From: Paracoccus bogoriensis
GTDB lineage: Bacteria > Pseudomonadota > Alphaproteobacteria > Rhodobacterales > Rhodobacteraceae
Direction: 5' to 3'
Length of the DNA stretch: 64,000 nt
Assembly: GCF_019431455.1 (NCBI RefSeq)
Contig: NZ_JAHYSR010000004.1
Location: forward strand, 1 to 64,000
Under the pieces are notes generated by a model that saw nothing but the letters and a program-made list of their open reading frames with translations, was not told the origin of the DNA and made no database searches. This document shows positions 1 to 64,000 of this stretch, piece after piece. How positions within the stretch are numbered: the first letter of the stretch is position 1; every line of letters starts with the position of its first letter. A program made the translations under genes and the position numbers.

Positions 1-134
1 GTTTGGATTGGACACCCCGAGCCTGCGGCTCAGCGAGAGCAACGCCACCCCTCACCCCACGAAGTTCAACATCGGGCGGGACATTCCCGAAAATGGAACG
101 CAGAAGGCGCTTGATTATGGGGATACTACGCAGC
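1..134. other. unassigned sequence at left edge
   Basis: No gene is recognisable on either strand. It lies downstream of the truncated transposase fragment and does not continue that protein in any frame I could read, so the IS element was cut here by a deletion or rearrangement. A minus-strand frame is open but resembles no family I know. Confidence 0.4.
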
Positions 135-359
135 TCAGCTGAGTTGTGCAGCAGAGTCGCTGCGTCTGAAGCGGTTGCAGACGGTCGTGCAGGGGCCATA
201 CCGCCCGGGCAGGTCGCGCCACGGCGAGCGCGCTCTCAGCATCCGGAAAACGCCGTTCGGCACGCGCCTGTCATCCATCTGCGCCACCCCGCGCGGGTTG
301 TTGGGAAGAAGGGACAGGATCAGGCCCCATCCGAAATCCGTCGGATCAAATCGCGCCAT
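135..359 (-). mobile_element. IS5-family transposase N-terminal fragment (remnant)
   Basis: This 74-residue reading frame starts MARFDPTDF and contains RGVAQMDDRRVPNG, SPWRDLPGRYGP and NRFRRSD. These match the N-terminal helix-turn-helix region of IS5-family (IS427-like) transposases, typically MARFDLTD..W..I.PLLP..RG..R.DDR, then G.PWRDLP.RYGP and YNRF.RW. Similarity stops after NRFRRSD, and the catalytic DDE domain is absent, so the protein cannot transpose. An upstream in-frame ATG at 389 exists, but family similarity begins at 359. The fragment follows directly on a decayed pepF remnant on the same strand, which suggests an old insertion followed by deletion. The family call rests on remembered motifs; a search against ISfinder would settle the group. 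Confidence 0.75.
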
Positions 360-451
360 CCCATCCTCTATCGCCAGAGAGTGAATCACCAGTCAGACCG
401 GCCGAAAATCCCCTATATGGGGACAAACCCAAGCGTTGGTGGACGCCATTG

Positions 452-574
452 GCCCAGTTCATGGGCCAAGATCATTACGTCGCGCGGTTTCCCGAGGTAG
501 TTCAGCAGGATATAAGGCTGCGCCGTAGGGACGGTCGGATGGGCAAAGGCGCCAGGCGCCTTGCCGGGCCGGTA
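452..574 (-). pseudogene. pepF: oligoendopeptidase F (M3 peptidase) remnant
   Basis: About 40 codons on the minus strand read YRPGKAPGAFAHPTVP, then YILLNYLGKPRDVM and LAHELG. This is the segment just before and into the HExxH zinc site of M3-family oligoendopeptidases (PGKAPGAF.HPTVPS..PY.LLN, R.RDV.TLAHELGHG). The match stops at HELG, so the second zinc histidine is lost, and a different sequence leading into the IS5 fragment takes over. No similarity is visible upstream or in other frames. It is a short island of a dead gene, not a functional peptidase. A full-length pepF may exist elsewhere in the genome. Confidence 0.7.
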
Positions 575-871
575 AGGGCGATGATGGAGCAGAGCCCCTT
601 TTCGTTTGATGTCGTGCGACCTTGCTATCGGACTTCGACACTGCGTCCTTGCACCCACGTTGCGCCAACCGCGGTCGCCAGCCGGCACTTTGAGCTTCTG
701 CTGTCTAGCCGGGGTCCGGGGCAGAACTTCGCCACATTGGCTGTTCCCAACCGAAGCGCATGGATGAGCATGTCGTCACGATGCCGACGATTTCCTGCAC
801 TTGTCGCTACCGCCAGGAGGGCAGCCTGCATCCGGTTCCGGGATATCCCCCATCAGCACCCGGTCATCCGA
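575..871. other. non-coding or decayed region downstream of trpS
   Basis: About 300 bases lie between the pepF remnant and the trpS stop codon. Several short frames are open on the minus strand, but none resembles a known protein and none has a convincing ribosome binding site. No clear stem with a T-run was found to end trpS. Confidence 0.4.
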
Positions 872-1906
872 TCATGTGCGCGTTTTCAGCAGACCCATGA
901 TGTCCTTGGTCCTTTCCAGGATCGGGCGCGCGATGGCGTCGGCGCGCTCAGCGCCATCGGCCAGGATGCGGTCGATCTGAGCGGGGTCGGCCATGTATTC
1001 GCTCATGCGGCGGGTGATCGGGGACAATACCTGGACTGCGATCTCGGCCAGGGCAGGCTTGAAGCTGGCAAAGCCCTGACCTTCGAAGCGCGCCAGAACC
1101 TGATCGGGGGTCTGATCGGCAAGGGCGGCATAGATGTTGACCAGGTTGCGCGCCTCGGGACGGTCCTTGAGGCCGTCCATCTGGCCGGGCAGCGGATCGG
1201 CATCGGTGCGCGCCTTGCGAATCTTTTGCGCGATCGTGTCGGCATCGTCGGTCAGGTTGATGCGGCTGGCATCCGAGGGGTCGGATTTCGACATCTTCCG
1301 CGACCCGTCGCGCAGCGACATGACACGGGTCGCCACGCCCTCGATGAGGGGCTCGGGGATGGGGAAGTGATTGACCTTGTAGTCGTGGTTGAACTTGGCA
1401 GCGATGTCGCGGGTCAGTTCCAGATGCTGTTTCTGATCCTCGCCCACAGGCACCGCGGTCGCCTGATAGGTCAGGATGTCGGCCGCCATCAGCGCCGGAT
1501 AGGCCAGAAGGCCCAGGCTGACATTCTCGGTGTTCTTGCCGGCCTTGTCCTTGAACTGCGTCATCCGATACATCCAGCCGACGCGGGCGACCGTGTTGAA
1601 CAGCCAGGCCATTTCGGCATGGGCGCTGACCTGGGACTGATTGAACAGGACCGATCGCGCCGGGTCCACGCCCGCAGCCATGAAGGCCGCCGCCGCTTCG
1701 CGGATACGGTTGCGCAAGGCGTCCGGATCCTGCCAGACGGTGATCGCGTGCAGATCGACGATGCAATAGATCGTCTCGGCCTCGCCTCCCTGAAGCGCGG
1801 CAAAGCGTTTCAGCGCGCCAAGGTAATTGCCAAGCGTCAGCCCGCCCGAGGGCTGGATGCCCGAAAAGATGCGCGGGCGGAAGGATGCGTTGATCGGGTC
1901 GGACAT
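872..1906 (-). CDS. trpS: tryptophanyl-tRNA synthetase
   Basis: This cytoplasmic class Ic aminoacyl-tRNA synthetase charges tRNA-Trp with tryptophan using ATP. The 344-residue protein has the usual family length. The HIGH-equivalent signature TLGN sits in [12 protein letters not shown] (residues 19-30) and the KMSKS loop is intact ([10 protein letters not shown]). I chose the start at MSDPINASF because the longer upstream frame is low-complexity and unlike the family. The gene is divergent from the rhomboid-like gene, with 77 bp between the start codons. Its 3' side runs into the decayed IS/pepF region. No attenuator-like Trp-rich leader was noticed. Confidence 0.97.
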
Positions 1907-1983
1907 GAGCGGCCTGCCTTGGAATTTCCTGGCTCGTGGCTTAGCGGTTGGCCGATCCGTTCGCAACCGCCAAGGAAATACCG

Positions 1984-2691
1984 ATGCGTGACCCCTCGAT
2001 GCTGACGCAATCGCCGCTGAACCCGCTGCCGCCGGTGATCTGGCTTCTGGCCCTGCCCATCCTGGCACTGGAGGCGGCCTTTGCCCTTGGCGCCTGGGGC
2101 GTGATCGGCGGCGCGCAGGGGGTCGGGCTGCGGCTGGATGCGATCCGCATGGCGGCCTTTCCGCCGGAACTGGCGCAGCGTCTATGGCAATTCGGCATTG
2201 TCGATACCGGCCAGCTTTATCGCGCGCTCAGCTTCAGCTTCGTTCACGTCTCGCTGATACATGCGCTGTTCGTGGTGGTCTTCACGCTGGCGCTCGGCAA
2301 CATGGTCGCGCAGAACTTCCGTCCCTGGGCGGTGCTGGCGCTGTTCTTCGGATCGGCCATCGGCGGCGCGTTGATCCATGCCGCCATCCTGCCCCTGATC
2401 GGGGCGCGCAATGCGCCGCTGATCGGGGGCTATCCGGCGGTTTACGGGCTTGTCGGGGCCTTTACCTTCCTGCTGTGGACGCGGCTTGCAGCCGAGAATG
2501 CGAACCGGCTGCGGGCCTTCCTGCTGATCGGGATGCTGTTGCTGTTCCAGCTAATCTTCGGTCTGGTCCAGGGCGTGCAAGGTCACGGCTGGATCGCCGA
2601 GATCGCGGGCTTTGGCGTCGGTTTCCTGTTGTCTTTCCTGCTGGTCGATGGCGGTTTGAAACGTGCGCTGGCGCAGATCCGCCAGCGCTAA
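1984..2691 (+). CDS. rhomboid-family membrane protein, probably catalytically inactive
   Basis: The 235-residue polytopic membrane protein has the rhomboid fold signature: an [13 protein letters not shown] segment (residues 84-96) and several hydrophobic helices. The catalytic GxSG is replaced. IGGYPAVYG aligns with the usual IGASGAVYG, so Ser becomes Tyr150. The catalytic His of the AH..G helix becomes Glu206 ([11 protein letters not shown]). It therefore resembles a pseudo-rhomboid, with a binding or chaperone role inferred rather than proteolysis. I chose ATG 1984 because AAGGAA lies about 8 nt upstream; a longer frame opens at 1948. Its TAA overlaps the murJ stop codon on the other strand. 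Confidence 0.85.
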
Positions 2692-4211
2692 CCGCGCCTC
2701 AGGGCGGCTTTCAGCTCGGATGGGCGGTAGCCGCCGATCACGAAGGCCAGCGCGAAGTAAAGCGCCGCGCCCCCGAAGACCATGATCGCCAGCGCGGGAA
2801 TGCGCGGCCAGTCGGTCAGACCCTCGCGCAGGAACCACAGCGCCAGCGCCATCAGCGCCGAGCACGCCAGAAGCCGGGGCAGGGCGCGGCGCAGGCGGGG
2901 ATCGACGCGCACCGCCTCGCCCATCGCGCGGCTGCCCCACCACAGTTGCGCCGCCATGACCCAGGCCGCCAGCGTCGTGGCCAGGGCCGCCGCCAGAAAG
3001 CCGATCAGCGGCATCAGCCCGAAGGCCACGACCGCGTTCACGATCATCGAATGGACCGCATAGCGGAAGGGCGTGCGCGTATCCTCGCGCGCGAAGTAGA
3101 GCGGTTGCAGGATCTTTTGCAGCACGAAGGCCGGCAGGCCAAGCGCATAGACCAGAAGCGCCGCCGCCGTCTGCTGTGTGTCGAATGCGGTGAAGGCGCC
3201 GCGCTCGAACAGCGTGCTGACCATCGGTTCGGCGATCACCGCGATGGCAAAGGCCGCGGGCAGGGTCAGGAACAGGCCGAATTCGGTCGCCCGGTTGAAG
3301 GCCGCCTGACCGCCGGCCGCATCCCCGGCTTCGAGTCGCCGCGCCAGTTCGGGCAGCAGCACCACCGCCACCGCCGCCCCCACAATGCCAAGAGGCAATT
3401 GGTAAAGCCGGTCCGAATAGTTCAGCCACGAGATCGCGCCCTCGTAGCGCGAGGCGACCTGGCGGCCGACCAGCAGGTTGATCTGCACCACGCCCCCGGC
3501 CAGAATGGCGGGCATGGCCACCCGCACCAGCCGCCGCATCTCGGGGGTCAGGCGGGGCAGGCGGGGCAGGAAGGTCCAGCCGTTGCGGTGCGCATCCCAC
3601 CAGACCAGGCCAAGCTGCGCGATGCCGGTCAGCGGCGTGGCCCAGGCCAGCGTCAGGCCGATATCCCAGCCCATCACCCGCGCCAGCGCCATCGCGGCCA
3701 GAAACAGCAGGTTCAGCAGGACCGGCGCGGCGGCGGCGGCGGTAAAGCGGCCATTCGCATTCAGCACCCCCGAGATCATCGCCGCAAGCGAGATCAGCAG
3801 GATATAGGGGAACATGATCCGGCCATATTCGACCGCCAGATCGAAACGCGCATCGCCCTGAAACCCCGCCGCCATCAGCCAGACAAGGCCGGGCATCGCG
3901 ATCATGCCAATGGCGGTCAGGACCAGCGTGCAGAAGAACAGCCCGTTGAAGGCGTCACCCGCGAAGCCCGCCGCATCCTGTCGGTCGCCCAGCTTCTTCG
4001 AGAACATCGGCACGAAAGCCGTATTGAAGGCCCCTTCGGCGAAAAACCGGCGGAACATGTTGGGCAAGGCCAGCGCAACGAAAAAGGCGTCCGAGACCGT
4101 GCCGCTGCCCAGCCAGCGCGCCATCAGGATGTCGCGGGCAAAGCCCGTCAGCCGTGACAGGAAGGTCCAGCTTCCCACGGCGAGGAAGCCGCGCACCAGT
4201 CCGGTTTTCAT
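2688..4211 (-). CDS. murJ: lipid II flippase MurJ
   Basis: This inner-membrane flippase of the MOP/MVF superfamily moves lipid-linked peptidoglycan precursor to the periplasm. The 507-residue protein is very hydrophobic throughout, with about 14 membrane segments expected. It begins MKTGLVRGFLAVGSWT, followed by the characteristic N-terminal LSRLTGFARDILMA and the conserved FFAEGAFNTAFVP. It lies 3 bp after glnD in the same direction, so the two are probably cotranscribed, a usual alphaproteobacterial arrangement. It converges on the rhomboid-like gene, with the two stop codons interlocked. Confidence 0.96.
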   Translation of the reverse strand: MKTGLVRGFLAVGSWTFLSRLTGFARDILMARWLGSGTVSDAFFVALALPNMFRRFFAEGAFNTAFVPMFSKKLGDRQDAAGFAGDAFNGLFFCTLVLTAIGMIAMPGLVWLMAAGFQGDARFDLAVEYGRIMFPYILLISLAAMISGVLNANGRFTAAAAAPVLLNLLFLAAMALARVMGWDIGLTLAWATPLTGIAQLGLVWWDAHRNGWTFLPRLPRLTPEMRRLVRVAMPAILAGGVVQINLLVGRQVASRYEGAISWLNYSDRLYQLPLGIVGAAVAVVLLPELARRLEAGDAAGGQAAFNRATEFGLFLTLPAAFAIAVIAEPMVSTLFERGAFTAFDTQQTAAALLVYALGLPAFVLQKILQPLYFAREDTRTPFRYAVHSMIVNAVVAFGLMPLIGFLAAALATTLAAWVMAAQLWWGSRAMGEAVRVDPRLRRALPRLLACSALMALALWFLREGLTDWPRIPALAIMVFGGAALYFALAFVIGGYRPSELKAALRRG

Positions 4212-4214
4212 GAA

Positions 4215-6974
4215 TCAAGCCTCTGCCCGTTTGGCCCCGTCGGCGATTGCCGCACGCAGTTTCTTTTCCAATGCGTCGCGCTTGGCCGCGCTGTGCAGCT
4301 TCAGCCCGAACATGTCCTTGACATAGAAGCTGTCCACCACCTGCGCCCCGAAGGTTGCGATGACCGCGCTGACGATCTGGATATGGTTCGCCGCCAGCGT
4401 CCGGGTCAGATCGTAAAGCAGGCCGGGCCGGTCGCGGGTATCCACCTCGATGATCGTGTAGATGTCGCTGCCCTCGTTGTCGAAGGTGATATGCGTCGGA
4501 AAGCGGAATTCGCGGTTGCGCTTCTTCGGCTTGTCGCGGGTCGCGAAAGCGTCTCGGGCGACGATTTCCCCCGCAAGGGTGCGCAGGATGGTCTGGCGCA
4601 GCCGGGGCAGGCGATCCTCGGCAAAGGGGTGGCCCTCGGCATCCTGCACCCAGAACACCGCTGTCGCATAACCGTCGCGCGTCGTGTAGGTGCGCGCATC
4701 GACCACATTCGCGCCCATCAGCGTCAGCGCCCCGGCCAGCCGCGAGAAGATCCCCGGATGGTCGGCCAGAACAAAGGCCGCCTCGGTCGCGTCCCGGTCG
4801 GGATCGGCGCGCATCTCGATGCGGATTTCATCGGGGCTGATCTGGTGCAACATCTGGGCAAAGCTGGCCTGCGTGCGGGTGGTCAGGCCCGGCCAGTAGC
4901 TGTCGTAATGGCGCGCAAGCTCGGCCCGGATGTCGCGCGCATCCCAGCCCCTGGCGACCAGCATGTGGCGCAAGCTGCGCTTGGCCTCGGCCTGGCGGCG
5001 GTCGCGGTTCAGTTCCTCAAGCCCGTTTTCCAGCGCGGCGGCGGTTTCCTGATGCAGCTTGCGCAGCAGCGCGGCCTTCCAGTTGTTCCAGGTGCCCGGG
5101 CCGACGCCGCGAATGTCGCAAACGGTCAGCACCAGAAGCATGTCCAGCCGTTTGCGGGTCTTGACCGCCTTGGCGAAGTCGCGCAGCGTGCGGGGATCGG
5201 CGATGTCGCGCTTCTGCGCCACATCCGACATCAGCAAATGATGGCGCACCAGCCATTCGACCGTGTCCACGTCATCCTGGGCAAAGCCGAACCGCGCCGC
5301 GATCCGACGCGCGATCCGGGCCCCAAGGATCGAGTGATCCTCGGGCCGGCCCTTGCCGATATCGTGCAGCAGCGTCGCCAGATAAAGGACGCGGCGGTTG
5401 ATGCCGCCCGCCCGCATGATCTCTGACGATAGCGGCAGGTCCGCGGGATGCTCGCCGCGCTCGATCTCGGCCAGGGCGGCGACGCATTGGATCGAATGCT
5501 CGTCCACCGTATAGTGGTGATAGTGGTTGAACTGCATCATCGCCACGACCGGCTCGAATTCCGGGATGAAGGCGGCCAGCACGCCCAGTTCGTTCATGCG
5601 CCGAAGCGCGCGCTCGGGATTGCCGTGCTTCAGCAGCAGGTCCATGAAGATGCGCGTGGCCTCGGGGTCGGATTGCACCTTGTCGTCGATCAGGTGCAGG
5701 TTCGCCGCCACCAGCCGCATCGCGTCGGGATGGATCAGGATGCCGGTGCGCAAGGCTTCCTCGAACAGGCGCAGGATGTTCAGAGGATCCGCCAGGAACT
5801 GCGCCTCGTTCTCGTAGGACAGCCGCCCCTGCTGGTCGATGAACCCCGCCCGCATCTTGCGCCTGCGCCGGAACAGCCGCCCCAGCACCGGCGCGGTCCG
5901 CACATGGCGGGTTTCCAGCGCGGTCAGAAAGACCCGGGTCAGCTCGCCCACGCGGGTGGCGTGGCGGAAGTAATCCTGCATGAAGAATTCGACCGCGCGC
6001 CGCGCCGGGCCGTCGGCATAGCCCATGCGGCGCGCGACCTCGACCTGCATGTCGAAGGACAGCACATCGACCGGCCGGCCGGCGATCAGATGCAGATGGC
6101 AGCGCACCGCCCAGAGGAAATCCTCGGCCTGCCAGAAGGCCAGATGTTCGTCGCGGGTAAAAACACCCAGATCGACCAGTTCCACCGCCCGGTCCACGCG
6201 GTGGATGTATTTGGCGATCCAGTAGAGCGTCTGCAGGTCGCGCAGGCCGCCCTTTCCCTCCTTGACGTTGGGTTCGAGGACATAGCGCTGGCCGCCCTGC
6301 CGGGCATGGCGCGCGGCGCGCTCATCCAGCTTGGCCTCGATGAATTCGGGGATGGTGCGTTCGAACAATTCCGACCAGAGCCGGTCGCGCAGTGTCAGCG
6401 CCAGCGGCGCATGGCCCGCCACCAGCCGGTTCTCGACCAGCGCGGTGCGGATCGTCATGTCCGCCTCACCCAATCGCAGGCAATCGTCGATGCTGCGGAT
6501 CGAATGGCCGATCTTCAGCTTCAGATCCCACATCATGTAGAGCATCGATTCCACGACGCTTTCTGCCCAGGCCGTGATCTTCCAGGGCGTCAGGAACAGA
6601 AGGTCCACATCGGATGCGGGCGCCATCTCGGCCCGACCGTAGCCGCCCACTGCCAGCACCGCCAGACGTTCGGAATCCGAGCTGGCTTTTTGCGGATGCA
6701 GCCAGGTGGTCGCCACGTGATGCACGGCGATGACCGTGCTGTCCGTGACCGCGGCAATGGCGCGCACCGCCTCGCGCGCGGCGCGCGGATTGCGGGCGAA
6801 ATCGGCTTCGATCTCTGCCAGAGCGCGGGCGCGCGCCTCGGCGATCAGCGCGACGCTGCGGGCGCGGATCTGGCGCGGCTCGGTCTGGCCCTTCATCGCC
6901 TCGTCCAGGGCCGCGCGCAGATCCAGCGGGTTGGCGAGCGTATCGGGCGCCTCCGGATGGGTGGTCGCGCTCAT
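4215..6974 (-). CDS. glnD: [protein-PII] uridylyltransferase / uridylyl-removing enzyme
   Basis: GlnD is the primary cytoplasmic nitrogen sensor. It uridylylates PII (GlnB/GlnK) under nitrogen limitation and removes UMP when glutamine is high. The 919-residue protein has the full domain set. The nucleotidyltransferase motif GGYGRAEMAPASDVD is at 110-124. The HD phosphohydrolase domain has TVDEHS (489-494) and LLHDIGKG (535-542). Two C-terminal ACT domains follow (DHPGIFSRLAGAL and DRPGLLYDLTRTL) for glutamine sensing. It sits between the PBP activator gene (22 bp) and murJ (3 bp), probably in one transcript. Confidence 0.97.
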   Translation of the reverse strand: MSATTHPEAPDTLANPLDLRAALDEAMKGQTEPRQIRARSVALIAEARARALAEIEADFARNPRAAREAVRAIAAVTDSTVIAVHHVATTWLHPQKASSDSERLAVLAVGGYGRAEMAPASDVDLLFLTPWKITAWAESVVESMLYMMWDLKLKIGHSIRSIDDCLRLGEADMTIRTALVENRLVAGHAPLALTLRDRLWSELFERTIPEFIEAKLDERAARHARQGGQRYVLEPNVKEGKGGLRDLQTLYWIAKYIHRVDRAVELVDLGVFTRDEHLAFWQAEDFLWAVRCHLHLIAGRPVDVLSFDMQVEVARRMGYADGPARRAVEFFMQDYFRHATRVGELTRVFLTALETRHVRTAPVLGRLFRRRRKMRAGFIDQQGRLSYENEAQFLADPLNILRLFEEALRTGILIHPDAMRLVAANLHLIDDKVQSDPEATRIFMDLLLKHGNPERALRRMNELGVLAAFIPEFEPVVAMMQFNHYHHYTVDEHSIQCVAALAEIERGEHPADLPLSSEIMRAGGINRRVLYLATLLHDIGKGRPEDHSILGARIARRIAARFGFAQDDVDTVEWLVRHHLLMSDVAQKRDIADPRTLRDFAKAVKTRKRLDMLLVLTVCDIRGVGPGTWNNWKAALLRKLHQETAAALENGLEELNRDRRQAEAKRSLRHMLVARGWDARDIRAELARHYDSYWPGLTTRTQASFAQMLHQISPDEIRIEMRADPDRDATEAAFVLADHPGIFSRLAGALTLMGANVVDARTYTTRDGYATAVFWVQDAEGHPFAEDRLPRLRQTILRTLAGEIVARDAFATRDKPKKRNREFRFPTHITFDNEGSDIYTIIEVDTRDRPGLLYDLTRTLAANHIQIVSAVIATFGAQVVDSFYVKDMFGLKLHSAAKRDALEKKLRAAIADGAKRAEA

Positions 6975-6996
6975 GCTTGGCGGATCGTGCGCTGGA

Positions 6997-8205
6997 TCAC
7001 GATCCCAGCCCGCGCGCGTTGCGTGGCGCAGGGTCGATCACCACAACCTGCCCATTGCGGATCGTGGCCACGGCAAGGCCGCGTTCGGATGTGCCGTCGC
7101 GGTTCAGCCGGAACAGGCCGCCCACGCCTGAAAAACCAGACCGCTGCGTCAGCCCGGTCGTCGTCAGCGCATTGCGCCGCCCTGACCGCGCCAGCGAGGC
7201 GATGGCTGCGGTTCCGTCATAGGCCAGAAAGGCCAGCGGATGGGGCGCCTCGCCATGGGCCTGACGGTAGCGGGACTCGAACTGCGCCATCAGCGTGGGA
7301 TCCGGGATCGCGAACCAGCCCTCGGCCAGTTGCGGCATGGACAGCCGGTCGGCGGGTTGGTCCCACCGTGTCAGGCCCATCAGTTGCGTGGCCTGCGAGG
7401 TGACGCCGGCGCGCGCCAGACTTTCGGTCAGATAGGGCAGCACCGCCTGGTTGTTGGCCGTCATGAAGATCGCGTCCACCTGACCCGAGCGGGCGGCACT
7501 GACGATGCGCGGCGTGGCGTTGTCGATCCCCGTGACCGAGACCGGATGATCCACCCGGCCCGCCAGCCGTGCGCCCTTGCGGGCAATCGCGCGCTCGATA
7601 GCCCGGGCGCCAAGCTGACCTGCAACATCGTCCTCGGCCACCAGCAGCACGTTGCGCTTGCCCTGCGAGAGCCCGTGCGAGACCAGCCGGTCGGCGACGT
7701 TCTCGAAGCTGTTGCCCAGGATGAAGACATTGCCACCCGCGACCTGGGTGTTGTTCGAGAAGGACAGGACATTGATGTTGCGCGGTAGCATGGCGCGTCC
7801 GACCGCATTGGCCGATTCGGCGAAAAGCGGTCCCAGGATGATTTGCGCGCCCGCATCGGCGGCGGCATTGGCCTGGGCGACAGCAGTATCGGGGCTGGTG
7901 CCGCTGTCATAGACACGCAGGTCGATGGCCGTGCCCTGTGCGTCGGCCGCCGCCATCCGGCCGGCATTGCGCAGGCTGCGCGCCAACCAGTCCAGATCGG
8001 CCGAGCCAGAGCCGCCCGGAACCAGGAGCGCGACGCGCACCGGCTCTCCTGGCGCGATCAACTGCCCGATTTCGGGGCCGCTGGCCTGCCCCGTCCCCCC
8101 GCTGGGCTCACATGCAGCGAGAAACAGGCCCGAGATGATTGCGGCACCCCGAATGAAAAGGCTGCGAAGACCGCTTGTGGTCCCGCTTGTCGCGGATGCA
8201 AACAT
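6997..8205 (-). CDS. penicillin-binding protein activator, LpoA-like lipoprotein
   Basis: The 402-residue lipoprotein has an N-terminal signal ending in the lipobox LFLAAC (Cys32). The mature part has a Leu/Ile/Val-binding-protein-like (type 1 periplasmic binding) fold seen in LpoA-type activators of class A penicillin-binding proteins, with segments such as VALLVPGGSGSAD and GPLFAESANAVGRA. I chose ATG 8205 because GGGGA stands just upstream and it places the signal peptide correctly; a longer frame reaches 8325. It is divergent from rsmI, a neighbourhood shared with yraN in many proteobacteria. Its target PBP is not shown. An ABC-type amino-acid binding role is the main alternative. Confidence 0.85.
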   Translation of the reverse strand: MFASATSGTTSGLRSLFIRGAAIISGLFLAACEPSGGTGQASGPEIGQLIAPGEPVRVALLVPGGSGSADLDWLARSLRNAGRMAAADAQGTAIDLRVYDSGTSPDTAVAQANAAADAGAQIILGPLFAESANAVGRAMLPRNINVLSFSNNTQVAGGNVFILGNSFENVADRLVSHGLSQGKRNVLLVAEDDVAGQLGARAIERAIARKGARLAGRVDHPVSVTGIDNATPRIVSAARSGQVDAIFMTANNQAVLPYLTESLARAGVTSQATQLMGLTRWDQPADRLSMPQLAEGWFAIPDPTLMAQFESRYRQAHGEAPHPLAFLAYDGTAAIASLARSGRRNALTTTGLTQRSGFSGVGGLFRLNRDGTSERGLAVATIRNGQVVVIDPAPRNARGLGS

Positions 8206-8302
8206 GTGAAAATCCCCTGTTGATCGCGCATGAACGGCTTGGCGGCAGACTAGGCGCTTGGCCCAGACTTGGCAATCGGGCCCCCGCAAGAAGGAATACG
8301 CC

Positions 8303-9256
8303 ATGTCCGAACCGACCGACCGCATGGAACTGAACCTGCCCTCGCGCCTTGTCGCCCATGTCGAGGCCTTGCGGCTGGATCCCGGCCTCTATCTGGTCGC
8401 AACCCCGATCGGGACTGCGCGTGACATCACGCTGCGGGCGCTGGATGTGCTGAACTCGGCCGACCTTCTGGCCGCCGAGGACACGCGGACACTACGGCAT
8501 CTGATGGACATTCACGGCGTGCCGCTGCGTAGGCGGAGGCTGCTGTCCTATCACGACCATAACGGAGATCGCGCCCGACCCGTCCTGCTGGCCGCACTGG
8601 CGGCAGGTGCCAGCATAGCCTATGCGTCAGATGCAGGCACGCCCCTCGTGGCCGATCCGGGCTATCGCCTTGCACGCGACGCCGCGCAGGCAGGCCACCG
8701 GGTCCATGTGCTGCCCGGCCCTTCGGCCGCGCTTGCGGCCCTCAGCCTGTCTGGCCTGCCAAGCGACCGTTTCCTTTTTCTGGGATTCCCGCCGCCGACC
8801 GAGGCGGCCCGCCGTGCCTGGCTGGAGCAATGGATATGGACCGACGCCACGCTGATCTTCTTTGAGAGTCCGAGGCGCGTTAATCGAATATTGGAAGATC
8901 TCTGCGAAATTGACCCGAATCGATATACGGTGGTGGCACGGGAACTGACGAAGAAGTTCGAAGAGATCATCCGCGGAAGCGCCGCCGAACTGGCGGCGGA
9001 CCCGCGAATGGCGGCCCTGAAGGGTGAGATTGTCGTGCTTCTGGACCGGGCGACGCCGCCCGCGCCGGAGGCAGATCAGGTGGATAGCCGGCTGCGTGAC
9101 CTGATGGCACATCTGTCTGTCAGGGACGCCGCCAAACAGGCAGCCGAGGAATTCGGGCTGCCGCGACGTGACCTTTATCAACGCGCGCTGGTGCTGGGGC
9201 GCGATCAGGAGGGGCGGCAGGACCGACCCGAGGCGGGAGGAGCGGATGGGACTTGA
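8303..9256 (+). CDS. rsmI: 16S rRNA (cytidine1402-2'-O)-methyltransferase
   Basis: RsmI methylates the ribose 2'-O of C1402 in the decoding centre of 16S rRNA using S-adenosylmethionine. The 317-residue tetrapyrrole-methylase-fold protein shows the family signatures LYLVATPIGTARDITLRAL, LLAAEDTRT, SDAGTPLVADPGY and PGPSAALAAL, plus the C-terminal RsmI region (SVRDAAKQAAEEFGLPRRDLY). The chosen ATG 8303 is preceded by AAGGAA; upstream ATGs are less well placed. It overlaps yraN by 11 bp, so translation is likely coupled. Confidence 0.96.
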   Translation: MSEPTDRMELNLPSRLVAHVEALRLDPGLYLVATPIGTARDITLRALDVLNSADLLAAEDTRTLRHLMDIHGVPLRRRRLLSYHDHNGDRARPVLLAALAAGASIAYASDAGTPLVADPGYRLARDAAQAGHRVHVLPGPSAALAALSLSGLPSDRFLFLGFPPPTEAARRAWLEQWIWTDATLIFFESPRRVNRILEDLCEIDPNRYTVVARELTKKFEEIIRGSAAELAADPRMAALKGEIVVLLDRATPPAPEADQVDSRLRDLMAHLSVRDAAKQAAEEFGLPRRDLYQRALVLGRDQEGRQDRPEAGGADGT

Positions 9257-9662
9257 GAATTTCGTCGGCCGGATCGAAGCGCAGCCGGTTCCCCTTGTCC
9301 GTCGCGAACGTGGCCGTGTCGCGGCCTTGTCTGGTCTGCTGGCCGAGGATGTCGTTCAGCGTCTTTATCTGTCGCGGGGCGCCACGCTGCTTGCCAGCCG
9401 CTGGCGCAGCCCCTCCGGCGAGATCGACCTGATCTTCCGCGAGGGCGATGATATCGTCTTTGTCGAGGTCAAAAGTGCCGCCACTCATGCGATCGCCGCC
9501 GAGCGTCTGGGGCGGGCGCAGATGCGCCGCATCTGTCAGGCGGCATTGGAATATTGTGATCGAACGGGCCATGGCGGCCTCTGTTCGATGCGTTTCGATC
9601 TGGCCCTGGTCGATCGCACCGGCCGGGTCGATCTGCTTTTCAACGCGTTTGGGGAAAACTGA
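9246..9662 (+). CDS. yraN: YraN/UPF0102 family endonuclease-like protein
   Basis: The 138-residue protein belongs to the UPF0102 family, which has a PD-(D/E)xK nuclease-like core. The visible signature is GEIDLIFREGDDIVFVEVKS, with the Glu-Asp and ExK residues of the active-site pattern. The biochemical role of the family is unresolved; a link to DNA recombination or Holliday junction metabolism has been suggested from the fold. ATG 9246 has GGAGG close upstream and lies inside the end of rsmI. The rsmI-yraN-gshB order is common in Rhodobacteraceae. Confidence 0.92.
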   Translation: MGLENFVGRIEAQPVPLVRRERGRVAALSGLLAEDVVQRLYLSRGATLLASRWRSPSGEIDLIFREGDDIVFVEVKSAATHAIAAERLGRAQMRRICQAALEYCDRTGHGGLCSMRFDLALVDRTGRVDLLFNAFGEN

Positions 9663-9728
9663 CCCAGCGGGCTTGTCTTGCCTCATCCGACGGGCGACAA
9701 GAACCTCCGTGAATGAAAGGGGGTCGAG

Positions 9729-10688
9729 ATGAGCCTGTTTGTCGCCTTGCAGATGGACCCGGTCGAGAATGTATCGATCACTGCGGATAGCACTTTCCGC
9801 ATCGGGATCGAGGCGCAGGAGCGCGGGCATAGGCTGTTTCATTATACCGTCGATCAGCTTCGCTACGACGAGGGGCGCATCATCGCGCGTGGACGGTCTG
9901 TCATCCTGCGCCGGCAGCAGGGCAACCACGTGGAATTCGGCGCGTGGCAAGAGCTTGATCTGGCCGAGGTTGATGTTGTCTGGCTGCGGCAGGATCCGCC
10001 CTTCGACATGGCCTATGTGACATCGACGCATCTTCTGGACCGGATCGCGACAAGGACGCTGGTGGTGAACGATCCGTTCTGGGTCAGGAACTCGCCCGAG
10101 AAGCTGATGGTGCTGGATTTCCCCGACCTGACGCCGCCGACGCTCATCGCGCGCGATCTGGAGGCTGTTCGCGCCTTTCGCCGGCGGCATGGCGACATCG
10201 TCGTGAAACCGCTTTATGGCAATGGCGGCGCGGGGGTATTCCATCTGCGGCCGGACGATCCGAACCTCTCGTCGCTGGTCGAGATGTTTTCGGGCATCAA
10301 CCGCGAACCTGTCATCGTGCAGAAATTCCTGCCCGCCGTCACGCGCGGCGACAAGCGCATCATCCTGGTCGATGGCGATGTCGTGGGTGCAATAAACCGC
10401 GTACCTCAGGCCGGCGAGGCGCGATCCAACATGCATGTCGGCGGTCGCGCCGAAAAGGTCGGACTGACCGCGCGTGAGCGCGAGATCTGCGCCCGTCTCG
10501 GACCGGTCCTGCGCGAGAAGGGCCTGATCTTTACCGGGATCGACGTGATCGACGGCTGGCTGACCGAGATCAACGTGACCTCTCCCACCGGCATCCAGGA
10601 GCTTGAGCGTTTCGACGGCGTCAACGCGGCCGAGGCGATCTGGCAGGCGATCGAGCGGCGCCTGGAGGCGAGGCCCGCGCCAATGTGA
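9729..10688 (+). CDS. gshB: glutathione synthetase
   Basis: GshB joins gamma-glutamylcysteine and glycine with ATP to make glutathione in the cytoplasm. The 319-residue prokaryotic ATP-grasp enzyme shows the family signatures ALQMDPVENVSITADSTF, WLRQDPPFDMAY, VVNDPFWVRNSPEKL, PLYGNGGAGVF and TEINVTSPTGIQE. It starts at ATG 9729 after AAAGGGGG. The gene follows yraN by 66 bp and converges on the ceramidase gene, with only 8 bp between stop codons. Confidence 0.97.
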   Translation: MSLFVALQMDPVENVSITADSTFRIGIEAQERGHRLFHYTVDQLRYDEGRIIARGRSVILRRQQGNHVEFGAWQELDLAEVDVVWLRQDPPFDMAYVTSTHLLDRIATRTLVVNDPFWVRNSPEKLMVLDFPDLTPPTLIARDLEAVRAFRRRHGDIVVKPLYGNGGAGVFHLRPDDPNLSSLVEMFSGINREPVIVQKFLPAVTRGDKRIILVDGDVVGAINRVPQAGEARSNMHVGGRAEKVGLTAREREICARLGPVLREKGLIFTGIDVIDGWLTEINVTSPTGIQELERFDGVNAAEAIWQAIERRLEARPAPM

Positions 10689-10696
10689 GGCCGCGC

Positions 10697-11347
10697 TCAG
10701 CGCCCCGTTATGACGAAGCGCCGCCAGACCTCGATCATCCAGGCCAGCATCACCGCGTTCAGGATGTGCCACATGAAATGCGTGCCGAAGGGAATGACGG
10801 CGCAGCTTGGCTCGTCCAGCGTCCGGAAGGTCAGCGAGGCGATCAGAATGCCTGCGCCGATCGCCAGCCCTCGCGCCGTATCGGGCAACCTGTCGCGCAG
10901 CAGTGCCGCATAGATGAGGATCAGCAGCGGCACCGGCGCATAGGCCGCCGATGATCCCAGCCCTGGCACCATCTGGAACAGGGGCACCGTGATGGCAGCA
11001 TAGGGGATGAAGCCCGCCGCCACCAGCCCCGCCTGCCAGTTCCGCAGCCCGAAATAATCGCGCGTGGCGGCAAAGACGTAGATCAGGATGAAGGCCACGA
11101 TGGGCACCACATCCATCAGCCCGGTCAACCTGTTGGCATGGGTGTGAAACAGCCAGGATCCGATGCCGATGATGAAGAGATTGACCGTCAGCACGCGTCC
11201 CGTGGTCATGCCCGGTCCGGAAAGGCGCCGCCAGACGAGGATCGCCGCGATCATGAAGGCAAGGTTCGTCAGCGCGTTGATCGGCTCGGACCAGTATTCC
11301 GGTCCGGTGCGTTCGCAATAGGCATCGACGGGGGCGAGCCAGTCCAT
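10697..11347 (-). CDS. CREST-superfamily ceramidase-like membrane hydrolase
   Basis: The 216-residue seven-helix membrane protein belongs to the ceramidase (CREST) superfamily. Residues matching the alkaline ceramidase active site are all present. Ser64 and His68 lie in GSWLFHTHANR, Asp79 is 11 residues after His68, and His190/His194 form the HxxxH of FGTHFMWHILN. The N-terminal YCERTGPEYWSEP.NALTNL resembles the calcium-site region of alkaline ceramidases. An amide hydrolase acting on a membrane lipid is expected. The natural substrate is unknown, since most Rhodobacteraceae are not known for ceramides. It stands alone between gshB and gatC. Confidence 0.88.
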   Translation of the reverse strand: MDWLAPVDAYCERTGPEYWSEPINALTNLAFMIAAILVWRRLSGPGMTTGRVLTVNLFIIGIGSWLFHTHANRLTGLMDVVPIVAFILIYVFAATRDYFGLRNWQAGLVAAGFIPYAAITVPLFQMVPGLGSSAAYAPVPLLILIYAALLRDRLPDTARGLAIGAGILIASLTFRTLDEPSCAVIPFGTHFMWHILNAVMLAWMIEVWRRFVITGR

Positions 11348-11472
11348 CCACGTCTCCTGTTCGGTTGCCCTGACACACTAGCCTTGGCGTGGCAGGGCCG
11401 CAATCTCGGTCATGGCCCCGCTTGCGGCAGGCCCGGCGGAATAGTAGACCCGCGGCAGCGAAAGGAACCGTC

Positions 11473-11760
11473 ATGTCGATCACCGAGGATCAGGCCCGCA
11501 AGGTCGCGCATCTGGCGCGGATTGCGGTCGATGATGCCGCCCTGCCGGCGCTGGCGCGCGAGCTTGGCAGCATCCTGCATTTCATGGAACAGTTGAACGA
11601 AGTCGATGTCGCGGGCGTCGAGCCGATGACCAGTGTCACGCCCATGCGCCTGAAACGGCGTAAGGATCAGGTTACCTCGGGCAGCATGGCCGACCGGATC
11701 CTGTCGAACGCGCCTGATGCGCGCGAGGGCTTCTTTGCCGTGCCGAAGGTGGTGGAATGA
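11473..11760 (+). CDS. gatC: Asp-tRNA(Asn)/Glu-tRNA(Gln) amidotransferase subunit C
   Basis: GatC is the small subunit of the GatCAB transamidosome, which turns misacylated Glu-tRNA-Gln and Asp-tRNA-Asn into Gln- and Asn-tRNA. The 95-residue protein has the family signatures VAHLARIAV near the N-terminus and [19 protein letters not shown] in the middle. It starts at ATG 11473 after AAAGGA. Its stop codon overlaps the gatA start (ATGA), so translation is coupled. The gatB gene is not adjacent and not in this window. Confidence 0.95.
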
Positions 11761-13241
11761 CGAAGCCGAACAGCCTGACCATTGCCGAGGCGCGCGAGGC
11801 GCTGCGCAAGGGCGATCTGACCTCGATCGAACTGACCGAGGCCTGCCTGACCGCCATCGAGGGCGCAGGGGCCCTGAACGCCTTTGTCCACTGCACACCC
11901 GACATGGCGCGCGACATGGCCCGCGCCGCCGATCAGCGTATCAGGGCGGGCGAGGCCACAGCGATGACCGGCATCCCGGTGGGGGTCAAGGATGTCTTTT
12001 GCGTCAAGGGCGTGCCCAGCCAGGCGGGGAGCCGCATCCTTCAGGGCTTCACGCCAGAATATGAATCGACCGTCACGCGCAACCTGTGGGATGCGGGTGC
12101 GGTCATGCTGGGCAAGCTGAACCAGGACGAGTTTGCCATGGGCTCGACCAACGAATCCAGCTGCTACGGACCCGCCGTGAACCCGTGGCGCGGCCCCGGC
12201 GGGACGCAGCTGACGCCGGGCGGCAGTTCGGGCGGCTCGGCTGCGGCCGTGGCGGCAGACCTGTGCCTTGGGGCGACCGGCACCGACACGGGCGGATCCA
12301 TCCGCCAGCCCGCGGCCTTTACCGGCACGGTCGGGCTGAAGCCGACCTATGGCCGCGTCAGCCGGTGGGGCGTGATCGCTTATGCCTCCAGCCTGGATCA
12401 GGCCGGCCCGATGACGCGCACCGTGCGCGACGCGGCGATCATGCTGGGGGCGATGGCCTCGGCCGATCCCCAGGACAGCACCTGCGCCGATCTGCCCGTG
12501 CCTGATTTCGAGGCCGCGCTGACCGGCGACATCCGGGGCAAGCGCATCGGTATTCCGCGCGAATATCGGGTGGAGGGCCTGCCCGACGCCATCGACGCTC
12601 TCTGGCGGCGGGGTGCCGAGATGCTGCGCGACGCGGGTGCCGAGATCGTCGATATCAGCCTGCCGCACACGAAATACGCGCTGCCTGCCTATTACGTGAT
12701 CGCCCCGGCCGAGGCTTCGTCGAATCTCGCGCGTTATGATGGCGTGCGTTATGGCTATCGTGCCAGGCTGAGCCAGGGCGATGGCATCACCGAAATGTAT
12801 GAAAAGACTCGCGCCGAGGGTTTCGGCCCCGAGGTGCAGCGCCGCATCATGATCGGCACCTATGTGCTGTCGGCGGGCTTTTATGATGCCTATTACAACC
12901 GTGCCCGCAAGGTGCGCGCCCTGATCAGGCGCGATTTCGACCAGGCCTTCGCGGCAGGGATCGACTCGATCCTGGCGCCCGCCACGCCTTCGGCGGCCTT
13001 TCCGCTTGGCTCGGTGGACAAGGGCGATCCGGTGCAGATGTATCTCAACGACGTGTTCACCGTGACGCTGAACCTTGCGGGCCTGCCGGGCATCGCGGTG
13101 CCGGTGGGGCAGGATGCGCAGGGCCTGCCGCTTGGCCTGCAATTGTTCGGCCGGCCCTTTGAAGAGGGCGACCTGCTGAATCAGGCTCAGGTGCTGGAGC
13201 GCGCTGCGGGTTTTGTGGCCAAGCCGGACCGCTGGTGGTAG
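11757..13241 (+). CDS. gatA: Asp-tRNA(Asn)/Glu-tRNA(Gln) amidotransferase subunit A
   Basis: GatA is the glutaminase subunit that releases ammonia from glutamine and channels it to GatB. The 494-residue amidase-signature protein has the full Ser-cisSer-Lys triad region: Lys78 in GVKDVF, Ser157/158 in [14 protein letters not shown], and Ser181 in [10 protein letters not shown]. The start overlaps gatC by 4 bp. The next gene, a small lipoprotein, begins 29 bp downstream. Confidence 0.97.
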
Positions 13242-13270
13242 GCTGGCCCCGACCAGGGACAGGGGAAGCG

Positions 13271-13501
13271 ATGCGCGTTTTCGTGATGGTGACGATCCTG
13301 GCTTTGGCCGGGTGCAATGAACATGCGGGCTGGAACCCGAATTATCCGGCCACGGCCAGCCCCTATGGCCAGTATCGCGCCGCCCGCGAGGCCGCGCTGA
13401 CCACCGGTGCGGACACGCCCGCCGCGATCCCGCTGGCGCGCCCGTTCCATACGTCTCAGCCCCGAACACAGACCGGGCAGAAGCAGGGAACGGCGCCCTG
13501 A
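13271..13501 (+). CDS. small lipoprotein of unknown function
   Basis: The 76-residue protein has a short signal and the lipobox LALAGC (Cys15), so it is probably lipidated and envelope-bound. The mature part is rich in Pro, Ala, Thr and Gln, with no recognised domain. ATG 13271 is preceded by AGGGGAAG. Its stop codon overlaps the CTG start proposed for the amidase gene, which suggests the two are made together at the cell envelope. No homologue family is recognised. Confidence 0.75.
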   Translation: MRVFVMVTILALAGCNEHAGWNPNYPATASPYGQYRAAREAALTTGADTPAAIPLARPFHTSQPRTQTGQKQGTAP

Positions 13502-14154
13502 CAGGCAAGGTCTTTCCCAGCCCGAATCATGGCGACCGAAGGGGCCAGCGCCCCGAACTGGTCGTTCTGCACTACACGGGCATGACGGATGGCGCCTCGG
13601 CTCGCGCTCGCCTCTGCGACCCGGCGGCGCAGGTCAGCGCCCATTGGCTGATCGACGAGCAAGGCGCGGTCGAACAGCTTGTCTGCGAGACGCGGCGGGC
13701 CTGGCACGCGGGCTCGGGTGCCTGGCAGGGGCGCGGTGATGTGAACTCCCGCAGTATCGGAATCGAGATCGTCAATCCTGGCGACCGGCCCTTTGGCTGC
13801 GCGCAGATGCGCGCGCTGGAGACCTTGCTGGCTGCGATCATGGCGCGATGGCAGATCCCGCCTTCGGGGGTGATCGCTCATTCCGACCTGGCGCCAGAGC
13901 GCAAGATCGACCCTGGGCCCCGCTTCGACTGGGAATCGTTGGCCTTTCAGGGGTTTGCCCGTTTCGTGCGCCCCCGACCCGATGATCCGGACCCGCCGCT
14001 TGCGCCCAGCCTGGACAGGCTGGGCTATCCCCCCTCTGCGCCCGCGACCCGGCTTGCTGCCTTTCGGCTTCGGCACAGGCCCTGGGGCAAGGGCCCCGAG
14101 ACCCGCGCCGACCGGCAGGTTGCCGCGCGCCTGGCCGCCTTCGGGCCGGTCTGA
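13498..14154 (+). CDS. N-acetylmuramoyl-L-alanine amidase (AmpD/amidase_2 family), CTG start proposed
   Basis: The enzyme is predicted to cleave the amide bond between N-acetylmuramic acid and L-alanine in peptidoglycan fragments. Read from CTG 13498 it has 218 residues. Zinc ligands appear as His25 in LVVLHYTGM, a His in RAWHAGSG, and the His and Asp of HSDLAPERKID, spaced 10 apart as in AmpD. The first ATG in frame (13582, residue 29) would remove the first zinc ligand and the conserved SPNHG segment, so it cannot be the true start. AGGGA at 13485-13489 stands 8 nt before the CTG, and the CTG overlaps the upstream TGA. No signal peptide is seen. Confidence 0.85.
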   Translation: MTGKVFPSPNHGDRRGQRPELVVLHYTGMTDGASARARLCDPAAQVSAHWLIDEQGAVEQLVCETRRAWHAGSGAWQGRGDVNSRSIGIEIVNPGDRPFGCAQMRALETLLAAIMARWQIPPSGVIAHSDLAPERKIDPGPRFDWESLAFQGFARFVRPRPDDPDPPLAPSLDRLGYPPSAPATRLAAFRLRHRPWGKGPETRADRQVAARLAAFGPV

Positions 14155-14165
14155 CGGCGCTGCTC

Positions 14166-14194
14166 TTGACCCGCCCTGCCGCCTGCGCGATATC
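14166..14194 (+). promoter_or_regulatory. probable rnpB promoter
   Basis: A -35 element TTGACC (14166-14171) and a -10 element GATATC (14189-14194) are separated by 17 nt. They end 6 nt before the predicted 5' end of RNase P RNA at 14201. The spacing fits a housekeeping sigma-70 promoter. Confidence 0.6.
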
Positions 14195-14200
14195 CGGACT

Positions 14201-14579
14201 TGTGCGGAGGGCCGGATGGCCGCGGCAGGCTTGTCCTGTCGAGGAAAGTCCGGACTCCACGAGGCAACGGTGCCGGGTAACGCCCGGCGGGGGCAACCCC
14301 AGGGAAAGCGCCACAGAGAACAGACCGCCCATCCCCGGATGGGTAAGGGTGAAACGGTGGGGTAAGAGCCCACCGGGGGGCTGGCAACAGCGCCCGCATG
14401 GCAAGCCCCACCGGGAGCAATGCCGAATAGGGATCGCGCGCGGGGAAACCCGCGGGGCCGCCTTGCCCCAGCAGATCCGGGTAGGCAGCTAGATCCGTCC
14501 GGCAACGGGCGGGCCAGATGAATGGCCATCCAGCCGCAGAACGCGGTGGACAGGATCCGGCTTACAGGCCCTCCGCACA
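14201..14579 (+). ncRNA. rnpB: RNase P RNA (catalytic RNA component)
   Basis: This ribozyme RNA matures tRNA 5' ends. The universally conserved P4 strand and surroundings are visible as GAGGAAAGTCCGGACTCC near 14241. CAGAGAACAGACCGCC and GGGTAAGGGTGAAACGGTGG follow in the middle. The 3' half has GGTAGGCAGCTAGATCC and then GGATCCGGCTTACAGGCC. The terminal P1 helix is perfect: TGTGCGGAGGG (14201-14211) pairs with CCCTCCGCACA (14569-14579). The size of about 380 nt is normal for the alphaproteobacterial type A RNA. Confidence 0.96.
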
Positions 14580-14733
14580 TCGATGCCGCCCGTTTCGACG
14601 GGCTTTCGCGCCGCCCCCGACGAAAAGCCCGGATTCGCGGTTGACTTCGCCGCCTTGGCGGATAAAAGGCGGCTTCCATACGGAATTCACGGGGTTTGCG
14701 GCGCGCGATTGCCCCGAAGCAGGAGCGATAGAT

Positions 14734-14901
14734 ATGGCGAAGCCGACCACCATCAAGATCCGGCTGAACTCGACCGCCGGCACCGGGCACTTCTACGTCA
14801 CCAAGAAGAACGCCCGCACCATGACCGAAAAGATGACCGTGCGCAAATATGACCCGGTCGTCCGTCAGCACGTCGAATACAAGGAAGGCAAGATCAAGTA
14901 A
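14734..14901 (+). CDS. rpmG: 50S ribosomal protein L33
   Basis: The 55-residue basic protein of the large ribosomal subunit starts [18 protein letters not shown] and ends with the typical [13 protein letters not shown]. It has no zinc-binding cysteine pairs (C- type L33). ATG 14734 follows AGGAG. A weak TTGACT at 14641 may mark its promoter. It lies 155 bp after rnpB and is followed by a GC-rich hairpin. Confidence 0.96.
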
Positions 14902-14941
14902 GATCTGCCTGACTGCCGGGCCTTGCGGTCTGGGCGCATCG

Positions 14942-14971
14942 GGGCCGCATCCGCAGGGATCGCGGCCCTTT
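14942..14971 (+). terminator. likely intrinsic terminator after rpmG
   Basis: GGGCCGC (14942-14948) pairs with GCGGCCC (14962-14968) and TTT follows. The T-run is short, so the call is moderate. Confidence 0.5.
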
Positions 14972-15060
14972 CGCATCGTTGGGCGAAAGCTTGCCGGCGG
15001 GGCGCACCCTGATCTCACGCCGGTCTTGCGGCAATGGCGGCCAGACCCTAGCTTTCGCGC

Positions 15061-15519
15061 ATGGAGCTGAGGATCAACGGACTTGCCCGCCGGATCGAGG
15101 CTGACCCCGACATGCCGCTTCTCTGGCTGCTGCGGGATGTGCTGGGCCTGACCGGGACGAAATATGGCTGTGGCGTCGCGGCCTGCGGGGCCTGCATGGT
15201 GCATGTTGACGGGCAGGCCGTGCTGGCCTGCCAGACCCTGATCGGCGATATCGAGGGCGAGATTACCACCATCGAGGGGCTGGGAACGCCCGACGCGCCC
15301 CATCCCGTGCAGGCCGCCTGGATCGAACAGCAGGTTGCGCAATGCGGCTATTGTCAATCGGGGCAGATCATGGCGGCGGCGGCGCTGCTGGCGCAGAACC
15401 CCGATCCTTCGGATGACGAAATCGACGCGGCGATGCAGGGCAATCTCTGCCGCTGCGCCACCTATCCCCGCATCCGCGCTGCGATCCGCAGTGCGGCGCT
15501 TCGGCTGGAAGCCGGTTGA
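15061..15519 (+). CDS. iorA: (2Fe-2S) subunit of an isoquinoline 1-oxidoreductase-type molybdenum hydroxylase
   Basis: The 152-residue electron-transfer subunit has two [2Fe-2S] clusters. The plant-type N-terminal site shows CGVAACGAC plus a later Cys, and the C-terminal four-helix site shows CGYCQSGQ and CRCATY. This is the small-subunit layout of two-subunit (IorAB-type) xanthine oxidase family hydroxylases, which use no FAD subunit. The stop overlaps the iorB start as TGATG. The real substrate, an N-heterocycle or an aldehyde, cannot be read from the sequence. Confidence 0.9.
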
Positions 15520-17798
15520 TGGCGCGCGGCTTTTCCCCCGGCCGGCCCCGCCGGGGCGGTCTTGCGCGGGCGGGCCGGATCGCGCGGCGCAGCCTGCTGA
15601 TCGGCTCGGCCGCGGTGGCGGGGGGCGTGGCCTTCGGCGTCTGGCGCTACACCCGACCCTTGCCCGATCCCTTTGCAGATGACGCCGAGGCCATCGCCCT
15701 GACGCCCTATGTCGTGATCGACGCCGAGGGCATCACCCTGATCGCGCCCCGCGCCGACAAGGGGCAGGGCAGCCGCTGGGTGCAGGCCGCCCTGATCGCC
15801 GAGGAACTGGATATCGACCCGGCCTCGGCCCGGATCGAGGCAGGTCCGGTCAGCCGCGCCTATTACAACCGCGCGCTTCTGGCCGAGAATCTGCCCTTTC
15901 TGCCGACCGATCAGGGCTGGCTGGCGCGCAATGCCCGCGCCGCCTCGGACATTCCTGCCCGGCTTCTGGGCCTGCAGATGACCGGCGGCAGCTCGACCGT
16001 GCCCGACGGTTTCCGCAAGCTGCGCGAGGCCGGCGCGGTCGCCCGCGAGACCCTGAAAGAGGCCGCTGCCCTGCGCGAGGGCCTCGACCGCGCCGCGCTT
16101 GGGACCGAGGACGGACATGTCATCCTGCCCGGCGGGCGCCGCATCCCCTACACCGAACTGGCACCGGACGCGGCACGGATAGAACCCGTGACGACCATCG
16201 TCCTGCGCGATCCGGCGCAATGGCGGCACCTGGGCAAGCCGATGCTGCGCGGCGACATCATTGCGAAATCGACCGGCACGCAGGCATTCGGCATCGACCT
16301 GCGCCTGCCCGACATGCTTTACGCGACGGTTCGCGCCGCGCCCGAGGGCGGACGGGCGGGCCTGATCGACGACAGCGCGGCGCGGGCCATGCCGGGCGTC
16401 CATTCCGTCACCGTGATCGAGGGCGGCGTGGCCGTTCTGGCCGAAACCACCTGGCACGCCTTTCGTGCGGCCGAAGCGCTGGTCCTTGACCTGACCGGCC
16501 CGCCCGGCCGCCCTGCCGACAGCGCTGCGATCTGGCAGGCCCTGTCTGACAGCCTTGACGCGCGCGGCCATGACAGCCGCAACCGCAATGACGGCGATGT
16601 CGAGGCCGCGCTTGGTGCAGGCGATGGCGTGATCGAGGCCGAATACCGCGTGCCCTTCCTGGCCCATGCGCCGATGGAGCCGCTGAACGCGACTGTCCTG
16701 GTGACGGACAGGGCCTGCCATATCTGGGCGGGCACGCAGATCCCCGATTTCGTCGTCACCCAGACTGCCCGCCTGACCGGCCTGCCCGAAACCGCGATCC
16801 GACTGGACAATCAGATGATTGGCGGCAGCTTCGGGCGCAGGCTGGAACTGGACTTCATCCTTCAGGCGGTGCGCGTGGCGCAAAGCGTGCCCGGCCGCCC
16901 CGTCAAGATGACCTGGACGCGCGAAGAGGACTTTGCCCAGTCCCGCCCGCGCCCGGCCCAGATCGCCCGCGCGCGCGGCCGCATGGGTGCCGCCGGAATC
17001 GAGGCGCTGGACCTGACCATCGCCTCGCCCTCGGTCATGTCATCGTGGTTCGGGCGCGTCTGGTTGAATCCGCCCGGACCCGATATCAGCATCGTGGCAG
17101 GCGCATGGGACCAGCCCTTTGCCATCCCGCATTTCCGCGTGACGGGCAAGCGCGCGCCGGATCTGGCCCCGGTCAGCAGCTGGCGCTCGGTGGGGGCCTC
17201 CAGCACGGGCTTCTATCTGGGCAGTTTCATGGACGAAATGTTCGAATCCGCCGGGATCGACCCGTTCGACGGCCTTCTGCGCGCCTGCAACGATGATGTG
17301 TCGCGCGCGGTGATCGACGAAGCGCGGCGCCTGTGCGACTGGCGCGGCCGTCAGCCTGGACCGGGACGGGGCAGGGGCGTCGCCTTCTGCCTCAGCTTTG
17401 GCGTCCCCTGCGCCGAGGTGGTCGAGGTCGAGGACACGCCCGATGGCCTGCGCATCACCGAGGCCTGGGCCGTGGCCGATATCGGCACTGTGCTGGACCC
17501 GGTAAACGCTCAGGCGCAATTGTCGGGCGGGATGCTTTTCGGGCTGGGCCATGCGATGAATTGCCAGATCACCTATGCCGATCACCGGCCCGAACAGCAG
17601 AATTTCTACGACCATGACGGGATGCGCCTGCCGCAATGCCCGCGCGTGACCACGCGCCTGCTGGAAAACGGCCCCGTGCGTGGCCTGGGCGAGCCGGGCC
17701 TGCCACCCGCTGCGGCAGCCCTGGCCAATGCGATCCGCGCCGCGACCGGCCAGCGCCTGCGGCAGATGCCCTTCGCCGACCAGATCCGCTTTGCCTGA
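15519..17798 (+). CDS. iorB: molybdopterin-binding subunit of an isoquinoline 1-oxidoreductase-type hydroxylase
   Basis: The 759-residue catalytic subunit belongs to the xanthine oxidase family and carries molybdenum-cytosine-dinucleotide cofactor. A twin-arginine signal is visible at the N-terminus (RRSLLIGSAAVAGG), so the folded enzyme probably goes to the periplasm. FGRRLELDF and the C-terminal GLGEPGLPPAAAA, with the conserved active-site Glu, match IorB-like proteins. It overlaps iorA, and its end overlaps the MobA-like gene. ATG 15519 is preferred over the in-frame TTG at 15516. Confidence 0.9.
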   Translation: MARGFSPGRPRRGGLARAGRIARRSLLIGSAAVAGGVAFGVWRYTRPLPDPFADDAEAIALTPYVVIDAEGITLIAPRADKGQGSRWVQAALIAEELDIDPASARIEAGPVSRAYYNRALLAENLPFLPTDQGWLARNARAASDIPARLLGLQMTGGSSTVPDGFRKLREAGAVARETLKEAAALREGLDRAALGTEDGHVILPGGRRIPYTELAPDAARIEPVTTIVLRDPAQWRHLGKPMLRGDIIAKSTGTQAFGIDLRLPDMLYATVRAAPEGGRAGLIDDSAARAMPGVHSVTVIEGGVAVLAETTWHAFRAAEALVLDLTGPPGRPADSAAIWQALSDSLDARGHDSRNRNDGDVEAALGAGDGVIEAEYRVPFLAHAPMEPLNATVLVTDRACHIWAGTQIPDFVVTQTARLTGLPETAIRLDNQMIGGSFGRRLELDFILQAVRVAQSVPGRPVKMTWTREEDFAQSRPRPAQIARARGRMGAAGIEALDLTIASPSVMSSWFGRVWLNPPGPDISIVAGAWDQPFAIPHFRVTGKRAPDLAPVSSWRSVGASSTGFYLGSFMDEMFESAGIDPFDGLLRACNDDVSRAVIDEARRLCDWRGRQPGPGRGRGVAFCLSFGVPCAEVVEVEDTPDGLRITEAWAVADIGTVLDPVNAQAQLSGGMLFGLGHAMNCQITYADHRPEQQNFYDHDGMRLPQCPRVTTRLLENGPVRGLGEPGLPPAAAALANAIRAATGQRLRQMPFADQIRFA

Positions 17799-18348
17799 GC
17801 CTGGCACGACGGCGATTCTGCTGGCTGCCGGTGCGTCGCGGCGTTTCGGTCCCCAGGACAAGCTGCTGGCCCGCCATCGGGGCCAGCCCCTGATCGCCCA
17901 TGCCGCCGCCGCCCTCAGGGCAACGCGGCTTGCGCAGCGCATCGCGGTCATCGCCAATCCCGCGCTTGTTCCCCATCTCGGCGGCTTCCGGATTGTCACC
18001 CTGCCGCCCGGCACCGAGCCATCGCAATCCACCAGCCTGCGCGCGGGCCTGATGGCTGCGGGCCGACCCGGACGCCTGCTGATCGTGCTTGGCGACATGC
18101 CCGACATCACGCCCGCGCATCTGCTGGCGATCATCGGGCGCACGACAGCCGAGCAGCCCGCCGCCTCGACGAATGGCAGGGCGATCCTGCCTCCGGCGTG
18201 TTTCCCCGCTGCGATCCTGCCCCGGCTCGCAGCCCTGACCGGGGATCGCGGTGCCGCCAGCCTTCTTGCGGACCTGCCCGAGTCCCAGCGAATCGCCGCC
18301 CCCGACTTGCTGGCCGATATCGACCGGCCCAAGGATCTTGCGCCCTGA
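17791..18348 (+). CDS. MobA-like nucleotidyltransferase (molybdenum cofactor cytidylyltransferase family)
   Basis: The 185-residue Rossmann-type NTP transferase has the N-terminal LLAAGASRRFG and QDKLL motif and the LGDMPDITPAHL motif of MobA/MocA proteins. Placed directly after a molybdenum hydroxylase pair, it most likely adds CMP to molybdopterin for that enzyme. I propose a TTG start at 17791, 8 bp inside the end of iorB, because the fold begins only a few residues later. An earlier ATG at 17728 would add residues unlike the family. An XdhC-type chaperone gene is not seen next to it. Confidence 0.8.
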   Translation: MPEPGTTAILLAAGASRRFGPQDKLLARHRGQPLIAHAAAALRATRLAQRIAVIANPALVPHLGGFRIVTLPPGTEPSQSTSLRAGLMAAGRPGRLLIVLGDMPDITPAHLLAIIGRTTAEQPAASTNGRAILPPACFPAAILPRLAALTGDRGAASLLADLPESQRIAAPDLLADIDRPKDLAP

Positions 18349-18367
18349 ACCCTGCCGGGCAGAAGCA

Positions 18368-18410
18368 TCCCGCAGAGGGGCGGGGGGACGGCCCCCCGGT
18401 CGTTGCGGGA
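18368..18410. terminator. GC-rich hairpin between convergent genes
   Basis: TCCCGCA (18368-18374) pairs with TGCGGGA (18404-18410), and inside it GGGGGG pairs with CCCCCC. It sits between the MobA-like gene and the convergent aminotransferase, where a bidirectional terminator is expected. No T-run is present. Confidence 0.4.
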
Positions 18411-18416
18411 CGCAGA

Positions 18417-19787
18417 TCAGCCCAGCACCTCGGCGACAGCCTCGGCCGTCGCTTCGACGATGCGGTCGGCCTCGGCCTCGGTCAGGCACAAGGGCGGCGC
18501 AAAGCCCAGGATGTCGCCCTGCGGCATGGCCCGCGCAATCACGCCGCGCTTCAGCATCGCGGCGACGACCTTGGCGCCCTTGCCCTCGGAGGCATCGAAG
18601 AACCGTCGCGCCTCGCGGTCGGCCACCAGCTCGACCGCACACAGCATCCCTTCGCCGCGCACCTCGCCGACATGGGGGTGATTGCCAAGTGCCGCCTTCA
18701 TCCGCCGGTTCAGATAGGCGCCGACCCGGCCCGCATTCCCGACCAGCCCAAGCTCGTCGATCAGGGTCAGGTTGGCGATCCCTGCCGCCGCCCCGATGGG
18801 ATGGGCGGAATAGGTCCAGCCATGGCCCAGCACGCCGTTCTCGTCGGTGCCCTGTTCCAGCACCGTCCACATCCGTTCGCCCACGATGGTCGCCGATAGC
18901 GGCGCATAGGCGCTGGTCAGCCCCTTGGCGCAGGTGATCAGGTCCGGTTTCATGCCATAGTGATCGCTTCCGAACATCGTGCCGAGCCGCCCGAAGCCCG
19001 TGACCACCTCATCCGCGATCAGCAGGATGTCGTGGCGCGCCAGAACCTTCTGGATCGCCTCCCAGTAACCGGCCGGGGGCGGGACGATCCCACCGGTGCC
19101 CAGGATCGGCTCGCCGATGAAGGCCGCGATCGTGTCCGCACCTTCCGCCTCGATCAGCGCCTCCAGGCGTTCGACGCAATGGGCCGTGAAATCGGCCTCG
19201 GACATGGCGGGGTCGGGGCGGCGGAAGTAATAGGGCGCCTCGGTATGGATCACCTGCGCCAAGGGCAGGTCGAATTTCTTGTGAAACAGCTCCAGCCCGG
19301 TCAGGCTGCCCGTGACCAGGCCCGATCCGTGATAGCCGCGCCAGCGGCTGATGATCTTCTTCTTCTGCGGGCGGTTCAGGATGTTGTTGTAATACCAGAC
19401 CAGCTTGATGTTGGTCTCGTTCGCATCAGACCCGCCCAGGCCGAAATAGACCCGCGCCATGCCCTCGGGCGCGCGGTCCATCACCATCCTGGCCAGCGTG
19501 ATCGAGGCCTCGGAGCCATGCCCCGCATAGGCGTGGTAATAGGCCAGCTCATGCGCCTGTTTCGCGATCGCATCGGCGATCTCTTTGCGGCCGTAACCCA
19601 CGTTCACGCAGTAGAGCCCCGCGAAACCGTCCAGCAGGCGGTTGCCGTCGCGGTCGGTGATGTGGCAGCCCTCTCCGCCGGTGACGATGCGCTGCGGCGC
19701 CTCGCCGCGCGCGAATTGCGCCAGATGGGTCGAGGGATGCATGAAATTCTCGCGGTCCCATTTCGCCAGTTCGTCATTGGTCAGCAT
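18417..19787 (-). CDS. atf: class III aminotransferase, probable L-2,4-diaminobutyrate transaminase of ectoine breakdown
   Basis: The 456-residue PLP enzyme of the omega-aminotransferase group resembles SpuC and DoeD. The cofactor lysine is Lys288 in [11 protein letters not shown] and the PLP-nitrogen Asp is Asp259 in [13 protein letters not shown]. Its place after asnC and ssd matches the atf gene of the Ruegeria pomeroyi ectoine locus. The predicted job is to turn L-2,4-diaminobutyrate into aspartate semialdehyde. ATG 19787 has AAAGGA at good distance; a GTG at 19802 is a weaker choice. A putrescine or other omega-amine substrate cannot be excluded. Confidence 0.85.
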
Positions 19788-19798
19788 GGCAGTTCCTT

Positions 19799-21256
19799 TC
19801 ACGCCCAGTCACGGCAGACATACTTGATTTCGGTAAAGGCCTCGAGGCCCTGGCGCGCGCCCTCGCGGCCGATACCCGATTGCTTCATGCCCCCGAAGGG
19901 GATCGGCGCGCCGGTGACCTTGGTGCGGTTCACCGCCACCATGCCGTATTGCAGCGCCCGGCTGAGGCGGTAGATGCGGCGCGGGTCCATGCTGTGGACA
20001 TAGGCGATCAGCCCGTATTCGCTGGCATTGGCGCGGGCGATGACCTCTCCCTCGGTGTCGAAGGGGGTCAGGGCGGCGACAGGGCCGAAGGTTTCCTCGC
20101 GCATGATCGCGGCATCGTCGGGCACATCGGCCAGCACGGTGGCCTTGTAGAACAGCGGACCCAGTTCCGACGCGACACCGCCTCCGGTCAGCAGCCGCGC
20201 GCCGCGTGCCACCGCATCATCCACATGGGCCTGCTGCTTGGCGACCTGCCGGTCATGGATCAGCGGACCCAGATCGGCATCCTCGATCCCCGGCGCCAGG
20301 CGCAAGCCTTGGACGGCGGCGGTGAAACGGGCGCAGAACTCGTCATAGATGGGCCGGTGGATGTAGAAGCGGTTGGCGCCGAGGCAATCCTGCCCGGTCG
20401 TGGCGAACTTGGCCTTGATCGCCTCGGCGACGGCGCGGTCCAGGTCGGCGTCCTGAAAGACGATGAAGGGCGCGTGCCCGCCCAGTTCCAGCACCAGCCG
20501 CTTGACGGTGTCGGCCGATTGGCGATAGAGCAGCCGCCCCACCTCGGTCGAGCCAGTGAAGGACAGCGCACGCACCCGTGCATCCGCGGTCCATTCGCCG
20601 ACGATGGTGGCGGCATCGCCGATCACCGTGTTCACCACGCCGTCGGGGAACCCCGCCCGCCGCGCCAGCACCGCCAGCGCCAGCGCCGACAGGGGCGTTT
20701 CCGCCGAGGGGTGGATGACCACCGTGCAGCCCGCGCCAAGGGCGGCGGCGGCCTTGCGGGTGATCATCGCGCAGGGGAAGTTCCAAGGCGTCACCAGCGC
20801 TGCCACGCCCACGGGCTCGCGCCACAGCTCCATCTCGGCATCGGGCAGGTGGCTGGTCACGCCCTCGATATTGGGGCGCAAGGCCTCCTCGGCATAGAAC
20901 TGCACGAAGCTGGCGGCATAGTCGATCTCGGCCCGCGCTTCGGAGATGGGCTTGCCCTGCTCGGCGACCATGATCCGGGCCAGATCCTCGCGGGCGGCCA
21001 GGATCAGAGCGTGCCAGCGATGCAGGATCGCGGCGCGATTCTGGGGCAGCATCGAGGCCCAGCCGGCAAAGGCATCCTGCGCGGCATCCACGGCGGCGCG
21101 GGCGCCGGTCTGATCGCTGATGCGGACCTGCGCGACGACCGCGCCGGTGGCGGGGTCGCGCACGGCCAGCCGCCCCTCGGCCGGGAAATCGCCCGCGCCG
21201 GGCAGCAGCGCGGGATCGGTCAGGCTTTCGGTCAGGCTTGTCTGGTGATCCAGCAT
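19799..21256 (-). CDS. ssd: aldehyde dehydrogenase, probable aspartate-semialdehyde dehydrogenase of ectoine breakdown
   Basis: The 485-residue NAD(P)-dependent ALDH is annotated in most genomes as succinate-semialdehyde dehydrogenase. The catalytic Cys291 lies in [12 protein letters not shown], the general base Glu257 in LELGGHAPF, and Asn159 in TPWNFP. In this locus it should oxidise aspartate semialdehyde to aspartate (DoeC-like), the last step of ectoine catabolism. The conserved Lys of the KPSEETP nucleotide-binding loop is replaced by His182 (IHPSAETP), which may affect NAD/NADP choice. It lies between asnC and atf in one minus-strand operon. Confidence 0.87.
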
Positions 21257-21328
21257 GGCAAATCTCCTTTACAGGGCCATGATGGGGGCAAGGGCAGGGG
21301 AAATATCCCTGAAGATCACCCGCGCGGC

Positions 21329-21372
21329 AGAGGATTTCTCTGCCCGTCTGGGCCGGGGCCGAGAAATCCTCT
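21329..21372. promoter_or_regulatory. 12-bp perfect inverted repeat between asnC and ssd
   Basis: AGAGGATTTCTC (21329-21340) and GAGAAATCCTCT (21361-21372) are perfect inverted copies separated by 20 GC-rich bases. The second arm overlaps the asnC stop codon. In the asnC mRNA it would form a 12-bp stem with no U-run. It could instead be an operator, as AsnC/Lrp proteins bind AT-rich dyads. Confidence 0.6.
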
Positions 21373-21856
21373 AGCCCAGCAGCGCGGTGGCGGGGGGCAG
21401 ATCCTTGACGGGCTTGGTCACGATATAGCTGAAATAGCGCCTCAGCCCGGCGCGGCTTTCCAGCAGCCCGTCCATCAGGGCCTGAAAGGCCGCCACGTCG
21501 CGGGCGACCACATGCAGCAGGTAATCGAAGCCCCCGCCGATGGCCCAGCAGCCGGTCACGGCCTCGGTCCGGGCGATCACGCGTTCGAAGATCTGGAAGC
21601 TTTCGGCCCGGTGGCTGTCCAGTTCGACGGTGACAAAGACCTGCACATGCGGCCCAAGCGTGGCCAGGTCGATCTGGGCGCGGTAGCCACGGATCAGCCC
21701 GGCCTGTTCCAGCCGCCGCATCCTCTCCCAGCAGGGGGTCGGCGACAGGTTCACCCGCGCGGCCAGTTCCGTCTTGGCGATGCGCCCTTCGCGCGAGAGC
21801 ACCGCCAGAATGGCGATATCGCGGTCGTCAAGACGGAGGGCGCGGGGCGAAATCAT
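21371..21856 (-). CDS. asnC: Lrp/AsnC family transcriptional regulator of the ectoine locus
   Basis: The 161-residue regulator has an N-terminal winged helix-turn-helix (LDDRDIAILAVLSREGRIAKTEL, read in two parts around residues 9-45) and a C-terminal RAM effector domain (VFVTVELDSH...GCWAIGGGFDYLL). Feast/famine regulators of this type sense amino acids. An AsnC protein is a fixed member of ectoine catabolic clusters, next to enuR. It diverges from enuR with 64 bp between starts. ATG 21856 is chosen over 21892 because the family usually begins about 10 residues before the helix-turn-helix. Confidence 0.9.
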   Translation of the reverse strand: MISPRALRLDDRDIAILAVLSREGRIAKTELAARVNLSPTPCWERMRRLEQAGLIRGYRAQIDLATLGPHVQVFVTVELDSHRAESFQIFERVIARTEAVTGCWAIGGGFDYLLHVVARDVAAFQALMDGLLESRAGLRRYFSYIVTKPVKDLPPATALLG

Positions 21857-21920
21857 GGTCCCGGTTCTTTCCGCAGGCGCACGGCTTGTCAATCGCCCGG
21901 TCTGGCGCGATCCTTAACGC

Positions 21921-23282
21921 ATGTCGCATTGGCCGCTTCGCAAGGAAGACATCACCCGCCCCGCCTATCGCAGTCTGGCCCAGGGGATTGCGGCGGCCAT
22001 CGATTCGGGCAGCCTGCGTCCCGGCCAGCGCCTGCCACCGCATCGCGACCTGGCCTGGCAGCTTGGCCTTTCGGTCCAGACCGTCAGCCGCGCCTATGAA
22101 GAACTGATCCGCGCCGACCTGATCTCGGGCGAGGTGGGGCGGGGCAGTTTCGTGAAATCCGGCCCGCGCGAGACGATCGAGGTGCCGTGGTTCCGCGCCC
22201 CCACCGACCGGCCGCCGATCGACCTGTCGATGATGACGCCGGTCGCGCTGCCGCAGATCCGCACGGCCTGGGCCGAAAGCCTGGTGCGCGTGGCCGGGCG
22301 CCTGCCCGATCCGGCGATGCTGTCCTTTCGCCCTCGCCAGACCATGTCGCTTTACGGCGGTATGGCGGCGTCATGGCTGGCGCGCTGCGGCATGGTCGTG
22401 CCCGCGCAGCGCATCCTGATCACCAACGGCACCACGCCCGCGATGTTCGTCGCGCTGATGACCGTGGCCCAGCCCGGCGACATCATCGCGACCGAGGCTG
22501 TGACCTGCCACACGCTGAAACCCGCCGCCAAGCATCTGCATCTGCGCCTGCGCGGCATACCCGATGACGGGGCGGGCATGGACCCCGACGCGCTGGAGGC
22601 CGCCGCGCGGGCCTCGGGCGGACGCATGAAGGCGGTGTTCCTGCTGCCCTCGGGGGGCGGGCCGCTGGCGCGGATCATGGATCGGGACCGGCGCGAGGCG
22701 CTGGCCCGCGCAGCGACGCGGGCGGGGTTGGCGATCCTGGAAAGCGACCCGACCGGGCCGATTCCGCCACGCCGCCCGGCGGCCCTGGCCAGCCATGCCC
22801 CGGACCGCAGCTTCTACTTCACCGGCCTGTCGAAATGCCTGTCGCCCGGTCTGAGACTGGGTTTTCTGGCCATGCCGGAAGCCATGGCCGAGGCCGCGCT
22901 GAATCGGCATCTGTCGATGTCCTGGATGGCGACGCCGCTGATGGCCGAGATTGCGCAGGACTGGATTACCGGCGGCACTGCCGATGCGCTGATCGAGGCG
23001 CAGCGCGCCGAACTGACCCAGCGCAACCGCATGGTGCAGCGGATCCTGGGTGCGCAGACGCAGGGTTTTCCCCATGGCCTGCATCGCTGGCTGACCCTGC
23101 CCGCCGATGCCGACGAGGCCGAGACGCTGGCCCACGCCCTGTCCCACCAGATCGCGCTGGCCCCCGGGGCGGGCTTTGCCACCCTGCCTGCGCCCCCCGC
23201 CCTGCGGCTGTCCATCGGGGCCGCCAGCATGCGCGAACTGGAACAGGCGTTGCGCATCCTGTCGGCAATCCTGCCCCGCTGA
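21921..23282 (+). CDS. enuR: EnuR, MocR/GntR-type PLP-dependent regulator of ectoine use
   Basis: The 453-residue regulator has an N-terminal GntR winged helix (residues about 12-78, with LPPHRDLAWQLGLSVQTVSRAY) and a C-terminal aminotransferase-like domain. The PLP-binding lysine is Lys305 in TGLSKCLSPGLRLGF. From the EnuR family it is known that PLP bound to this lysine captures an ectoine breakdown intermediate, N-acetyl-diaminobutyrate or diaminobutyrate, and relieves repression. Immediately downstream are uehABC, usp and eutABCDE, the arrangement of R. pomeroyi. Repression of uehA is inferred from the dyads at 23293-23371. Confidence 0.92.
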   Translation: MSHWPLRKEDITRPAYRSLAQGIAAAIDSGSLRPGQRLPPHRDLAWQLGLSVQTVSRAYEELIRADLISGEVGRGSFVKSGPRETIEVPWFRAPTDRPPIDLSMMTPVALPQIRTAWAESLVRVAGRLPDPAMLSFRPRQTMSLYGGMAASWLARCGMVVPAQRILITNGTTPAMFVALMTVAQPGDIIATEAVTCHTLKPAAKHLHLRLRGIPDDGAGMDPDALEAAARASGGRMKAVFLLPSGGGPLARIMDRDRREALARAATRAGLAILESDPTGPIPPRRPAALASHAPDRSFYFTGLSKCLSPGLRLGFLAMPEAMAEAALNRHLSMSWMATPLMAEIAQDWITGGTADALIEAQRAELTQRNRMVQRILGAQTQGFPHGLHRWLTLPADADEAETLAHALSHQIALAPGAGFATLPAPPALRLSIGAASMRELEQALRILSAILPR

Positions 23283-23292
23283 ACGGCAGGTC

Positions 23293-23371
23293 TGTCATGA
23301 CAATCCCGACGGCAGTTTGACTCGGTCCTCGAAAATTGTCATGATTTAATATATGAATTGACTTGAATTCA
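23293..23371. promoter_or_regulatory. candidate EnuR operator region upstream of uehA
   Basis: TGTCATGA occurs twice in the same direction (23293-23300 and 23337-23344). The start-to-start distance is 44 bp, about four helical turns. The first copy is part of the palindrome TGTCATGACA. A further inverted repeat, TGAATT-6 nt-AATTCA, spans 23354-23371. The stretch is AT-rich compared with its surroundings and lies 110-190 bp before uehA. Confidence 0.5.
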
Positions 23372-23480
23372 GCTTGCGCAGAACTCTTTGCCCAAGCCGG
23401 AGCGGGCGATTGCAGCCCCGAATCCTGCAACCCGAGGGCTGGCCACGACTTGGCGAAAGCCCCCACCAACAGGAGAAGAC

Positions 23481-24488
23481 ATGACCATCAAGACCCTGAC
23501 CGCCGCCAGTGCCGCGGCGTTGATCATCGGTGCCGGAACGGCCATGGCCGACACGTGGCGCTATGCCTTCGAAGAGGCGCTCGACGAGGTGCAGGGCGTC
23601 TTTGCGCAGAAGTTCAAGGAAGAAATCGAGGCGAATTCGGATTATGAGGTCCAGCTGTTCCCCTTTGGCACGCTTGGCGAATCCGACAATATCCTGGAAC
23701 AGACGCAGGCGGGCATCCTGCAATTCGTCAATCAGTCGCCCGGCTTCACCGGCGCGTTGATCCCCGAGGCGCAGGTCTTCTTCGTCCCCTACCTGCTGCC
23801 CGAGGACGAAGATCAGCTGGTCCGCTTCTTCCGCGAATCCGAAACGATCAACCGCATCTTTCCCGAGCTTTATGCCGAGCAGGGGCTTGAGCTTCTGACC
23901 ATGTATCCCGAGGGCGAGGTGATGCTGACCACCGACCGCCCCGTGACCAGCCCCGCCGACCTGAACGACGTGAAGGTCCGCGTGATGACGAACCCGCTGC
24001 TGGTCTCGAGCTATCAGGCCTTTGGCGCGACGCCCACGCCGCTGCCTTGGGGCGAGGTCTATGGCGGGCTTCAGACCGGCATTATCGACGGTCAGGAAAA
24101 CCCGGCCTTCTTCATCGAATCCACGCGGATGTATGAAGTGACCGACCATATCACCCGGCTTGGCCACAACAACTTCACCACCGCGCTGATGGCCAACAAG
24201 GACTTCTTCGACGGGCTGTCCGAAGAGGATCAGACCCTGATCCGCAATGCGACCGCAGCGGCCTTCGATCATATCATCGAATACCAGCAGGGCCTGACCG
24301 AGGCATCGCTGGAACGGATCATGCAGGCCAAGCCCTCGATGACCATTACAACCCTGACCGAGGAACAGCGCGCCCCCTTCCGGGCCACGGCCGAACAGGT
24401 CGAGGCGACCTTTCTCGAGATCGGCGGACCGCGCGCGCAAGAGGTGCTGGACCAGATGAAGGCCGATCTTGAGGCAGCCGCCCAGTGA
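23481..24488 (+). CDS. uehA: TRAP transporter substrate-binding protein for ectoine/hydroxyectoine
   Basis: The 335-residue periplasmic binding protein of the DctP family has a cleaved signal peptide ([18 protein letters not shown], cut before [10 protein letters not shown]). The family arginine motif region is seen in [11 protein letters not shown], and [14 protein letters not shown] is typical of DctP proteins. Position after enuR and before eut genes identifies it as UehA. ATG 23481 is preceded by AGGAGAAG. A strong hairpin follows the gene and may protect the upstream mRNA so that the binding protein is made in excess. Confidence 0.92.
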
Positions 24489-24495
24489 CGCATTC

Positions 24496-24522
24496 CCGGC
24501 CGGCCCCGCATGGGCCGGTCGG
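24496..24522 (+). repeat. intercistronic hairpin after uehA
   Basis: CCGGCCGGCCC (24496-24506) and GGGCCGGTCGG (24512-24522) form an 11-bp stem with one G-T pair and a 5-nt loop. There is no T-run, so mRNA stabilisation or partial termination before the permease genes is likelier than full termination. Confidence 0.55.
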
Positions 24523-24546
24523 AACCAGAACCCCGGAATCGTCTGC

Positions 24547-25209
24547 ATGTCGAACACCACGCCGCCTCCCGGCCCGCCCGCGACCGACCGCCCCGTCGCC
24601 GAGGCGGGGGCCGAAATGCCTTCGGTCGGGGCCGAGGATATCGACGACCGCGCCTATCGGTCCGGCTTGCCCGGCCCTCTGGGTTGGCTGGATCAGGGCA
24701 TCGCGCGGCTGGAATCGGTGCTGCTGGCGCTTGGCGTCCTGGCGATGGCGGCCAATACCTGCGCCAATGTCGTCGGGCGCTATCTGTTCGGCCAGTCGCT
24801 CTACTGGTCCGAGGAACTCAATCAGGCGCTGATCATCCTGATCACCTTCGCGGGCATCTCTTATGCCGCGCGGCACGGGCGGCACATCCGCATGTCGGCC
24901 TTCTTCGACATGCTGCCATTCCGGGCGCGCAAGCTGGCGATGGTGCTGATCTCGGCCATCACGGCGGCGCTGCTCTTGGGGCTTGCCTGGTATGCCTATC
25001 AGTATGTCGCCACGCAGGCGGCGCGGGGCCGGGTCATGCCCGCCCTGCGCATCCCGAACTGGTGGATCCTGGTCTGGGTGCCTCTGGGCTTCTTCCTGAC
25101 CGGGCTGCAATACGCGCTGACGGCGATCCGGAACCTCATCGACCCCGCCATCTGGCTGTCCACCAGCACGCTGGAGGGTTACGACGACAACCGCGAGGAA
25201 GAGGTCTAG
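24547..25209 (+). CDS. uehB: TRAP transporter small permease for ectoine/hydroxyectoine
   Basis: The 220-residue DctQ-type membrane protein has a soluble N-terminal stretch of about 45 residues and then four membrane helices. The family signature [18 protein letters not shown] and the RHGRHIRM loop are present. It pairs with the large DctM subunit, which starts 3 bp downstream, to form the membrane part of the sodium-driven importer. ATG 24547 is used; no strong Shine-Dalgarno is seen. Confidence 0.9.
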
Positions 25210-25212
25210 GCC

Positions 25213-26496
25213 ATGACCATCGCCATTCTGGGAACCATGGTCGTCCTGTTGCTGATCGGCTTTCCGATGATGGTGCCCCTGATCATCGGCGCGATCGTGG
25301 GCTTTGTCGGAATCTTCGGCGGGCTTGGTCAGATGCCGACGCTGGTCCAGCAGATCATCGCGGGCATCCAGCCCGCCAGCCTGATCGCGGTGCCGATGTT
25401 CATCCTGGCCGCCGACATCATGACGCGCGGCCAGTCGGCGGGTCGGCTGATCGATCTGGTCATGGCCTTTCTGGGTCATCTCAAGGGCGGGCTTGCGATC
25501 TCGACCGCAGGGGCCTGCACGATGTTCGGCGCGGTCTCGGGCTCGACCCAAGCGACGGTGGTGGCGGTGGGCGGCCCCTTGCGCCCGCGCCTGCTGAAGG
25601 CGGGCTACAGCGACAAGTTCACGCTGGCGCTGATCATCAACGCCTCCGACATCGCATTCCTGATCCCGCCCTCGATCGGGATGATCATCTACGGCGTCGT
25701 CTCGGGCACCTCGATTTCGGAACTGTTCATTGCGGGGCTGGGGCCGGGGCTGCTGATCCTGCTGCTGTTCTCGATCTACGCCTATATCTATGCCGTCCGC
25801 CACAATGTCCCGACCGAGCCGCCCGCGACGTGGCGCGAACGCGGCCGCGCCCTGCGCCGCGCGCTGTGGCCCCTGGGCTTTCCCGTCATCATCATCGGCG
25901 GCATCTATGGCGGCGTCTTTTCCCCCACCGAGGCGGCGGCGGCCTGCGTCCTCTATGCGCTGTTCCTGGAAATGATCGTCTTTCGGGAAATGACGCCGAA
26001 AGAGCTTTACGCGACGGCGAAATCGACCGGGCTGATCACGGCCGTCGTCTTCATCCTGGTCGGCGCGGGGGCGGCCTTCAGCTACATCATCAGCTTCGCG
26101 CAGATCCCGCAGGCGGTGCTGGGCGGCATCGGCATCGACGGGATGGGGCCCTACGGGGTGCTGTTCACCATCTCGATCGCCTTCTTCATCGCCTGCATGT
26201 TCGTCGATCCGATCGTGGTCATCCTGATCCTGGTGCCGATCTTCGCGCCGGTGGTGCAGGCGACGGGGCTTGACCCGGTGCTGGTCGGCACGATCATCAC
26301 GCTGCAGGTCGCCATCGGCAGCGCCACGCCGCCCTTCGGTTGCGACATCTTCACCGCCATCGCCGTCTTCAAGCGCCCCTATGCCGAGGTGGTCAAGGGC
26401 ACGCCCCCCTTCATCCTGATCCTGCTGACCGTGTCGGTCCTGCTGATCTTCTTCCCCCAGATCGCGCTGTTCCTGCGCGACCTTGCCTTCAGGTAG
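25213..26496 (+). CDS. uehC: TRAP transporter large permease for ectoine/hydroxyectoine
   Basis: The 427-residue DctM-type transport subunit has about 12 membrane segments and the TRAP signatures PASLIAVPMFILAADIM, GAVSGSTQATVVAVG and LIIPPS-like LIPPSIGMIIYG. It moves the substrate delivered by UehA across the inner membrane. It starts at ATG 25213, directly after uehB, and the stress-protein gene follows 4 bp later. Confidence 0.93.
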   Translation: MTIAILGTMVVLLLIGFPMMVPLIIGAIVGFVGIFGGLGQMPTLVQQIIAGIQPASLIAVPMFILAADIMTRGQSAGRLIDLVMAFLGHLKGGLAISTAGACTMFGAVSGSTQATVVAVGGPLRPRLLKAGYSDKFTLALIINASDIAFLIPPSIGMIIYGVVSGTSISELFIAGLGPGLLILLLFSIYAYIYAVRHNVPTEPPATWRERGRALRRALWPLGFPVIIIGGIYGGVFSPTEAAAACVLYALFLEMIVFREMTPKELYATAKSTGLITAVVFILVGAGAAFSYIISFAQIPQAVLGGIGIDGMGPYGVLFTISIAFFIACMFVDPIVVILILVPIFAPVVQATGLDPVLVGTIITLQVAIGSATPPFGCDIFTAIAVFKRPYAEVVKGTPPFILILLTVSVLLIFFPQIALFLRDLAFR

Positions 26497-26500
26497 GCCG

Positions 26501-26941
26501 ATGTTCTCGCGTATCCTCATCCCCTATGACGGCTCGACCGGGGCGGAACGCGCGCTGGTCAAGGCGGCGGAACTGGCGAAGCTCTGCGGCGCGCGGGTCG
26601 TGGTGCTGACCGTCTATCGCCATCATTCGATGCTGGAAGCGTCGCTGTCGATGGTGCGCGGCGCCGCCGAGCCGGGGCATCTGGACGATGCGATGCGCAG
26701 CCATGCCCGCGATGCGGCCGATTACGCCAAGAGCCTTGTCCGCGATGCGGGCGTGGCCGAGGTCAGCGCCTTCATCCGCGCGGGCCAGCCTGCCCGCACC
26801 ATCGTCGCCGTCGCGCGAGAGAAGGATTGCGACCTGATCGTGCTGGGCTCGCGCGGGCTTGGCGCGACCGAGGGCTATCTGCTGGGCTCGGTCAGTCACA
26901 AGGTAACGGGGCTGGCGCCCTGTCCCGTCATGGTCGTCTGA
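26501..26941 (+). CDS. usp: universal stress protein of the ectoine locus
   Basis: The 146-residue UspA-family protein has the N-terminal ILIPYDGS and the ATP-binding pattern GSRGLGATEGYLLGSVSHKV (G-x2-G-x9-G-S). Proteins at this place in TRAP operons, such as TeaD beside TeaABC of Halomonas, bind ATP and moderate transporter activity; the same role is inferred here. It overlaps no neighbour but is tightly packed between uehC and eutA. Confidence 0.92.
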   Translation: MFSRILIPYDGSTGAERALVKAAELAKLCGARVVVLTVYRHHSMLEASLSMVRGAAEPGHLDDAMRSHARDAADYAKSLVRDAGVAEVSAFIRAGQPARTIVAVAREKDCDLIVLGSRGLGATEGYLLGSVSHKVTGLAPCPVMVV

Positions 26942-26953
26942 AAGGAAATTCCG

Positions 26954-27658
26954 ATGTGGGACGATGATCTGCACCGTTTCGGGCTGGTGGCCCTGGCCAC
27001 CGACCTGACCATCGAGGGCGATGCCGCGCGCCTGATGCCGCAAGGCACGCGCCTGCATGTGACGCGCATCGCCTTCGAGAACCCGACCACGCGCGAGAAT
27101 TTGCTGGCCACCGGCCCGCGCCTGCGGGCAGCGGTCGATCTGCTGGTGCCAGGCGTGACGCTGAAGGGGATCGGGTTCGGCTGCACCTCGGCCTCGGCGG
27201 TTCTGGGCGACTCGATCGACGCCCTGACCGGGAACCGCGCGCCCGTGACCACGCCCGCCGGCGCGGCGCTGCGCGGCTTTCGCGCGCTTGGCGTCGCCCG
27301 CGTCGCGCTGATGACGCCCTATCTGGCCGCGACGACCGATCTGGTGGGCGATCATTTCGAGGCATCGGGCATCGAGGTGCTGCGCCGTTCCTCGATGGGT
27401 CATGCCGATGACCGCGACATGGCGATGCTGGGCGCGGCCGAGATCGTCGAGATGGCCGAGGCCAGCGACCACCCGGACGCTCAGGCGCTGTTCCTGTCCT
27501 GCACCGCCTTGCCCGCCCTTGACCTGATCGACAAACTGGAGGCACGGCTGGGCAAGCCCGTCCTGACCGCCAATCAGGCGCTGTTCTGGGCCATGCTGGA
27601 CGAGGCGCGCATCCCCGCAACCGGCCCGGGCGCCCTGTTCGGAACGCGCACATGGTAG
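26954..27658 (+). CDS. eutA: EutA, Asp/Glu racemase-like protein of hydroxyectoine use
   Basis: The 234-residue protein belongs to the Asp/Glu racemase / maleate isomerase superfamily. Two cysteines sit in the expected places, FGCTSASAV and LSCTALPAL. EutA, EutB and EutC together are proposed to convert 5-hydroxyectoine into ectoine; the exact reaction of EutA is not established. ATG 26954 follows AAAGGAAAT. Its end overlaps eutB. Confidence 0.88.
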   Translation: MWDDDLHRFGLVALATDLTIEGDAARLMPQGTRLHVTRIAFENPTTRENLLATGPRLRAAVDLLVPGVTLKGIGFGCTSASAVLGDSIDALTGNRAPVTTPAGAALRGFRALGVARVALMTPYLAATTDLVGDHFEASGIEVLRRSSMGHADDRDMAMLGAAEIVEMAEASDHPDAQALFLSCTALPALDLIDKLEARLGKPVLTANQALFWAMLDEARIPATGPGALFGTRTW

Positions 27659-28599
27659 GGCTGGACGCGATCCGCGACGCGGCAAGGCGGATCGAGGGGC
27701 AGGTGATCCGCACCCCCGTCGCCCTGTCCGAGGGGCTGACCCGTGCGGCGGGCGTGCCGGTCTGGCTCAAGCTGGAACATCGCCAGACAACCGGCGCCTT
27801 CAAGCTGCGGGGTGTCACGAACGCGGTCGCGCGGCTGGGCGATGTGGCGGGCGTCACCACGGCCTCGACCGGCAATCACGGGCGCGCGCTGGCCCATGCG
27901 GCGCGGGTGCGGGGGATACAGGCGGTGATCTGCATGTCCTCGCTGGTGCCTGACAACAAGGTCCGCGCCATCCAGGATCTGGGGGCCGAGGCGCGCATCA
28001 TCGGCGCCAGCCAGGACGAGGCTTTTCTGGAAGCGCAGCGCCTTGAGGCCGAGGAAGGTTTCGCCCTGATCCCGCCCTTCGATCATCCCGACGTGATCGC
28101 GGGGCAGGGCACGCTTGGCCTGGAAATCATCGAGCAGATCCCCGAGGCGGCGGCGATCGCCGTTCCCCTGTCCGGCGGCGGCCTGCTGGCCGGGGTCGCG
28201 GCGGCCGCCAAGGCTTTGCGGCCCGATATCCGGATCATCGGCATCAGCATGGAGCGCGGCGCCGCGATGGCCGCCAGCCTTGCGGCGGGTCAGCCGGTCG
28301 AGGTGCGCGAGTTGCCGACGCTGGCCGACAGTCTGGGGGGCGGGATCGGGCTGAGGAACCGCCTGACCTTCCCGATGGTGCGCGACCTGATGGACGACCT
28401 GATCCTGCTGACCGAGGACGAGATCGCCGCCGGCATCCGCCATCTTGCGTTTGAGGGGCATGTGGTCGAAGGCGCTGCGGCCGTGGGCGCGGGCGCGGTT
28501 CTGGCCGGCCGCCTGCGCGGCCCCGGCCCGCTGGTCCTGATCTTGTCGGGCGCGAATATCGACCCCGCCACCCATGCCGACATCCTGAGGGCCACATGA
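27652..28599 (+). CDS. eutB: EutB, threonine dehydratase-like PLP enzyme of hydroxyectoine use
   Basis: The 315-residue type II PLP enzyme resembles serine/threonine dehydratase. The cofactor lysine is in TGAFKLRGVTNA, followed by the STGNHGRAL loop and the glycine loop PLSGGGLLAG. It is predicted to act on hydroxyectoine by removing the hydroxyl group as water. The start ATG 27652 lies within the end of eutA, and the stop overlaps eutC as ATGA. Confidence 0.9.
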   Translation: MVGLDAIRDAARRIEGQVIRTPVALSEGLTRAAGVPVWLKLEHRQTTGAFKLRGVTNAVARLGDVAGVTTASTGNHGRALAHAARVRGIQAVICMSSLVPDNKVRAIQDLGAEARIIGASQDEAFLEAQRLEAEEGFALIPPFDHPDVIAGQGTLGLEIIEQIPEAAAIAVPLSGGGLLAGVAAAAKALRPDIRIIGISMERGAAMAASLAAGQPVEVRELPTLADSLGGGIGLRNRLTFPMVRDLMDDLILLTEDEIAAGIRHLAFEGHVVEGAAAVGAGAVLAGRLRGPGPLVLILSGANIDPATHADILRAT

Positions 28600-29558
28600 A
28601 TCCCCTGATCCTCACTGAACCCGACCTGCGCGCCCGCCTGAGGTTGGACGCCCCCCTGATCGACCTGATCGAATCCGCCCTTGCCCGGCTGGCGCGGGGC
28701 GGCGTGATCATGCCGCCGATCCTGTCCATGCATCTGCCCGAGGTGAATGGAGAGGTGGATATCAAGACTGCCTTCATATCAGGTTTTCAAGGGTTTGCGG
28801 TCAAGATTTCACCTGGTTTCTTTGATAATCCGGCGCGTGGCCTGCCCTCGACCTCGGGGCTGATGGTGGTGCTGGACAGCGAAACGGGCCGGGTGCGTGC
28901 GGTCCTTCTGGACAACGGCTTCCTGACGGACCTGCGCACCGCCGCCGCCGGGGGCGTGGCCGCGCGCTGGCTGGCGCGCCCTGACGCAACCCGCGCCGCC
29001 ATCTTCGGCGCAGGGCTTCAGGCGCGCTTGCAGCTTGAGGCGCTGAGCCTTGTGCGTCCGATCTCCCAGGCCATGATCTGGGCGCGCGACCCCTCTCGCG
29101 CGCAGGCGCTGGCCACGCGCCTGAGCCGCCCCGGTCTGACGGTCTGCGCCACCGCCGACCCGGCCGAGGCCGCCGCCTTCGCCGACATCATCGTCACGAC
29201 CACGCCCGCGACGCAGCCCATCCTGATGGCCGACTGGCTGCGCCCCGGCCAGCATGTCACCGCCATGGGCAGCGACCAGCCCGGCAAGGGCGAACTGGAC
29301 CCCGCCTGCCTCGCCCGCGCTGATCTCTATGTTGCAGACCGACTGTCGCAGACCCGCCTGATGGGCGAGTTGCAACACGCGCCCGGGCTGCGCGACCGCG
29401 ACCATCCCGAACTGGGCCAGATCATCGCCGGGCAGCGTCCCGGCCGAACCCATCCCGATCAGATCACCATCTGCGATCTGACGGGCACCGGCGTGCAGGA
29501 CACCGCCATTGCCACCCACGCGCTTGACGCGTTTTCGAAAGACGACCCGAATGCCTGA
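28596..29558 (+). CDS. eutC: EutC, ornithine cyclodeaminase-like protein of hydroxyectoine use
   Basis: The 320-residue NAD(P)-binding protein belongs to the ornithine cyclodeaminase / mu-crystallin family. It has FDNPARGLPSTSGLMVVLD, the active-site DLRTAAAGGVAARWLA, and the dinucleotide fold AAIFGAGLQARLQLEAL. It is thought to complete the reduction of the EutB product to ectoine. It overlaps eutB by 4 bp and eutD by 8 bp. Confidence 0.9.
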   Translation: MNPLILTEPDLRARLRLDAPLIDLIESALARLARGGVIMPPILSMHLPEVNGEVDIKTAFISGFQGFAVKISPGFFDNPARGLPSTSGLMVVLDSETGRVRAVLLDNGFLTDLRTAAAGGVAARWLARPDATRAAIFGAGLQARLQLEALSLVRPISQAMIWARDPSRAQALATRLSRPGLTVCATADPAEAAAFADIIVTTTPATQPILMADWLRPGQHVTAMGSDQPGKGELDPACLARADLYVADRLSQTRLMGELQHAPGLRDRDHPELGQIIAGQRPGRTHPDQITICDLTGTGVQDTAIATHALDAFSKDDPNA

Positions 29559-30747
29559 ACTGCAACGGACCCCCTACCGCTTCTCGACCGAGGAATACGA
29601 AGAGCGGCTGCGCAAGACCCGCGCCAGCATGGAGAAGCTGGGGCTGGACCTGCTGATCGTTTCGGACCCCTCGAACATGGCCTGGCTGACCGGCTATGAC
29701 GGCTGGTCCTTCTATGTCCATCAATGCGTGATCGTGGGCCCCACCGGCGCGCCGATCTGGTTCGGGCGCGGCCAGGACGCGCAGGGCGCGCTGCGCACCG
29801 TCTGGATGAGCGACGACCACATCATCGGCTATCCCGACCATTACGTCCAATCGGTCGAGCGGCATCCGATGGATTACCTCTGGGCGCAGTTGGCTGACCG
29901 GGGCTGGCATCGCGGCTTCATCGGCGTCGAGATGGACAATTACTGGTATTCCGCCAAGGCGCATGAGCGGCTGGTCCATGGCCTGCCCGAGGCGCAGATC
30001 CTGGATGCGACGGGCCTGGTGAACTGGCAGCGTGCGGTCAAGACGCCCAAGGAACTGGAATACATGCGCAAGGCCGCCCGCATCGTCGAGCGGATGCACC
30101 GCCGCATCGCCGACCGGGTCGAGGTCGGAATGCGCAAATGCGATCTGGTGGCGGAGATCTATGACGCGGGCCTTCGCTATGATGAATGGTCCCAGCACGG
30201 CGGCGATTATCCGGCCATCGTGCCGCTGCTGCCCTCGGGGCCGGACGCGGCCGCGCCGCATCTGACCTGGGACGACCAGCCGATGAGGCCCAACGAAGGC
30301 ACCTTCTTCGAGATCGCGGGCTGCTATCAGCGCTACCACGTGCCCCTGTCGCGCACGATCTTTCTGGGCACTCCTCCGCAAGAGATGCTCGATGCCGAAA
30401 AGGCCGTGCTCGAGGGGATGGAGGCAGGGCTTTCCGCTGCCCGGGCAGGCAATACCTGCGAGGACATCGCCAACGCCTTCTTCACGGTGCTGGACCGCTA
30501 CGGCATCGTCAAGGACAACCGCACCGGCTATCCGATCGGCCTGTCCTATCCACCCGATTGGGGCGAACGCACCATGTCGCTGCGCCGGGGCGACCGGACG
30601 GAACTGAAACCGGGCATGACCTTCCACTTCATGACCGGGCTGTGGATGGAAGGCTGGGGCTACGAGACGACCGAATCCATCGTCATCACCGAGGCCGAGC
30701 CGGAACTGTTCTGCAACATCCCCCGCCGGATGCTGGTGAAGCAATGA
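29551..30747 (+). CDS. eutD: EutD/DoeA ectoine hydrolase
   Basis: The 398-residue enzyme opens the ring of ectoine to N-acetyl-L-2,4-diaminobutyrate. It has the M24 (Xaa-Pro peptidase) creatinase-like fold. The N-terminal domain has VSDPSNMAWLTGYDGWSFY, typical of DoeA, and the C-terminal pita-bread domain ends with KPGMTFHFMTGLW. Length and N-terminus (MPELQRTPY) fit the family. The product also acts as the inducer for EnuR. It lies between eutC and eutE with overlapping ends. Confidence 0.93.
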   Translation: MPELQRTPYRFSTEEYEERLRKTRASMEKLGLDLLIVSDPSNMAWLTGYDGWSFYVHQCVIVGPTGAPIWFGRGQDAQGALRTVWMSDDHIIGYPDHYVQSVERHPMDYLWAQLADRGWHRGFIGVEMDNYWYSAKAHERLVHGLPEAQILDATGLVNWQRAVKTPKELEYMRKAARIVERMHRRIADRVEVGMRKCDLVAEIYDAGLRYDEWSQHGGDYPAIVPLLPSGPDAAAPHLTWDDQPMRPNEGTFFEIAGCYQRYHVPLSRTIFLGTPPQEMLDAEKAVLEGMEAGLSAARAGNTCEDIANAFFTVLDRYGIVKDNRTGYPIGLSYPPDWGERTMSLRRGDRTELKPGMTFHFMTGLWMEGWGYETTESIVITEAEPELFCNIPRRMLVKQ

Positions 30748-31730
30748 GCCCGATCACCCCCACCATCCCCCTGGACCGCCCCGGCAAGCATCACGGCTTC
30801 CTGCGGCTGCCTCATTCGCGCAATGACAGCGCCTGGGGCAGCGTGATGATCCCGATTACGGTCATCGCCCAGGGTGATGGCCCGACCGCGCTTCTGACCG
30901 GCGGCAATCACGGCGACGAATATGAAGGCCCCGTCGCCCTGCAGCAGCTTGCGTCCGAGCTGCAACCCCGTGAAATCTCGGGGCGCGTGATCATCGCGCC
31001 CTTCCTGAACTATCCGGCCTTCCGCGCGGGCACGCGGGTCAGCCCGATCGACCAGGTGAACATGAATCGCTGCTTTCCGGGCCGCCCCGATGGCACGGTG
31101 ACGCAGAAGATCGCGCATTATTTCGACAGCGTCCTGCTGCCGATGGCCGACATCGTGCTGGATTACCATTCCGGCGGCAAGACGCTCGATTTCCTGCCCT
31201 ATGCGGCGGCGCATTATCTGGACGATCCCGACCAGCAGGCCGCCTGCGTGGCGGCGATGCGGGCCTTTGGCGCGCCTTTCTCGATGATGATGCGCGAAAT
31301 CGACGCGGTCGGCATGTTCGACACCGCGGTCGAGAGCAAGGGCAAGACCTTCGTTACCACCGAACTGGGCGGCGGCGGCACGGCGACTGCGGCCTCTTGC
31401 CGCATCGCCTATCGCGGCGCGCTGAATGTGTTGCGCCATGCAGGCATCCTGGCGGGCGAGATCCAACATCCCGAAACCTCGCAGATGCTGGACATGCCCG
31501 ATGATGCCTGCTTCCACTTCGCTCCGCGCGACGGCCTCATCCAGCCGCTCGCGGATCTGGGCGAAACCGTGACCGAAGGCCAGCCGCTGGCCCGCATCTG
31601 GCCGGCCGACCGCACCGGAGGCATCCCCGAAACAGTGACCGCGCAGCGCCCCGGCCTGGTCGCGGCGCGCCACTTCCCGGGCCTTGTGCAGATGGGCGAC
31701 TGCCTCGCGGTCCTGGCCGTCCCGGCCTGA
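30744..31730 (+). CDS. eutE: EutE/DoeB N-acetyl-L-2,4-diaminobutyrate deacetylase
   Basis: The 328-residue zinc-dependent deacylase belongs to the succinylglutamate desuccinylase / aspartoacylase (M14-like) family. Zinc-binding motif GGNHGDEYEGP and a second ligand region LDYHSGGKTLDF are clear. It releases acetate to give L-2,4-diaminobutyrate, which Atf then transaminates. The start overlaps eutD as ATGA. It is the last gene of the plus-strand ectoine operon. Confidence 0.93.
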   Translation: MSPITPTIPLDRPGKHHGFLRLPHSRNDSAWGSVMIPITVIAQGDGPTALLTGGNHGDEYEGPVALQQLASELQPREISGRVIIAPFLNYPAFRAGTRVSPIDQVNMNRCFPGRPDGTVTQKIAHYFDSVLLPMADIVLDYHSGGKTLDFLPYAAAHYLDDPDQQAACVAAMRAFGAPFSMMMREIDAVGMFDTAVESKGKTFVTTELGGGGTATAASCRIAYRGALNVLRHAGILAGEIQHPETSQMLDMPDDACFHFAPRDGLIQPLADLGETVTEGQPLARIWPADRTGGIPETVTAQRPGLVAARHFPGLVQMGDCLAVLAVPA

Positions 31731-31789
31731 GGCCGCGCCCAGCACCTGCCATTGCCTCGGTTCGAATATCCTCGGGGGGGGCGGGGGGT

Positions 31790-31813
31790 GCAGGGGGGCA
31801 GACAGCCCCCTGC
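31790..31813 (+). terminator. possible terminator after eutE
   Basis: GCAGGGGG (31790-31797) pairs with CCCCCTGC (31806-31813) over an 8-nt loop. No T-run follows. It is the only clear stem between the eut operon and the LysR gene. Confidence 0.35.
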
Positions 31814-31882
31814 TGCCATCCGCGCGCGTCGGCTTGACCCGGTGGCCCCTTCCGCGCTTCATGCAGGGGTAAGGGGGGAGCC

Positions 31883-32764
31883 ATGATCGACAAGCTGGAA
31901 ATGTTCCTCGCCACCGCCAGAGAGGGGCATTTCGGCCGCGCCGCTGCCTCGCTGGGCATCACGCAGCCGACGCTCTCGGCGGGGATCAGGCAGCTCGAGG
32001 AAACGCTTGGCGTCCTGCTGATCTTCCGCGGCTCGCGCTATGGTGGCCTGACGCCCGAGGGGCAGGCCGCTCTGGTCTGGGCGCGCCGGATCGTGAGCGA
32101 TGCCCGGCAATTGCGCGACGAGATGCGCGCCACCCGCCATGGCCTTTCGGGTCGGCTGCGACTGGCGGTCATCCCGACGGCGCTGACCTGGGCCGCCCGC
32201 CTCTCTGCGCGGTTCGGCGCGCTGCACCCGAATGTCGGCTTCACCATCCTGTCGCGCAGTTCGACCGAAATCCTCAAGACGCTGGACGATCTGGATGTCG
32301 ATGCCTGCATCACCTATCTCGACAACGAACCTTTGGGCCGCGTCAGCAGCGTGCCGCTTTACCAGGAACGCTACGTGGTCCTTGCGCGCAGCGATCATCC
32401 GCTGGCAGGCCGGGCCTCGCTGGCGTGGTCCGCGCTGAGAGGACAGCGGCTGTGCCTGCTGTCGCGCGACATGCAGAACCGGCGCATCCTCGACCGGATG
32501 TTGTCGCAGGCAGGCGTCGCGGCCGAGGCGCGGGTCGAATCCAATTCGACCGTCATCCTCGTCGCCCATGTGCTTGAGGGCGGCTGGATCACGATCCTTC
32601 CGCAGGGCATCGCCGACTTCCTGGCCCAGGGCAAGGATCTGGCGCAGGTGCCGCTGACCGGGGGCGGGGGTCATGCGGTGGGCCTGATCGCCCCCTGGCG
32701 CGAGCCGCATACCCCGGTGCTTCGGGCGCTTCTGGCCGAGGCGCGGCGGCTGAACGATAGATGA
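31883..32764 (+). CDS. fdsR: LysR-type regulator upstream of formate dehydrogenase operon
   Basis: The 293-residue LTTR has an N-terminal helix-turn-helix (FGRAAASLGITQPTLSAGIRQLE is split by residues 17-39) and a substrate-binding-like C-terminal domain. It lies 84 bp before fdsG in the same direction, as FdsR does in other bacteria, so control of the fds operon is likely. It starts at ATG 31883 after AAGGGGGGAG. The inducer, perhaps formate or molybdate status, is unknown. Confidence 0.85.
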   Translation: MIDKLEMFLATAREGHFGRAAASLGITQPTLSAGIRQLEETLGVLLIFRGSRYGGLTPEGQAALVWARRIVSDARQLRDEMRATRHGLSGRLRLAVIPTALTWAARLSARFGALHPNVGFTILSRSSTEILKTLDDLDVDACITYLDNEPLGRVSSVPLYQERYVVLARSDHPLAGRASLAWSALRGQRLCLLSRDMQNRRILDRMLSQAGVAAEARVESNSTVILVAHVLEGGWITILPQGIADFLAQGKDLAQVPLTGGGGHAVGLIAPWREPHTPVLRALLAEARRLNDR

Positions 32765-32848
32765 ATCCTATCACTCGACTGAGGTGCGATATTGATTTGA
32801 CATCGCCCATGGCGTCAGATGACGGTGCGAGATGTCGAAAGGCCAGCC

Positions 32849-33316
32849 ATGCTTGAACACGCGCCAGCCCCCACCGCAGAGGAGATCCGCGAGGTCGTGG
32901 CCCCTCTTGCGGATCTCGAGGGCCCTCTGCTGCCCATGCTGCACCGGGTGCAGGAAGTCTGGGGCCATGTCCCCCAGGCTGCGGTGCCTGTTCTGGCCGA
33001 GTTGCTCAACCTTGGCCGGGCCGAGGTGCATGGCGTCATCAGCTTCTATCATGACTTCCGCGACCGCCCTGCCGGGCGGCGGGTGCTGAAGATCTGCCGG
33101 GCCGAGGCCTGCCAGGCGATGGGCGGGGCAGGGGTCGCGTCCGAGATGCTGGCCCGGCTGGGCGTCGATTGGCACGGGACCACCTCTGACGGCGCGGTGA
33201 CGGTCGAACCCGTCTATTGCCTGGGCCTCTGCGCCTGTGCGCCCGCCGCGATGATCGACGACCGTGTGATCGGCCGCGTCACGGCCGAGCGGCTGGCCCG
33301 CGAGGTGCGGCCATGA
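32849..33316 (+). CDS. fdsG: NAD-dependent formate dehydrogenase gamma subunit
   Basis: The 155-residue NuoE-like subunit carries one [2Fe-2S] cluster. Ligands are visible in CRAEACQAMG and CLGLCACAP. It passes electrons between FdsA and the FMN of FdsB. ATG 32849 has GAAAGG 6 nt upstream; an ATG at 32819 is less well placed. The stop overlaps fdsB (ATGA). Confidence 0.94.
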   Translation: MLEHAPAPTAEEIREVVAPLADLEGPLLPMLHRVQEVWGHVPQAAVPVLAELLNLGRAEVHGVISFYHDFRDRPAGRRVLKICRAEACQAMGGAGVASEMLARLGVDWHGTTSDGAVTVEPVYCLGLCACAPAAMIDDRVIGRVTAERLAREVRP

Positions 33317-34830
33317 GGATCTTCGTCCCCCGGGACAGCGCCGCCAGGGCGCTTGGCGCCGATGCGGTGGCCCAGGCCCTGTCGCGCGAGGCGGCGGCGC
33401 GCGGGCTGGATGTGCGGATCATCCGCAACGGATCGCGCGGCATGGTCTGGCTGGAGCCTCTGGTCGAGATCGAGCGCGACGGCCAGCGCCTGCCCTATGG
33501 CCCCGTCTCGCCGGGCGACGCGGGGCCGCTGCTGGATGGCAGCCTGCCCTGTCACGGCCCGGTCGAGGCGATCCCCTTCTTTTCCCGCCAGACGAGGCTG
33601 ACATTCGCCCGCTGCGGGCTGATCGACCCGCTCGATCTCGACGATTATGCGGCGCATGGCGGTCTTGCAGGTCTGCGCCGCGCCATCGCGATGGACAGCG
33701 CAGGCATCGTCGCCGAGGTCATCGCCAGCGGCTTGCGCGGACGCGGCGGTGCGGGCTTTCCGACCGGGATCAAGTGGCAGACCGTCGCGGGCGCACAGGC
33801 AGATCGAAAATACATCATCTGCAACGCCGACGAGGGCGACAGCGGCACCTTTGCCGACCGGATGATCATGGAGGGCGATCCCTTCGCCCTGATCGAGGGC
33901 ATGGTCATTGCGGGCCTTGGGGTCGGCGCCACGCGCGGCTATGTCTATCTGCGCAGCGAATATCCCGACGCGATCCGCGTCATGTCCGAGGCCGTCCGCA
34001 TCGCCCGGACGCGCGGCCTGCTGGGGCCTGATGTGCTGGGATCGGGCCGGGCCTTCGACATGGAGATCCGCAAGGGCGCGGGCGCCTATGTCTGCGGCGA
34101 GGAGACCAGCCTTCTGAACAGCCTGGAGGGCAAGCGCGGCACGGTGCGCGCCAAGCCGCCCCTGCCTGCGCTTCGGGGGTTTCTGGGCAGGCCCACGGTG
34201 GTCAACAACGTCATCACGCTGGCCACGGTGCCGGTGATCTTCGAGCGCGGCGCGCAAGCCTATGCCGATTTCGGCCTTGGTCGGTCGCGGGGCACGGTGA
34301 CTTTGCAGATCGCCGGGAACGTCGCGCGCGGCGGGCTCTTCGAGACGGCCTTTGGCATGTCTTTGGGCGAGGTCGTGAACGACATCGCGGGTGGCACCGC
34401 GACCGGGCGCCCGGTCAAGGCGGTGCAGGTCGGCGGCCCCCTGGGCGCCTACATGCCGCCTGCGACGTTCGACACGCCGCTTGGCTACGAGGATTTCGAC
34501 GCGGCGGGCGGGCTGATCGGCCATGCCGGGCTGGTTGTCTTTGACGACAGCGCCGACATGCTTCAGATGACGCGCTTTGCGATGGAGTTCTGTGCGGTGG
34601 AAAGCTGCGGCAAATGCACCCCCTGCCGGATCGGCGCGGTGCGCGGCGTCGAGACAATCGACCGGATCGCGGCCGGCGATGCCAGCGCCATCCCGTTGTT
34701 GACCGACCTCTGCGAGACGATGCGCGAGGGCTCGCTTTGCGCGCTTGGCGGCTTTACACCCTATCCCGTCCTGTCGGCCCTGACGCATTTTCCCGACGAC
34801 TTCGCGACCCGGAAAGAGGCAGCGGAATGA
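33313..34830 (+). CDS. fdsB: NAD-dependent formate dehydrogenase beta subunit
   Basis: The 505-residue NuoF-like diaphorase subunit reduces NAD. The NADH/FMN sites show as GRGGAGFPTGIKW, CNADEGDSGTFADR and CGEETSLLNSLEGKRG. A [4Fe-4S] site lies in ESCGKCTPCRIG. The first 130 residues include a thioredoxin-like NuoE-type region as in other FdsB proteins. It overlaps fdsG and fdsA by 4 bp each. Confidence 0.95.
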   Translation: MRIFVPRDSAARALGADAVAQALSREAAARGLDVRIIRNGSRGMVWLEPLVEIERDGQRLPYGPVSPGDAGPLLDGSLPCHGPVEAIPFFSRQTRLTFARCGLIDPLDLDDYAAHGGLAGLRRAIAMDSAGIVAEVIASGLRGRGGAGFPTGIKWQTVAGAQADRKYIICNADEGDSGTFADRMIMEGDPFALIEGMVIAGLGVGATRGYVYLRSEYPDAIRVMSEAVRIARTRGLLGPDVLGSGRAFDMEIRKGAGAYVCGEETSLLNSLEGKRGTVRAKPPLPALRGFLGRPTVVNNVITLATVPVIFERGAQAYADFGLGRSRGTVTLQIAGNVARGGLFETAFGMSLGEVVNDIAGGTATGRPVKAVQVGGPLGAYMPPATFDTPLGYEDFDAAGGLIGHAGLVVFDDSADMLQMTRFAMEFCAVESCGKCTPCRIGAVRGVETIDRIAAGDASAIPLLTDLCETMREGSLCALGGFTPYPVLSALTHFPDDFATRKEAAE

Positions 34831-37775
34831 AGGATTTCATCATCCCCACCCATCGCCCCGGCGAGGACATCGCCGATGACCGCGATCTTGGCACCCCGGC
34901 TTGCCACGGCGCGCCGGTGACGCTGAATGTGGACGGGATCGCGGTGACGGTCCCCGAGGGCACCTCGGTCATGCGCGCTGCGTTTCTGGCCGGGATCAGC
35001 GTGCCGAAGCTCTGCGCCAGCGACAATCTGGAAGCCTTCGGCTCGTGCCGCCTCTGCCTGGTCGAGATCGAGGGGCGGCGCGGCACGCCTGCCTCATGCA
35101 CCACGCCCGTGGCCGAAGGAATGGTCGTGCGCACCCAGTCCGAAAAACTCCGTCGCCTGCGCCGCGGCGTGATGGAGCTTTACATCAGCGACCACCCGCT
35201 GGATTGTCTGACCTGCGCGGCCAATGGCGATTGCGAATTGCAGGATGCGGCGGGACAGGTGGGTCTGCGCGATGTGCGCTATACGCCTGGCGCGAACCAT
35301 TTCGACCCCAAGGGCATCGGCGCGCGGGCGCAATCCGAGGCCGCCTTGCGCGGCGGGCCGGGCAATCCGCGCTACATCCCCAAGGACGACAGCAACCCCT
35401 ATTTCACCTATGATCCCAGCAAATGCATTCTCTGTTCGCGCTGCGTGCGTGCCTGCGACGAGGTGCAGGGCACATTCGCCCTGACCATCGAGGGGCGGGG
35501 CTTCGACAGCCGCGTGGCGGTGGCGGGCGAGAATTTCCTGGTCAGCGATTGCGTCAGTTGCGGCGCCTGCGTCCAGGCCTGCCCGACCGCGACGCTGCAG
35601 GAAAAGTCGGTGGCCGAACTGGGAACGCCCACGCGGTCGGTCATCACGACCTGCGCCTATTGCGGGGTGGGGTGCAGCTTCAAGGCCGAGCTGAACGGCG
35701 ATCGGCTGGTGCGCATGGTGCCCTGGAAGCATGGCAAGGCGAACCGGGGTCATAGCTGCGTCAAGGGGCGTTTCGCTTATGGCTATGCTGCCCACAAGGA
35801 CCGCATCCTGAAGCCGATGATCCGTGAGCGGACCTGCGACCCCTGGCGCGAGGTCGAATGGGACACGGCGCTGGGTTTTGCCGCCACCCGTCTGCGCGCG
35901 ATCCAGGATCGGCATGGGCGGCGGTCCGTGGGGGTCATCACCTCCAGCCGCTGCACGAACGAAGAGACCTACCTGGTCCAGAAGCTGGCCCGCGCGGTTT
36001 TCGGCAACAACAATACCGATACCTGTGCGCGGGTCTGCCATTCGCCCACGGGCTACGGGCTGGGCAAGACCTTCGGCACCTCGGCGGGGACGCAGGATTT
36101 CGACAGCGTCGAGCAGAGCGACGTGGTCCTGGTCATCGGGGCGAACCCAACCGATGGGCACCCGGTCTTTGCCAGCCGCCTCAAGAAGCGGCTCCGCCAG
36201 GGCGCCAGGCTGATCGTCGTGGACCCGCGCCGCATTGACATCGTTCGCAGCGCCCATGTCGAGGCCGCCCATCATTTGCGTCTGCGCCCCGGCACCAACG
36301 TTGCCGTCATCAGCGCCATGGCCCATGTGATCGTGACCGAGGGGCTGATGGATGAAACCTTCATCCGCGAGCGTTGCGATTGGGACGAGTTCCTGCATTA
36401 CGCCGAATTCATCCGTGATCCCCGCCACGCCCCCGAGGCCACCGAGGCGCTGACCGGTGTGCCCGCCGCGGATCTGCGCGCCGCGGCGCGGCTGTTCGCG
36501 ACGGGGGGGAACGGCGCGATCTATTACGGGCTGGGCGTGACCGAGCACAGCCAGGGCTCGACCACCGTGATGGCGATTGCCAACCTTGCCATGCTGACCG
36601 GCAATATCGGGCGGCCCGGCGTGGGCGTGAACCCGCTGCGCGGCCAGAACAACGTGCAGGGCGCCTGCGACATGGGGTCTTTCCCGCATGAACTGCCCGG
36701 ATACCGTCATGTGAAGCTGCCCGAGGTGCGCGCGATCTTCGAGGCCGCCTGGGGCGTCGAGATCGACCCGGAGCCGGGCCTTCGCATCCCCAACATGCTG
36801 GATGCCGCCATCGAGGGGCGTTTCCGCGGGCTCTATTGCCAAGGCGAGGACATCCTGCAATCGGACCCCGATACGGCGCATGTCGCGGCGGCCTTGGCGG
36901 CGATGGATTGCGTCATAGTCCATGACCTCTTCCTGAACGAAACGGCCAATTACGCTCATGTTTTCCTGCCCGGATCGTCGTTTCTGGAAAAGGATGGCAC
37001 ATTCACCAATGCCGAGCGCCGCATCAACCGCGTCCGCCGTGTGATGGCCCCGCGCAATGGCTACGAGGATTGGCAGATCACCCAGATGCTGGCCAATGCG
37101 ATCCTGGCGCAGTCGGGGCGGCCGCTGTGGCATTATACTCATCCCGGCCAGATCATGGACGAGATCGCGGCGACGACTCCCAGCTTTGCGGGCGTCAGCT
37201 ACGAGCGTCTGGAAGCACTCGGCTCGGTGCAATGGCCCTGCAACGAGGCCGCGCCCGAAGGCACGCCCCTGATGCATGTCCAGGGCTTCCAGGGCGGGCG
37301 GGGTCATTTCATGATCACCGAATACATTCCCACCGACGAACGCACCGGCCCGCGTTTTCCGCTTTTGCTGACGACGGGGCGCATCCTGTCGCAATACAAT
37401 GTCGGCGCCCAGACAAGACGGACCGCGAACACGGTCTGGCACTCCGAGGATGTGCTGGAAATGCACCCCCACGACGCCGAGACGCGCGGTGTGACCGAAG
37501 GCGCCTGGGTCCGCCTTGCCAGCCGCTCGGGCGAGACGACGCTGCGGGTGACGCTGACGGACCGGGTGTCGCCGGGCGTGGTCTATACGACCTTCCACCA
37601 TCCGGCAACGCAAGCGAATGTGGTTACGACCGATTATTCGGACTGGGCGACGAATTGCCCCGAATACAAGGTGACGGCGGTGCAGGTCAGCCCCTCGAAC
37701 GGCCCTTCCGACTGGCAGCAGCGCCATGTCGCCCAGACCCTGCGGGCGCGCCGCATCCTGCCCGCCGCCGAGTGA
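34827..37775 (+). CDS. fdsA: NAD-dependent formate dehydrogenase alpha (molybdenum) subunit
   Basis: The 982-residue catalytic subunit oxidises formate to CO2 at a bis-MGD molybdenum centre. Cluster sites in order: [2Fe-2S] with CASDNLEAFGSCRLC (63-77), His-ligated [4Fe-4S] with HPLDCLTCAANGDC (123-136), two ferredoxin clusters (CILCSRC at 200-206 and CVSCGAC at 242-248), and the NapA-like [4Fe-4S] with CAYCGVGC (276-283). The molybdenum ligand is Cys404 followed by His405 (ARVCHSPT), so this is a cysteine, not selenocysteine, enzyme. Such enzymes tolerate oxygen and can also reduce CO2 in R. capsulatus. It overlaps fdsB. Confidence 0.97.
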   Translation: MKDFIIPTHRPGEDIADDRDLGTPACHGAPVTLNVDGIAVTVPEGTSVMRAAFLAGISVPKLCASDNLEAFGSCRLCLVEIEGRRGTPASCTTPVAEGMVVRTQSEKLRRLRRGVMELYISDHPLDCLTCAANGDCELQDAAGQVGLRDVRYTPGANHFDPKGIGARAQSEAALRGGPGNPRYIPKDDSNPYFTYDPSKCILCSRCVRACDEVQGTFALTIEGRGFDSRVAVAGENFLVSDCVSCGACVQACPTATLQEKSVAELGTPTRSVITTCAYCGVGCSFKAELNGDRLVRMVPWKHGKANRGHSCVKGRFAYGYAAHKDRILKPMIRERTCDPWREVEWDTALGFAATRLRAIQDRHGRRSVGVITSSRCTNEETYLVQKLARAVFGNNNTDTCARVCHSPTGYGLGKTFGTSAGTQDFDSVEQSDVVLVIGANPTDGHPVFASRLKKRLRQGARLIVVDPRRIDIVRSAHVEAAHHLRLRPGTNVAVISAMAHVIVTEGLMDETFIRERCDWDEFLHYAEFIRDPRHAPEATEALTGVPAADLRAAARLFATGGNGAIYYGLGVTEHSQGSTTVMAIANLAMLTGNIGRPGVGVNPLRGQNNVQGACDMGSFPHELPGYRHVKLPEVRAIFEAAWGVEIDPEPGLRIPNMLDAAIEGRFRGLYCQGEDILQSDPDTAHVAAALAAMDCVIVHDLFLNETANYAHVFLPGSSFLEKDGTFTNAERRINRVRRVMAPRNGYEDWQITQMLANAILAQSGRPLWHYTHPGQIMDEIAATTPSFAGVSYERLEALGSVQWPCNEAAPEGTPLMHVQGFQGGRGHFMITEYIPTDERTGPRFPLLLTTGRILSQYNVGAQTRRTANTVWHSEDVLEMHPHDAETRGVTEGAWVRLASRSGETTLRVTLTDRVSPGVVYTTFHHPATQANVVTTDYSDWATNCPEYKVTAVQVSPSNGPSDWQQRHVAQTLRARRILPAAE

Positions 37776-37785
37776 AGCAGCCGTG

Positions 37786-38652
37786 ATGACCCGCAGCCGG
37801 CCCCGGACCGACCGATCCCTGCTGTCGCTTCCGGCGCAGGCCGTGGCGCTGCGGCGCGTGGATGGCCTGCATCACGCACAGGGCGCCTTTCGCGCCATGA
37901 CGCGCGATCTGGCGGAAGAAACCGCGGTGGCGATGGTCTATGGCGGCTCGACCCAGGCCGTGATGATGGCCAGCCCCGCCGACCTGCACGATTTCGCGGT
38001 GGGCTTCTCGCTGAGCGAGCGGTTTGTGACGCATCCGGGCCAGATCGAGCACCTGGAAATCGTCGAACACCCGCAGGGGATCGAGGTGCAGATGTGGCTG
38101 ACCGAAGATCGCGCCCAGGCCCTGGCCGCGCGGCGGCGCTTCATGGCGGGACCGGTGGGCTGCGGGCTCTGCGGGATCGACAGCCTGGCCGAGGCCGGTC
38201 GCGCGCTGCCCGATCTGGGCGCGTCAGGCCCCGTATTGGCCCCATCCCAGGTCGTCCGCGCGACCAAGGATCTGCGCCGCTGGCAGCCGCTTCACGACAT
38301 GACGCGCGCGGTCCATGCGGCGGGCTTTCTTCTGCCCGGTCGGGGTATGGTCCTGGCGCGCGAGGATGTCGGGCGCCACAACGCGCTGGACAAGTTGATC
38401 GGCGCGATGGCGCGGCAGGGAGTGGCGGCAGGACAGGGCGCCTTTGTTCTGACCAGCCGCGTCTCGGTCGAGATGGTGCAGAAATGCGCGATGGCCGGCT
38501 GCGCGGTGCTGATCGCGGTTTCGGCGCCCACCGCCCATGCACGCAGGCTGGCCGAGGGCGCGGGCATCACCCTGGCCGCCTTTGCGCGCGGCGAGGGCTT
38601 TGACCTGTTCACGCGTCCCGACAGGATCGCCGGAGGTTTCGATGTCGCCTGA
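37786..38652 (+). CDS. fdhD: formate dehydrogenase sulfurtransferase FdhD (FdsC)
   Basis: The 288-residue accessory protein passes sulfur from a cysteine desulfurase to bis-MGD before insertion into FdsA. The family cysteine loop is CGLCGID (residues about 126-132) and EDVGRHNALDKLIG is the conserved cofactor-binding motif. It sits between fdsA and fdsD, as in the R. capsulatus fdsGBACD operon. ATG 37786 is used; GTG 37783 is also in frame. It overlaps fdsD by 11 bp. Confidence 0.95.
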   Translation: MTRSRPRTDRSLLSLPAQAVALRRVDGLHHAQGAFRAMTRDLAEETAVAMVYGGSTQAVMMASPADLHDFAVGFSLSERFVTHPGQIEHLEIVEHPQGIEVQMWLTEDRAQALAARRRFMAGPVGCGLCGIDSLAEAGRALPDLGASGPVLAPSQVVRATKDLRRWQPLHDMTRAVHAAGFLLPGRGMVLAREDVGRHNALDKLIGAMARQGVAAGQGAFVLTSRVSVEMVQKCAMAGCAVLIAVSAPTAHARRLAEGAGITLAAFARGEGFDLFTRPDRIAGGFDVA

Positions 38653-38842
38653 CAAGCTGGTGCGCATGGCCAACCAGATCGCCGCCTTCTTCGATACCCA
38701 GCCCGGAGATGCGGCCGAGAAGATCGCCGCCCATCTGCGCGACTATTGGGAGCCCGAGATGCGCGCCCGCTTGGTCGCCCATGTCGCGGCGGGGGGCGAG
38801 GGGCTGAAACCCTCGGTCAGGGCTGCGGTCGCGCTGATCTGA
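38642..38842 (+). CDS. fdsD: formate dehydrogenase delta subunit
   Basis: The 66-residue small protein begins MSPDKLVRMANQIAAFF and has RDYWEPEMRARL, typical of FdsD. It is needed for an active, stable FdsABG complex in R. capsulatus and probably acts in maturation. It is the last gene of the operon and starts inside the end of fdhD. Confidence 0.94.
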   Translation: MSPDKLVRMANQIAAFFDTQPGDAAEKIAAHLRDYWEPEMRARLVAHVAAGGEGLKPSVRAAVALI

Positions 38843-38853
38843 CGCTTTTCGCG

Positions 38854-38881
38854 TTGAAACTCACGCAAAACGTGACTATAG
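38854..38881 (+). promoter_or_regulatory. probable rpsA promoter
   Basis: TTGAAA (38854-38859) and CTATAG (38876-38881) are 16 nt apart. This predicts a leader of about 150 nt before rpsA. It begins right after the fdsD stop, which separates the ribosomal gene from the fds operon. Confidence 0.5.
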
Positions 38882-39037
38882 GCGCAGGCAGTCACAAGGC
38901 GACAAGGCCATGACAGGCCGCTTTTCACCGGGTCGGGCGTTCAGCGCCGGCCCTTTGTCGTTGCCATGATGGCGTCATAAAGACCGGCGGAGCCAACCGT
39001 CAGGCCGGAAAACCGTGATAAAGGATACTGCATACGC

Positions 39038-40714
39038 ATGTGCGCTAAAGCGACGATGGAGGAATTCGAGGCCCTCCTGAATGAAAGCCTTGAAATCGAC
39101 ACGCCCGACGAGGGCAGCGTTGTCAAGGGCCGCGTCATCGCCATCGAGGCGGGTCAGGCCATCATCGACGTCGGCTACAAGATGGAAGGCCGCGTCGATC
39201 TGAAGGAATTCGCAAATCCTGGCGAAGAGCCCGGCATCAAGGTCGGCGACGAAGTCGAGGTCTATCTGGACCGCGTCGAGAATGCCCGTGGCGAGGCCAG
39301 CATCTCGCGCGAGAAGGCCCGCCGCGAGGAAGCCTGGGACCGTCTGGAAAAAGCCTACGAAAGAGAAGAGCGCGTCGAAGGCGCCATCTTCGGTCGCGTC
39401 AAGGGCGGCTTTACCGTCGATCTGGGCGGTGCCGTGGCCTTCCTGCCCGGTTCGCAGGTTGACGTGCGCCCCGTGCGCGATGCGGGCCCGCTGATGGGTC
39501 TGAAACAGCCCTTCCAGATCCTGAAGATGGATCGCCGCCGCGGCAACATCGTCGTGTCGCGCCGCGCCATCCTGGAAGAGAGCCGCGCCGAGCAGCGCGC
39601 CGAAGTCATCGCCAACCTCTCCGAAGGCCAGGCGATCAACGGCGTCGTCAAGAACATCACCGAATACGGCGCCTTCGTCGATCTGGGCGGTGTTGACGGT
39701 CTGCTGCACGTCACCGACATGGCCTGGCGCCGCGTCAATCACCCGTCCGAGATCCTGTCGATCGGCGAGACCGTCAAGGTTCAGGTCATCAAGATCAACA
39801 AGGACAGCCACCGCATCAGCCTCGGGATGAAGCAGCTTCAGGCCGATCCCTGGGACACGGTCGGCGACAAGTTCCCGATCGGTTCGGTTCATCGCGGCCG
39901 CGTGACCAACATCACCGATTACGGCGCCTTCGTCGAACTGGAGGCCGGTGTCGAGGGTCTGGTCCATGTCTCGGAAATGAGCTGGACCAAGAAGAACGTC
40001 CATCCGGGCAAGATCGTCTCGACTTCGCAAGAGGTTGATGTCATGGTCCTGGAGATCGACGAAGCGAAGCGCCGCGTGTCGCTGGGTCTCAAGCAGACCA
40101 TGCGCAACCCGTGGGAAGTCTTTGCCGAGACGCACCCGACCGGCACCGTCATCGAAGGCGAAGTCAAGAACATCACCGAATTCGGTCTGTTCGTCGGCCT
40201 CGAAGGCGATATCGACGGCATGGTCCATCTGTCGGATATTTCGTGGGATACCCGCGGCGAGGACGCGATCCAGGACTTCCGCAAGGGCGATGTCGTCAAG
40301 GCGGTCGTGCAGGACGTGGATGTCGAGAAAGAGCGCATCAGCCTGTCGATCAAGGCGTTGGAAAACGAGCATATGGCCGAGGCTGTTGACGGCGTGAAGC
40401 GTGGCTCGGTGGTGACCGTCGAGGTCACGGCCATCGAGGACGGGGGCATCGAGGTCGAATATAACGGCGTCAAGTCCTTCATCCGCCGTTCGGACCTGGC
40501 CCGCGACCGTCAGGACCAGCGCCCCGAGCGCTTCCAGGTCGGCGACAAGGTCGATGCCCGCGTGACCAATATCGACACCAAGACCCGCCGTCTTGGCCTG
40601 TCGATCAAGGCTCGCGAAATCGCCGAGGAAAAGGAAGCGATCGACCAGTATGGCAGTTCGGATTCGGGCGCCTCGCTGGGCGACATCCTGGGCGCCGCGC
40701 TGAACCGCAACTGA
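39038..40714 (+). CDS. rpsA: 30S ribosomal protein S1
   Basis: The 558-residue protein has six S1 (OB-fold) RNA-binding repeats, recognised by repeated [27 protein letters not shown] and [14 protein letters not shown] type segments. It binds mRNA on the small subunit and helps start translation. The start [13 protein letters not shown] fits the family (usually [10 protein letters not shown]). AAAGGA is 12 nt upstream, a loose spacing, as is common for S1, which regulates its own translation. Confidence 0.97.
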
Positions 40715-40734
40715 TCGGTTCGCCAGGACGATCC

Positions 40735-40768
40735 GGCCCGCCCCGCCAGATGGCAGGGCGGGCCTTTT
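40735..40768 (+). terminator. intrinsic terminator after rpsA
   Basis: GGCCCGCCC (40735-40743) pairs perfectly with GGGCGGGCC (40756-40764). An inner GCC/GGC extends the stem, and TTTT follows at 40765-40768. Confidence 0.85.
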
Positions 40769-40910
40769 CTTGCCGAAAGCTCTGCCCCCGCCGGGCAAGC
40801 CGCTTGCACCCTTTCGCCAAAGCTGGCAACGCTATGAAACAAGTGACTTCTGTCGCGCGTTGGTCCCGGCCAGCGGCGAAGGCTGCAATGTTCGCATCAA
40901 GGGGGCAAGC

Positions 40911-41195
40911 ATGATCCGATCCGAGCTGATCCAGAAGATCGCCGACGAAAACCCGCATCTGTTCCGCCGCGATGTCGAGCGGATCGTGAACACCGTCTTT
41001 GAAGAGATCATAGACGCGATGGCGCGCGGCGACCGGGTCGAATTGCGCGGTTTTGGTGCTTTTTCGGTCAAGAAGCGCGAGGCTCGTATGGGCCGTAACC
41101 CCCGCACCGGCGATTCCGTCGAGGTCGAGGAAAAGCACGTCCCCTTCTTCAAGACCGGCAAATTGCTGCGTGACCGCCTGAACGGCCTGGCCTGA
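40911..41195 (+). CDS. ihfB: integration host factor beta subunit
   Basis: The 94-residue DNA-bending protein of the HU/IHF family starts [17 protein letters not shown]. The arm region [12 protein letters not shown] carries the conserved proline used for DNA intercalation. It pairs with IhfA to shape chromosomal DNA. rpsA-ihfB order is widely conserved. ATG 40911 follows AAGGGGG. Confidence 0.96.
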
Positions 41196-41256
41196 GAATA
41201 TAATGGCCGCCGCCTTGGTGCCCGCCTTGGCAGATGCCGGCCCGCTGGAGAACTGG

Positions 41257-41661
41257 ATGCGTTATCTTCGACTTCTGTTTGTGATGGTTCTTGCGCTCGT
41301 TCTGGTCGCGGTGGCTCTTGCCAATCGCGGCGCGGTCACGCTGTCGCTGTTTCCCGCGAATTTCGGACAATATCTGGGCGGCGACTGGTCGCTGCAAGTT
41401 CCGTTGTTTCTGGTGATCCTGGGCGCCTTCGGGCTCGGGATGCTGGCCGGGCTGGTCTGGGAATGGCTGCGCGAGGCGCATATCCGCCGCGAGGCACGGC
41501 TGCGTCAGGCTCGGGTCGATCAGCTGGAATCCGAACTGTCCCATCTGCGCCGCCGTCACGCCGCGCCCGAGGATGATGTTCTGGCGGTCCTCGACGCGCC
41601 CGCGTCGGCGCCCGCGTCGGCGTCCGCCACCCCGGCCACGCAACTGCCCGCGACGCGCTGA
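41257..41661 (+). CDS. LapA-domain (DUF1049) inner-membrane protein
   Basis: The 134-residue protein has two membrane helices (LLFVMVLALVLVAVALANRG and LFLVILGAFGLGMLAGLVW), then a coiled-coil-like region (EARLRQARVDQLESELSHL) and an Ala/Pro-rich tail. In E. coli LapA works with LapB in controlling lipopolysaccharide synthesis through LpxC. LapB is not seen here. ATG 41257 with GGAG just before it is preferred over ATG 41203. Its stop overlaps trpF. Confidence 0.85.
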   Translation: MRYLRLLFVMVLALVLVAVALANRGAVTLSLFPANFGQYLGGDWSLQVPLFLVILGAFGLGMLAGLVWEWLREAHIRREARLRQARVDQLESELSHLRRRHAAPEDDVLAVLDAPASAPASASATPATQLPATR

Positions 41662-42293
41662 TGGCCGATGTCAAGATCTGCGGCCTCACGCAGCGCGCGC
41701 ATCTGACAGCAGCCGTCGAGGCCGGTGCGCGCTATCTGGGTCTGGTCTTTTTCCCCCGATCCCCGCGCGCCGTGACGCCCGCCCGGGCTGCCGCCTTGAC
41801 GGCGGAAGTTCCAGTGGGCGTGGCGCGGGTGGGGCTGTTTGTTGACCCCGAAGACGCGCTGATTGACGCCACGCTGGCCCAGGTGCCGTTGGATATCATC
41901 CAGCTTCACGGCCAGGAGACACCCGACCGCGTTGCTGCGGTGCGAAGGCTGACCGGATTGCCGGTGATGAAGGCCGTGGGCATCGCCTCGGCCAATGATC
42001 TGCCGCAATTGACCGATTACGGGCTGGTCGCGGACATGCTGCTGGTCGATGCCAAGCCTGCGCCGGATGCGGCGCTTCCGGGCGGGAACGGGCTGGCCTT
42101 TGACTGGCGATTGCTGCAGGGGCGGCGCTGGCTGCGACCCTGGATGCTGGCCGGCGGGCTGACGCCGGCCAATGTGGCCGAGGCCGTGCGCCTGACCCGC
42201 GCCCCCGCGGTCGATGTCAGTTCCGGGGTGGAATCCGCGCCGGGGGTCAAGGATAAGCGCCTCATTGCCGATTTCGTGGCAGCGGCGCGTTAG
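41661..42293 (+). CDS. trpF: phosphoribosylanthranilate isomerase
   Basis: The 210-residue TIM-barrel enzyme carries out the Amadori step of tryptophan synthesis. The catalytic Cys is in VKICGLTQ (residue 7), and the family motifs GLVFFPRSPRAV, IQLHGQET and MLAGGLTPANV are present with the catalytic Asp in LLVDAKP. It starts within the LapA gene stop (TGATG). trpB usually follows, but here the convergent ramB-like gene does. Stop codons of the two adjoin. Confidence 0.96.
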   Translation: MADVKICGLTQRAHLTAAVEAGARYLGLVFFPRSPRAVTPARAAALTAEVPVGVARVGLFVDPEDALIDATLAQVPLDIIQLHGQETPDRVAAVRRLTGLPVMKAVGIASANDLPQLTDYGLVADMLLVDAKPAPDAALPGGNGLAFDWRLLQGRRWLRPWMLAGGLTPANVAEAVRLTRAPAVDVSSGVESAPGVKDKRLIADFVAAAR

Positions 42294-43730
42294 TCATTCG
42301 CCCTCGAAACGGAACAGCGCCAGACTGCGCTCGCGCTCGTTGATGGCCAGGCGGCGATTGATCGGCGGCTGCGCCCGCGATGCACAATTCTGCCTTTCGC
42401 AGAGATAGCAGTTCAGGCCGATATCGGTCGGCGGCGTGCCTGCAAGGTTGATCCGGTCGGAATAGACGAGCCGCGCGGCATAGGACACGTCGCAGCCCAG
42501 CCCGATGGCCAGCCGCTGCGCGGGCGTGCTGTGCGTGCCGCCTGCCCGCGTCACCGTGCGTGCGATCGAGAAATAGCTGGCGCCCTCGGGCATCCGGATG
42601 ATCTGGGTCTGGACCTGCCCGGGCGCCTCGAAGGCGGCATGGATGTTCCACAAGGGGCAGGTGCCGCCAAAGCGCGAGAACGGAAACCGCCCCGCGCTGA
42701 AGCGTTTCGAGACATTGCCCGCCCGGTCGATCCGCACGAAGAAGAACGGGATGCCCCGTGCATCGGGGCGCTGCAGCGTAGCCATCCGATGCGCGGTCTG
42801 TTCATAGCTGGCGCCGAAACGGTGGCTGATCAGTTCCACGTCATAGCGTTCCTGCTCGCAGGCGGCCAGAAAGCGGGCATAGGGCATCTGCAAGGCGGCG
42901 GAAAAGTAGTTGGCCAGGCTCACCCGGGCCAGACTGCGCGTATCGGCATCCTTGAAGCCGGCCGCGTCGATCTGATCCTCGATCAGCGATTCGTATTCCA
43001 GCCTTGCGATCAGCACGCCGATCTGGAAGCGGCGACTGGCCTGCCCCAGCAATTCCGACAGCATCAGTTCCTTGCGGTGCGGGTCGTAACGCCGCAGCGC
43101 CCCGCTCATCACCTCGGCCGGCAGGATGCGGACGCGGATGCCATGGCGGGACATGCGCTCGGTCAAGGCCAGATGCGGTTCCTCGCGGTGCAGGGCCATG
43201 TCCACAGCCAGCTGTTCGGCGGCGCGGTCCACCGCATCGAGGTAATTGTCGGTCTCGTAAAGCCAGTCGCGCACGCGTTCGTCGGGGCGGCTGACCTGGC
43301 CTATGGCCTCGACCTTGGCACGGTCGGTAAAGGGGTTGTCATCCACCTGATCGCGCATCCGTTGCTCGGTCAGCTTGCCGTGCATCCTGACGATCCCGGC
43401 AGCGATCCGGGGCGAGGCTTGCAGCACGGCCTCGATCTCGGAATGGGGCAGGTCGGACAGTTCCATTGCCGGATCTTTCAGCGCGGCCTTGAAATCGGCG
43501 GTCAACTGGGCATCGACCTCGGGCGCAAGTTCCGAGATGTTCATGTCATAGACCTGCGCCAGGCGCAGCAAGAGATTGGCCGAGGCGGGCCTCTGGTCGG
43601 CCTCGATCAGGGTGATGTAGCTGGCCGACACGTCAAGCTGTTCGGCCAACTGCGCCTGAGTCAGTCCAAGCGACTTGCGCAACACCCTGAGCCTGCGCCC
43701 GATCATCAGCTTCGCGCTGCGCTTTGCCAT
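42294..43730 (-). CDS. ramB: RamB/ScfR-type regulator of acetate and short-chain acyl metabolism
   Basis: The 478-residue regulator has an N-terminal Xre-type helix-turn-helix (GRRLRVLRKSLGLTQAQLAEQ, residues about 11-31) and a central ImmA/IrrE-like segment. The C-terminal short-chain fatty acyl regulator domain has GTCPLWNIHAAF, IGLGCDVSYAA and a cysteine cluster CYLCERQNC. RamB of Paracoccus denitrificans controls isocitrate lyase; here the gene diverges from aceA, so the same role is likely. ATG 43730 follows AAAGGGG; the longer frame reaches 43841 over the control region. Confidence 0.88.
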   Translation of the reverse strand: MAKRSAKLMIGRRLRVLRKSLGLTQAQLAEQLDVSASYITLIEADQRPASANLLLRLAQVYDMNISELAPEVDAQLTADFKAALKDPAMELSDLPHSEIEAVLQASPRIAAGIVRMHGKLTEQRMRDQVDDNPFTDRAKVEAIGQVSRPDERVRDWLYETDNYLDAVDRAAEQLAVDMALHREEPHLALTERMSRHGIRVRILPAEVMSGALRRYDPHRKELMLSELLGQASRRFQIGVLIARLEYESLIEDQIDAAGFKDADTRSLARVSLANYFSAALQMPYARFLAACEQERYDVELISHRFGASYEQTAHRMATLQRPDARGIPFFFVRIDRAGNVSKRFSAGRFPFSRFGGTCPLWNIHAAFEAPGQVQTQIIRMPEGASYFSIARTVTRAGGTHSTPAQRLAIGLGCDVSYAARLVYSDRINLAGTPPTDIGLNCYLCERQNCASRAQPPINRRLAINERERSLALFRFEGE

Positions 43731-43775
43731 CGCCGCCCCTTTCTGGCCGTCACGTGACAGACCTACAGTTTCGCC

Positions 43776-43790
43776 TGTCATTATATGACA
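43776..43790. promoter_or_regulatory. inverted repeat near ramB start
   Basis: TGTCATTATATGACA has 6-bp perfect arms around a TAT centre. It stands 46 bp upstream of the ramB start in an AT-rich stretch. It is a good candidate for an autoregulatory operator. Confidence 0.5.
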
Positions 43791-43824
43791 AAACTGACAA
43801 ACGCACCCGTTAATTTCAAACGGA

Positions 43825-43843
43825 TAATGCATCTGCGGCATTA
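43825..43843. promoter_or_regulatory. inverted repeat in the ramB-aceA control region
   Basis: TAATGC and GCATTA are perfect arms with a 7-nt spacer (ATCTGCG). It lies 59 bp before the leader ORF and about 210 bp before aceA. It may bind RamB or another acetate-responsive regulator. Confidence 0.45.
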
Positions 43844-43902
43844 CATTACTAACCTGACATCAGGGAATCGCAGATTGCTGCAAGCGCCCAGAGGAGGAAA
43901 GG

Positions 43903-43944
43903 ATGACAATAGCCCGCCCAAGGCCACCGCGCGTGGTCCTCTGA
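43903..43944 (+). CDS. possible 13-codon leader peptide upstream of aceA
   Basis: A very strong Shine-Dalgarno (GAGGAGGAAAGG at 43891-43902) stands immediately before an ATG that reads MTIARPRPPRVVL and then TGA. The peptide is rich in Arg and Pro (7 of 13). The ATG is only 1-8 nt from the purine-rich stretch, so spacing is on the short side. A small stem (CGCCG/CGGCG) follows, then about 100 nt to aceA. It might be a translated leader that affects aceA, or the remnant of an old start site. Confidence 0.35.
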   Translation: MTIARPRPPRVVL

Positions 43945-44050
43945 CCGCCGATACGCGGCGTCTCGCATCGCACCCAAGATCAATCCTGGCTGGACGGTCC
44001 CCGCCAAGGGGCGCCGATCTCCCTGTCACATCTGCCTGAATGAGGATCAC

Positions 44051-45670
44051 ATGGCACAACGCAAGACCTATGCCGAACTGCGCGCCGAGGTTCTGGCCCG
44101 CTACCCCTCGGGTCAGACGCCTGGCGGCGTCACCGTGGACGACATCGTCCAGCTCAAGCTGCAGAACACGTTCGACACGCATCTGGATGTCGCGCGCGCC
44201 ATGGCCAAGGTCATGCGCGAGGACATGGCCGCCTACGACGCCGATCCGTCGCTGTCCACGCAATCGCTCGGTTGCTGGTCGGGCTTCCACGCTCAGCAGA
44301 TGATCAAGTCGGTCAAGCGCCTGCGCGGCACGACCAAGCGTGTCTATGTCTATCTTTCGGGCTGGATGGTGGCGGGCCTGCGTAACCGCTGGGGCCATCT
44401 GCCGGACCAGTCGATGCATGAAAAAACCGCTGTCGCCGACCTGATCCAGGAAATCTATACCTCGCTGCGTCAGGCCGACGAGGTCGCGATCAACGACCTG
44501 TTCAAGGATCTCAGGAAGGCGCGCGATGCCGGCGATTCCGCCGCCGAAAAGGCTGCGATCGCGGCGATCGACAACTTTGAAACCCATGTCGTTCCGATCA
44601 TCGCCGATATCGACGCGGGCTTCGGCAACGAGCACGCGACCTATCTGCTGGCCAAGGAACTCATCAAGGCCGGCGCCTGCTGCCTTCAGATCGAGAACCA
44701 GGTGTCTGACGCCAAGCAATGCGGCCACCAGGACGGCAAGGTCACGGTCCCGCGGGAAGACTTCATCGAGAAGCTGCGCGCCTGCCGCCTGGCCTTCGAG
44801 GAACTGGGAGTCGATGATGGCGTCATCGTTGCGCGCACCGACAGCCTGGGCGCGGGCCTGACCCAGAAGATCCCGGTCAGCCAGCAGCCGGGCGATCTGG
44901 CGGCGGAATACATCAAGTGGCTCAGGACCGAGCCGATCACCGATGCGAACCCGATGAAGGAAGGCGAGATCGCGCTGTTCCAGGACGGCCGGTTCGTGCG
45001 CCCGGCGCGCCTGCCGAATGGGCTGTTCCTCTTCCAGGAAGGGTCGGGTCGCGCCCGCGTGGTCGAGGACTGCATCGCCTCGCTGACCCAGGGCGGCGCG
45101 GACCTGCTGTGGATCGAGACCGACACGCCCAACGTGGACGAGATCGCCGGCATGGTGAACGATATCCGCAAGGTCGTGCCGAACGCCAAGCTGACCTATA
45201 ACAACTCGCCCAGCTTCAACTGGACGCTGAACCTGCGCAAGCAAGTCCGCGATCAGTGGATCGCCGAGGGCAAGATCAGCGAAACCGACTATCCCGCAGG
45301 CAGCGAGCTGATGAAGCCGGAATTCGACCAGACCGATCTGGGCCGCGAGGCCGATGACCGTCTGCGCCGCTTCCAGACCGACATTTCGACCCGTGCGGGG
45401 GTGTTCCACAACCTGATCACGCTGCCGACCTTCCACCTGACCGCGAAATCGGTGGACGAATTGTCGCGCGGTTACTTCGGCGAGGACAAGATGCTGGCCT
45501 ATGTCGCCACCGTGCAGCGCGAAGAGATCCGTCGCGGCATCTCGGCGGTCAAGCACCAGCACGAGGTCGGCTCGGATCTGGGCGACACCTTCAAGGAGAT
45601 GGTCGCAGGCGAGCGCGCATTGAAGGCAGGCGGCCAGGCCAACACGATGAACCAGTTCGCCGCCGAGTGA
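44051..45670 (+). CDS. aceA: isocitrate lyase
   Basis: The 539-residue enzyme splits isocitrate to succinate and glyoxylate, the first step of the glyoxylate cycle for growth on acetate. The catalytic loop is present as KQCGHQ (the usual KKCGH has its second Lys replaced by Gln, as in the longer AceA group). Metal-site region IIADIDAGFGNEHAT is seen. The gene faces the RamB-like regulator across a 320-bp control region. Malate synthase is not in this window. Confidence 0.96.
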   Translation: MAQRKTYAELRAEVLARYPSGQTPGGVTVDDIVQLKLQNTFDTHLDVARAMAKVMREDMAAYDADPSLSTQSLGCWSGFHAQQMIKSVKRLRGTTKRVYVYLSGWMVAGLRNRWGHLPDQSMHEKTAVADLIQEIYTSLRQADEVAINDLFKDLRKARDAGDSAAEKAAIAAIDNFETHVVPIIADIDAGFGNEHATYLLAKELIKAGACCLQIENQVSDAKQCGHQDGKVTVPREDFIEKLRACRLAFEELGVDDGVIVARTDSLGAGLTQKIPVSQQPGDLAAEYIKWLRTEPITDANPMKEGEIALFQDGRFVRPARLPNGLFLFQEGSGRARVVEDCIASLTQGGADLLWIETDTPNVDEIAGMVNDIRKVVPNAKLTYNNSPSFNWTLNLRKQVRDQWIAEGKISETDYPAGSELMKPEFDQTDLGREADDRLRRFQTDISTRAGVFHNLITLPTFHLTAKSVDELSRGYFGEDKMLAYVATVQREEIRRGISAVKHQHEVGSDLGDTFKEMVAGERALKAGGQANTMNQFAAE

Positions 45671-45688
45671 TTGGCTGTCGGACCGGCC

Positions 45689-45713
45689 TCCCGGCCCGCA
45701 TGACGGGCCGGGA
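45689..45713 (+). repeat. hairpin after aceA
   Basis: TCCCGGCCCG (45689-45698) and CGGGCCGGGA (45704-45713) form a perfect 10-bp stem with loop CATGA. There is no T-run. It may stabilise the aceA mRNA before the small downstream gene. Confidence 0.6.
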
Positions 45714-45745
45714 AACGACGGAACCGTTGATCCAGGGAGGATAAC

Positions 45746-45976
45746 ATGAACGAGAACACCGAATTCCAGCGCATCGAACGCCCCGAGACAGACGCACAGA
45801 CCCGCGCGATCCACCGCGTCGCCGATGCCGTCCATCGTGTGAACGAGGCCGTCCAGCGCGCCGTGGCCGAGGGCATCTCGGTCGAATTGGTCCGCGTTTC
45901 GCGCCATCACAACGGCGCTGGTGCCTGGGGCGACCAGATCGTTCCGACCATCCGCAATGTCTCGCAGGACGCGTGA
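45746..45976 (+). CDS. small conserved protein of unknown function downstream of aceA
   Basis: The 76-residue acidic-to-neutral protein begins MNENTEFQRIERPETD and ends with GDQIVPTIRNVSQDA. It has no signal peptide, membrane helix or cysteine. A central amphipathic helix is likely (TRAIHRVADAVHRVNEAVQ). ATG 45746 has CAGGGAGGA upstream, so it is surely translated. It shares a transcript with aceA and ends just before a strong terminator. I believe similar small genes follow aceA in related genomes, but I cannot verify this; no function is known to me. Confidence 0.8.
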   Translation: MNENTEFQRIERPETDAQTRAIHRVADAVHRVNEAVQRAVAEGISVELVRVSRHHNGAGAWGDQIVPTIRNVSQDA

Positions 45977-46027
45977 TTGCGTGACCGGATGCGTCACCAT
46001 CCGGGCGACACTCGACCACTGCGACAG

Positions 46028-46076
46028 CGCCCGGTCCCCATCCGCCCGAAAAGGGTAGCGGGGACCGGGCGATTTT
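46028..46076 (+). terminator. intrinsic terminator of the aceA operon
   Basis: CGCCCGGTCCCC (46028-46039) pairs perfectly with GGGGACCGGGCG (46060-46071), followed by ATTTTC. The 12-bp stem with a 20-nt loop and short T-run ends plus-strand transcription before the convergent galactose genes. Confidence 0.8.
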
Positions 46077-46090
46077 CGCCGTGTTCGCGC

Positions 46091-46936
46091 TTAGCCGATG
46101 ATGACGCGATGTTCGGCCTGGCCGGCCGCCTCCGTCGTGACGGCAAAGGTCATACCGTCCTCGGGGCGCGGCTTCTTCAGATCCACGCGCGCCGAAGTCG
46201 CATGAAGCGTCCTCAGACCGGCCCCGCCGAAGGCCGGACACGAGATCTGGCTTGCGGGGAAGGCAAGCGCACGGATGAAACGGCCATGGGCATCATAGCA
46301 GGCCACGCGCGAGGCGCCCCATTGCGCCGACCACAAACGGCCCTCTGCGTCGATCACCGCGCCGTCCGGGTTCAGCCCCTCGGCTCTCAGGTCGATGAAG
46401 GGCAGCGGCTCGGAAATCGGCCAGCCCTCTTCATCCAGCATGACGCGCCGGATGATGCCTTCGGCCGTATCGGCGAAATGCGCCTTGTGCCCGTCGGGCG
46501 AGAAACAGATTGCGTTCGTGATCGTGATGCCTCCGAACAGCCGCCGCAGCTCGCCCCGGTAATAGCGCCAGATCGAGCCCGCGCCCGGTTCGGCATTCAG
46601 CCCCATCGTGCCGATCCAGAACCCGCCCTGCGGATCGGCGCGCCCGTCATTGCTGCGCGTGACGGGGTTGTCGGCCTCCAGCGCGACCAGATCGCGGCGG
46701 CTGCCGTCGCGCAGGTCGAACAGGATCAGCGCGCGCGACGAGGCGACGACCAGCCGGTCGCGGTCCACGATCCCCGCCGCCGAGACATGATCGGGGAAAT
46801 CCCAGACCTGCAAGGCGCCGCCTGGCGCCTTCATGTGCAGACGCTTTTCCAGAATGTCGAACCAGATCAGCGCGCCGCGATCGCCGTGCCACAAGGCGCC
46901 CTCGCCCAGGGTGCAGGTCGTGTCGTCGAAGATCAT
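46091..46936 (-). CDS. SMP-30/gluconolactonase-like protein, probable galactonolactonase
   Basis: The 281-residue six-bladed propeller has family metal-site motifs LGEGALWH near the N-terminus, [17 protein letters not shown], and [15 protein letters not shown]. It should hydrolyse the galactonolactone formed by galactose dehydrogenase to galactonate. Its start overlaps dgoA by 4 bp (ATGA), so it is the last gene of the minus-strand galactoside operon. Arabinono- or gluconolactonase activity is also possible. Confidence 0.87.
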
Positions 46937-47553
46937 GCCATCATTCCCTTGCCCGAGGCCCGGTCGAACGCTTCGACCAAAGCCCGCGCCTTCGCCGCGA
47001 CCGTCGCGGCATCGTCTCCCTGCTTGTAGAGCGCGCTGCCGATTCCGAATCCCGCCGCGCCGGATTGCCACCATTGGCCCATATTCTGCGCCGAGACGCC
47101 ACCCACCGCGAACAGCGCCGTCCCTCTCGGCAGGACTGCGCGCATGGCGCGCAGCCCCTCGGGGCCGATCAGCTCGCCCGGAAACAGCTTCAGTCCGGTG
47201 GCGCCCGCATCCAGCGCGGCAAAGGCCTCGGTCGGGGTCATCACGCCCGGCCAGCTTTCCATGCCCGCCGCAACGCTGGCCCTGATGACCGAGGGGTTGC
47301 AATTGGGTGACACAATCAGACGCGCGCCGATCGCGGCCAGCGCCTCGACCTCCGAGACGCGCAGGACGGTGCCCGCGCCGATCAGCGCCCGGTCGCCGAA
47401 GGCGCGCAGCATGGCGGCGATGCTCTCCATCGCGGCAGGCGAGTTCAACGGCACTTCCAGCCGGGCGATCCCGGCTTCGATGAGGGTCTTGGCGATGGGC
47501 AGGGCCTCGGGCGGGGTGATCCCGCGCAGAATGGCGATCAGGGGGCGGCTCAT
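46933..47553 (-). CDS. dgoA: 2-dehydro-3-deoxy-6-phosphogalactonate aldolase
   Basis: The 206-residue class I KDPG/KDPGal aldolase cleaves KDPGal to pyruvate and glyceraldehyde 3-phosphate. The Schiff-base lysine lies in [11 protein letters not shown], the catalytic Glu in RLEVPLNSP, and phosphate binding in [11 protein letters not shown]. The IAILRGI N-terminus is typical of the family. It overlaps dgoK and the SMP-30 gene, so translation is coupled. Confidence 0.94.
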
Positions 47554-48437
47554 GTGGTGACCTTCAATTCCTTGCGTGCGGCGTTCAGCCCGGCCAGGGT
47601 CGCATCCTCGGCCGCGACCTGTGTGACAGGCGCGCCCTGCGCCCGCAGCGCCTGCGCGTAAAGCGCCGACAGAGCGGGTGCGCCGATGATCGTGACCTGA
47701 TGGCCCAGCCACCAGGGTTTCGCGGCGGCCAGTTCCCAGCCGATCAGCGTGCCCGACAACCGCGCCCGCGCGACGGAGGGGTCAAGCCCCGCCAGCAACG
47801 TTTCGGCCCGGATCTGGAAGAGGCCCGCATAGCCCTGAGCGGGGCGCATCATGGCCTCATCGACGGCCGCTGCAAAGACGGCCGGATCGCATTCCTTGCC
47901 TGCCAGCGAATGGCGCAGCACCGATTTCCCCGATAGCAGACCGAACAGTTCGCCCGTCAGGAAGGTCTTGAAGTGGCAGATCTCTCCCGCCGAGATGCGA
48001 ACCCATTTGCTGTGCGTTCCGGGCAGGCAGGCAATGCCGTCGAAATCGGGATGCACCGCCAGAAGGCCCGCAATCTGCGTTTCCTCGCCGCGCATCACAT
48101 CGGCGGGTTGGTCCTGCCGGACGCCGCAGATGATGTGAACAGGCCGGCCCGCGCCGGGGGCCTCGACCATGCGGGGGCGGGCGGCGCAGGGAACCGGCGC
48201 ATAGGGCGCCTCGATCCAGCCCTGGCGCGAGCCGACCATGCCGCAGGCGATGACCGGCACATCAGGCCAGCCCTGCGTTGCCTGCGCCAGGACAGGCGCA
48301 AAGGCGTCGGGTGCCAGCCCCGCCATGCCCTGATCGGACTCGCGCCGTTCGACGACCCGATCCCCCGCCATCGCCCAGAGCCGCAGATTGGTCGTGCCCC
48401 AATCCGCCGCAATCCAGTCCATGCTCTGATCGGTCAC
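47550..48437 (-). CDS. dgoK: 2-dehydro-3-deoxygalactonokinase
   Basis: The 295-residue kinase phosphorylates KDGal at O6 with ATP. The ASKHA-type ATP site shows as [13 protein letters not shown], and [11 protein letters not shown] is the family substrate motif. I chose GTG 48437 because AGGAG stands 7 nt upstream and it overlaps the galactosidase stop (GTGA); the next ATG (48422) is farther from the ribosome binding site. It is upstream of dgoA. Confidence 0.93.
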
Positions 48438-50476
48438 AGGCGCTCTCCTTCGATGACGGCGATGGTCTGGGGGAAGGCGGGCGGCAGCGCAAGCCCCTGC
48501 GCCATCAGGCTGGCACCCTCCAGCACGACCTCGCCGCGCGTGATCGCCGTGACCGAGGCGGGATGCCCGCGCGGGCGTTCGATCATCCGCAGCCGGTAGC
48601 GGGCGGCTGGGTCCAGCGCGGTCAGCCGCAGAGGCGGGGGTTGCAGGGCGGTCTGCGTCTCGATCTGGGCGGCGAAGATCACCAGCCGCGATCCGTCGGC
48701 GGCCAGCTGCATCTCGGCCAGGGCACCGGCCGGCCGGTCGAGGCGCCAGATGTCGCCCGCCATCATCCAGCCGCGATTGGCCTTCCACCAGGCGGTGACG
48801 CGGGTCAGGGTCTGGGCCTCGGCCTCGGTCAGTTCGCGCGGGTCCATCTCGAAGCCCATATGGCGCTGCGCTGCCGTCCAGGCTCGTAGCGTCATCGGCA
48901 GAACCCGCCCCGAGGTGTGGCATTCGCGCGGCCCGACATGGCTGCCGGTCGCGCAGGCGGGCAGAAGGCAGGCGGCGTGATGCTGGATGCGCAGCCGTTC
49001 CAGCGCGTCATTGCTGTCGGACAGCCAGACCCGGGCGCATCGCCCCAGGATTCCCGCGTCGATGCGGCCCCCGCCCGAGGCGCAGCTTTCCCATTCGACA
49101 GCCGGATGCGCCGCCCGCAGCCGGTCAAGCAGCGCATAGACGCCCCGCGTCTGCGCAGCATCGGGCCAGGGCGTCAGCCGGTTATGGTCCCATTTGACGT
49201 GGTCGATGTCCCATGCCGACAGGATCGCGCTGATCCGGTCGAACAGATAATCGCGCACATCCTGCCGCGACAGGTCCAGATGCAACTGATTGCGGCCCCG
49301 GATCTGATCGGCCGGACCCAGCACCCAATCGGGATGGGCGCGATAGAGGGCGCTGTTTTCGTTGACCATCTCGGGCTCGAACCACAGGCCGAACCGCATC
49401 CCCAACGCCTGAACCTTGTCGATCAGCGGCCCGAATCCCTGCGGATGCTTGTGCGGGTCGATCACCCAATCGCCAAGCGAGGACGTGTCGTCGTCGCGCT
49501 GCCCGAACCAGCCATCGTCCAGCACGAAGCGTTCCGCGCCAAGCGCTGCGGCGCGTTCGGCGATCTGGGCCAGTTCGTCGGCATCGTGGCGGAAATAGAT
49601 CGCCTCCCACCCGTTGTAATGGACCGGGCGCGGCTGGCGCGCGGGGGGCAGGCGGTCGCGGATCGCGCGCTGAAAGGGGACCGAGACGCTGTTGAGGCCC
49701 TGATCGCCGCGCGCCAGCCAGATCTCGGCGGTGGCGAAATCCGTTCCGGGGGCGCGTTCGGAGCCTGCGCAATGGCCCAGCTGGATCTGGCGGCGGCCCT
49801 CGGGCAGGGTCTCGACCAGCATCCGGTGGCCGCCCGACCAGCCGTAATGCAGGGCGAAAGCCTCTCCGACGGTGTTGGTGGTGCCGCGCGCGGTCAGCCA
49901 CAGATGCGGCGGATGTTCATGACCCGACCGGCCGGTGCGCGCATCGCGCAGCCGCGCGCCGTGATCCAGCGCGGTGGTCACGGGCTGGAACTCGCGCGTC
50001 CAGCGGCCTGCCATTTCGGTCAGGTGCGACAAGTGCGGAGGAACGGGCAGGGCCAGTGCCAGATGATGCAGCGTCAAGGGCGCGTCCGAGGTCAGCCGCG
50101 CCGACAGCGCGATCAGCCCGTGATCCATCGCGCGGGCAATGATGTCCAGCCTCAGGCCGGGCGCTGTGTGGCGCAGAATCAGCGCCTCGCCCCAATCGGC
50201 GCCCTCGAAGCGCCATTCCGGTTCCAGCGGCGCGCCGTCACGATAGGCGACCAGCCCGGGCTGGCCCGGAAAGCTGCGCCGCGCCTCGGGGATCAGGGAC
50301 AAAGGCGGCAGCGCGTCCAGCATCCCGCCGGTGATGCCGCCCGCGCCTGCCGCGACCAGCGCGTCAAGGTCGGTGTCGAGGGCCAGGGGCGCGCCCCAGT
50401 AATGGCAGCAGGTCATGCCGCCATCGCTGCCCAGAACCAGCGTTTGCGCCGCCGTGTCGATGCGCCAGAGGGTCAT
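48434..50476 (-). CDS. alpha-galactosidase (GH36)
   Basis: The 680-residue enzyme releases galactose from alpha-galactosides such as melibiose or raffinose. GH36 hallmarks are the nucleophile Asp in HVKWDHNR, the acid/base Asp in SDSNDALERL, the CASGGGRIDAGIL loop, and FVLDDGWFGQRDDD. No signal peptide is seen, so it acts in the cytoplasm after import. It overlaps the permease gene by 4 bp (ATGA). Confidence 0.93.
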   Translation of the reverse strand: MTLWRIDTAAQTLVLGSDGGMTCCHYWGAPLALDTDLDALVAAGAGGITGGMLDALPPLSLIPEARRSFPGQPGLVAYRDGAPLEPEWRFEGADWGEALILRHTAPGLRLDIIARAMDHGLIALSARLTSDAPLTLHHLALALPVPPHLSHLTEMAGRWTREFQPVTTALDHGARLRDARTGRSGHEHPPHLWLTARGTTNTVGEAFALHYGWSGGHRMLVETLPEGRRQIQLGHCAGSERAPGTDFATAEIWLARGDQGLNSVSVPFQRAIRDRLPPARQPRPVHYNGWEAIYFRHDADELAQIAERAAALGAERFVLDDGWFGQRDDDTSSLGDWVIDPHKHPQGFGPLIDKVQALGMRFGLWFEPEMVNENSALYRAHPDWVLGPADQIRGRNQLHLDLSRQDVRDYLFDRISAILSAWDIDHVKWDHNRLTPWPDAAQTRGVYALLDRLRAAHPAVEWESCASGGGRIDAGILGRCARVWLSDSNDALERLRIQHHAACLLPACATGSHVGPRECHTSGRVLPMTLRAWTAAQRHMGFEMDPRELTEAEAQTLTRVTAWWKANRGWMMAGDIWRLDRPAGALAEMQLAADGSRLVIFAAQIETQTALQPPPLRLTALDPAARYRLRMIERPRGHPASVTAITRGEVVLEGASLMAQGLALPPAFPQTIAVIEGERL

Positions 50477-51318
50477 TTCACGGCCCCAAGCGTCAGACCG
50501 GCGATGAAATGCCGCTGCATCAGGAAGAACATCAGCACCGGCGGCAGCGCGGCCAGGATCGAGCCGGCGCTGACCAGATGCCAGGCTGCGATCCATTGCC
50601 CGTTCAGGCTGTTCAGCCCCGCCGTGACCGGCTGCGTGCCCGCCCCTTGGGTCAGGACCATCGCCCAGAAGTAATCGTTCCAGACGAAGGTGAAGACCAG
50701 CACCGACAGCGCCGCAATGGCGGGCCGGACCAGGGGCAGGACGATATGCCGGAAGATCTGCCATTCGGTGACGCCCTCGACGCGGGCGGCCTCGATCAGC
50801 TCGCGCGGCAGGGCCTTGATGAAGTTGCGCATGAACAATGTGCAAAAGCCGGTCTGGAACGCGATGTGGAACAGCGCCAGTCCGGTGATCGTGTTGTAGA
50901 GACCCAGATTCACCGTCAGGTCGCGCACCGGCACCATGAGGATCTGGAACGGCACGAAATTGCCCGCGACGAACATGAAGAACACGACCAGCGACAGGCG
51001 GAACCTGTAAACCGCCAGCGCGAAGCCGGTCAGGCAGGACAGCGCCACCGCGCCGATGACCACCGGGATGGTGATGCGGAAGCTGTTCCACAGATATTGC
51101 GCGAGGGGCGAGTTGCGGAACACGTCGAGGTAATTCTCGAAAGCCAGCCTTGAGGGCATTCCGAAGTAATTGCCCTGCGCCAGGTCCGACGAGGGCCGGA
51201 TCGAGGTCATGGCGACGCCCATGAGCGGCAAGAGCCACAGGACAAGCATCACCGGCAGCGCCACGCGATACAGGCGCTGCGCGGTGGGTGACATGGTCTG
51301 GATGGGGCGAGGAAACAT
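50473..51318 (-). CDS. sugar ABC transporter permease, MalG type
   Basis: The 281-residue inner-membrane protein has six membrane helices and the EAA loop EAARVEGVTEWQIFRHIVLPL split around residues 174-194, which contacts the ATPase. It belongs to the CUT1 family. It follows the MalF-type gene by 4 bp. Substrate is inferred from context to be a galactoside. Confidence 0.92.
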   Translation of the reverse strand: MFPRPIQTMSPTAQRLYRVALPVMLVLWLLPLMGVAMTSIRPSSDLAQGNYFGMPSRLAFENYLDVFRNSPLAQYLWNSFRITIPVVIGAVALSCLTGFALAVYRFRLSLVVFFMFVAGNFVPFQILMVPVRDLTVNLGLYNTITGLALFHIAFQTGFCTLFMRNFIKALPRELIEAARVEGVTEWQIFRHIVLPLVRPAIAALSVLVFTFVWNDYFWAMVLTQGAGTQPVTAGLNSLNGQWIAAWHLVSAGSILAALPPVLMFFLMQRHFIAGLTLGAVK

Positions 51319-51322
51319 GGGG

Positions 51323-52240
51323 TTACAGCCCTTTCTCGTCGCGCCACATCTTCCAGATGAAGCCCGAGATGAAGATCATCATGATGCCGAACAGGACGAC
51401 GGCGATGGCCGCGCCGTAACCCATGCGATAGCCGTATTCGGACAGGGCCTGTTCATACATGTAATAGGACAGCACACGGCTGGACCCGAACGGCCCGCCC
51501 GAGGTCATGATGCTGACCAGATCGAAGCTGCGCAGCGCGCCGATCACCGTCACGACGACCGCGATGAAGGTCGCCGGACGCAGTTGCGGCAGCACCACAT
51601 GCCACAGCATCCGCCAGCCCTTGGCGCCGTCCAGACGCGCGGCCTCGATCTGGTCGGGCGCGACCGCGTTCAGGCCGGTCAGGTAGAGGATCATGCAATA
51701 GGCGATCTGCGGCCACAGACCCGCCGCGATGATGCCGTAGGTCACATAACGTTCGTCCGCCAGGATCGCCACGCCCGATCCCGTGATCCATTCGATCAGC
51801 GCATAGAACAGCCCGAAGCCCGGCGCGTAGAACCACGAGAAGATCAGGCCCACCACCACCTGGCTGATGACGAAGGGAAAGAAGAACAGCGACTTGTAGA
51901 TGCGGATGCCGCGCACCGTCTGATTCAGGAACAGCGCGATCATCAGCCCCAGCGGCACCGCCAGCATGTAAAGCACCAGCCAGATAACGTTGTTGCGCAG
52001 GCTGGTATAGAAGGCGTCGTCCCACCACAATTCGCTGTAATTGGCGGTGCCGATCCAGCGCATCTGACCCAGCCCGTCCCAGTCATGGAACGAGATCCAG
52101 ATCGACTGGACGATGGGGATGAGGACATAGACCGCGAACATCGCCATGCCCGGCGCCAGAAACAGCCAGGGTGTCAGGCTGCGGCGGCGCGAGCGCTTGC
52201 GCGGCGCGGTCGGCGCCTGTGGGTCGGGCAGGGCGGTCAT
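51323..52240 (-). CDS. sugar ABC transporter permease, MalF type
   Basis: The 305-residue protein has six membrane helices and the EAA loop IEAARLDGAKGWRMLWHVVLP (about 213-233). The N-terminus is basic (RKRSRRRSLTPWLF). With the MalG-type protein it makes the channel of the galactoside importer. ATG 52240 follows CCGGAG. It lies 72 bp after the binding-protein gene, with hairpins between. Confidence 0.92.
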   Translation of the reverse strand: MTALPDPQAPTAPRKRSRRRSLTPWLFLAPGMAMFAVYVLIPIVQSIWISFHDWDGLGQMRWIGTANYSELWWDDAFYTSLRNNVIWLVLYMLAVPLGLMIALFLNQTVRGIRIYKSLFFFPFVISQVVVGLIFSWFYAPGFGLFYALIEWITGSGVAILADERYVTYGIIAAGLWPQIAYCMILYLTGLNAVAPDQIEAARLDGAKGWRMLWHVVLPQLRPATFIAVVVTVIGALRSFDLVSIMTSGGPFGSSRVLSYYMYEQALSEYGYRMGYGAAIAVVLFGIMMIFISGFIWKMWRDEKGL

Positions 52241-52278
52241 GGCGCGCTCCGGTGACGGGATCGAAAACAGGTGGCGAA

Positions 52279-52324
52279 GCGGGCAAGGAGGCGCCCGCCC
52301 CGCAGGCCGCCGCTACTCGGCGGC
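52279..52324 (-). repeat. hairpins between the binding-protein and permease genes
   Basis: GCCGCCG (52306-52312) pairs with CGGCGGC (52318-52324) across the stop codon of the binding-protein gene. Just downstream in the transcript GCGGGC (52279-52284) pairs with GCCCGC (52293-52298). Neither has a T-run. They may lower expression of the permeases relative to the binding protein. Confidence 0.45.
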
Positions 52325-53554
52325 GGCGTAGATGCGCTGGCGCTGACGCTCCAGTCGTTCGAGGATCGTGTCCAGACGCTCGGGGCGGACCATGAATTCC
52401 TGGAAGCCCTCCATCGCGGCCTTGGCCATCTCGGCGGGGGCGTCGCGGTCGAAGAACTGCGCGATGCCGCCTTCGGCCGTGGACAGCAGCTCGAAGCCCG
52501 CCTGCAGGAAGGGATCGTCGCCGACGCTGGCTTCGGCGTTCACGGGCAATTGCCCCAGCGCCTCGTTGATCCGGGTCTGCACGTCGGGACGCGCGATATA
52601 GGCCAGGAACAGCTTGGCGTCATCGGGGTTCTTCGCGCCTGCCGGGATGTGCAGGGAATCGGTCGGCGCCTCCTCGGCGCGCGGAATGTCGGGGTTGATC
52701 GTCGGGAAGGCCATGAAGCCCAAAGTCTCGTCCGTCATGCCGCCATCGCGGAAGGCCGCGACCGCGAAATTGCCCATGACGTAATGCGCCGCACGGCCCT
52801 GAACGATATTGGCGACCGCATCCTGCCAGTCGATCGCGGCATGGTTCGCCGTCGTATAGGGCAGGATCTTTTCCCATTCGGCAAAGACCGCGCGCACGCT
52901 GTCATCGGTCCAGGGAATCTCCCCGTTCGTCAACTGCATGTGCCAGTCATAGCCGTTGGTGCGCAGCGAGAGGTAATCGAAGATCCCCGCCACCGGCCAC
53001 AGCGCCTTGGACCCTGTGGTCAGGCAGTCGATGCCGGCTTCCTGGAAGGCGGCGCAATTGGCGATGAAGCCTTCCCAGTCGGTCGCGGGTTCGACGCCTG
53101 CGGCGGCATAGGCTTCCTTGTTGTAGTAGATGCCCCATTGGTAATAGGTATAGGGCACGCCCCACTGCCTGTCGTCGAAGGTCATCGAGGACAGGGTCGA
53201 GCCAAGGCTGTCCTTCAACCCGTTTTCTTCCCAGACATCCGAGACATCCAGCAACTGGCCCGCATCGACAAAGGGCTTCATGCGGTTGCCCGCGAACCAG
53301 GTGATCAGATCGGGCGGATCGGCGGTCAGGAAGTTGCGGATCGCGGTCTTGAAGCCCTCGTGGTCGAAGGTGTTGATCTCGACCCGGATCTCGGGGTGCT
53401 CGGCCATGAAATCGGCGGCAAGCTGTTCGAACATCGCCCGCGGCGCGGGGTCGGATGCGTTGCTGTTGAAGGTCAGCACGCGCTGCTGGGCCATCGCGGG
53501 CGCCGCGCTGCACATCAGCGCCGCAAGCAGCAGACCCTTTCCGTGAAGTGCCAT
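52313..53554 (-). CDS. sugar ABC transporter substrate-binding protein
   Basis: The 413-residue family 1 extracellular solute-binding protein has a signal peptide (LLLAALMCSAAPAMA, cut before QQRVLTFNSN). It binds the sugar in the periplasm for the MalF/MalG pair. ATG 53554 is preceded by GGGAGGAAAGA; the ATG at 53578 is unlikely. It is the first gene of the minus-strand galactoside operon. Tandem operator-like repeats lie 18 bp upstream. Confidence 0.93.
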   Translation of the reverse strand: MALHGKGLLLAALMCSAAPAMAQQRVLTFNSNASDPAPRAMFEQLAADFMAEHPEIRVEINTFDHEGFKTAIRNFLTADPPDLITWFAGNRMKPFVDAGQLLDVSDVWEENGLKDSLGSTLSSMTFDDRQWGVPYTYYQWGIYYNKEAYAAAGVEPATDWEGFIANCAAFQEAGIDCLTTGSKALWPVAGIFDYLSLRTNGYDWHMQLTNGEIPWTDDSVRAVFAEWEKILPYTTANHAAIDWQDAVANIVQGRAAHYVMGNFAVAAFRDGGMTDETLGFMAFPTINPDIPRAEEAPTDSLHIPAGAKNPDDAKLFLAYIARPDVQTRINEALGQLPVNAEASVGDDPFLQAGFELLSTAEGGIAQFFDRDAPAEMAKAAMEGFQEFMVRPERLDTILERLERQRQRIYAAAE

Positions 53555-53571
53555 TCTTTCCTCCCTTGCGT

Positions 53572-53608
53572 GTTTCAAATAATGAAACCAGGTTTTGAAT
53601 ATTGAAAC
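53572..53608. promoter_or_regulatory. two tandem 17-bp operator-like sites between the galactoside operons
   Basis: GTTTCAAATAATGAAAC (53572-53588) is a perfect palindrome apart from its centre. GTTTTGAATATTGAAAC (53592-53608) is the same site with 14 of 17 bases identical. The starts are 20 bp apart, about two helical turns. They lie between the binding-protein gene and iclR, so an IclR dimer pair could control both directions. Confidence 0.7.
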
Positions 53609-53653
53609 TATGTGGCGAATCGCTTAGCCTGTCAACACGGTGGATGAGGAGGC

Positions 53654-54448
53654 ATGGCCATGCAGGGGCGCGAGGCGTCTGACGGGACGGTGGGGCGGAC
53701 GCTGGCCGTTCTGGACCTGGTGGCGGGTTTCGGTCGCCCGGTCCGCTTTGCCGAGATCCTGCCTGTGGCGGGCCTGCCCAAGGCGACGCTGTATCGCTTT
53801 CTGCAAGTGCTGACCCATCAGGACATGCTGGCCTTTGACGAGGACCGCCAGACCTATGCGCCCGGGATGCGGCTTGTGCGCCTGGCCCATTCGGCTTGGG
53901 CGCAATCCTCTCTGGCGCCTCTGGCGCGCGAGGTGCTGGACGAACTGGCCCAAACGCTTGGCCAGACCATCCATCTGGCGCAGCTGGACAATGGGGCGGT
54001 CCTTTACGTGGACAAGCGCAATGCCCGCCAGCCGGTCGAGATGTTCTCGCAATCGGGCAAGGTGGGTCCGGCCTATTGCACCGGGGTGGGCAAGGCGATG
54101 CTGGCCCATCTGCCCGAGGATCGGCTGGCCGCCGCCATCGACCGGCAATCATTCCACGCCCATACGCCGAACACGCTGACCACGCCGGATGCCCTGCGGG
54201 CCGAACTGGCCCTGATCCGCCAGCGGGGCTATGCGCTGGATAACGAAGAACACGAGACCGGCATCGCCTGCATCGCCGCCCCGATCCTGTCGGGGGCGGG
54301 GCGGGTTCTGGGCGCCATCTCGGTCACGACGACCACCGCCAGCACCAGCCGCGAACAGCTTCTGGCACTGGCCGGCCCGGTCACGGATGCCGCCGCGCGC
54401 ATCGCCGCCACTGCCGAAGCGTGGCGTTTTCCCGAAATCAAGTCATGA
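53654..54448 (+). CDS. IclR-family regulator of galactoside use
   Basis: The 264-residue regulator has a winged helix-turn-helix ([19 protein letters not shown]) and a C-terminal GAF-like effector domain ([16 protein letters not shown] and the end of the ligand pocket [18 protein letters not shown]). It opens the plus-strand operon, with the ABC ATPase 8 bp later. It probably binds galactose, galactonate or KDGal; the effector is inferred. Confidence 0.92.
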
Positions 54449-54455
54449 GGTTGCC

Positions 54456-55511
54456 ATGTCCGGCGTCCAGTTGAACCGCGTCACCAAGGACTTTGGCCCC
54501 GTCCGGGTCATTCATGGCGTCGATCTTGCCGTCGAACAGGGCGAATTCTGCGTCTTTGTCGGTCCCTCGGGTTGTGGCAAATCCACCCTCTTGCGCATGA
54601 TCGCGGGCCTTGAGGAAACGACCGGCGGCCAGATCCTGATCGAGGGTCAGGACGTGACCGATGCCGAGCCCGCCGACCGCGGGGTGGCGATGGTGTTCCA
54701 GACCTATGCGCTTTATCCCCACATGACGGTGGCGCAGAACATGGGTTTCGGGCTGAAGATGAACGGCCATCCCAAGGCCGAGATCGCCGCCAAGGTGGCC
54801 GAGGCCGCGCGCATCCTCAAGCTTGAACCGCTGCTGGACCGCAAGCCCGCCGCCCTCTCGGGCGGCCAGCGCCAGCGCGTGGCGATCGGGCGGGCCATCG
54901 TGCGCGGTCCCAAGGTGTTCCTGTTCGACGAGCCGCTGTCGAACCTCGATGCGGAATTGCGCGTCGAGATGCGCGCCGAGATCGCGCGGCTGCACCGCGA
55001 GCTGGGCGCGACGATGATCTATGTGACCCATGACCAGGTCGAGGCGATGACCATGGCCGACAAGATCGTCGTCCTGCGCGCCGGCCGGATCGAGCAGGTG
55101 GGCGCGCCCATGGATCTCTATGACGATCCCGACAACCGCTTCGTCGCGGGGTTCATCGGCAGCCCGGCGATGAATTTCGTCAAGGCCCGCGTCCAGGGCG
55201 GCCAGGTGGTCAGCCCCGCCTTTGCCGCGACCCTGCCCGCCGCCAGTCCCGCACTGACCGAGGGCCGCACGGTCGAGATCGGGCTGCGCCCCGACGCGCT
55301 GCGCCTGTCGGGCGACGGCCCCTTCCAGGTCGAACTGGCCGAGAACCTCGGCGGCACGACCTTCGCCCATCTGCGCGCGCCTTCGGGCGAGAAGCTGATC
55401 GTCCAGACCGGTCAGCGCCTTGACCCCGCAGGTGGTGGCAGCCTGGGCCTGAGCTTCGATCCGGCTGACGCCTTCTTCTTCGATGCCGAGACCGGGCAGC
55501 GCCTGAGATGA
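54456..55511 (+). CDS. sugar ABC transporter ATP-binding protein (MalK/UgpC type)
   Basis: The 351-residue ATPase has Walker [10 protein letters not shown], signature [10 protein letters not shown], Walker [13 protein letters not shown] and the H-loop THD. A C-terminal OB-fold regulatory domain follows. It powers the divergently encoded importer. ATG 54456 is chosen because the longer frame overlaps iclR. Its stop overlaps the galactose dehydrogenase start. Confidence 0.94.
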
Positions 55512-56410
55512 GCCTGAGAATCGGACTTGTGGGCCTGGGCGCCATCGCCCGCGCCCAGCACCTGCCCGCCATCGCCGCAACCGACGGGCTGCGCCTTTCC
55601 GCCATCGCCAGCCGCAACACCTCGCTGGAGGGCGTCGCCAATTATCGCGACGTGGCGCAGATGCTGGGCGATGTGGATGCCGTATCGCTCTGCACGCCGC
55701 CGCAGGGGCGGTTCGATCAGGCCATGGCCGTGCTGCGCGCGGGCCGCCACCTGATGCTGGAGAAACCTCCCGGCGCGACCCTGTCCGAGATGGCATTGCT
55801 ACAGGCCGAGGCCGCGCGGCAGGGCGTCACCCTTTACGCCACCTGGCATTCGCGCGAGGCGGCGGCGGTCGAGGTCGCCCGCGACTGGCTGTCGCGCCGC
55901 AGCCTTCGTGCGACCCGCATCGACTGGTGCGAGGATGTGCGCAAATGGCATCCAGGACAGGACTGGATCTGGCAACCGGGGGGCCTTGGCGTATTCGACC
56001 CCGGCATCAACGCGCTGTCGATCCTGACCACGCTGATCCCCGGCGTTCGGCTGGTGGGCGCCGATCTGCATATCCCCGCGAACCGCCAGACCCCCATCGC
56101 CGCCGATCTGGTGCTGGATGCGGGCCATCCGGTCACCGCGCATTTCGACTGGCGCGCGACGGGGGACGAGACCTGGCAGATCGCCTTCGACACAGATGCG
56201 GGCGCGGCGGTTCTGTCCGAGGGCGGCGCACGCTTCACCGCGCCGGACCTGGAGACCGCCGGCGAGAACCGCGAATACGCCCGCCTTTATGCCCGTTTCC
56301 GCGATCTGGTCGCCACCGGGCAGAGCGATTGCGACCTGGCGCCGCTGCGCCTTGTCGCCGATGCCTTCCTGACCGGCCGCCGCCATGCGGCCCCCGCCTT
56401 CGAGGACTGA
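55508..56410 (+). CDS. gal: D-galactose 1-dehydrogenase (Gfo/Idh/MocA family)
   Basis: The 300-residue NAD(P)-dependent enzyme oxidises galactose to galactonolactone. The dinucleotide motif [17 protein letters not shown] is at the N-terminus and the catalytic Lys is in [22 protein letters not shown] and [14 protein letters not shown] are typical of galactose and L-arabinose 1-dehydrogenases. With the dgo genes around it galactose is the likelier main substrate; L-arabinose may also be used. It overlaps the ATPase gene by 4 bp. Confidence 0.9.
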
Positions 56411-56411
56411 C

Positions 56412-57560
56412 ATGAAGATCACCGCCATCGAGACCTTCATCGTGCCGCCGCGCTGGTGCTTCGTGAAGATCAGCACCGACGCGGGCATCAGCGGTTGGGG
56501 CGAACCCGTGCTGGAGGGCCGCGCCGCCTCGGTCGCCGCTTGCGTGGATGAACTGTCGGATTACCTGATCGGCCGCGACCCGCGTCTGATCCAGGACCAT
56601 TGGACGGTGATGTATCGCGCGGGCTTCTACCGCGGCGGCGGCATCCATATGTCGGCGATCGCGGGGATCGACCAGGCTTTGTGGGACATCAAGGGCCGCG
56701 ATCTGGGCGTGCCGGTCCATGCGCTGCTGGGCGGCCAGCAGCGCGACCGCATCCGCGTCTATTCCTGGATCGGCGGCGACCGGCCGGGCGACACGGCGCG
56801 GATGGCCCGCGACTGTGGCAATCGGGGCTTTACCGCCGTCAAGATGAACGGCACCGAAGAGATGCAGTTCGTGGACAGCCACGCCAAGGTCGATCAGGTG
56901 CTGGCACGCGTCCAGGCCATCCGCGACGAGATGGGCCCCGATTTCGGCATCGGCATCGACTTTCACGGCCGCGTGCACCGCCCGATGGCCAAGGTGCTGG
57001 CGCGTGAACTGGAACCCTTCCGCCTGATGTTCATCGAGGAGCCGGTCCTGTCGGAACATGCCGAGGCGCTACGCGAGATCGCCAACCATTGCTCGACCCC
57101 CATCGCGCTTGGGGAACGGCTCTATTCCCGGTGGGACTTCAAGGCGATCCTACAGGGCGGTTACGTGGACATCATCCAGCCCGATCCCAGCCATGCGGGC
57201 GGCATCACCGAGACCTATCGCATTGCCGCCATGGCCGAGGCGCATGACGTGGCCTTGGCACTGCATTGTCCGCTTGGCCCCATCGCGCTGGCCGCGAACC
57301 TGCAACTGGATGCGGTCTGCTATAACGCCTTCATCCAGGAACAGTCGCTTGGCATTCATTACAACGAGGGCAGCGATCTCTTGGACTACCTGACTGACCC
57401 GTCGGTCTTTGCCTATGAGGACGGCTTTGTCGCGATCCCGCAGGGGCCGGGTCTGGGCATCGAGGTGAACGAGGACAAGGTCCGCGACATGGCCGCCCAG
57501 GGCCATCGCTGGCGCAACCCCGTCTGGCGCCATGCCGACGGCAGCTTTGCAGAATGGTGA
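56412..57560 (+). CDS. dgoD: D-galactonate dehydratase
   Basis: The 382-residue enolase-superfamily enzyme dehydrates galactonate to 2-dehydro-3-deoxygalactonate. Magnesium ligands lie in GIGIDFHGR (Asp), FIEEPVLSEH (Glu) and ALGERLYSRWDF (Glu). Catalytic histidines are in DFHGR and LALHCPLGPI. Length equals E. coli DgoD. The gene lies 1 bp after galactose dehydrogenase. Confidence 0.95.
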   Translation: MKITAIETFIVPPRWCFVKISTDAGISGWGEPVLEGRAASVAACVDELSDYLIGRDPRLIQDHWTVMYRAGFYRGGGIHMSAIAGIDQALWDIKGRDLGVPVHALLGGQQRDRIRVYSWIGGDRPGDTARMARDCGNRGFTAVKMNGTEEMQFVDSHAKVDQVLARVQAIRDEMGPDFGIGIDFHGRVHRPMAKVLARELEPFRLMFIEEPVLSEHAEALREIANHCSTPIALGERLYSRWDFKAILQGGYVDIIQPDPSHAGGITETYRIAAMAEAHDVALALHCPLGPIALAANLQLDAVCYNAFIQEQSLGIHYNEGSDLLDYLTDPSVFAYEDGFVAIPQGPGLGIEVNEDKVRDMAAQGHRWRNPVWRHADGSFAEW

Positions 57561-57562
57561 TC

Positions 57563-59761
57563 ATGCGAACCCTCACGAAACTGAACCACGGCTGGATCTT
57601 TGCCGAAGGCCATGCCGACCCCGCAGCACCGCTGAAGGGCGAGCCCGTCACCCTGCCGCACAACGCGGTGGACCTGCCCCTGACCTATTTCGACGAGGCG
57701 GATTTCCAGCGCCCCTTCACCTATCAGCGCGCGCTCGCATGGGACGACGCATGGGCGGGCCGCAGGGTGCAGCTGCGGTTCGACGGGGCCATGGCCGACA
57801 GCCGGGTCTGGGTGAACGGGGTGCAGGTCACGGCCCATCCCGACGGCTATACCCCCTTCGTGGCGGATCTGACGGACCATCTGCGCCCCGGCGACAACCT
57901 GGTCACGGTGCGGATCGACGGGTCCGAGAACCCCGCCATCCCGCCTTTTGGCGCGCAGATCGACTATCTGACCTATGCGGGCATCTATCGCGATGTCTGG
58001 CTGATGGTGCTGCCGGAACGCCACCTGACCAATGCCCGCATCCTGACGCCCGACGCGCTGGCGGATGCGAAAACCGTCGTGATCCGCCCCGAGATGACCG
58101 CCCCCGGCCCGGTCCGCGCCCGCCTGCTGGACGGCGCGCGCGAGATCGCGTCCACCGAAGGCGAGGGCGAACTGACCCTGTCGGGCCTGACCGGCCTGTC
58201 GCTCTGGTCCACCGACAACCCGCAGCTCTACACGGTCGAACTGACCCTGCCCGACAGCGGCGACGTGACCACGCATCGCTTCGGCTTCCGCACCGCGGAA
58301 TGGACGCCGCAGGGCTTCCTGCTGAACGGCCAGCCCGTGAAGCTGCGCGGGCTGAACCGGCATCAGAGTTGGGCGCATCAAGGCTATGCCGCGGGCCGGC
58401 ACGCGCAGGAACGCGACGCCGAGATCCTGCGCTTTGATCTGGGCTGCAACATCGTGCGCACCTCGCATTATCCCCAAAGCCCATGGTTCCTCGACCGCTG
58501 CGACGAAATCGGCCTTCTGGTCTTCGAGGAGATCCCCGGCTGGCAGCATATCGGAGACGCCGCCTGGCAGGATCGCAGCGTGGACAACGTCCGCGCCATG
58601 ATCACCCGCGACTGGAACCATCCCAGCATCGTCATCTGGGGCGTGCGCATCAACGAAAGCCAGGACAATCACGACTTCTATACCCGCACCAATGCCCTTG
58701 CGCGAGAGCTTGATCCGACGCGGGCCACCGGCGGCGTGCGCTACATCACCGACAGCGAGATGCTGGAGGATGTCTATACGATGAACGACTTCATCCTGGA
58801 CGAATCCGAACTGCCGCTGGTCAACCGCCCCCGCACCGCGCTGCGCGCGCCCGCCGAGGTGACGGGGCTGAAGAAACCCGTCCCCTATCTGGTCACCGAA
58901 TATAACGGCCACATGTTCCCGACCAAGGCGGGCGATCCCGAACTGCGCCAGATGGAGCACGTGATCCGCCATCTCGAGGTGCTGAACGCCGCCCATGGCG
59001 ATCCGGGCATCGCGGGCTCGATCGGCTGGTGCATGTTCGACTACAACACCCACAAGGATTTCGGCGCGGGCGACCGCATCTGCCATCACGGCGTCATGGA
59101 CATCTGGCGCGAGCCGAAATTCGCGGCCCATGCCTATGCCAGCCAGAAGCCCCCCTCCGAGGGCATCGTGATGGAGCCGGTGACCTTCTGGGCGCGGGGC
59201 GAGCGCAATATCGGCGGCGTCCTGCCGCTGGTGATCCTGACCAATTGCGATGAGGTCGAACTGGACTGCGCAGGCGTCACCCGCCGCGTCGGCCCCGACC
59301 GAGAGCGGTTCCCGCATCTGCCCCATCCGCCGGTGATCATCGACCACCGCCATATCGGCGCGGCCGAGCTGGGCCTCTGGGGGATGAGCTGGCATCCGGG
59401 CCGCATCACCGGCTGGCTGGATGGCAAGCCGGTCGCCATGCGCGAATATGTGGCCGATCCGCTGCCCACCAGCTTGCAGATTGCGCCAGACCGCGACAGC
59501 CTGCCCGCCGATGCCGACACCGACCTGAGGGTGATCATCCGCGCGCTGGATCAGGCGGGCAACCGGCTGCCCTTCCTGCCCGGCGTGGTGCGGGTCTCGG
59601 TCGAGGGACCGGCGCGGCTGATCGGTCCGGACCTGCGCCCCTTGCAGGCTGGCCGGGCCGGGATGATGCTGCGCCTGACAGGCGCACCCGGCACCATCCG
59701 CATCAGCGCGTGGCATCCGCAATTCCCCGATGCAGAAACCGCGATCCGCGTCACCGCCTGA
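57563..59761 (+). CDS. beta-galactosidase (GH2)
   Basis: The 732-residue enzyme has the sugar-binding, immunoglobulin-like and TIM-barrel domains of GH2. The acid/base is Glu365 (WGVRINESQ) and the nucleophile Glu446 (LVTEYNGHM). No signal peptide is present, so imported beta-galactosides such as lactose would be cut in the cytoplasm. Starts at ATG 57554, GTG 57557 or ATG 57563 are all in frame; none has a strong ribosome binding site. It is shorter than E. coli LacZ and lacks the Bgal_small domain. Beta-glucuronidase-like specificity is possible, but the locus favours galactosides. Confidence 0.88.
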   Translation: MRTLTKLNHGWIFAEGHADPAAPLKGEPVTLPHNAVDLPLTYFDEADFQRPFTYQRALAWDDAWAGRRVQLRFDGAMADSRVWVNGVQVTAHPDGYTPFVADLTDHLRPGDNLVTVRIDGSENPAIPPFGAQIDYLTYAGIYRDVWLMVLPERHLTNARILTPDALADAKTVVIRPEMTAPGPVRARLLDGAREIASTEGEGELTLSGLTGLSLWSTDNPQLYTVELTLPDSGDVTTHRFGFRTAEWTPQGFLLNGQPVKLRGLNRHQSWAHQGYAAGRHAQERDAEILRFDLGCNIVRTSHYPQSPWFLDRCDEIGLLVFEEIPGWQHIGDAAWQDRSVDNVRAMITRDWNHPSIVIWGVRINESQDNHDFYTRTNALARELDPTRATGGVRYITDSEMLEDVYTMNDFILDESELPLVNRPRTALRAPAEVTGLKKPVPYLVTEYNGHMFPTKAGDPELRQMEHVIRHLEVLNAAHGDPGIAGSIGWCMFDYNTHKDFGAGDRICHHGVMDIWREPKFAAHAYASQKPPSEGIVMEPVTFWARGERNIGGVLPLVILTNCDEVELDCAGVTRRVGPDRERFPHLPHPPVIIDHRHIGAAELGLWGMSWHPGRITGWLDGKPVAMREYVADPLPTSLQIAPDRDSLPADADTDLRVIIRALDQAGNRLPFLPGVVRVSVEGPARLIGPDLRPLQAGRAGMMLRLTGAPGTIRISAWHPQFPDAETAIRVTA

Positions 59762-59862
59762 CGCCACCGGAAGACCGAGAGCCGTTGACAGGGCCGATGC
59801 GCGCTTGCGTGAATCCGCGCCTGCCCTGCTGCGCCTGACGTGGCGACGAAGCCGTGACCCGC

Positions 59863-59955
59863 ATGACGATCAAGACCATCGGGCCCGGCGCCAGCGTGTT
59901 GCTGGTGATGCACAGTGCAGACGGGATCGTCCTGCACCTTGGGGAACACGCCTGA
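59863..59955 (+). CDS. possible 30-residue small ORF
   Basis: It reads MTIKTIGPGASVLLVMHSADG and ends VLHLGEHA; a GTG start at 59854 would add three residues. There is no clear Shine-Dalgarno and no known family. It is the only readable frame between the beta-galactosidase and the helicase leader. It may not be a gene. Confidence 0.2.
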   Translation: MTIKTIGPGASVLLVMHSADGIVLHLGEHA

Positions 59956-60128
59956 TCACCGCCGCGCGGCAAGGTGGCGGGCGGCTCTCTTCAGCCGAAG
60001 CCGCTCGCGCTTCGGACCGGCATGACCTGGTCTTGGGGATGCGGGGCTGCAAGGCATCTCCGTCCGGATTGCGCTTCGACGCCGGGGCAGGCGCGCAGGG
60101 GATGGACTTTACCCCCCGGTGCGGCTAG

Positions 60129-60231
60129 AGGGTCGGACTTTGGCGCTGCAGCTTCGAGGCGTCCGGTGCGAGGGTGCCGGACCGACCCTACGAAAACGGG
60201 GTGCCGCTCATCGGGTAAAGCACCCCCTTTC
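60129..60231 (+). promoter_or_regulatory. structured RNA leader upstream of the DEAD-box helicase
   Basis: AGGGTCGG (60129-60136) pairs with CCGACCCT (60182-60189). Inside, GTCCGG (60161-60166) pairs with CCGGAC (60177-60182), competing for one base. A third stem GGGGTGC (60198-60204) and GCACCCC (60220-60226) is followed by CTTTC and lies only 12-16 nt before the helicase start codon. The layout resembles a small RNA or an attenuator-like leader. The rest of 59956-60128 shows no clear feature. Confidence 0.5.
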
Positions 60232-60242
60232 TGGCGAAGACC

Positions 60243-62036
60243 ATGACAGATCATATCATCCCCGCACCGCTTCAGGCGGCGCTGGCGGGCAAGGGCTATG
60301 ACAGCCTGACCGCCGTTCAGGCCTCGGTTCTGGCTCCCGAGGTCGCCGGCCGCGACCTGCTGGTCTCGGCGCAGACCGGCTCGGGCAAGACCGTGGCCTT
60401 CGGTCTTGCCATCGGAGCGGACCTTCTGACCGGCGAGCGCTTGCCCGAAAGCGGACTGCCCCTGGCCCTGGCCATTGCGCCGACCCGCGAACTGGCCTTG
60501 CAGGTCGCGCGCGAACTGGAATGGCTTTACGCCGCGACCGGCGCGCAGATCGCCACCTGTGTCGGCGGCATGGATTACCGCAACGAAAGCAGGGCCTTGG
60601 CGCGCGGCGCGCAGATTGTCGTCGGCACGCCGGGCCGGCTGCGCGACCACATCGAACGCGGCAGCCTGGATCTGACCGCGCTGCGCGCCGCCGTTCTGGA
60701 CGAGGCTGACGAGATGCTGGATCTGGGCTTCCGCGAGGATCTGGAATTCATCCTGGCCGCCGCCCCGGCCGAACGTCGCACGCTGATGTTCTCGGCCACC
60801 GTGCCCCCCGCCATCGAGACGCTGGCGCGCGACTTTCAGCGCGACGCGCTGCGCATCGCCGCGATGGGCGAGGCGCGCCAGCACGGCGACATCGCCTATC
60901 GTGCCTATTCCGTCGCCGCGCGCGACCGTGAGCCCGCGATCTTCAACCTGCTGCGTCTGCATGATGCGCGCACGGCGATCATCTTCTGCAAGACGCGGGC
61001 GAACGTGAACCACCTGCTGGCGCGCATGTCGAACCGGGGCTTCAAGGCCGTGGCGCTGTCGGGCGAACTCAGCCAGACGGAACGCAACCACGCGCTGCAG
61101 GCGCTGCGCGACGGGCGCGCGCGGGTCTGCATCGCCACCGACGTGGCCGCGCGCGGGATCGACCTGCCGGGGCTGGAACTGGTGATCCATGCCGATCTGC
61201 CCACCAACCCCGAGACGCTGCTGCATCGTTCGGGCCGCACCGGCCGGGCAGGGGCCAAGGGGGTCTCGGCGCTGATCGTGCCGCCCGCCGAATACAGGCG
61301 CGCTCAACGCCTGTTGCAGAATGCTCGCATCACCGCCGAATGGGGCGCCGCGCCCTCGGCCGACGAGGTCCGGGCTCAGGATGACCGCCGGCTGATGGAC
61401 TACGCCGCCTTGGCCCGGACCGGCGACGAGGATGCCGCGGCCCTGGCCTCTCGGCTGCTGGATCGGTTCGGCCCCGCACAGGTCGCGCAGGCCCTTGTCG
61501 CGCTGTGGCGCGAGGGGCGGCCCGCCCCCGAGGAACTGTCCGACACCGCCGTTCCGGGCGCGCCGCGCGCCCAGGCCCCGCGCGATCTGGGCGGGTTTCA
61601 GGACGCGGTGTGGTTCAGCCTGTCGGTCGGCCATACCGGCCGCGCCGGGCCGCGCTGGCTGCTGCCCAAGATTTGCGACGCAGGCGGCATCGGGCGCGAG
61701 GCGATCGGCGCCATCCGCATCCGTCAGGATGTCAGCTATGTGCAGATTGCGGCCTCGGAAGCGCATCGTTTCGGCGCGGAAACGCAGATCACCGACGAAC
61801 TGACCATGCGGCGGTTGCAGGGCGCGCCGGATCTGGGCGCGCCGTCGGGCGCCGCCTCACGCAGCCCGCGGCCGCGCAACACCCAAAAGTCCGCGCTCAA
61901 GGGCAAGCCGCGCGCGCCCCGCGCCCAGGACGAACCGCGCGCCGAAGCCAGGCCGCGCGGGCCAGCCAAGCCCGCCTCCTGGGCCAGGCCCCGCGCCGCG
62001 AAACCCCATCGAAAGGGGCCGCGCCGACCCGATTGA
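60243..62036 (+). CDS. DEAD-box RNA helicase, DeaD/CsdA-like
   Basis: The 597-residue ATP-dependent RNA helicase has Walker A AQTGSGKT, PTRELA, DEAD motif VLDEADEMLDLGF, SAT, and motif VI HRSGRTGRAG. Two RecA domains are followed by a DbpA-type RNA-binding domain (about residues 445-520) and a basic Arg/Pro/Ala tail (ending KPHRKGPRRPD). Such helicases act in ribosome assembly and mRNA unfolding, often in the cold. The start ATG 60243 has only a weak GCGAAGA upstream. Confidence 0.93.
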   Translation: MTDHIIPAPLQAALAGKGYDSLTAVQASVLAPEVAGRDLLVSAQTGSGKTVAFGLAIGADLLTGERLPESGLPLALAIAPTRELALQVARELEWLYAATGAQIATCVGGMDYRNESRALARGAQIVVGTPGRLRDHIERGSLDLTALRAAVLDEADEMLDLGFREDLEFILAAAPAERRTLMFSATVPPAIETLARDFQRDALRIAAMGEARQHGDIAYRAYSVAARDREPAIFNLLRLHDARTAIIFCKTRANVNHLLARMSNRGFKAVALSGELSQTERNHALQALRDGRARVCIATDVAARGIDLPGLELVIHADLPTNPETLLHRSGRTGRAGAKGVSALIVPPAEYRRAQRLLQNARITAEWGAAPSADEVRAQDDRRLMDYAALARTGDEDAAALASRLLDRFGPAQVAQALVALWREGRPAPEELSDTAVPGAPRAQAPRDLGGFQDAVWFSLSVGHTGRAGPRWLLPKICDAGGIGREAIGAIRIRQDVSYVQIAASEAHRFGAETQITDELTMRRLQGAPDLGAPSGAASRSPRPRNTQKSALKGKPRAPRAQDEPRAEARPRGPAKPASWARPRAAKPHRKGPRRPD

Positions 62037-62200
62037 GGCAGGCCCTGCCCTTGGATCAGGCAAATAGTCCCGGCTCTGATCATGACGGTTCGGAGTCGGG
62101 TTTATTTTCCGGATTGTCGCAAACATCCTTGCAACCGCGCGAAAGTCGCGTCTAACCTGACCCTGCGCTGAATAACCATAGAAACGCAGGGAGAGCGCTT

Positions 62201-63304
62201 TTGCTGGACGACCGCCTTGGCGACGCTTTCGTCGCCTTTGAGCATGTGCAAAAAAGCTATGACGGCCAGACACTTGTCGTCAAGGACTTGAACCTTTCCA
62301 TCGGCAAGGGCGAATTTCTGACCATGCTGGGGCCGTCGGGCTCGGGCAAGACGACCTGCCTGATGATGCTTGCCGGTTTCGAGACCGCCACCCATGGCGA
62401 GATCCGGCTGGCCGGACGCCCCATCAACCAGGTGCCACCCCACAAGCGCGGCATTGGCATGGTGTTCCAGAACTACGCCCTGTTTCCGCATATGACCGTG
62501 GGCGAGAACCTGTCCTTTCCGCTGGAAGTGCGCGGCATGGGCAAGTCCGAGCGCGAGGCCCGGATCAAGCGGGCGCTGGACATGGTCCAGATGGGCGCCT
62601 TCGCCAACCGCCGCCCGGCGCAGCTTTCGGGGGGCCAGCAGCAGCGCATCGCGCTGGCCCGCGCGCTGGTCTTCGATCCTGAACTGGTGCTGATGGACGA
62701 ACCGCTCGGCGCGCTGGACAAGCAGCTGCGCGAACATATGCAGTTCGAGATCAAGCACTTGCACGAAAGACTTGGAATCACCGTCGTCTATGTGACCCAT
62801 GATCAGGGCGAGGCGCTGACCATGTCCGACCGGATCGCGGTCTTCAATGACGGCCGCATCCAGCAGCTTGCTCCGCCCGCCGCCCTGTATGAGCGCCCCG
62901 AAAACAGCTTCGTCGCCAGTTTCATCGGCGAGAACAACGCCCTTCCCGGCGTGATCGAGGAACTGGAAGGCGACAAGGCCCTGGTGCGGCTGGATGGCGG
63001 CGGCGTCATCGACGCGACCCCCGTGAACATCCGCGAGCGGGGCCAGCGCACGACCGTCTCGATCCGGCCCGAGCGGGTCGAGTTCAAGCCCGAGATGATG
63101 CCCCCCGGCGCCCACACGATCGAGGCCAAGGTGCTTGAGGTCATCTATATGGGCGACATCCTTCGTGCCCGGCTGGCCGTCGCGGGCAGCGACAACTTCG
63201 TGATGAAAATGCGCAACACGATCGGCCAGACCCGGCTTGATCCCGGCCAGACCATCCGCATCGGCTGGCATCCCCAGGATGCCCGCGCGCTGGACCCGGT
63301 CTGA
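62201..63304 (+). CDS. ABC transporter ATP-binding protein, polyamine (PotA) type, TTG start
   Basis: The 367-residue ATPase has Walker A GPSGSGKTT, signature LSGGQQQRIA, Walker B LVLMDEPLGALD and the H-loop THD, then a TOBE domain. It is like PotA and related spermidine/putrescine importers. TTG 62201 is preceded by AGGGAG; no ATG is available near the conserved N-terminus. The binding-protein gene follows; permeases must lie beyond the window. Confidence 0.9.
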   Translation: MLDDRLGDAFVAFEHVQKSYDGQTLVVKDLNLSIGKGEFLTMLGPSGSGKTTCLMMLAGFETATHGEIRLAGRPINQVPPHKRGIGMVFQNYALFPHMTVGENLSFPLEVRGMGKSEREARIKRALDMVQMGAFANRRPAQLSGGQQQRIALARALVFDPELVLMDEPLGALDKQLREHMQFEIKHLHERLGITVVYVTHDQGEALTMSDRIAVFNDGRIQQLAPPAALYERPENSFVASFIGENNALPGVIEELEGDKALVRLDGGGVIDATPVNIRERGQRTTVSIRPERVEFKPEMMPPGAHTIEAKVLEVIYMGDILRARLAVAGSDNFVMKMRNTIGQTRLDPGQTIRIGWHPQDARALDPV

Positions 63305-63313
63305 CGGACCCTT

Positions 63314-63340
63314 TCCGGGGCGTCCTGAATGCGCCCCGGA
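63314..63340 (+). repeat. hairpin between ATPase and binding-protein genes
   Basis: TCCGGGGCG (63314-63322) pairs with CGCCCCGGA (63332-63340) across a 9-nt loop. No T-run is present. Confidence 0.5.
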
Positions 63341-63390
63341 CAATGACAGGACGGGCCAGAGCCCGCGATATTTCAACAGGGAGTCACCAC

Positions 63391-64000
63391 GTGAAAACCA
63401 CTCTGATCCTCTCCACTGCCCTGACCGGCATGGCCTTTGCCGTCTCGGCGCAGGAAGTCAACGTCGTCTCCTGGGGCGGCGCCTACGAGATGAGCCAGGT
63501 CGAGGCCTATAACAAGCCCTTCACCGCCGAGACCGGCATCCGCGTCAACATGATCGCCGCCGACAACCCGGCCACGCCGCTGAAAGCGCAGGTCGAGGCC
63601 GGCAACGTGACCGCCGATGTCTTCGACGTCGAGGTTTCGGACGCGATCCGTCTGTGCGACGAGGGCGCGCTGGTCGAGATCGACCACGCCTCGCTGCCGC
63701 CTGCGCCCGACGGGACGCCCGCGGTCGATGACTTCGTCGAGGGTGCGCTGCTGGATTGCGCCGTGGCCAACATCGTCTGGGGCACGGTGATTTCGTTCGA
63801 CACGACCAGGTTCCCGGACGGCGCGCAGCCGCAGACCGCCGCCGACTTCTTCGACACCGAAACTTTCCCCGGCAAGCGCGGCCTGCCGCGCAACCCCAAG
63901 CGGACGCTCTATCTGGCGCTGATCGCCGATGGCGTCCCCGCCGCCGAGATCTATGACGTGCTGGGCACCGACGAGGGTGTCGAGCGCGCCTTTGCCAAGC
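63391..64000 (+). CDS. polyamine-type ABC substrate-binding protein (3' end beyond window)
   Basis: The first 203 residues are visible. A GTG start at 63391 (CAGGGAG upstream) opens a signal peptide (LILSTALTGMAFAVSA, cut before QEVNVV) and a PotD-like fold with VVSWGGAYEMSQVEAYNKPF and a GIRVNMIAADNP region. It binds the substrate for the upstream ATPase. The exact ligand, such as spermidine, putrescine or another amine, cannot be told from this part. Confidence 0.88.
   Translation, partial: MKTTLILSTALTGMAFAVSAQEVNVVSWGGAYEMSQVEAYNKPFTAETGIRVNMIAADNPATPLKAQVEAGNVTADVFDVEVSDAIRLCDEGALVEIDHASLPPAPDGTPAVDDFVEGALLDCAVANIVWGTVISFDTTRFPDGAQPQTAADFFDTETFPGKRGLPRNPKRTLYLALIADGVPAAEIYDVLGTDEGVERAFAK

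Follow-up and report, generated by a model that had tools for sequence, protein, structure and literature searches.

A predicted rhomboid pseudoprotease conserved beside trpS in the Rhodobacteraceae

The first 64,000 nucleotides of contig NZ_JAHYSR010000004.1 of Paracoccus bogoriensis (referred to as the window in the rest of the paper) contain a gene (1984..2691, + strand) coding for a 235-aa member of the rhomboid superfamily that lies outside the rhomboid proteases. Judged from its sequence, the protein is a rhomboid pseudoprotease in the broad sense of a kept fold, lost catalytic residues and retention by selection, and we consider it almost certain that this dead protease has a selected function. 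As the whole family has kept the dead fold together with a new, matched pair of residues, its job is probably something other than the cutting of proteins. We refer to it here as the pseudorhomboid.

The gene begins with an ATG codon, about 8 nt downstream of an AAGGA-like ribosome site read from the sequence (+ strand), and ends with a stop codon at 2689-2691. Its divergent neighbour is trpS (872..1906, - strand), which codes for tryptophanyl-tRNA synthetase, and its convergent neighbour is murJ (2688..4211, - strand), which codes for the lipid II flippase. The next gene on the murJ side (4215..6974, - strand), also included in the synteny analysis, lies on the same strand as murJ and is presumably glnD, giving the order trpS (-), pseudorhomboid (+), murJ (-) and glnD (-). 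The pseudorhomboid gene and murJ overlap stop to stop, tail to tail, with 4 nt in common (2688-2691); given this convergent arrangement, they therefore form no operon.

Pfam analysis assigned the protein to the Rhomboid domain (PF01694) with 56.3 bits against a cut-off of 22.6. An AF2 model (pLDDT 82.5, lower in residues 171-200; pTM 0.80) matched GlpG (6pj4; Z 18.5, rmsd 3.0, 176 aligned residues) and, tied with it, iRhom1 (9xy4; Z 18.8, rmsd 3.9, 200 aligned residues); the GlpG match identifies the model as a six-helix rhomboid fold. In a profile-to-sequence alignment with Haemophilus influenzae GlpG (2nr9), Y150 and P151 fell on the Ser of GLSG and the Gly next to it, respectively, acidic residue 206 fell on the His of AAHISG, and V97 (2272..2274, + strand; GlpG N154) fell on the Asn of HILFN. 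The oxyanion Asn is thus a third active-site residue that has been lost besides Ser and His, and the protein carries Y150, E206 and V97 where a rhomboid serine protease has the Ser of GxSG, the His of TM6 and the Asn of TM2. The preliminary description of this DNA had reported the loss of both catalytic residues in an otherwise intact fold. The two motifs on which it relied are present exactly as quoted, IGGYPAVYG at residues 147-155 (2422..2448, + strand) and IAEIAGF at residues 204-210, the latter within WIAEIAGF (residues 203-210; 2590..2613, + strand), and the loss is borne out by the GlpG alignment, by the AF2 model and by the count of Ser-His pairs given below (0/250). The GxxxG spacing of G209 and G213 is retained, and both residues belong to a set of 17 columns conserved in the pseudorhomboids and their active relatives alike. 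We rejected a dyad hidden elsewhere in the protein: among the conserved alignment columns, no Ser column exceeded 76%, and only two His columns exceeded half (85% and 65%); these lie in TM2 and correspond to GlpG H145 and H150.

GlpG-type rhomboids and rhombosortases share the fold and the domain with the pseudorhomboid and differ from it by their catalytic residues; the best NCBIfam matches of the protein were rhombosortase (21.4 bits, cut-off 84) and GlpG (16.6 bits, cut-off 250), both far below threshold. The active class of rhomboids from the same bacterial family (L002, L178, L240 and others) has E30, R50, G105 and the overall sequence in common with it. E30 (2071..2073, + strand) and R50 (2131..2133, + strand) are invariant in 250 of 250 pseudorhomboids and also occur in this related class. 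Unlike the pseudorhomboids, the active class has intact catalytic residues, with ASG in 33/33, His in 32/33 (one gap) and Asn in 33/33 of the genomes whose loci were read, out of 55 genomes with a match over 140 bits.

Among eukaryotic proteins, iRhom1 and iRhom2 (RHBDF1/2) resemble the pseudorhomboid by a rhomboid fold devoid of catalysis, as reflected in the Z of 18.8 to iRhom1. In iRhoms, the Ser motif is altered with a Pro located before the Ser position, an iRhom homology domain occupies loop 1 and the cytosolic N-terminus is long. A Pro in an altered Ser motif is therefore common to both, but in the pseudorhomboid it follows the Ser position and the His is replaced by Asp or Glu. Furthermore, the protein of the window is bacterial and only 235 aa long, its first long helix being preceded by some 16 residues, with no large loop domain, and thus has neither the loop-1 domain nor the long N-terminus of the iRhom architecture. 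Derlins (Der1, Derlin-1) also have a dead rhomboid fold with a proposed part in membrane-protein handling, although their structural match is much weaker (Z 9.9 for 7czb and 8.4 for 6vjz, against about 18 for GlpG and iRhom). No Derlin was found among the sequence-profile matches of the protein, and no p97 partner is known in bacteria.

To describe its conservation, we scored the former catalytic sites in 250 genomes from 199 genera of the family, which we infer to be the Rhodobacteraceae in the GTDB sense and take to correspond to the Paracoccaceae and Roseobacteraceae of NCBI together. An aromatic residue occupies the Ser site in 235 of the 250 (Y 129, F 103, W 3), the others having M (7), T (2) or one each of L, N, D, G, H and S. 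The His site is Asp or Glu in 243 (D 154, E 89), followed by N (2), one each of A, R, S and Q, and one gap; His itself occurs in none, nor does Asn at the oxyanion site. The absence of any Ser-His pair from 250 genomes of 199 genera means that the loss of the catalytic pair goes beyond chance. The preliminary description had proposed a pseudoprotease under selection, and the retention of an aromatic residue and an acid across the Rhodobacteraceae argues in its favour. Among the best 80 loci, nearly all from Paracoccus, the Ser site is Y 78, F 2 and the His site E 75, D 5, and the nearest homologue is 92% identical to the protein of the window. One Paracoccus metagenome-assembled genome, S5R_Sa_20, has two different trpS-pseudorhomboid loci (L099 and L109), each 61% identical to the query, and is perhaps a mixed bin.

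In an even sample of the family (198 genomes, 197 genera), a sequence match to the protein was found in 184 genomes. Locus reading and profile search together assigned the pseudo form to 176 of the 198, membership by score meaning a pseudo profile, built from pseudo members, that scored above the active profile and above 100 bits. Of the 22 genomes without it, four have an active rhomboid in the slot beside trpS (G123, G141, G162, G202) and two have broken remains (G197, G207); locus reading and profile search found no pseudo gene in the remaining 16. We also searched a sample drawn evenly from the class (289 genomes, of which 4 belong to the family and 285 do not; E≤1e-5). Forty-three genomes outside the family matched, the best with 74 bits compared to at least 268 bits for the four family members. 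All 26 of these 43 loci that were read by eye have GxS and His, so that a spread of the pseudo form beyond the family was dropped for want of an example in this one class sample.

In GlpG, the catalytic Ser and His face each other, and by homology the aromatic residue and the acid would do the same in the pseudorhomboid. Because Phe is nearly as frequent as Tyr, it is the ring that has been kept, not the hydroxyl, and the residue is likely an aromatic plug sealing or remodelling what was once the active site. The carboxylate kept in 243 of 250 genomes suggests that the cavity may still be polar, or that the acid may touch a ligand or a client. Since this acid is so widely retained, in a cavity that in GlpG contains water, we considered whether the carboxylate and the Tyr could serve an enzyme of another kind. 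This is very unlikely: the interchange of Tyr (129) with Phe (103) indicates that the protein can do without the hydroxyl, which speaks against an enzyme based on Tyr and led us to reject Tyr as a nucleophile, and no metal-ligand set was found among the polar columns conserved above 85%. The replaced residues might instead merely stabilise a dead fold whose function lies elsewhere, in membrane thinning or in the tails. Both sites do vary within a chemical class (Y/F/W and D/E), and rare members break the pattern (Ser/His sites G/R in L169, D/A in L193 and F/S in L163). We nevertheless find this explanation unlikely, since packing alone would not usually preserve an acid so strongly and repeatedly within a membrane pocket. 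In L193, a single case, the former Ser site has Asp and the former His site has Ala, and the acid may have changed sides.

The pseudorhomboid is under purifying selection. Pairwise dN/dS ratios (NG86, Paracoccus pairs with dS 0.05-1.2) had medians of 0.33 for the pseudorhomboid gene (577 pairs), 0.25 for murJ (525 pairs) and 0.15 for trpS (593 pairs), and in close Paracoccus pairs the values for the pseudorhomboid gene (0.045-0.14) were similar to those of murJ. Moreover, 17 columns have one residue in at least 85% of 235 pseudo genomes and in less than 30% of 33 active relatives: N13, G43, G48, R80, L146, P151, Y154, T161, A178, F179, I182, Q189, F192, F214, G223, G224 and R233, although the short tails align only uncertainly with the active class. 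The pseudo lineage has therefore gained constraints besides losing the catalytic ones. G223, G224 and R233 belong to a C-terminal motif, GG(..)R...R.R (residues 223-235; 2650..2688, + strand), that is conserved in the pseudo clade alone (G223 98%, R233 91%).

Broken copies exist in G197 (L249/L255) and G207 (L251), and one internal stop interrupts L418 in G072, reflecting occasional loss within the crown of the pseudo clade. Some crown genomes, such as G055, G134, G170, G176 and G069, are without the gene, which is thus dispensable in places. Such copies are what a pseudogene on its way out would leave, but for the gene as a whole this is hardly credible: conservation over 199 genera, purifying selection like that on murJ in close pairs and the newly conserved columns led us to reject decay.

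The preliminary description had also pointed to the lipid II flippase gene beside the pseudorhomboid gene. The adjacency is real, and a convergent murJ lies within 400 bp in 169 of the 233 genomes with enough flank (61 of 79 among the best 80 loci, where flank was available). It might mean that the protein works with MurJ or takes part in lipid II handling. However, the two genes lie on opposite strands and share no operon, and where the neighbours part, the pseudorhomboid gene stays with trpS, its head-to-head neighbour in 232 of 233 genomes (78 of 79 among the best 80 loci), rather than with murJ. Outside the family, moreover, murJ adjoins trpS in the absence of any rhomboid, so the adjacency to murJ was probably inherited. 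After this synteny count (169/233 against 232/233), we dropped the MurJ partnership as the main idea and regard it as highly improbable; the hint of a MurJ link in the earlier remark found no support.

The pseudo form forms a single clade in the gene tree, with a support of 99 in a quick tree and of 100/99 in a careful tree from which 6 of 79 rows, some of them long or of odd make-up, had been left out. The history of its slot can be followed in a concatenated tree of trpS and murJ. The 50 genomes chosen for concatenation excluded, among others, G099 (the genome of L239), G130 and G212 as fast or AT-rich, and 8 of 50 rows, again some long or of odd make-up, were dropped from the tree. In this tree the pseudo crown is supported by 100/93, and five genera whose trpS slot holds an intact rhomboid with GASG and AHLGGF (L240 in G202, L241 in G141, L242 in G123, L244 in G162 and L246 in G322) branch below it. 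Relatives with GASG thus exist at the locus, but with their position below the pseudo clade they do not show a single decayed gene. The genera whose slot is empty (G094, G057, G234, G048) take a still lower position. Outside the family, we examined nine trpS loci: in six (G025, G027, G036, G038, G376, G431) murJ lies beside trpS with no rhomboid between them, and in the other three (G418, G494, G028) neither an adjacent murJ nor a rhomboid was seen. The branching order of empty, active and pseudo slots suggests that a rhomboid was inserted and that catalysis was then lost in place, the slot-active rhomboids of the five sister genera possibly representing the ancestral state of the locus. In the trpS tree, G099, G130 and G212 group together below the pseudo crown. 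L239, which comes from the small genome G099, is the sole pseudo-type member with a Ser (GSSP), yet has Asp at the His site; we presume that this exception is due to a long branch.

In the gene tree, the pseudo clade stands beside all active members of the family, slot ones included (100/99), and is not nested among the slot-active ones. Forcing the pseudo and dispersed active copies into one group apart from the slot-active ones cost 16 log units (p = 0.16), or 11 log units with L240 added (p = 0.26), so that neither was rejected; an earlier quick tree had favoured the nested alternative by 7 (p = 0.62). With the nested arrangement not rejected, we regard conversion in place as likely and as the simpler reading; the second possibility is that an older dead paralogue took the place of the slot gene. 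Most likely, an active rhomboid was inserted in the slot, converted or replaced once, and kept. The insertion would date from early in the family and lie between murJ and trpS, antisense to both; the slot protein would have turned catalytically dead in the common ancestor of most members and been retained ever since.

The assembly of the host (3.0 Mb, 97 contigs) has two further rhomboids, L001 and L002, both intact with GASG and His, which brings up another possibility, namely that the pseudorhomboid regulates active rhomboids of the same cell by binding their substrates uncut or by pairing with them. The closest active paralogue was found in 4 of 5 crown genomes without the pseudo gene (counting, of the 22 without it, only those inside the crown whose trpS locus was read: G055, G134, G170, G176 and G069; L286-L288, L292, L294) compared to 46 of 176 genomes with it (P = 0.021, Fisher test, post hoc), and the two proteins may have overlapping work. 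However, this closest class, the only one counted, occurs in no more than 46 of 176 pseudo-bearing genomes, so that the pseudorhomboid is retained without that partner, and a regulatory role seems to us quite unlikely.

Our preferred explanation, to which we give about even odds, is that the protein is an adaptor or chaperone of the membrane that acts without proteolysis, as Derlins and YqgP of Bacillus subtilis, the best-supported analogies, suggest. The rhomboid fold would then be used without hydrolysis, with an aromatic side chain taking the place of the catalytic Ser, a carboxylate in TM6 standing for the His, a proline instead of the Gly that follows the Ser, and no oxyanion Asn. Within the membrane, such a protein would most likely bind transmembrane segments that are faulty or orphaned and hand them over to a partner, perhaps by way of the conserved tails at its two ends. 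The first candidate for the partner would be a processive membrane protease such as FtsH, again by analogy with Derlins and YqgP. YqgP (GluP) is a bacterial rhomboid reported to have a protease-independent role as an FtsH adaptor, its dead S288A mutant still presenting MgtE to FtsH (PMC7231995). Unlike the pseudorhomboid, YqgP is proteolytically active and has an additional N-terminal domain, and its adaptor role requires an unobstructed active site (PMC7231995). This last point runs counter to the analogy, since an aromatic residue probably fills the active site here; a protein plugged in this way would need another surface for the task, be it the lateral gate, membrane thinning or the tails. 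We tentatively propose, while holding it somewhat less probable than its alternatives taken together, a bacterial Derlin-like system, near-universal in one family, that would have taken over a rhomboid locus once, given up Ser, His and Asn in favour of a carboxylate and an aromatic plug, acquired conserved tails in the cytosol, and come to hand membrane proteins on to a partner uncut.

In the literature searched by titles and the openings of abstracts, with subscription journals largely outside it, we found no naturally dead family of bacterial rhomboids; the sole bacterial case was the role of the active protease YqgP (PMC7231995). The main text of a study of essentiality in Rhodobacter sphaeroides (PMC5513736) names neither a rhomboid nor murJ nor trpS.

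Rhomboid pseudoproteases are central in eukaryotes, as iRhoms and Derlins illustrate, and their origin calls for an explanation. In this family-wide bacterial case, the pseudorhomboid and the intact rhomboids that occupy its slot in sister genera lend themselves to direct comparison, and this series of slots, if our reading is true, would be a natural before-and-after record of the passage from protease to pseudoprotease. As the gene is present in the genetically tractable Paracoccus denitrificans (L133), both this origin and the non-proteolytic work of the protein would be testable in bacteria.
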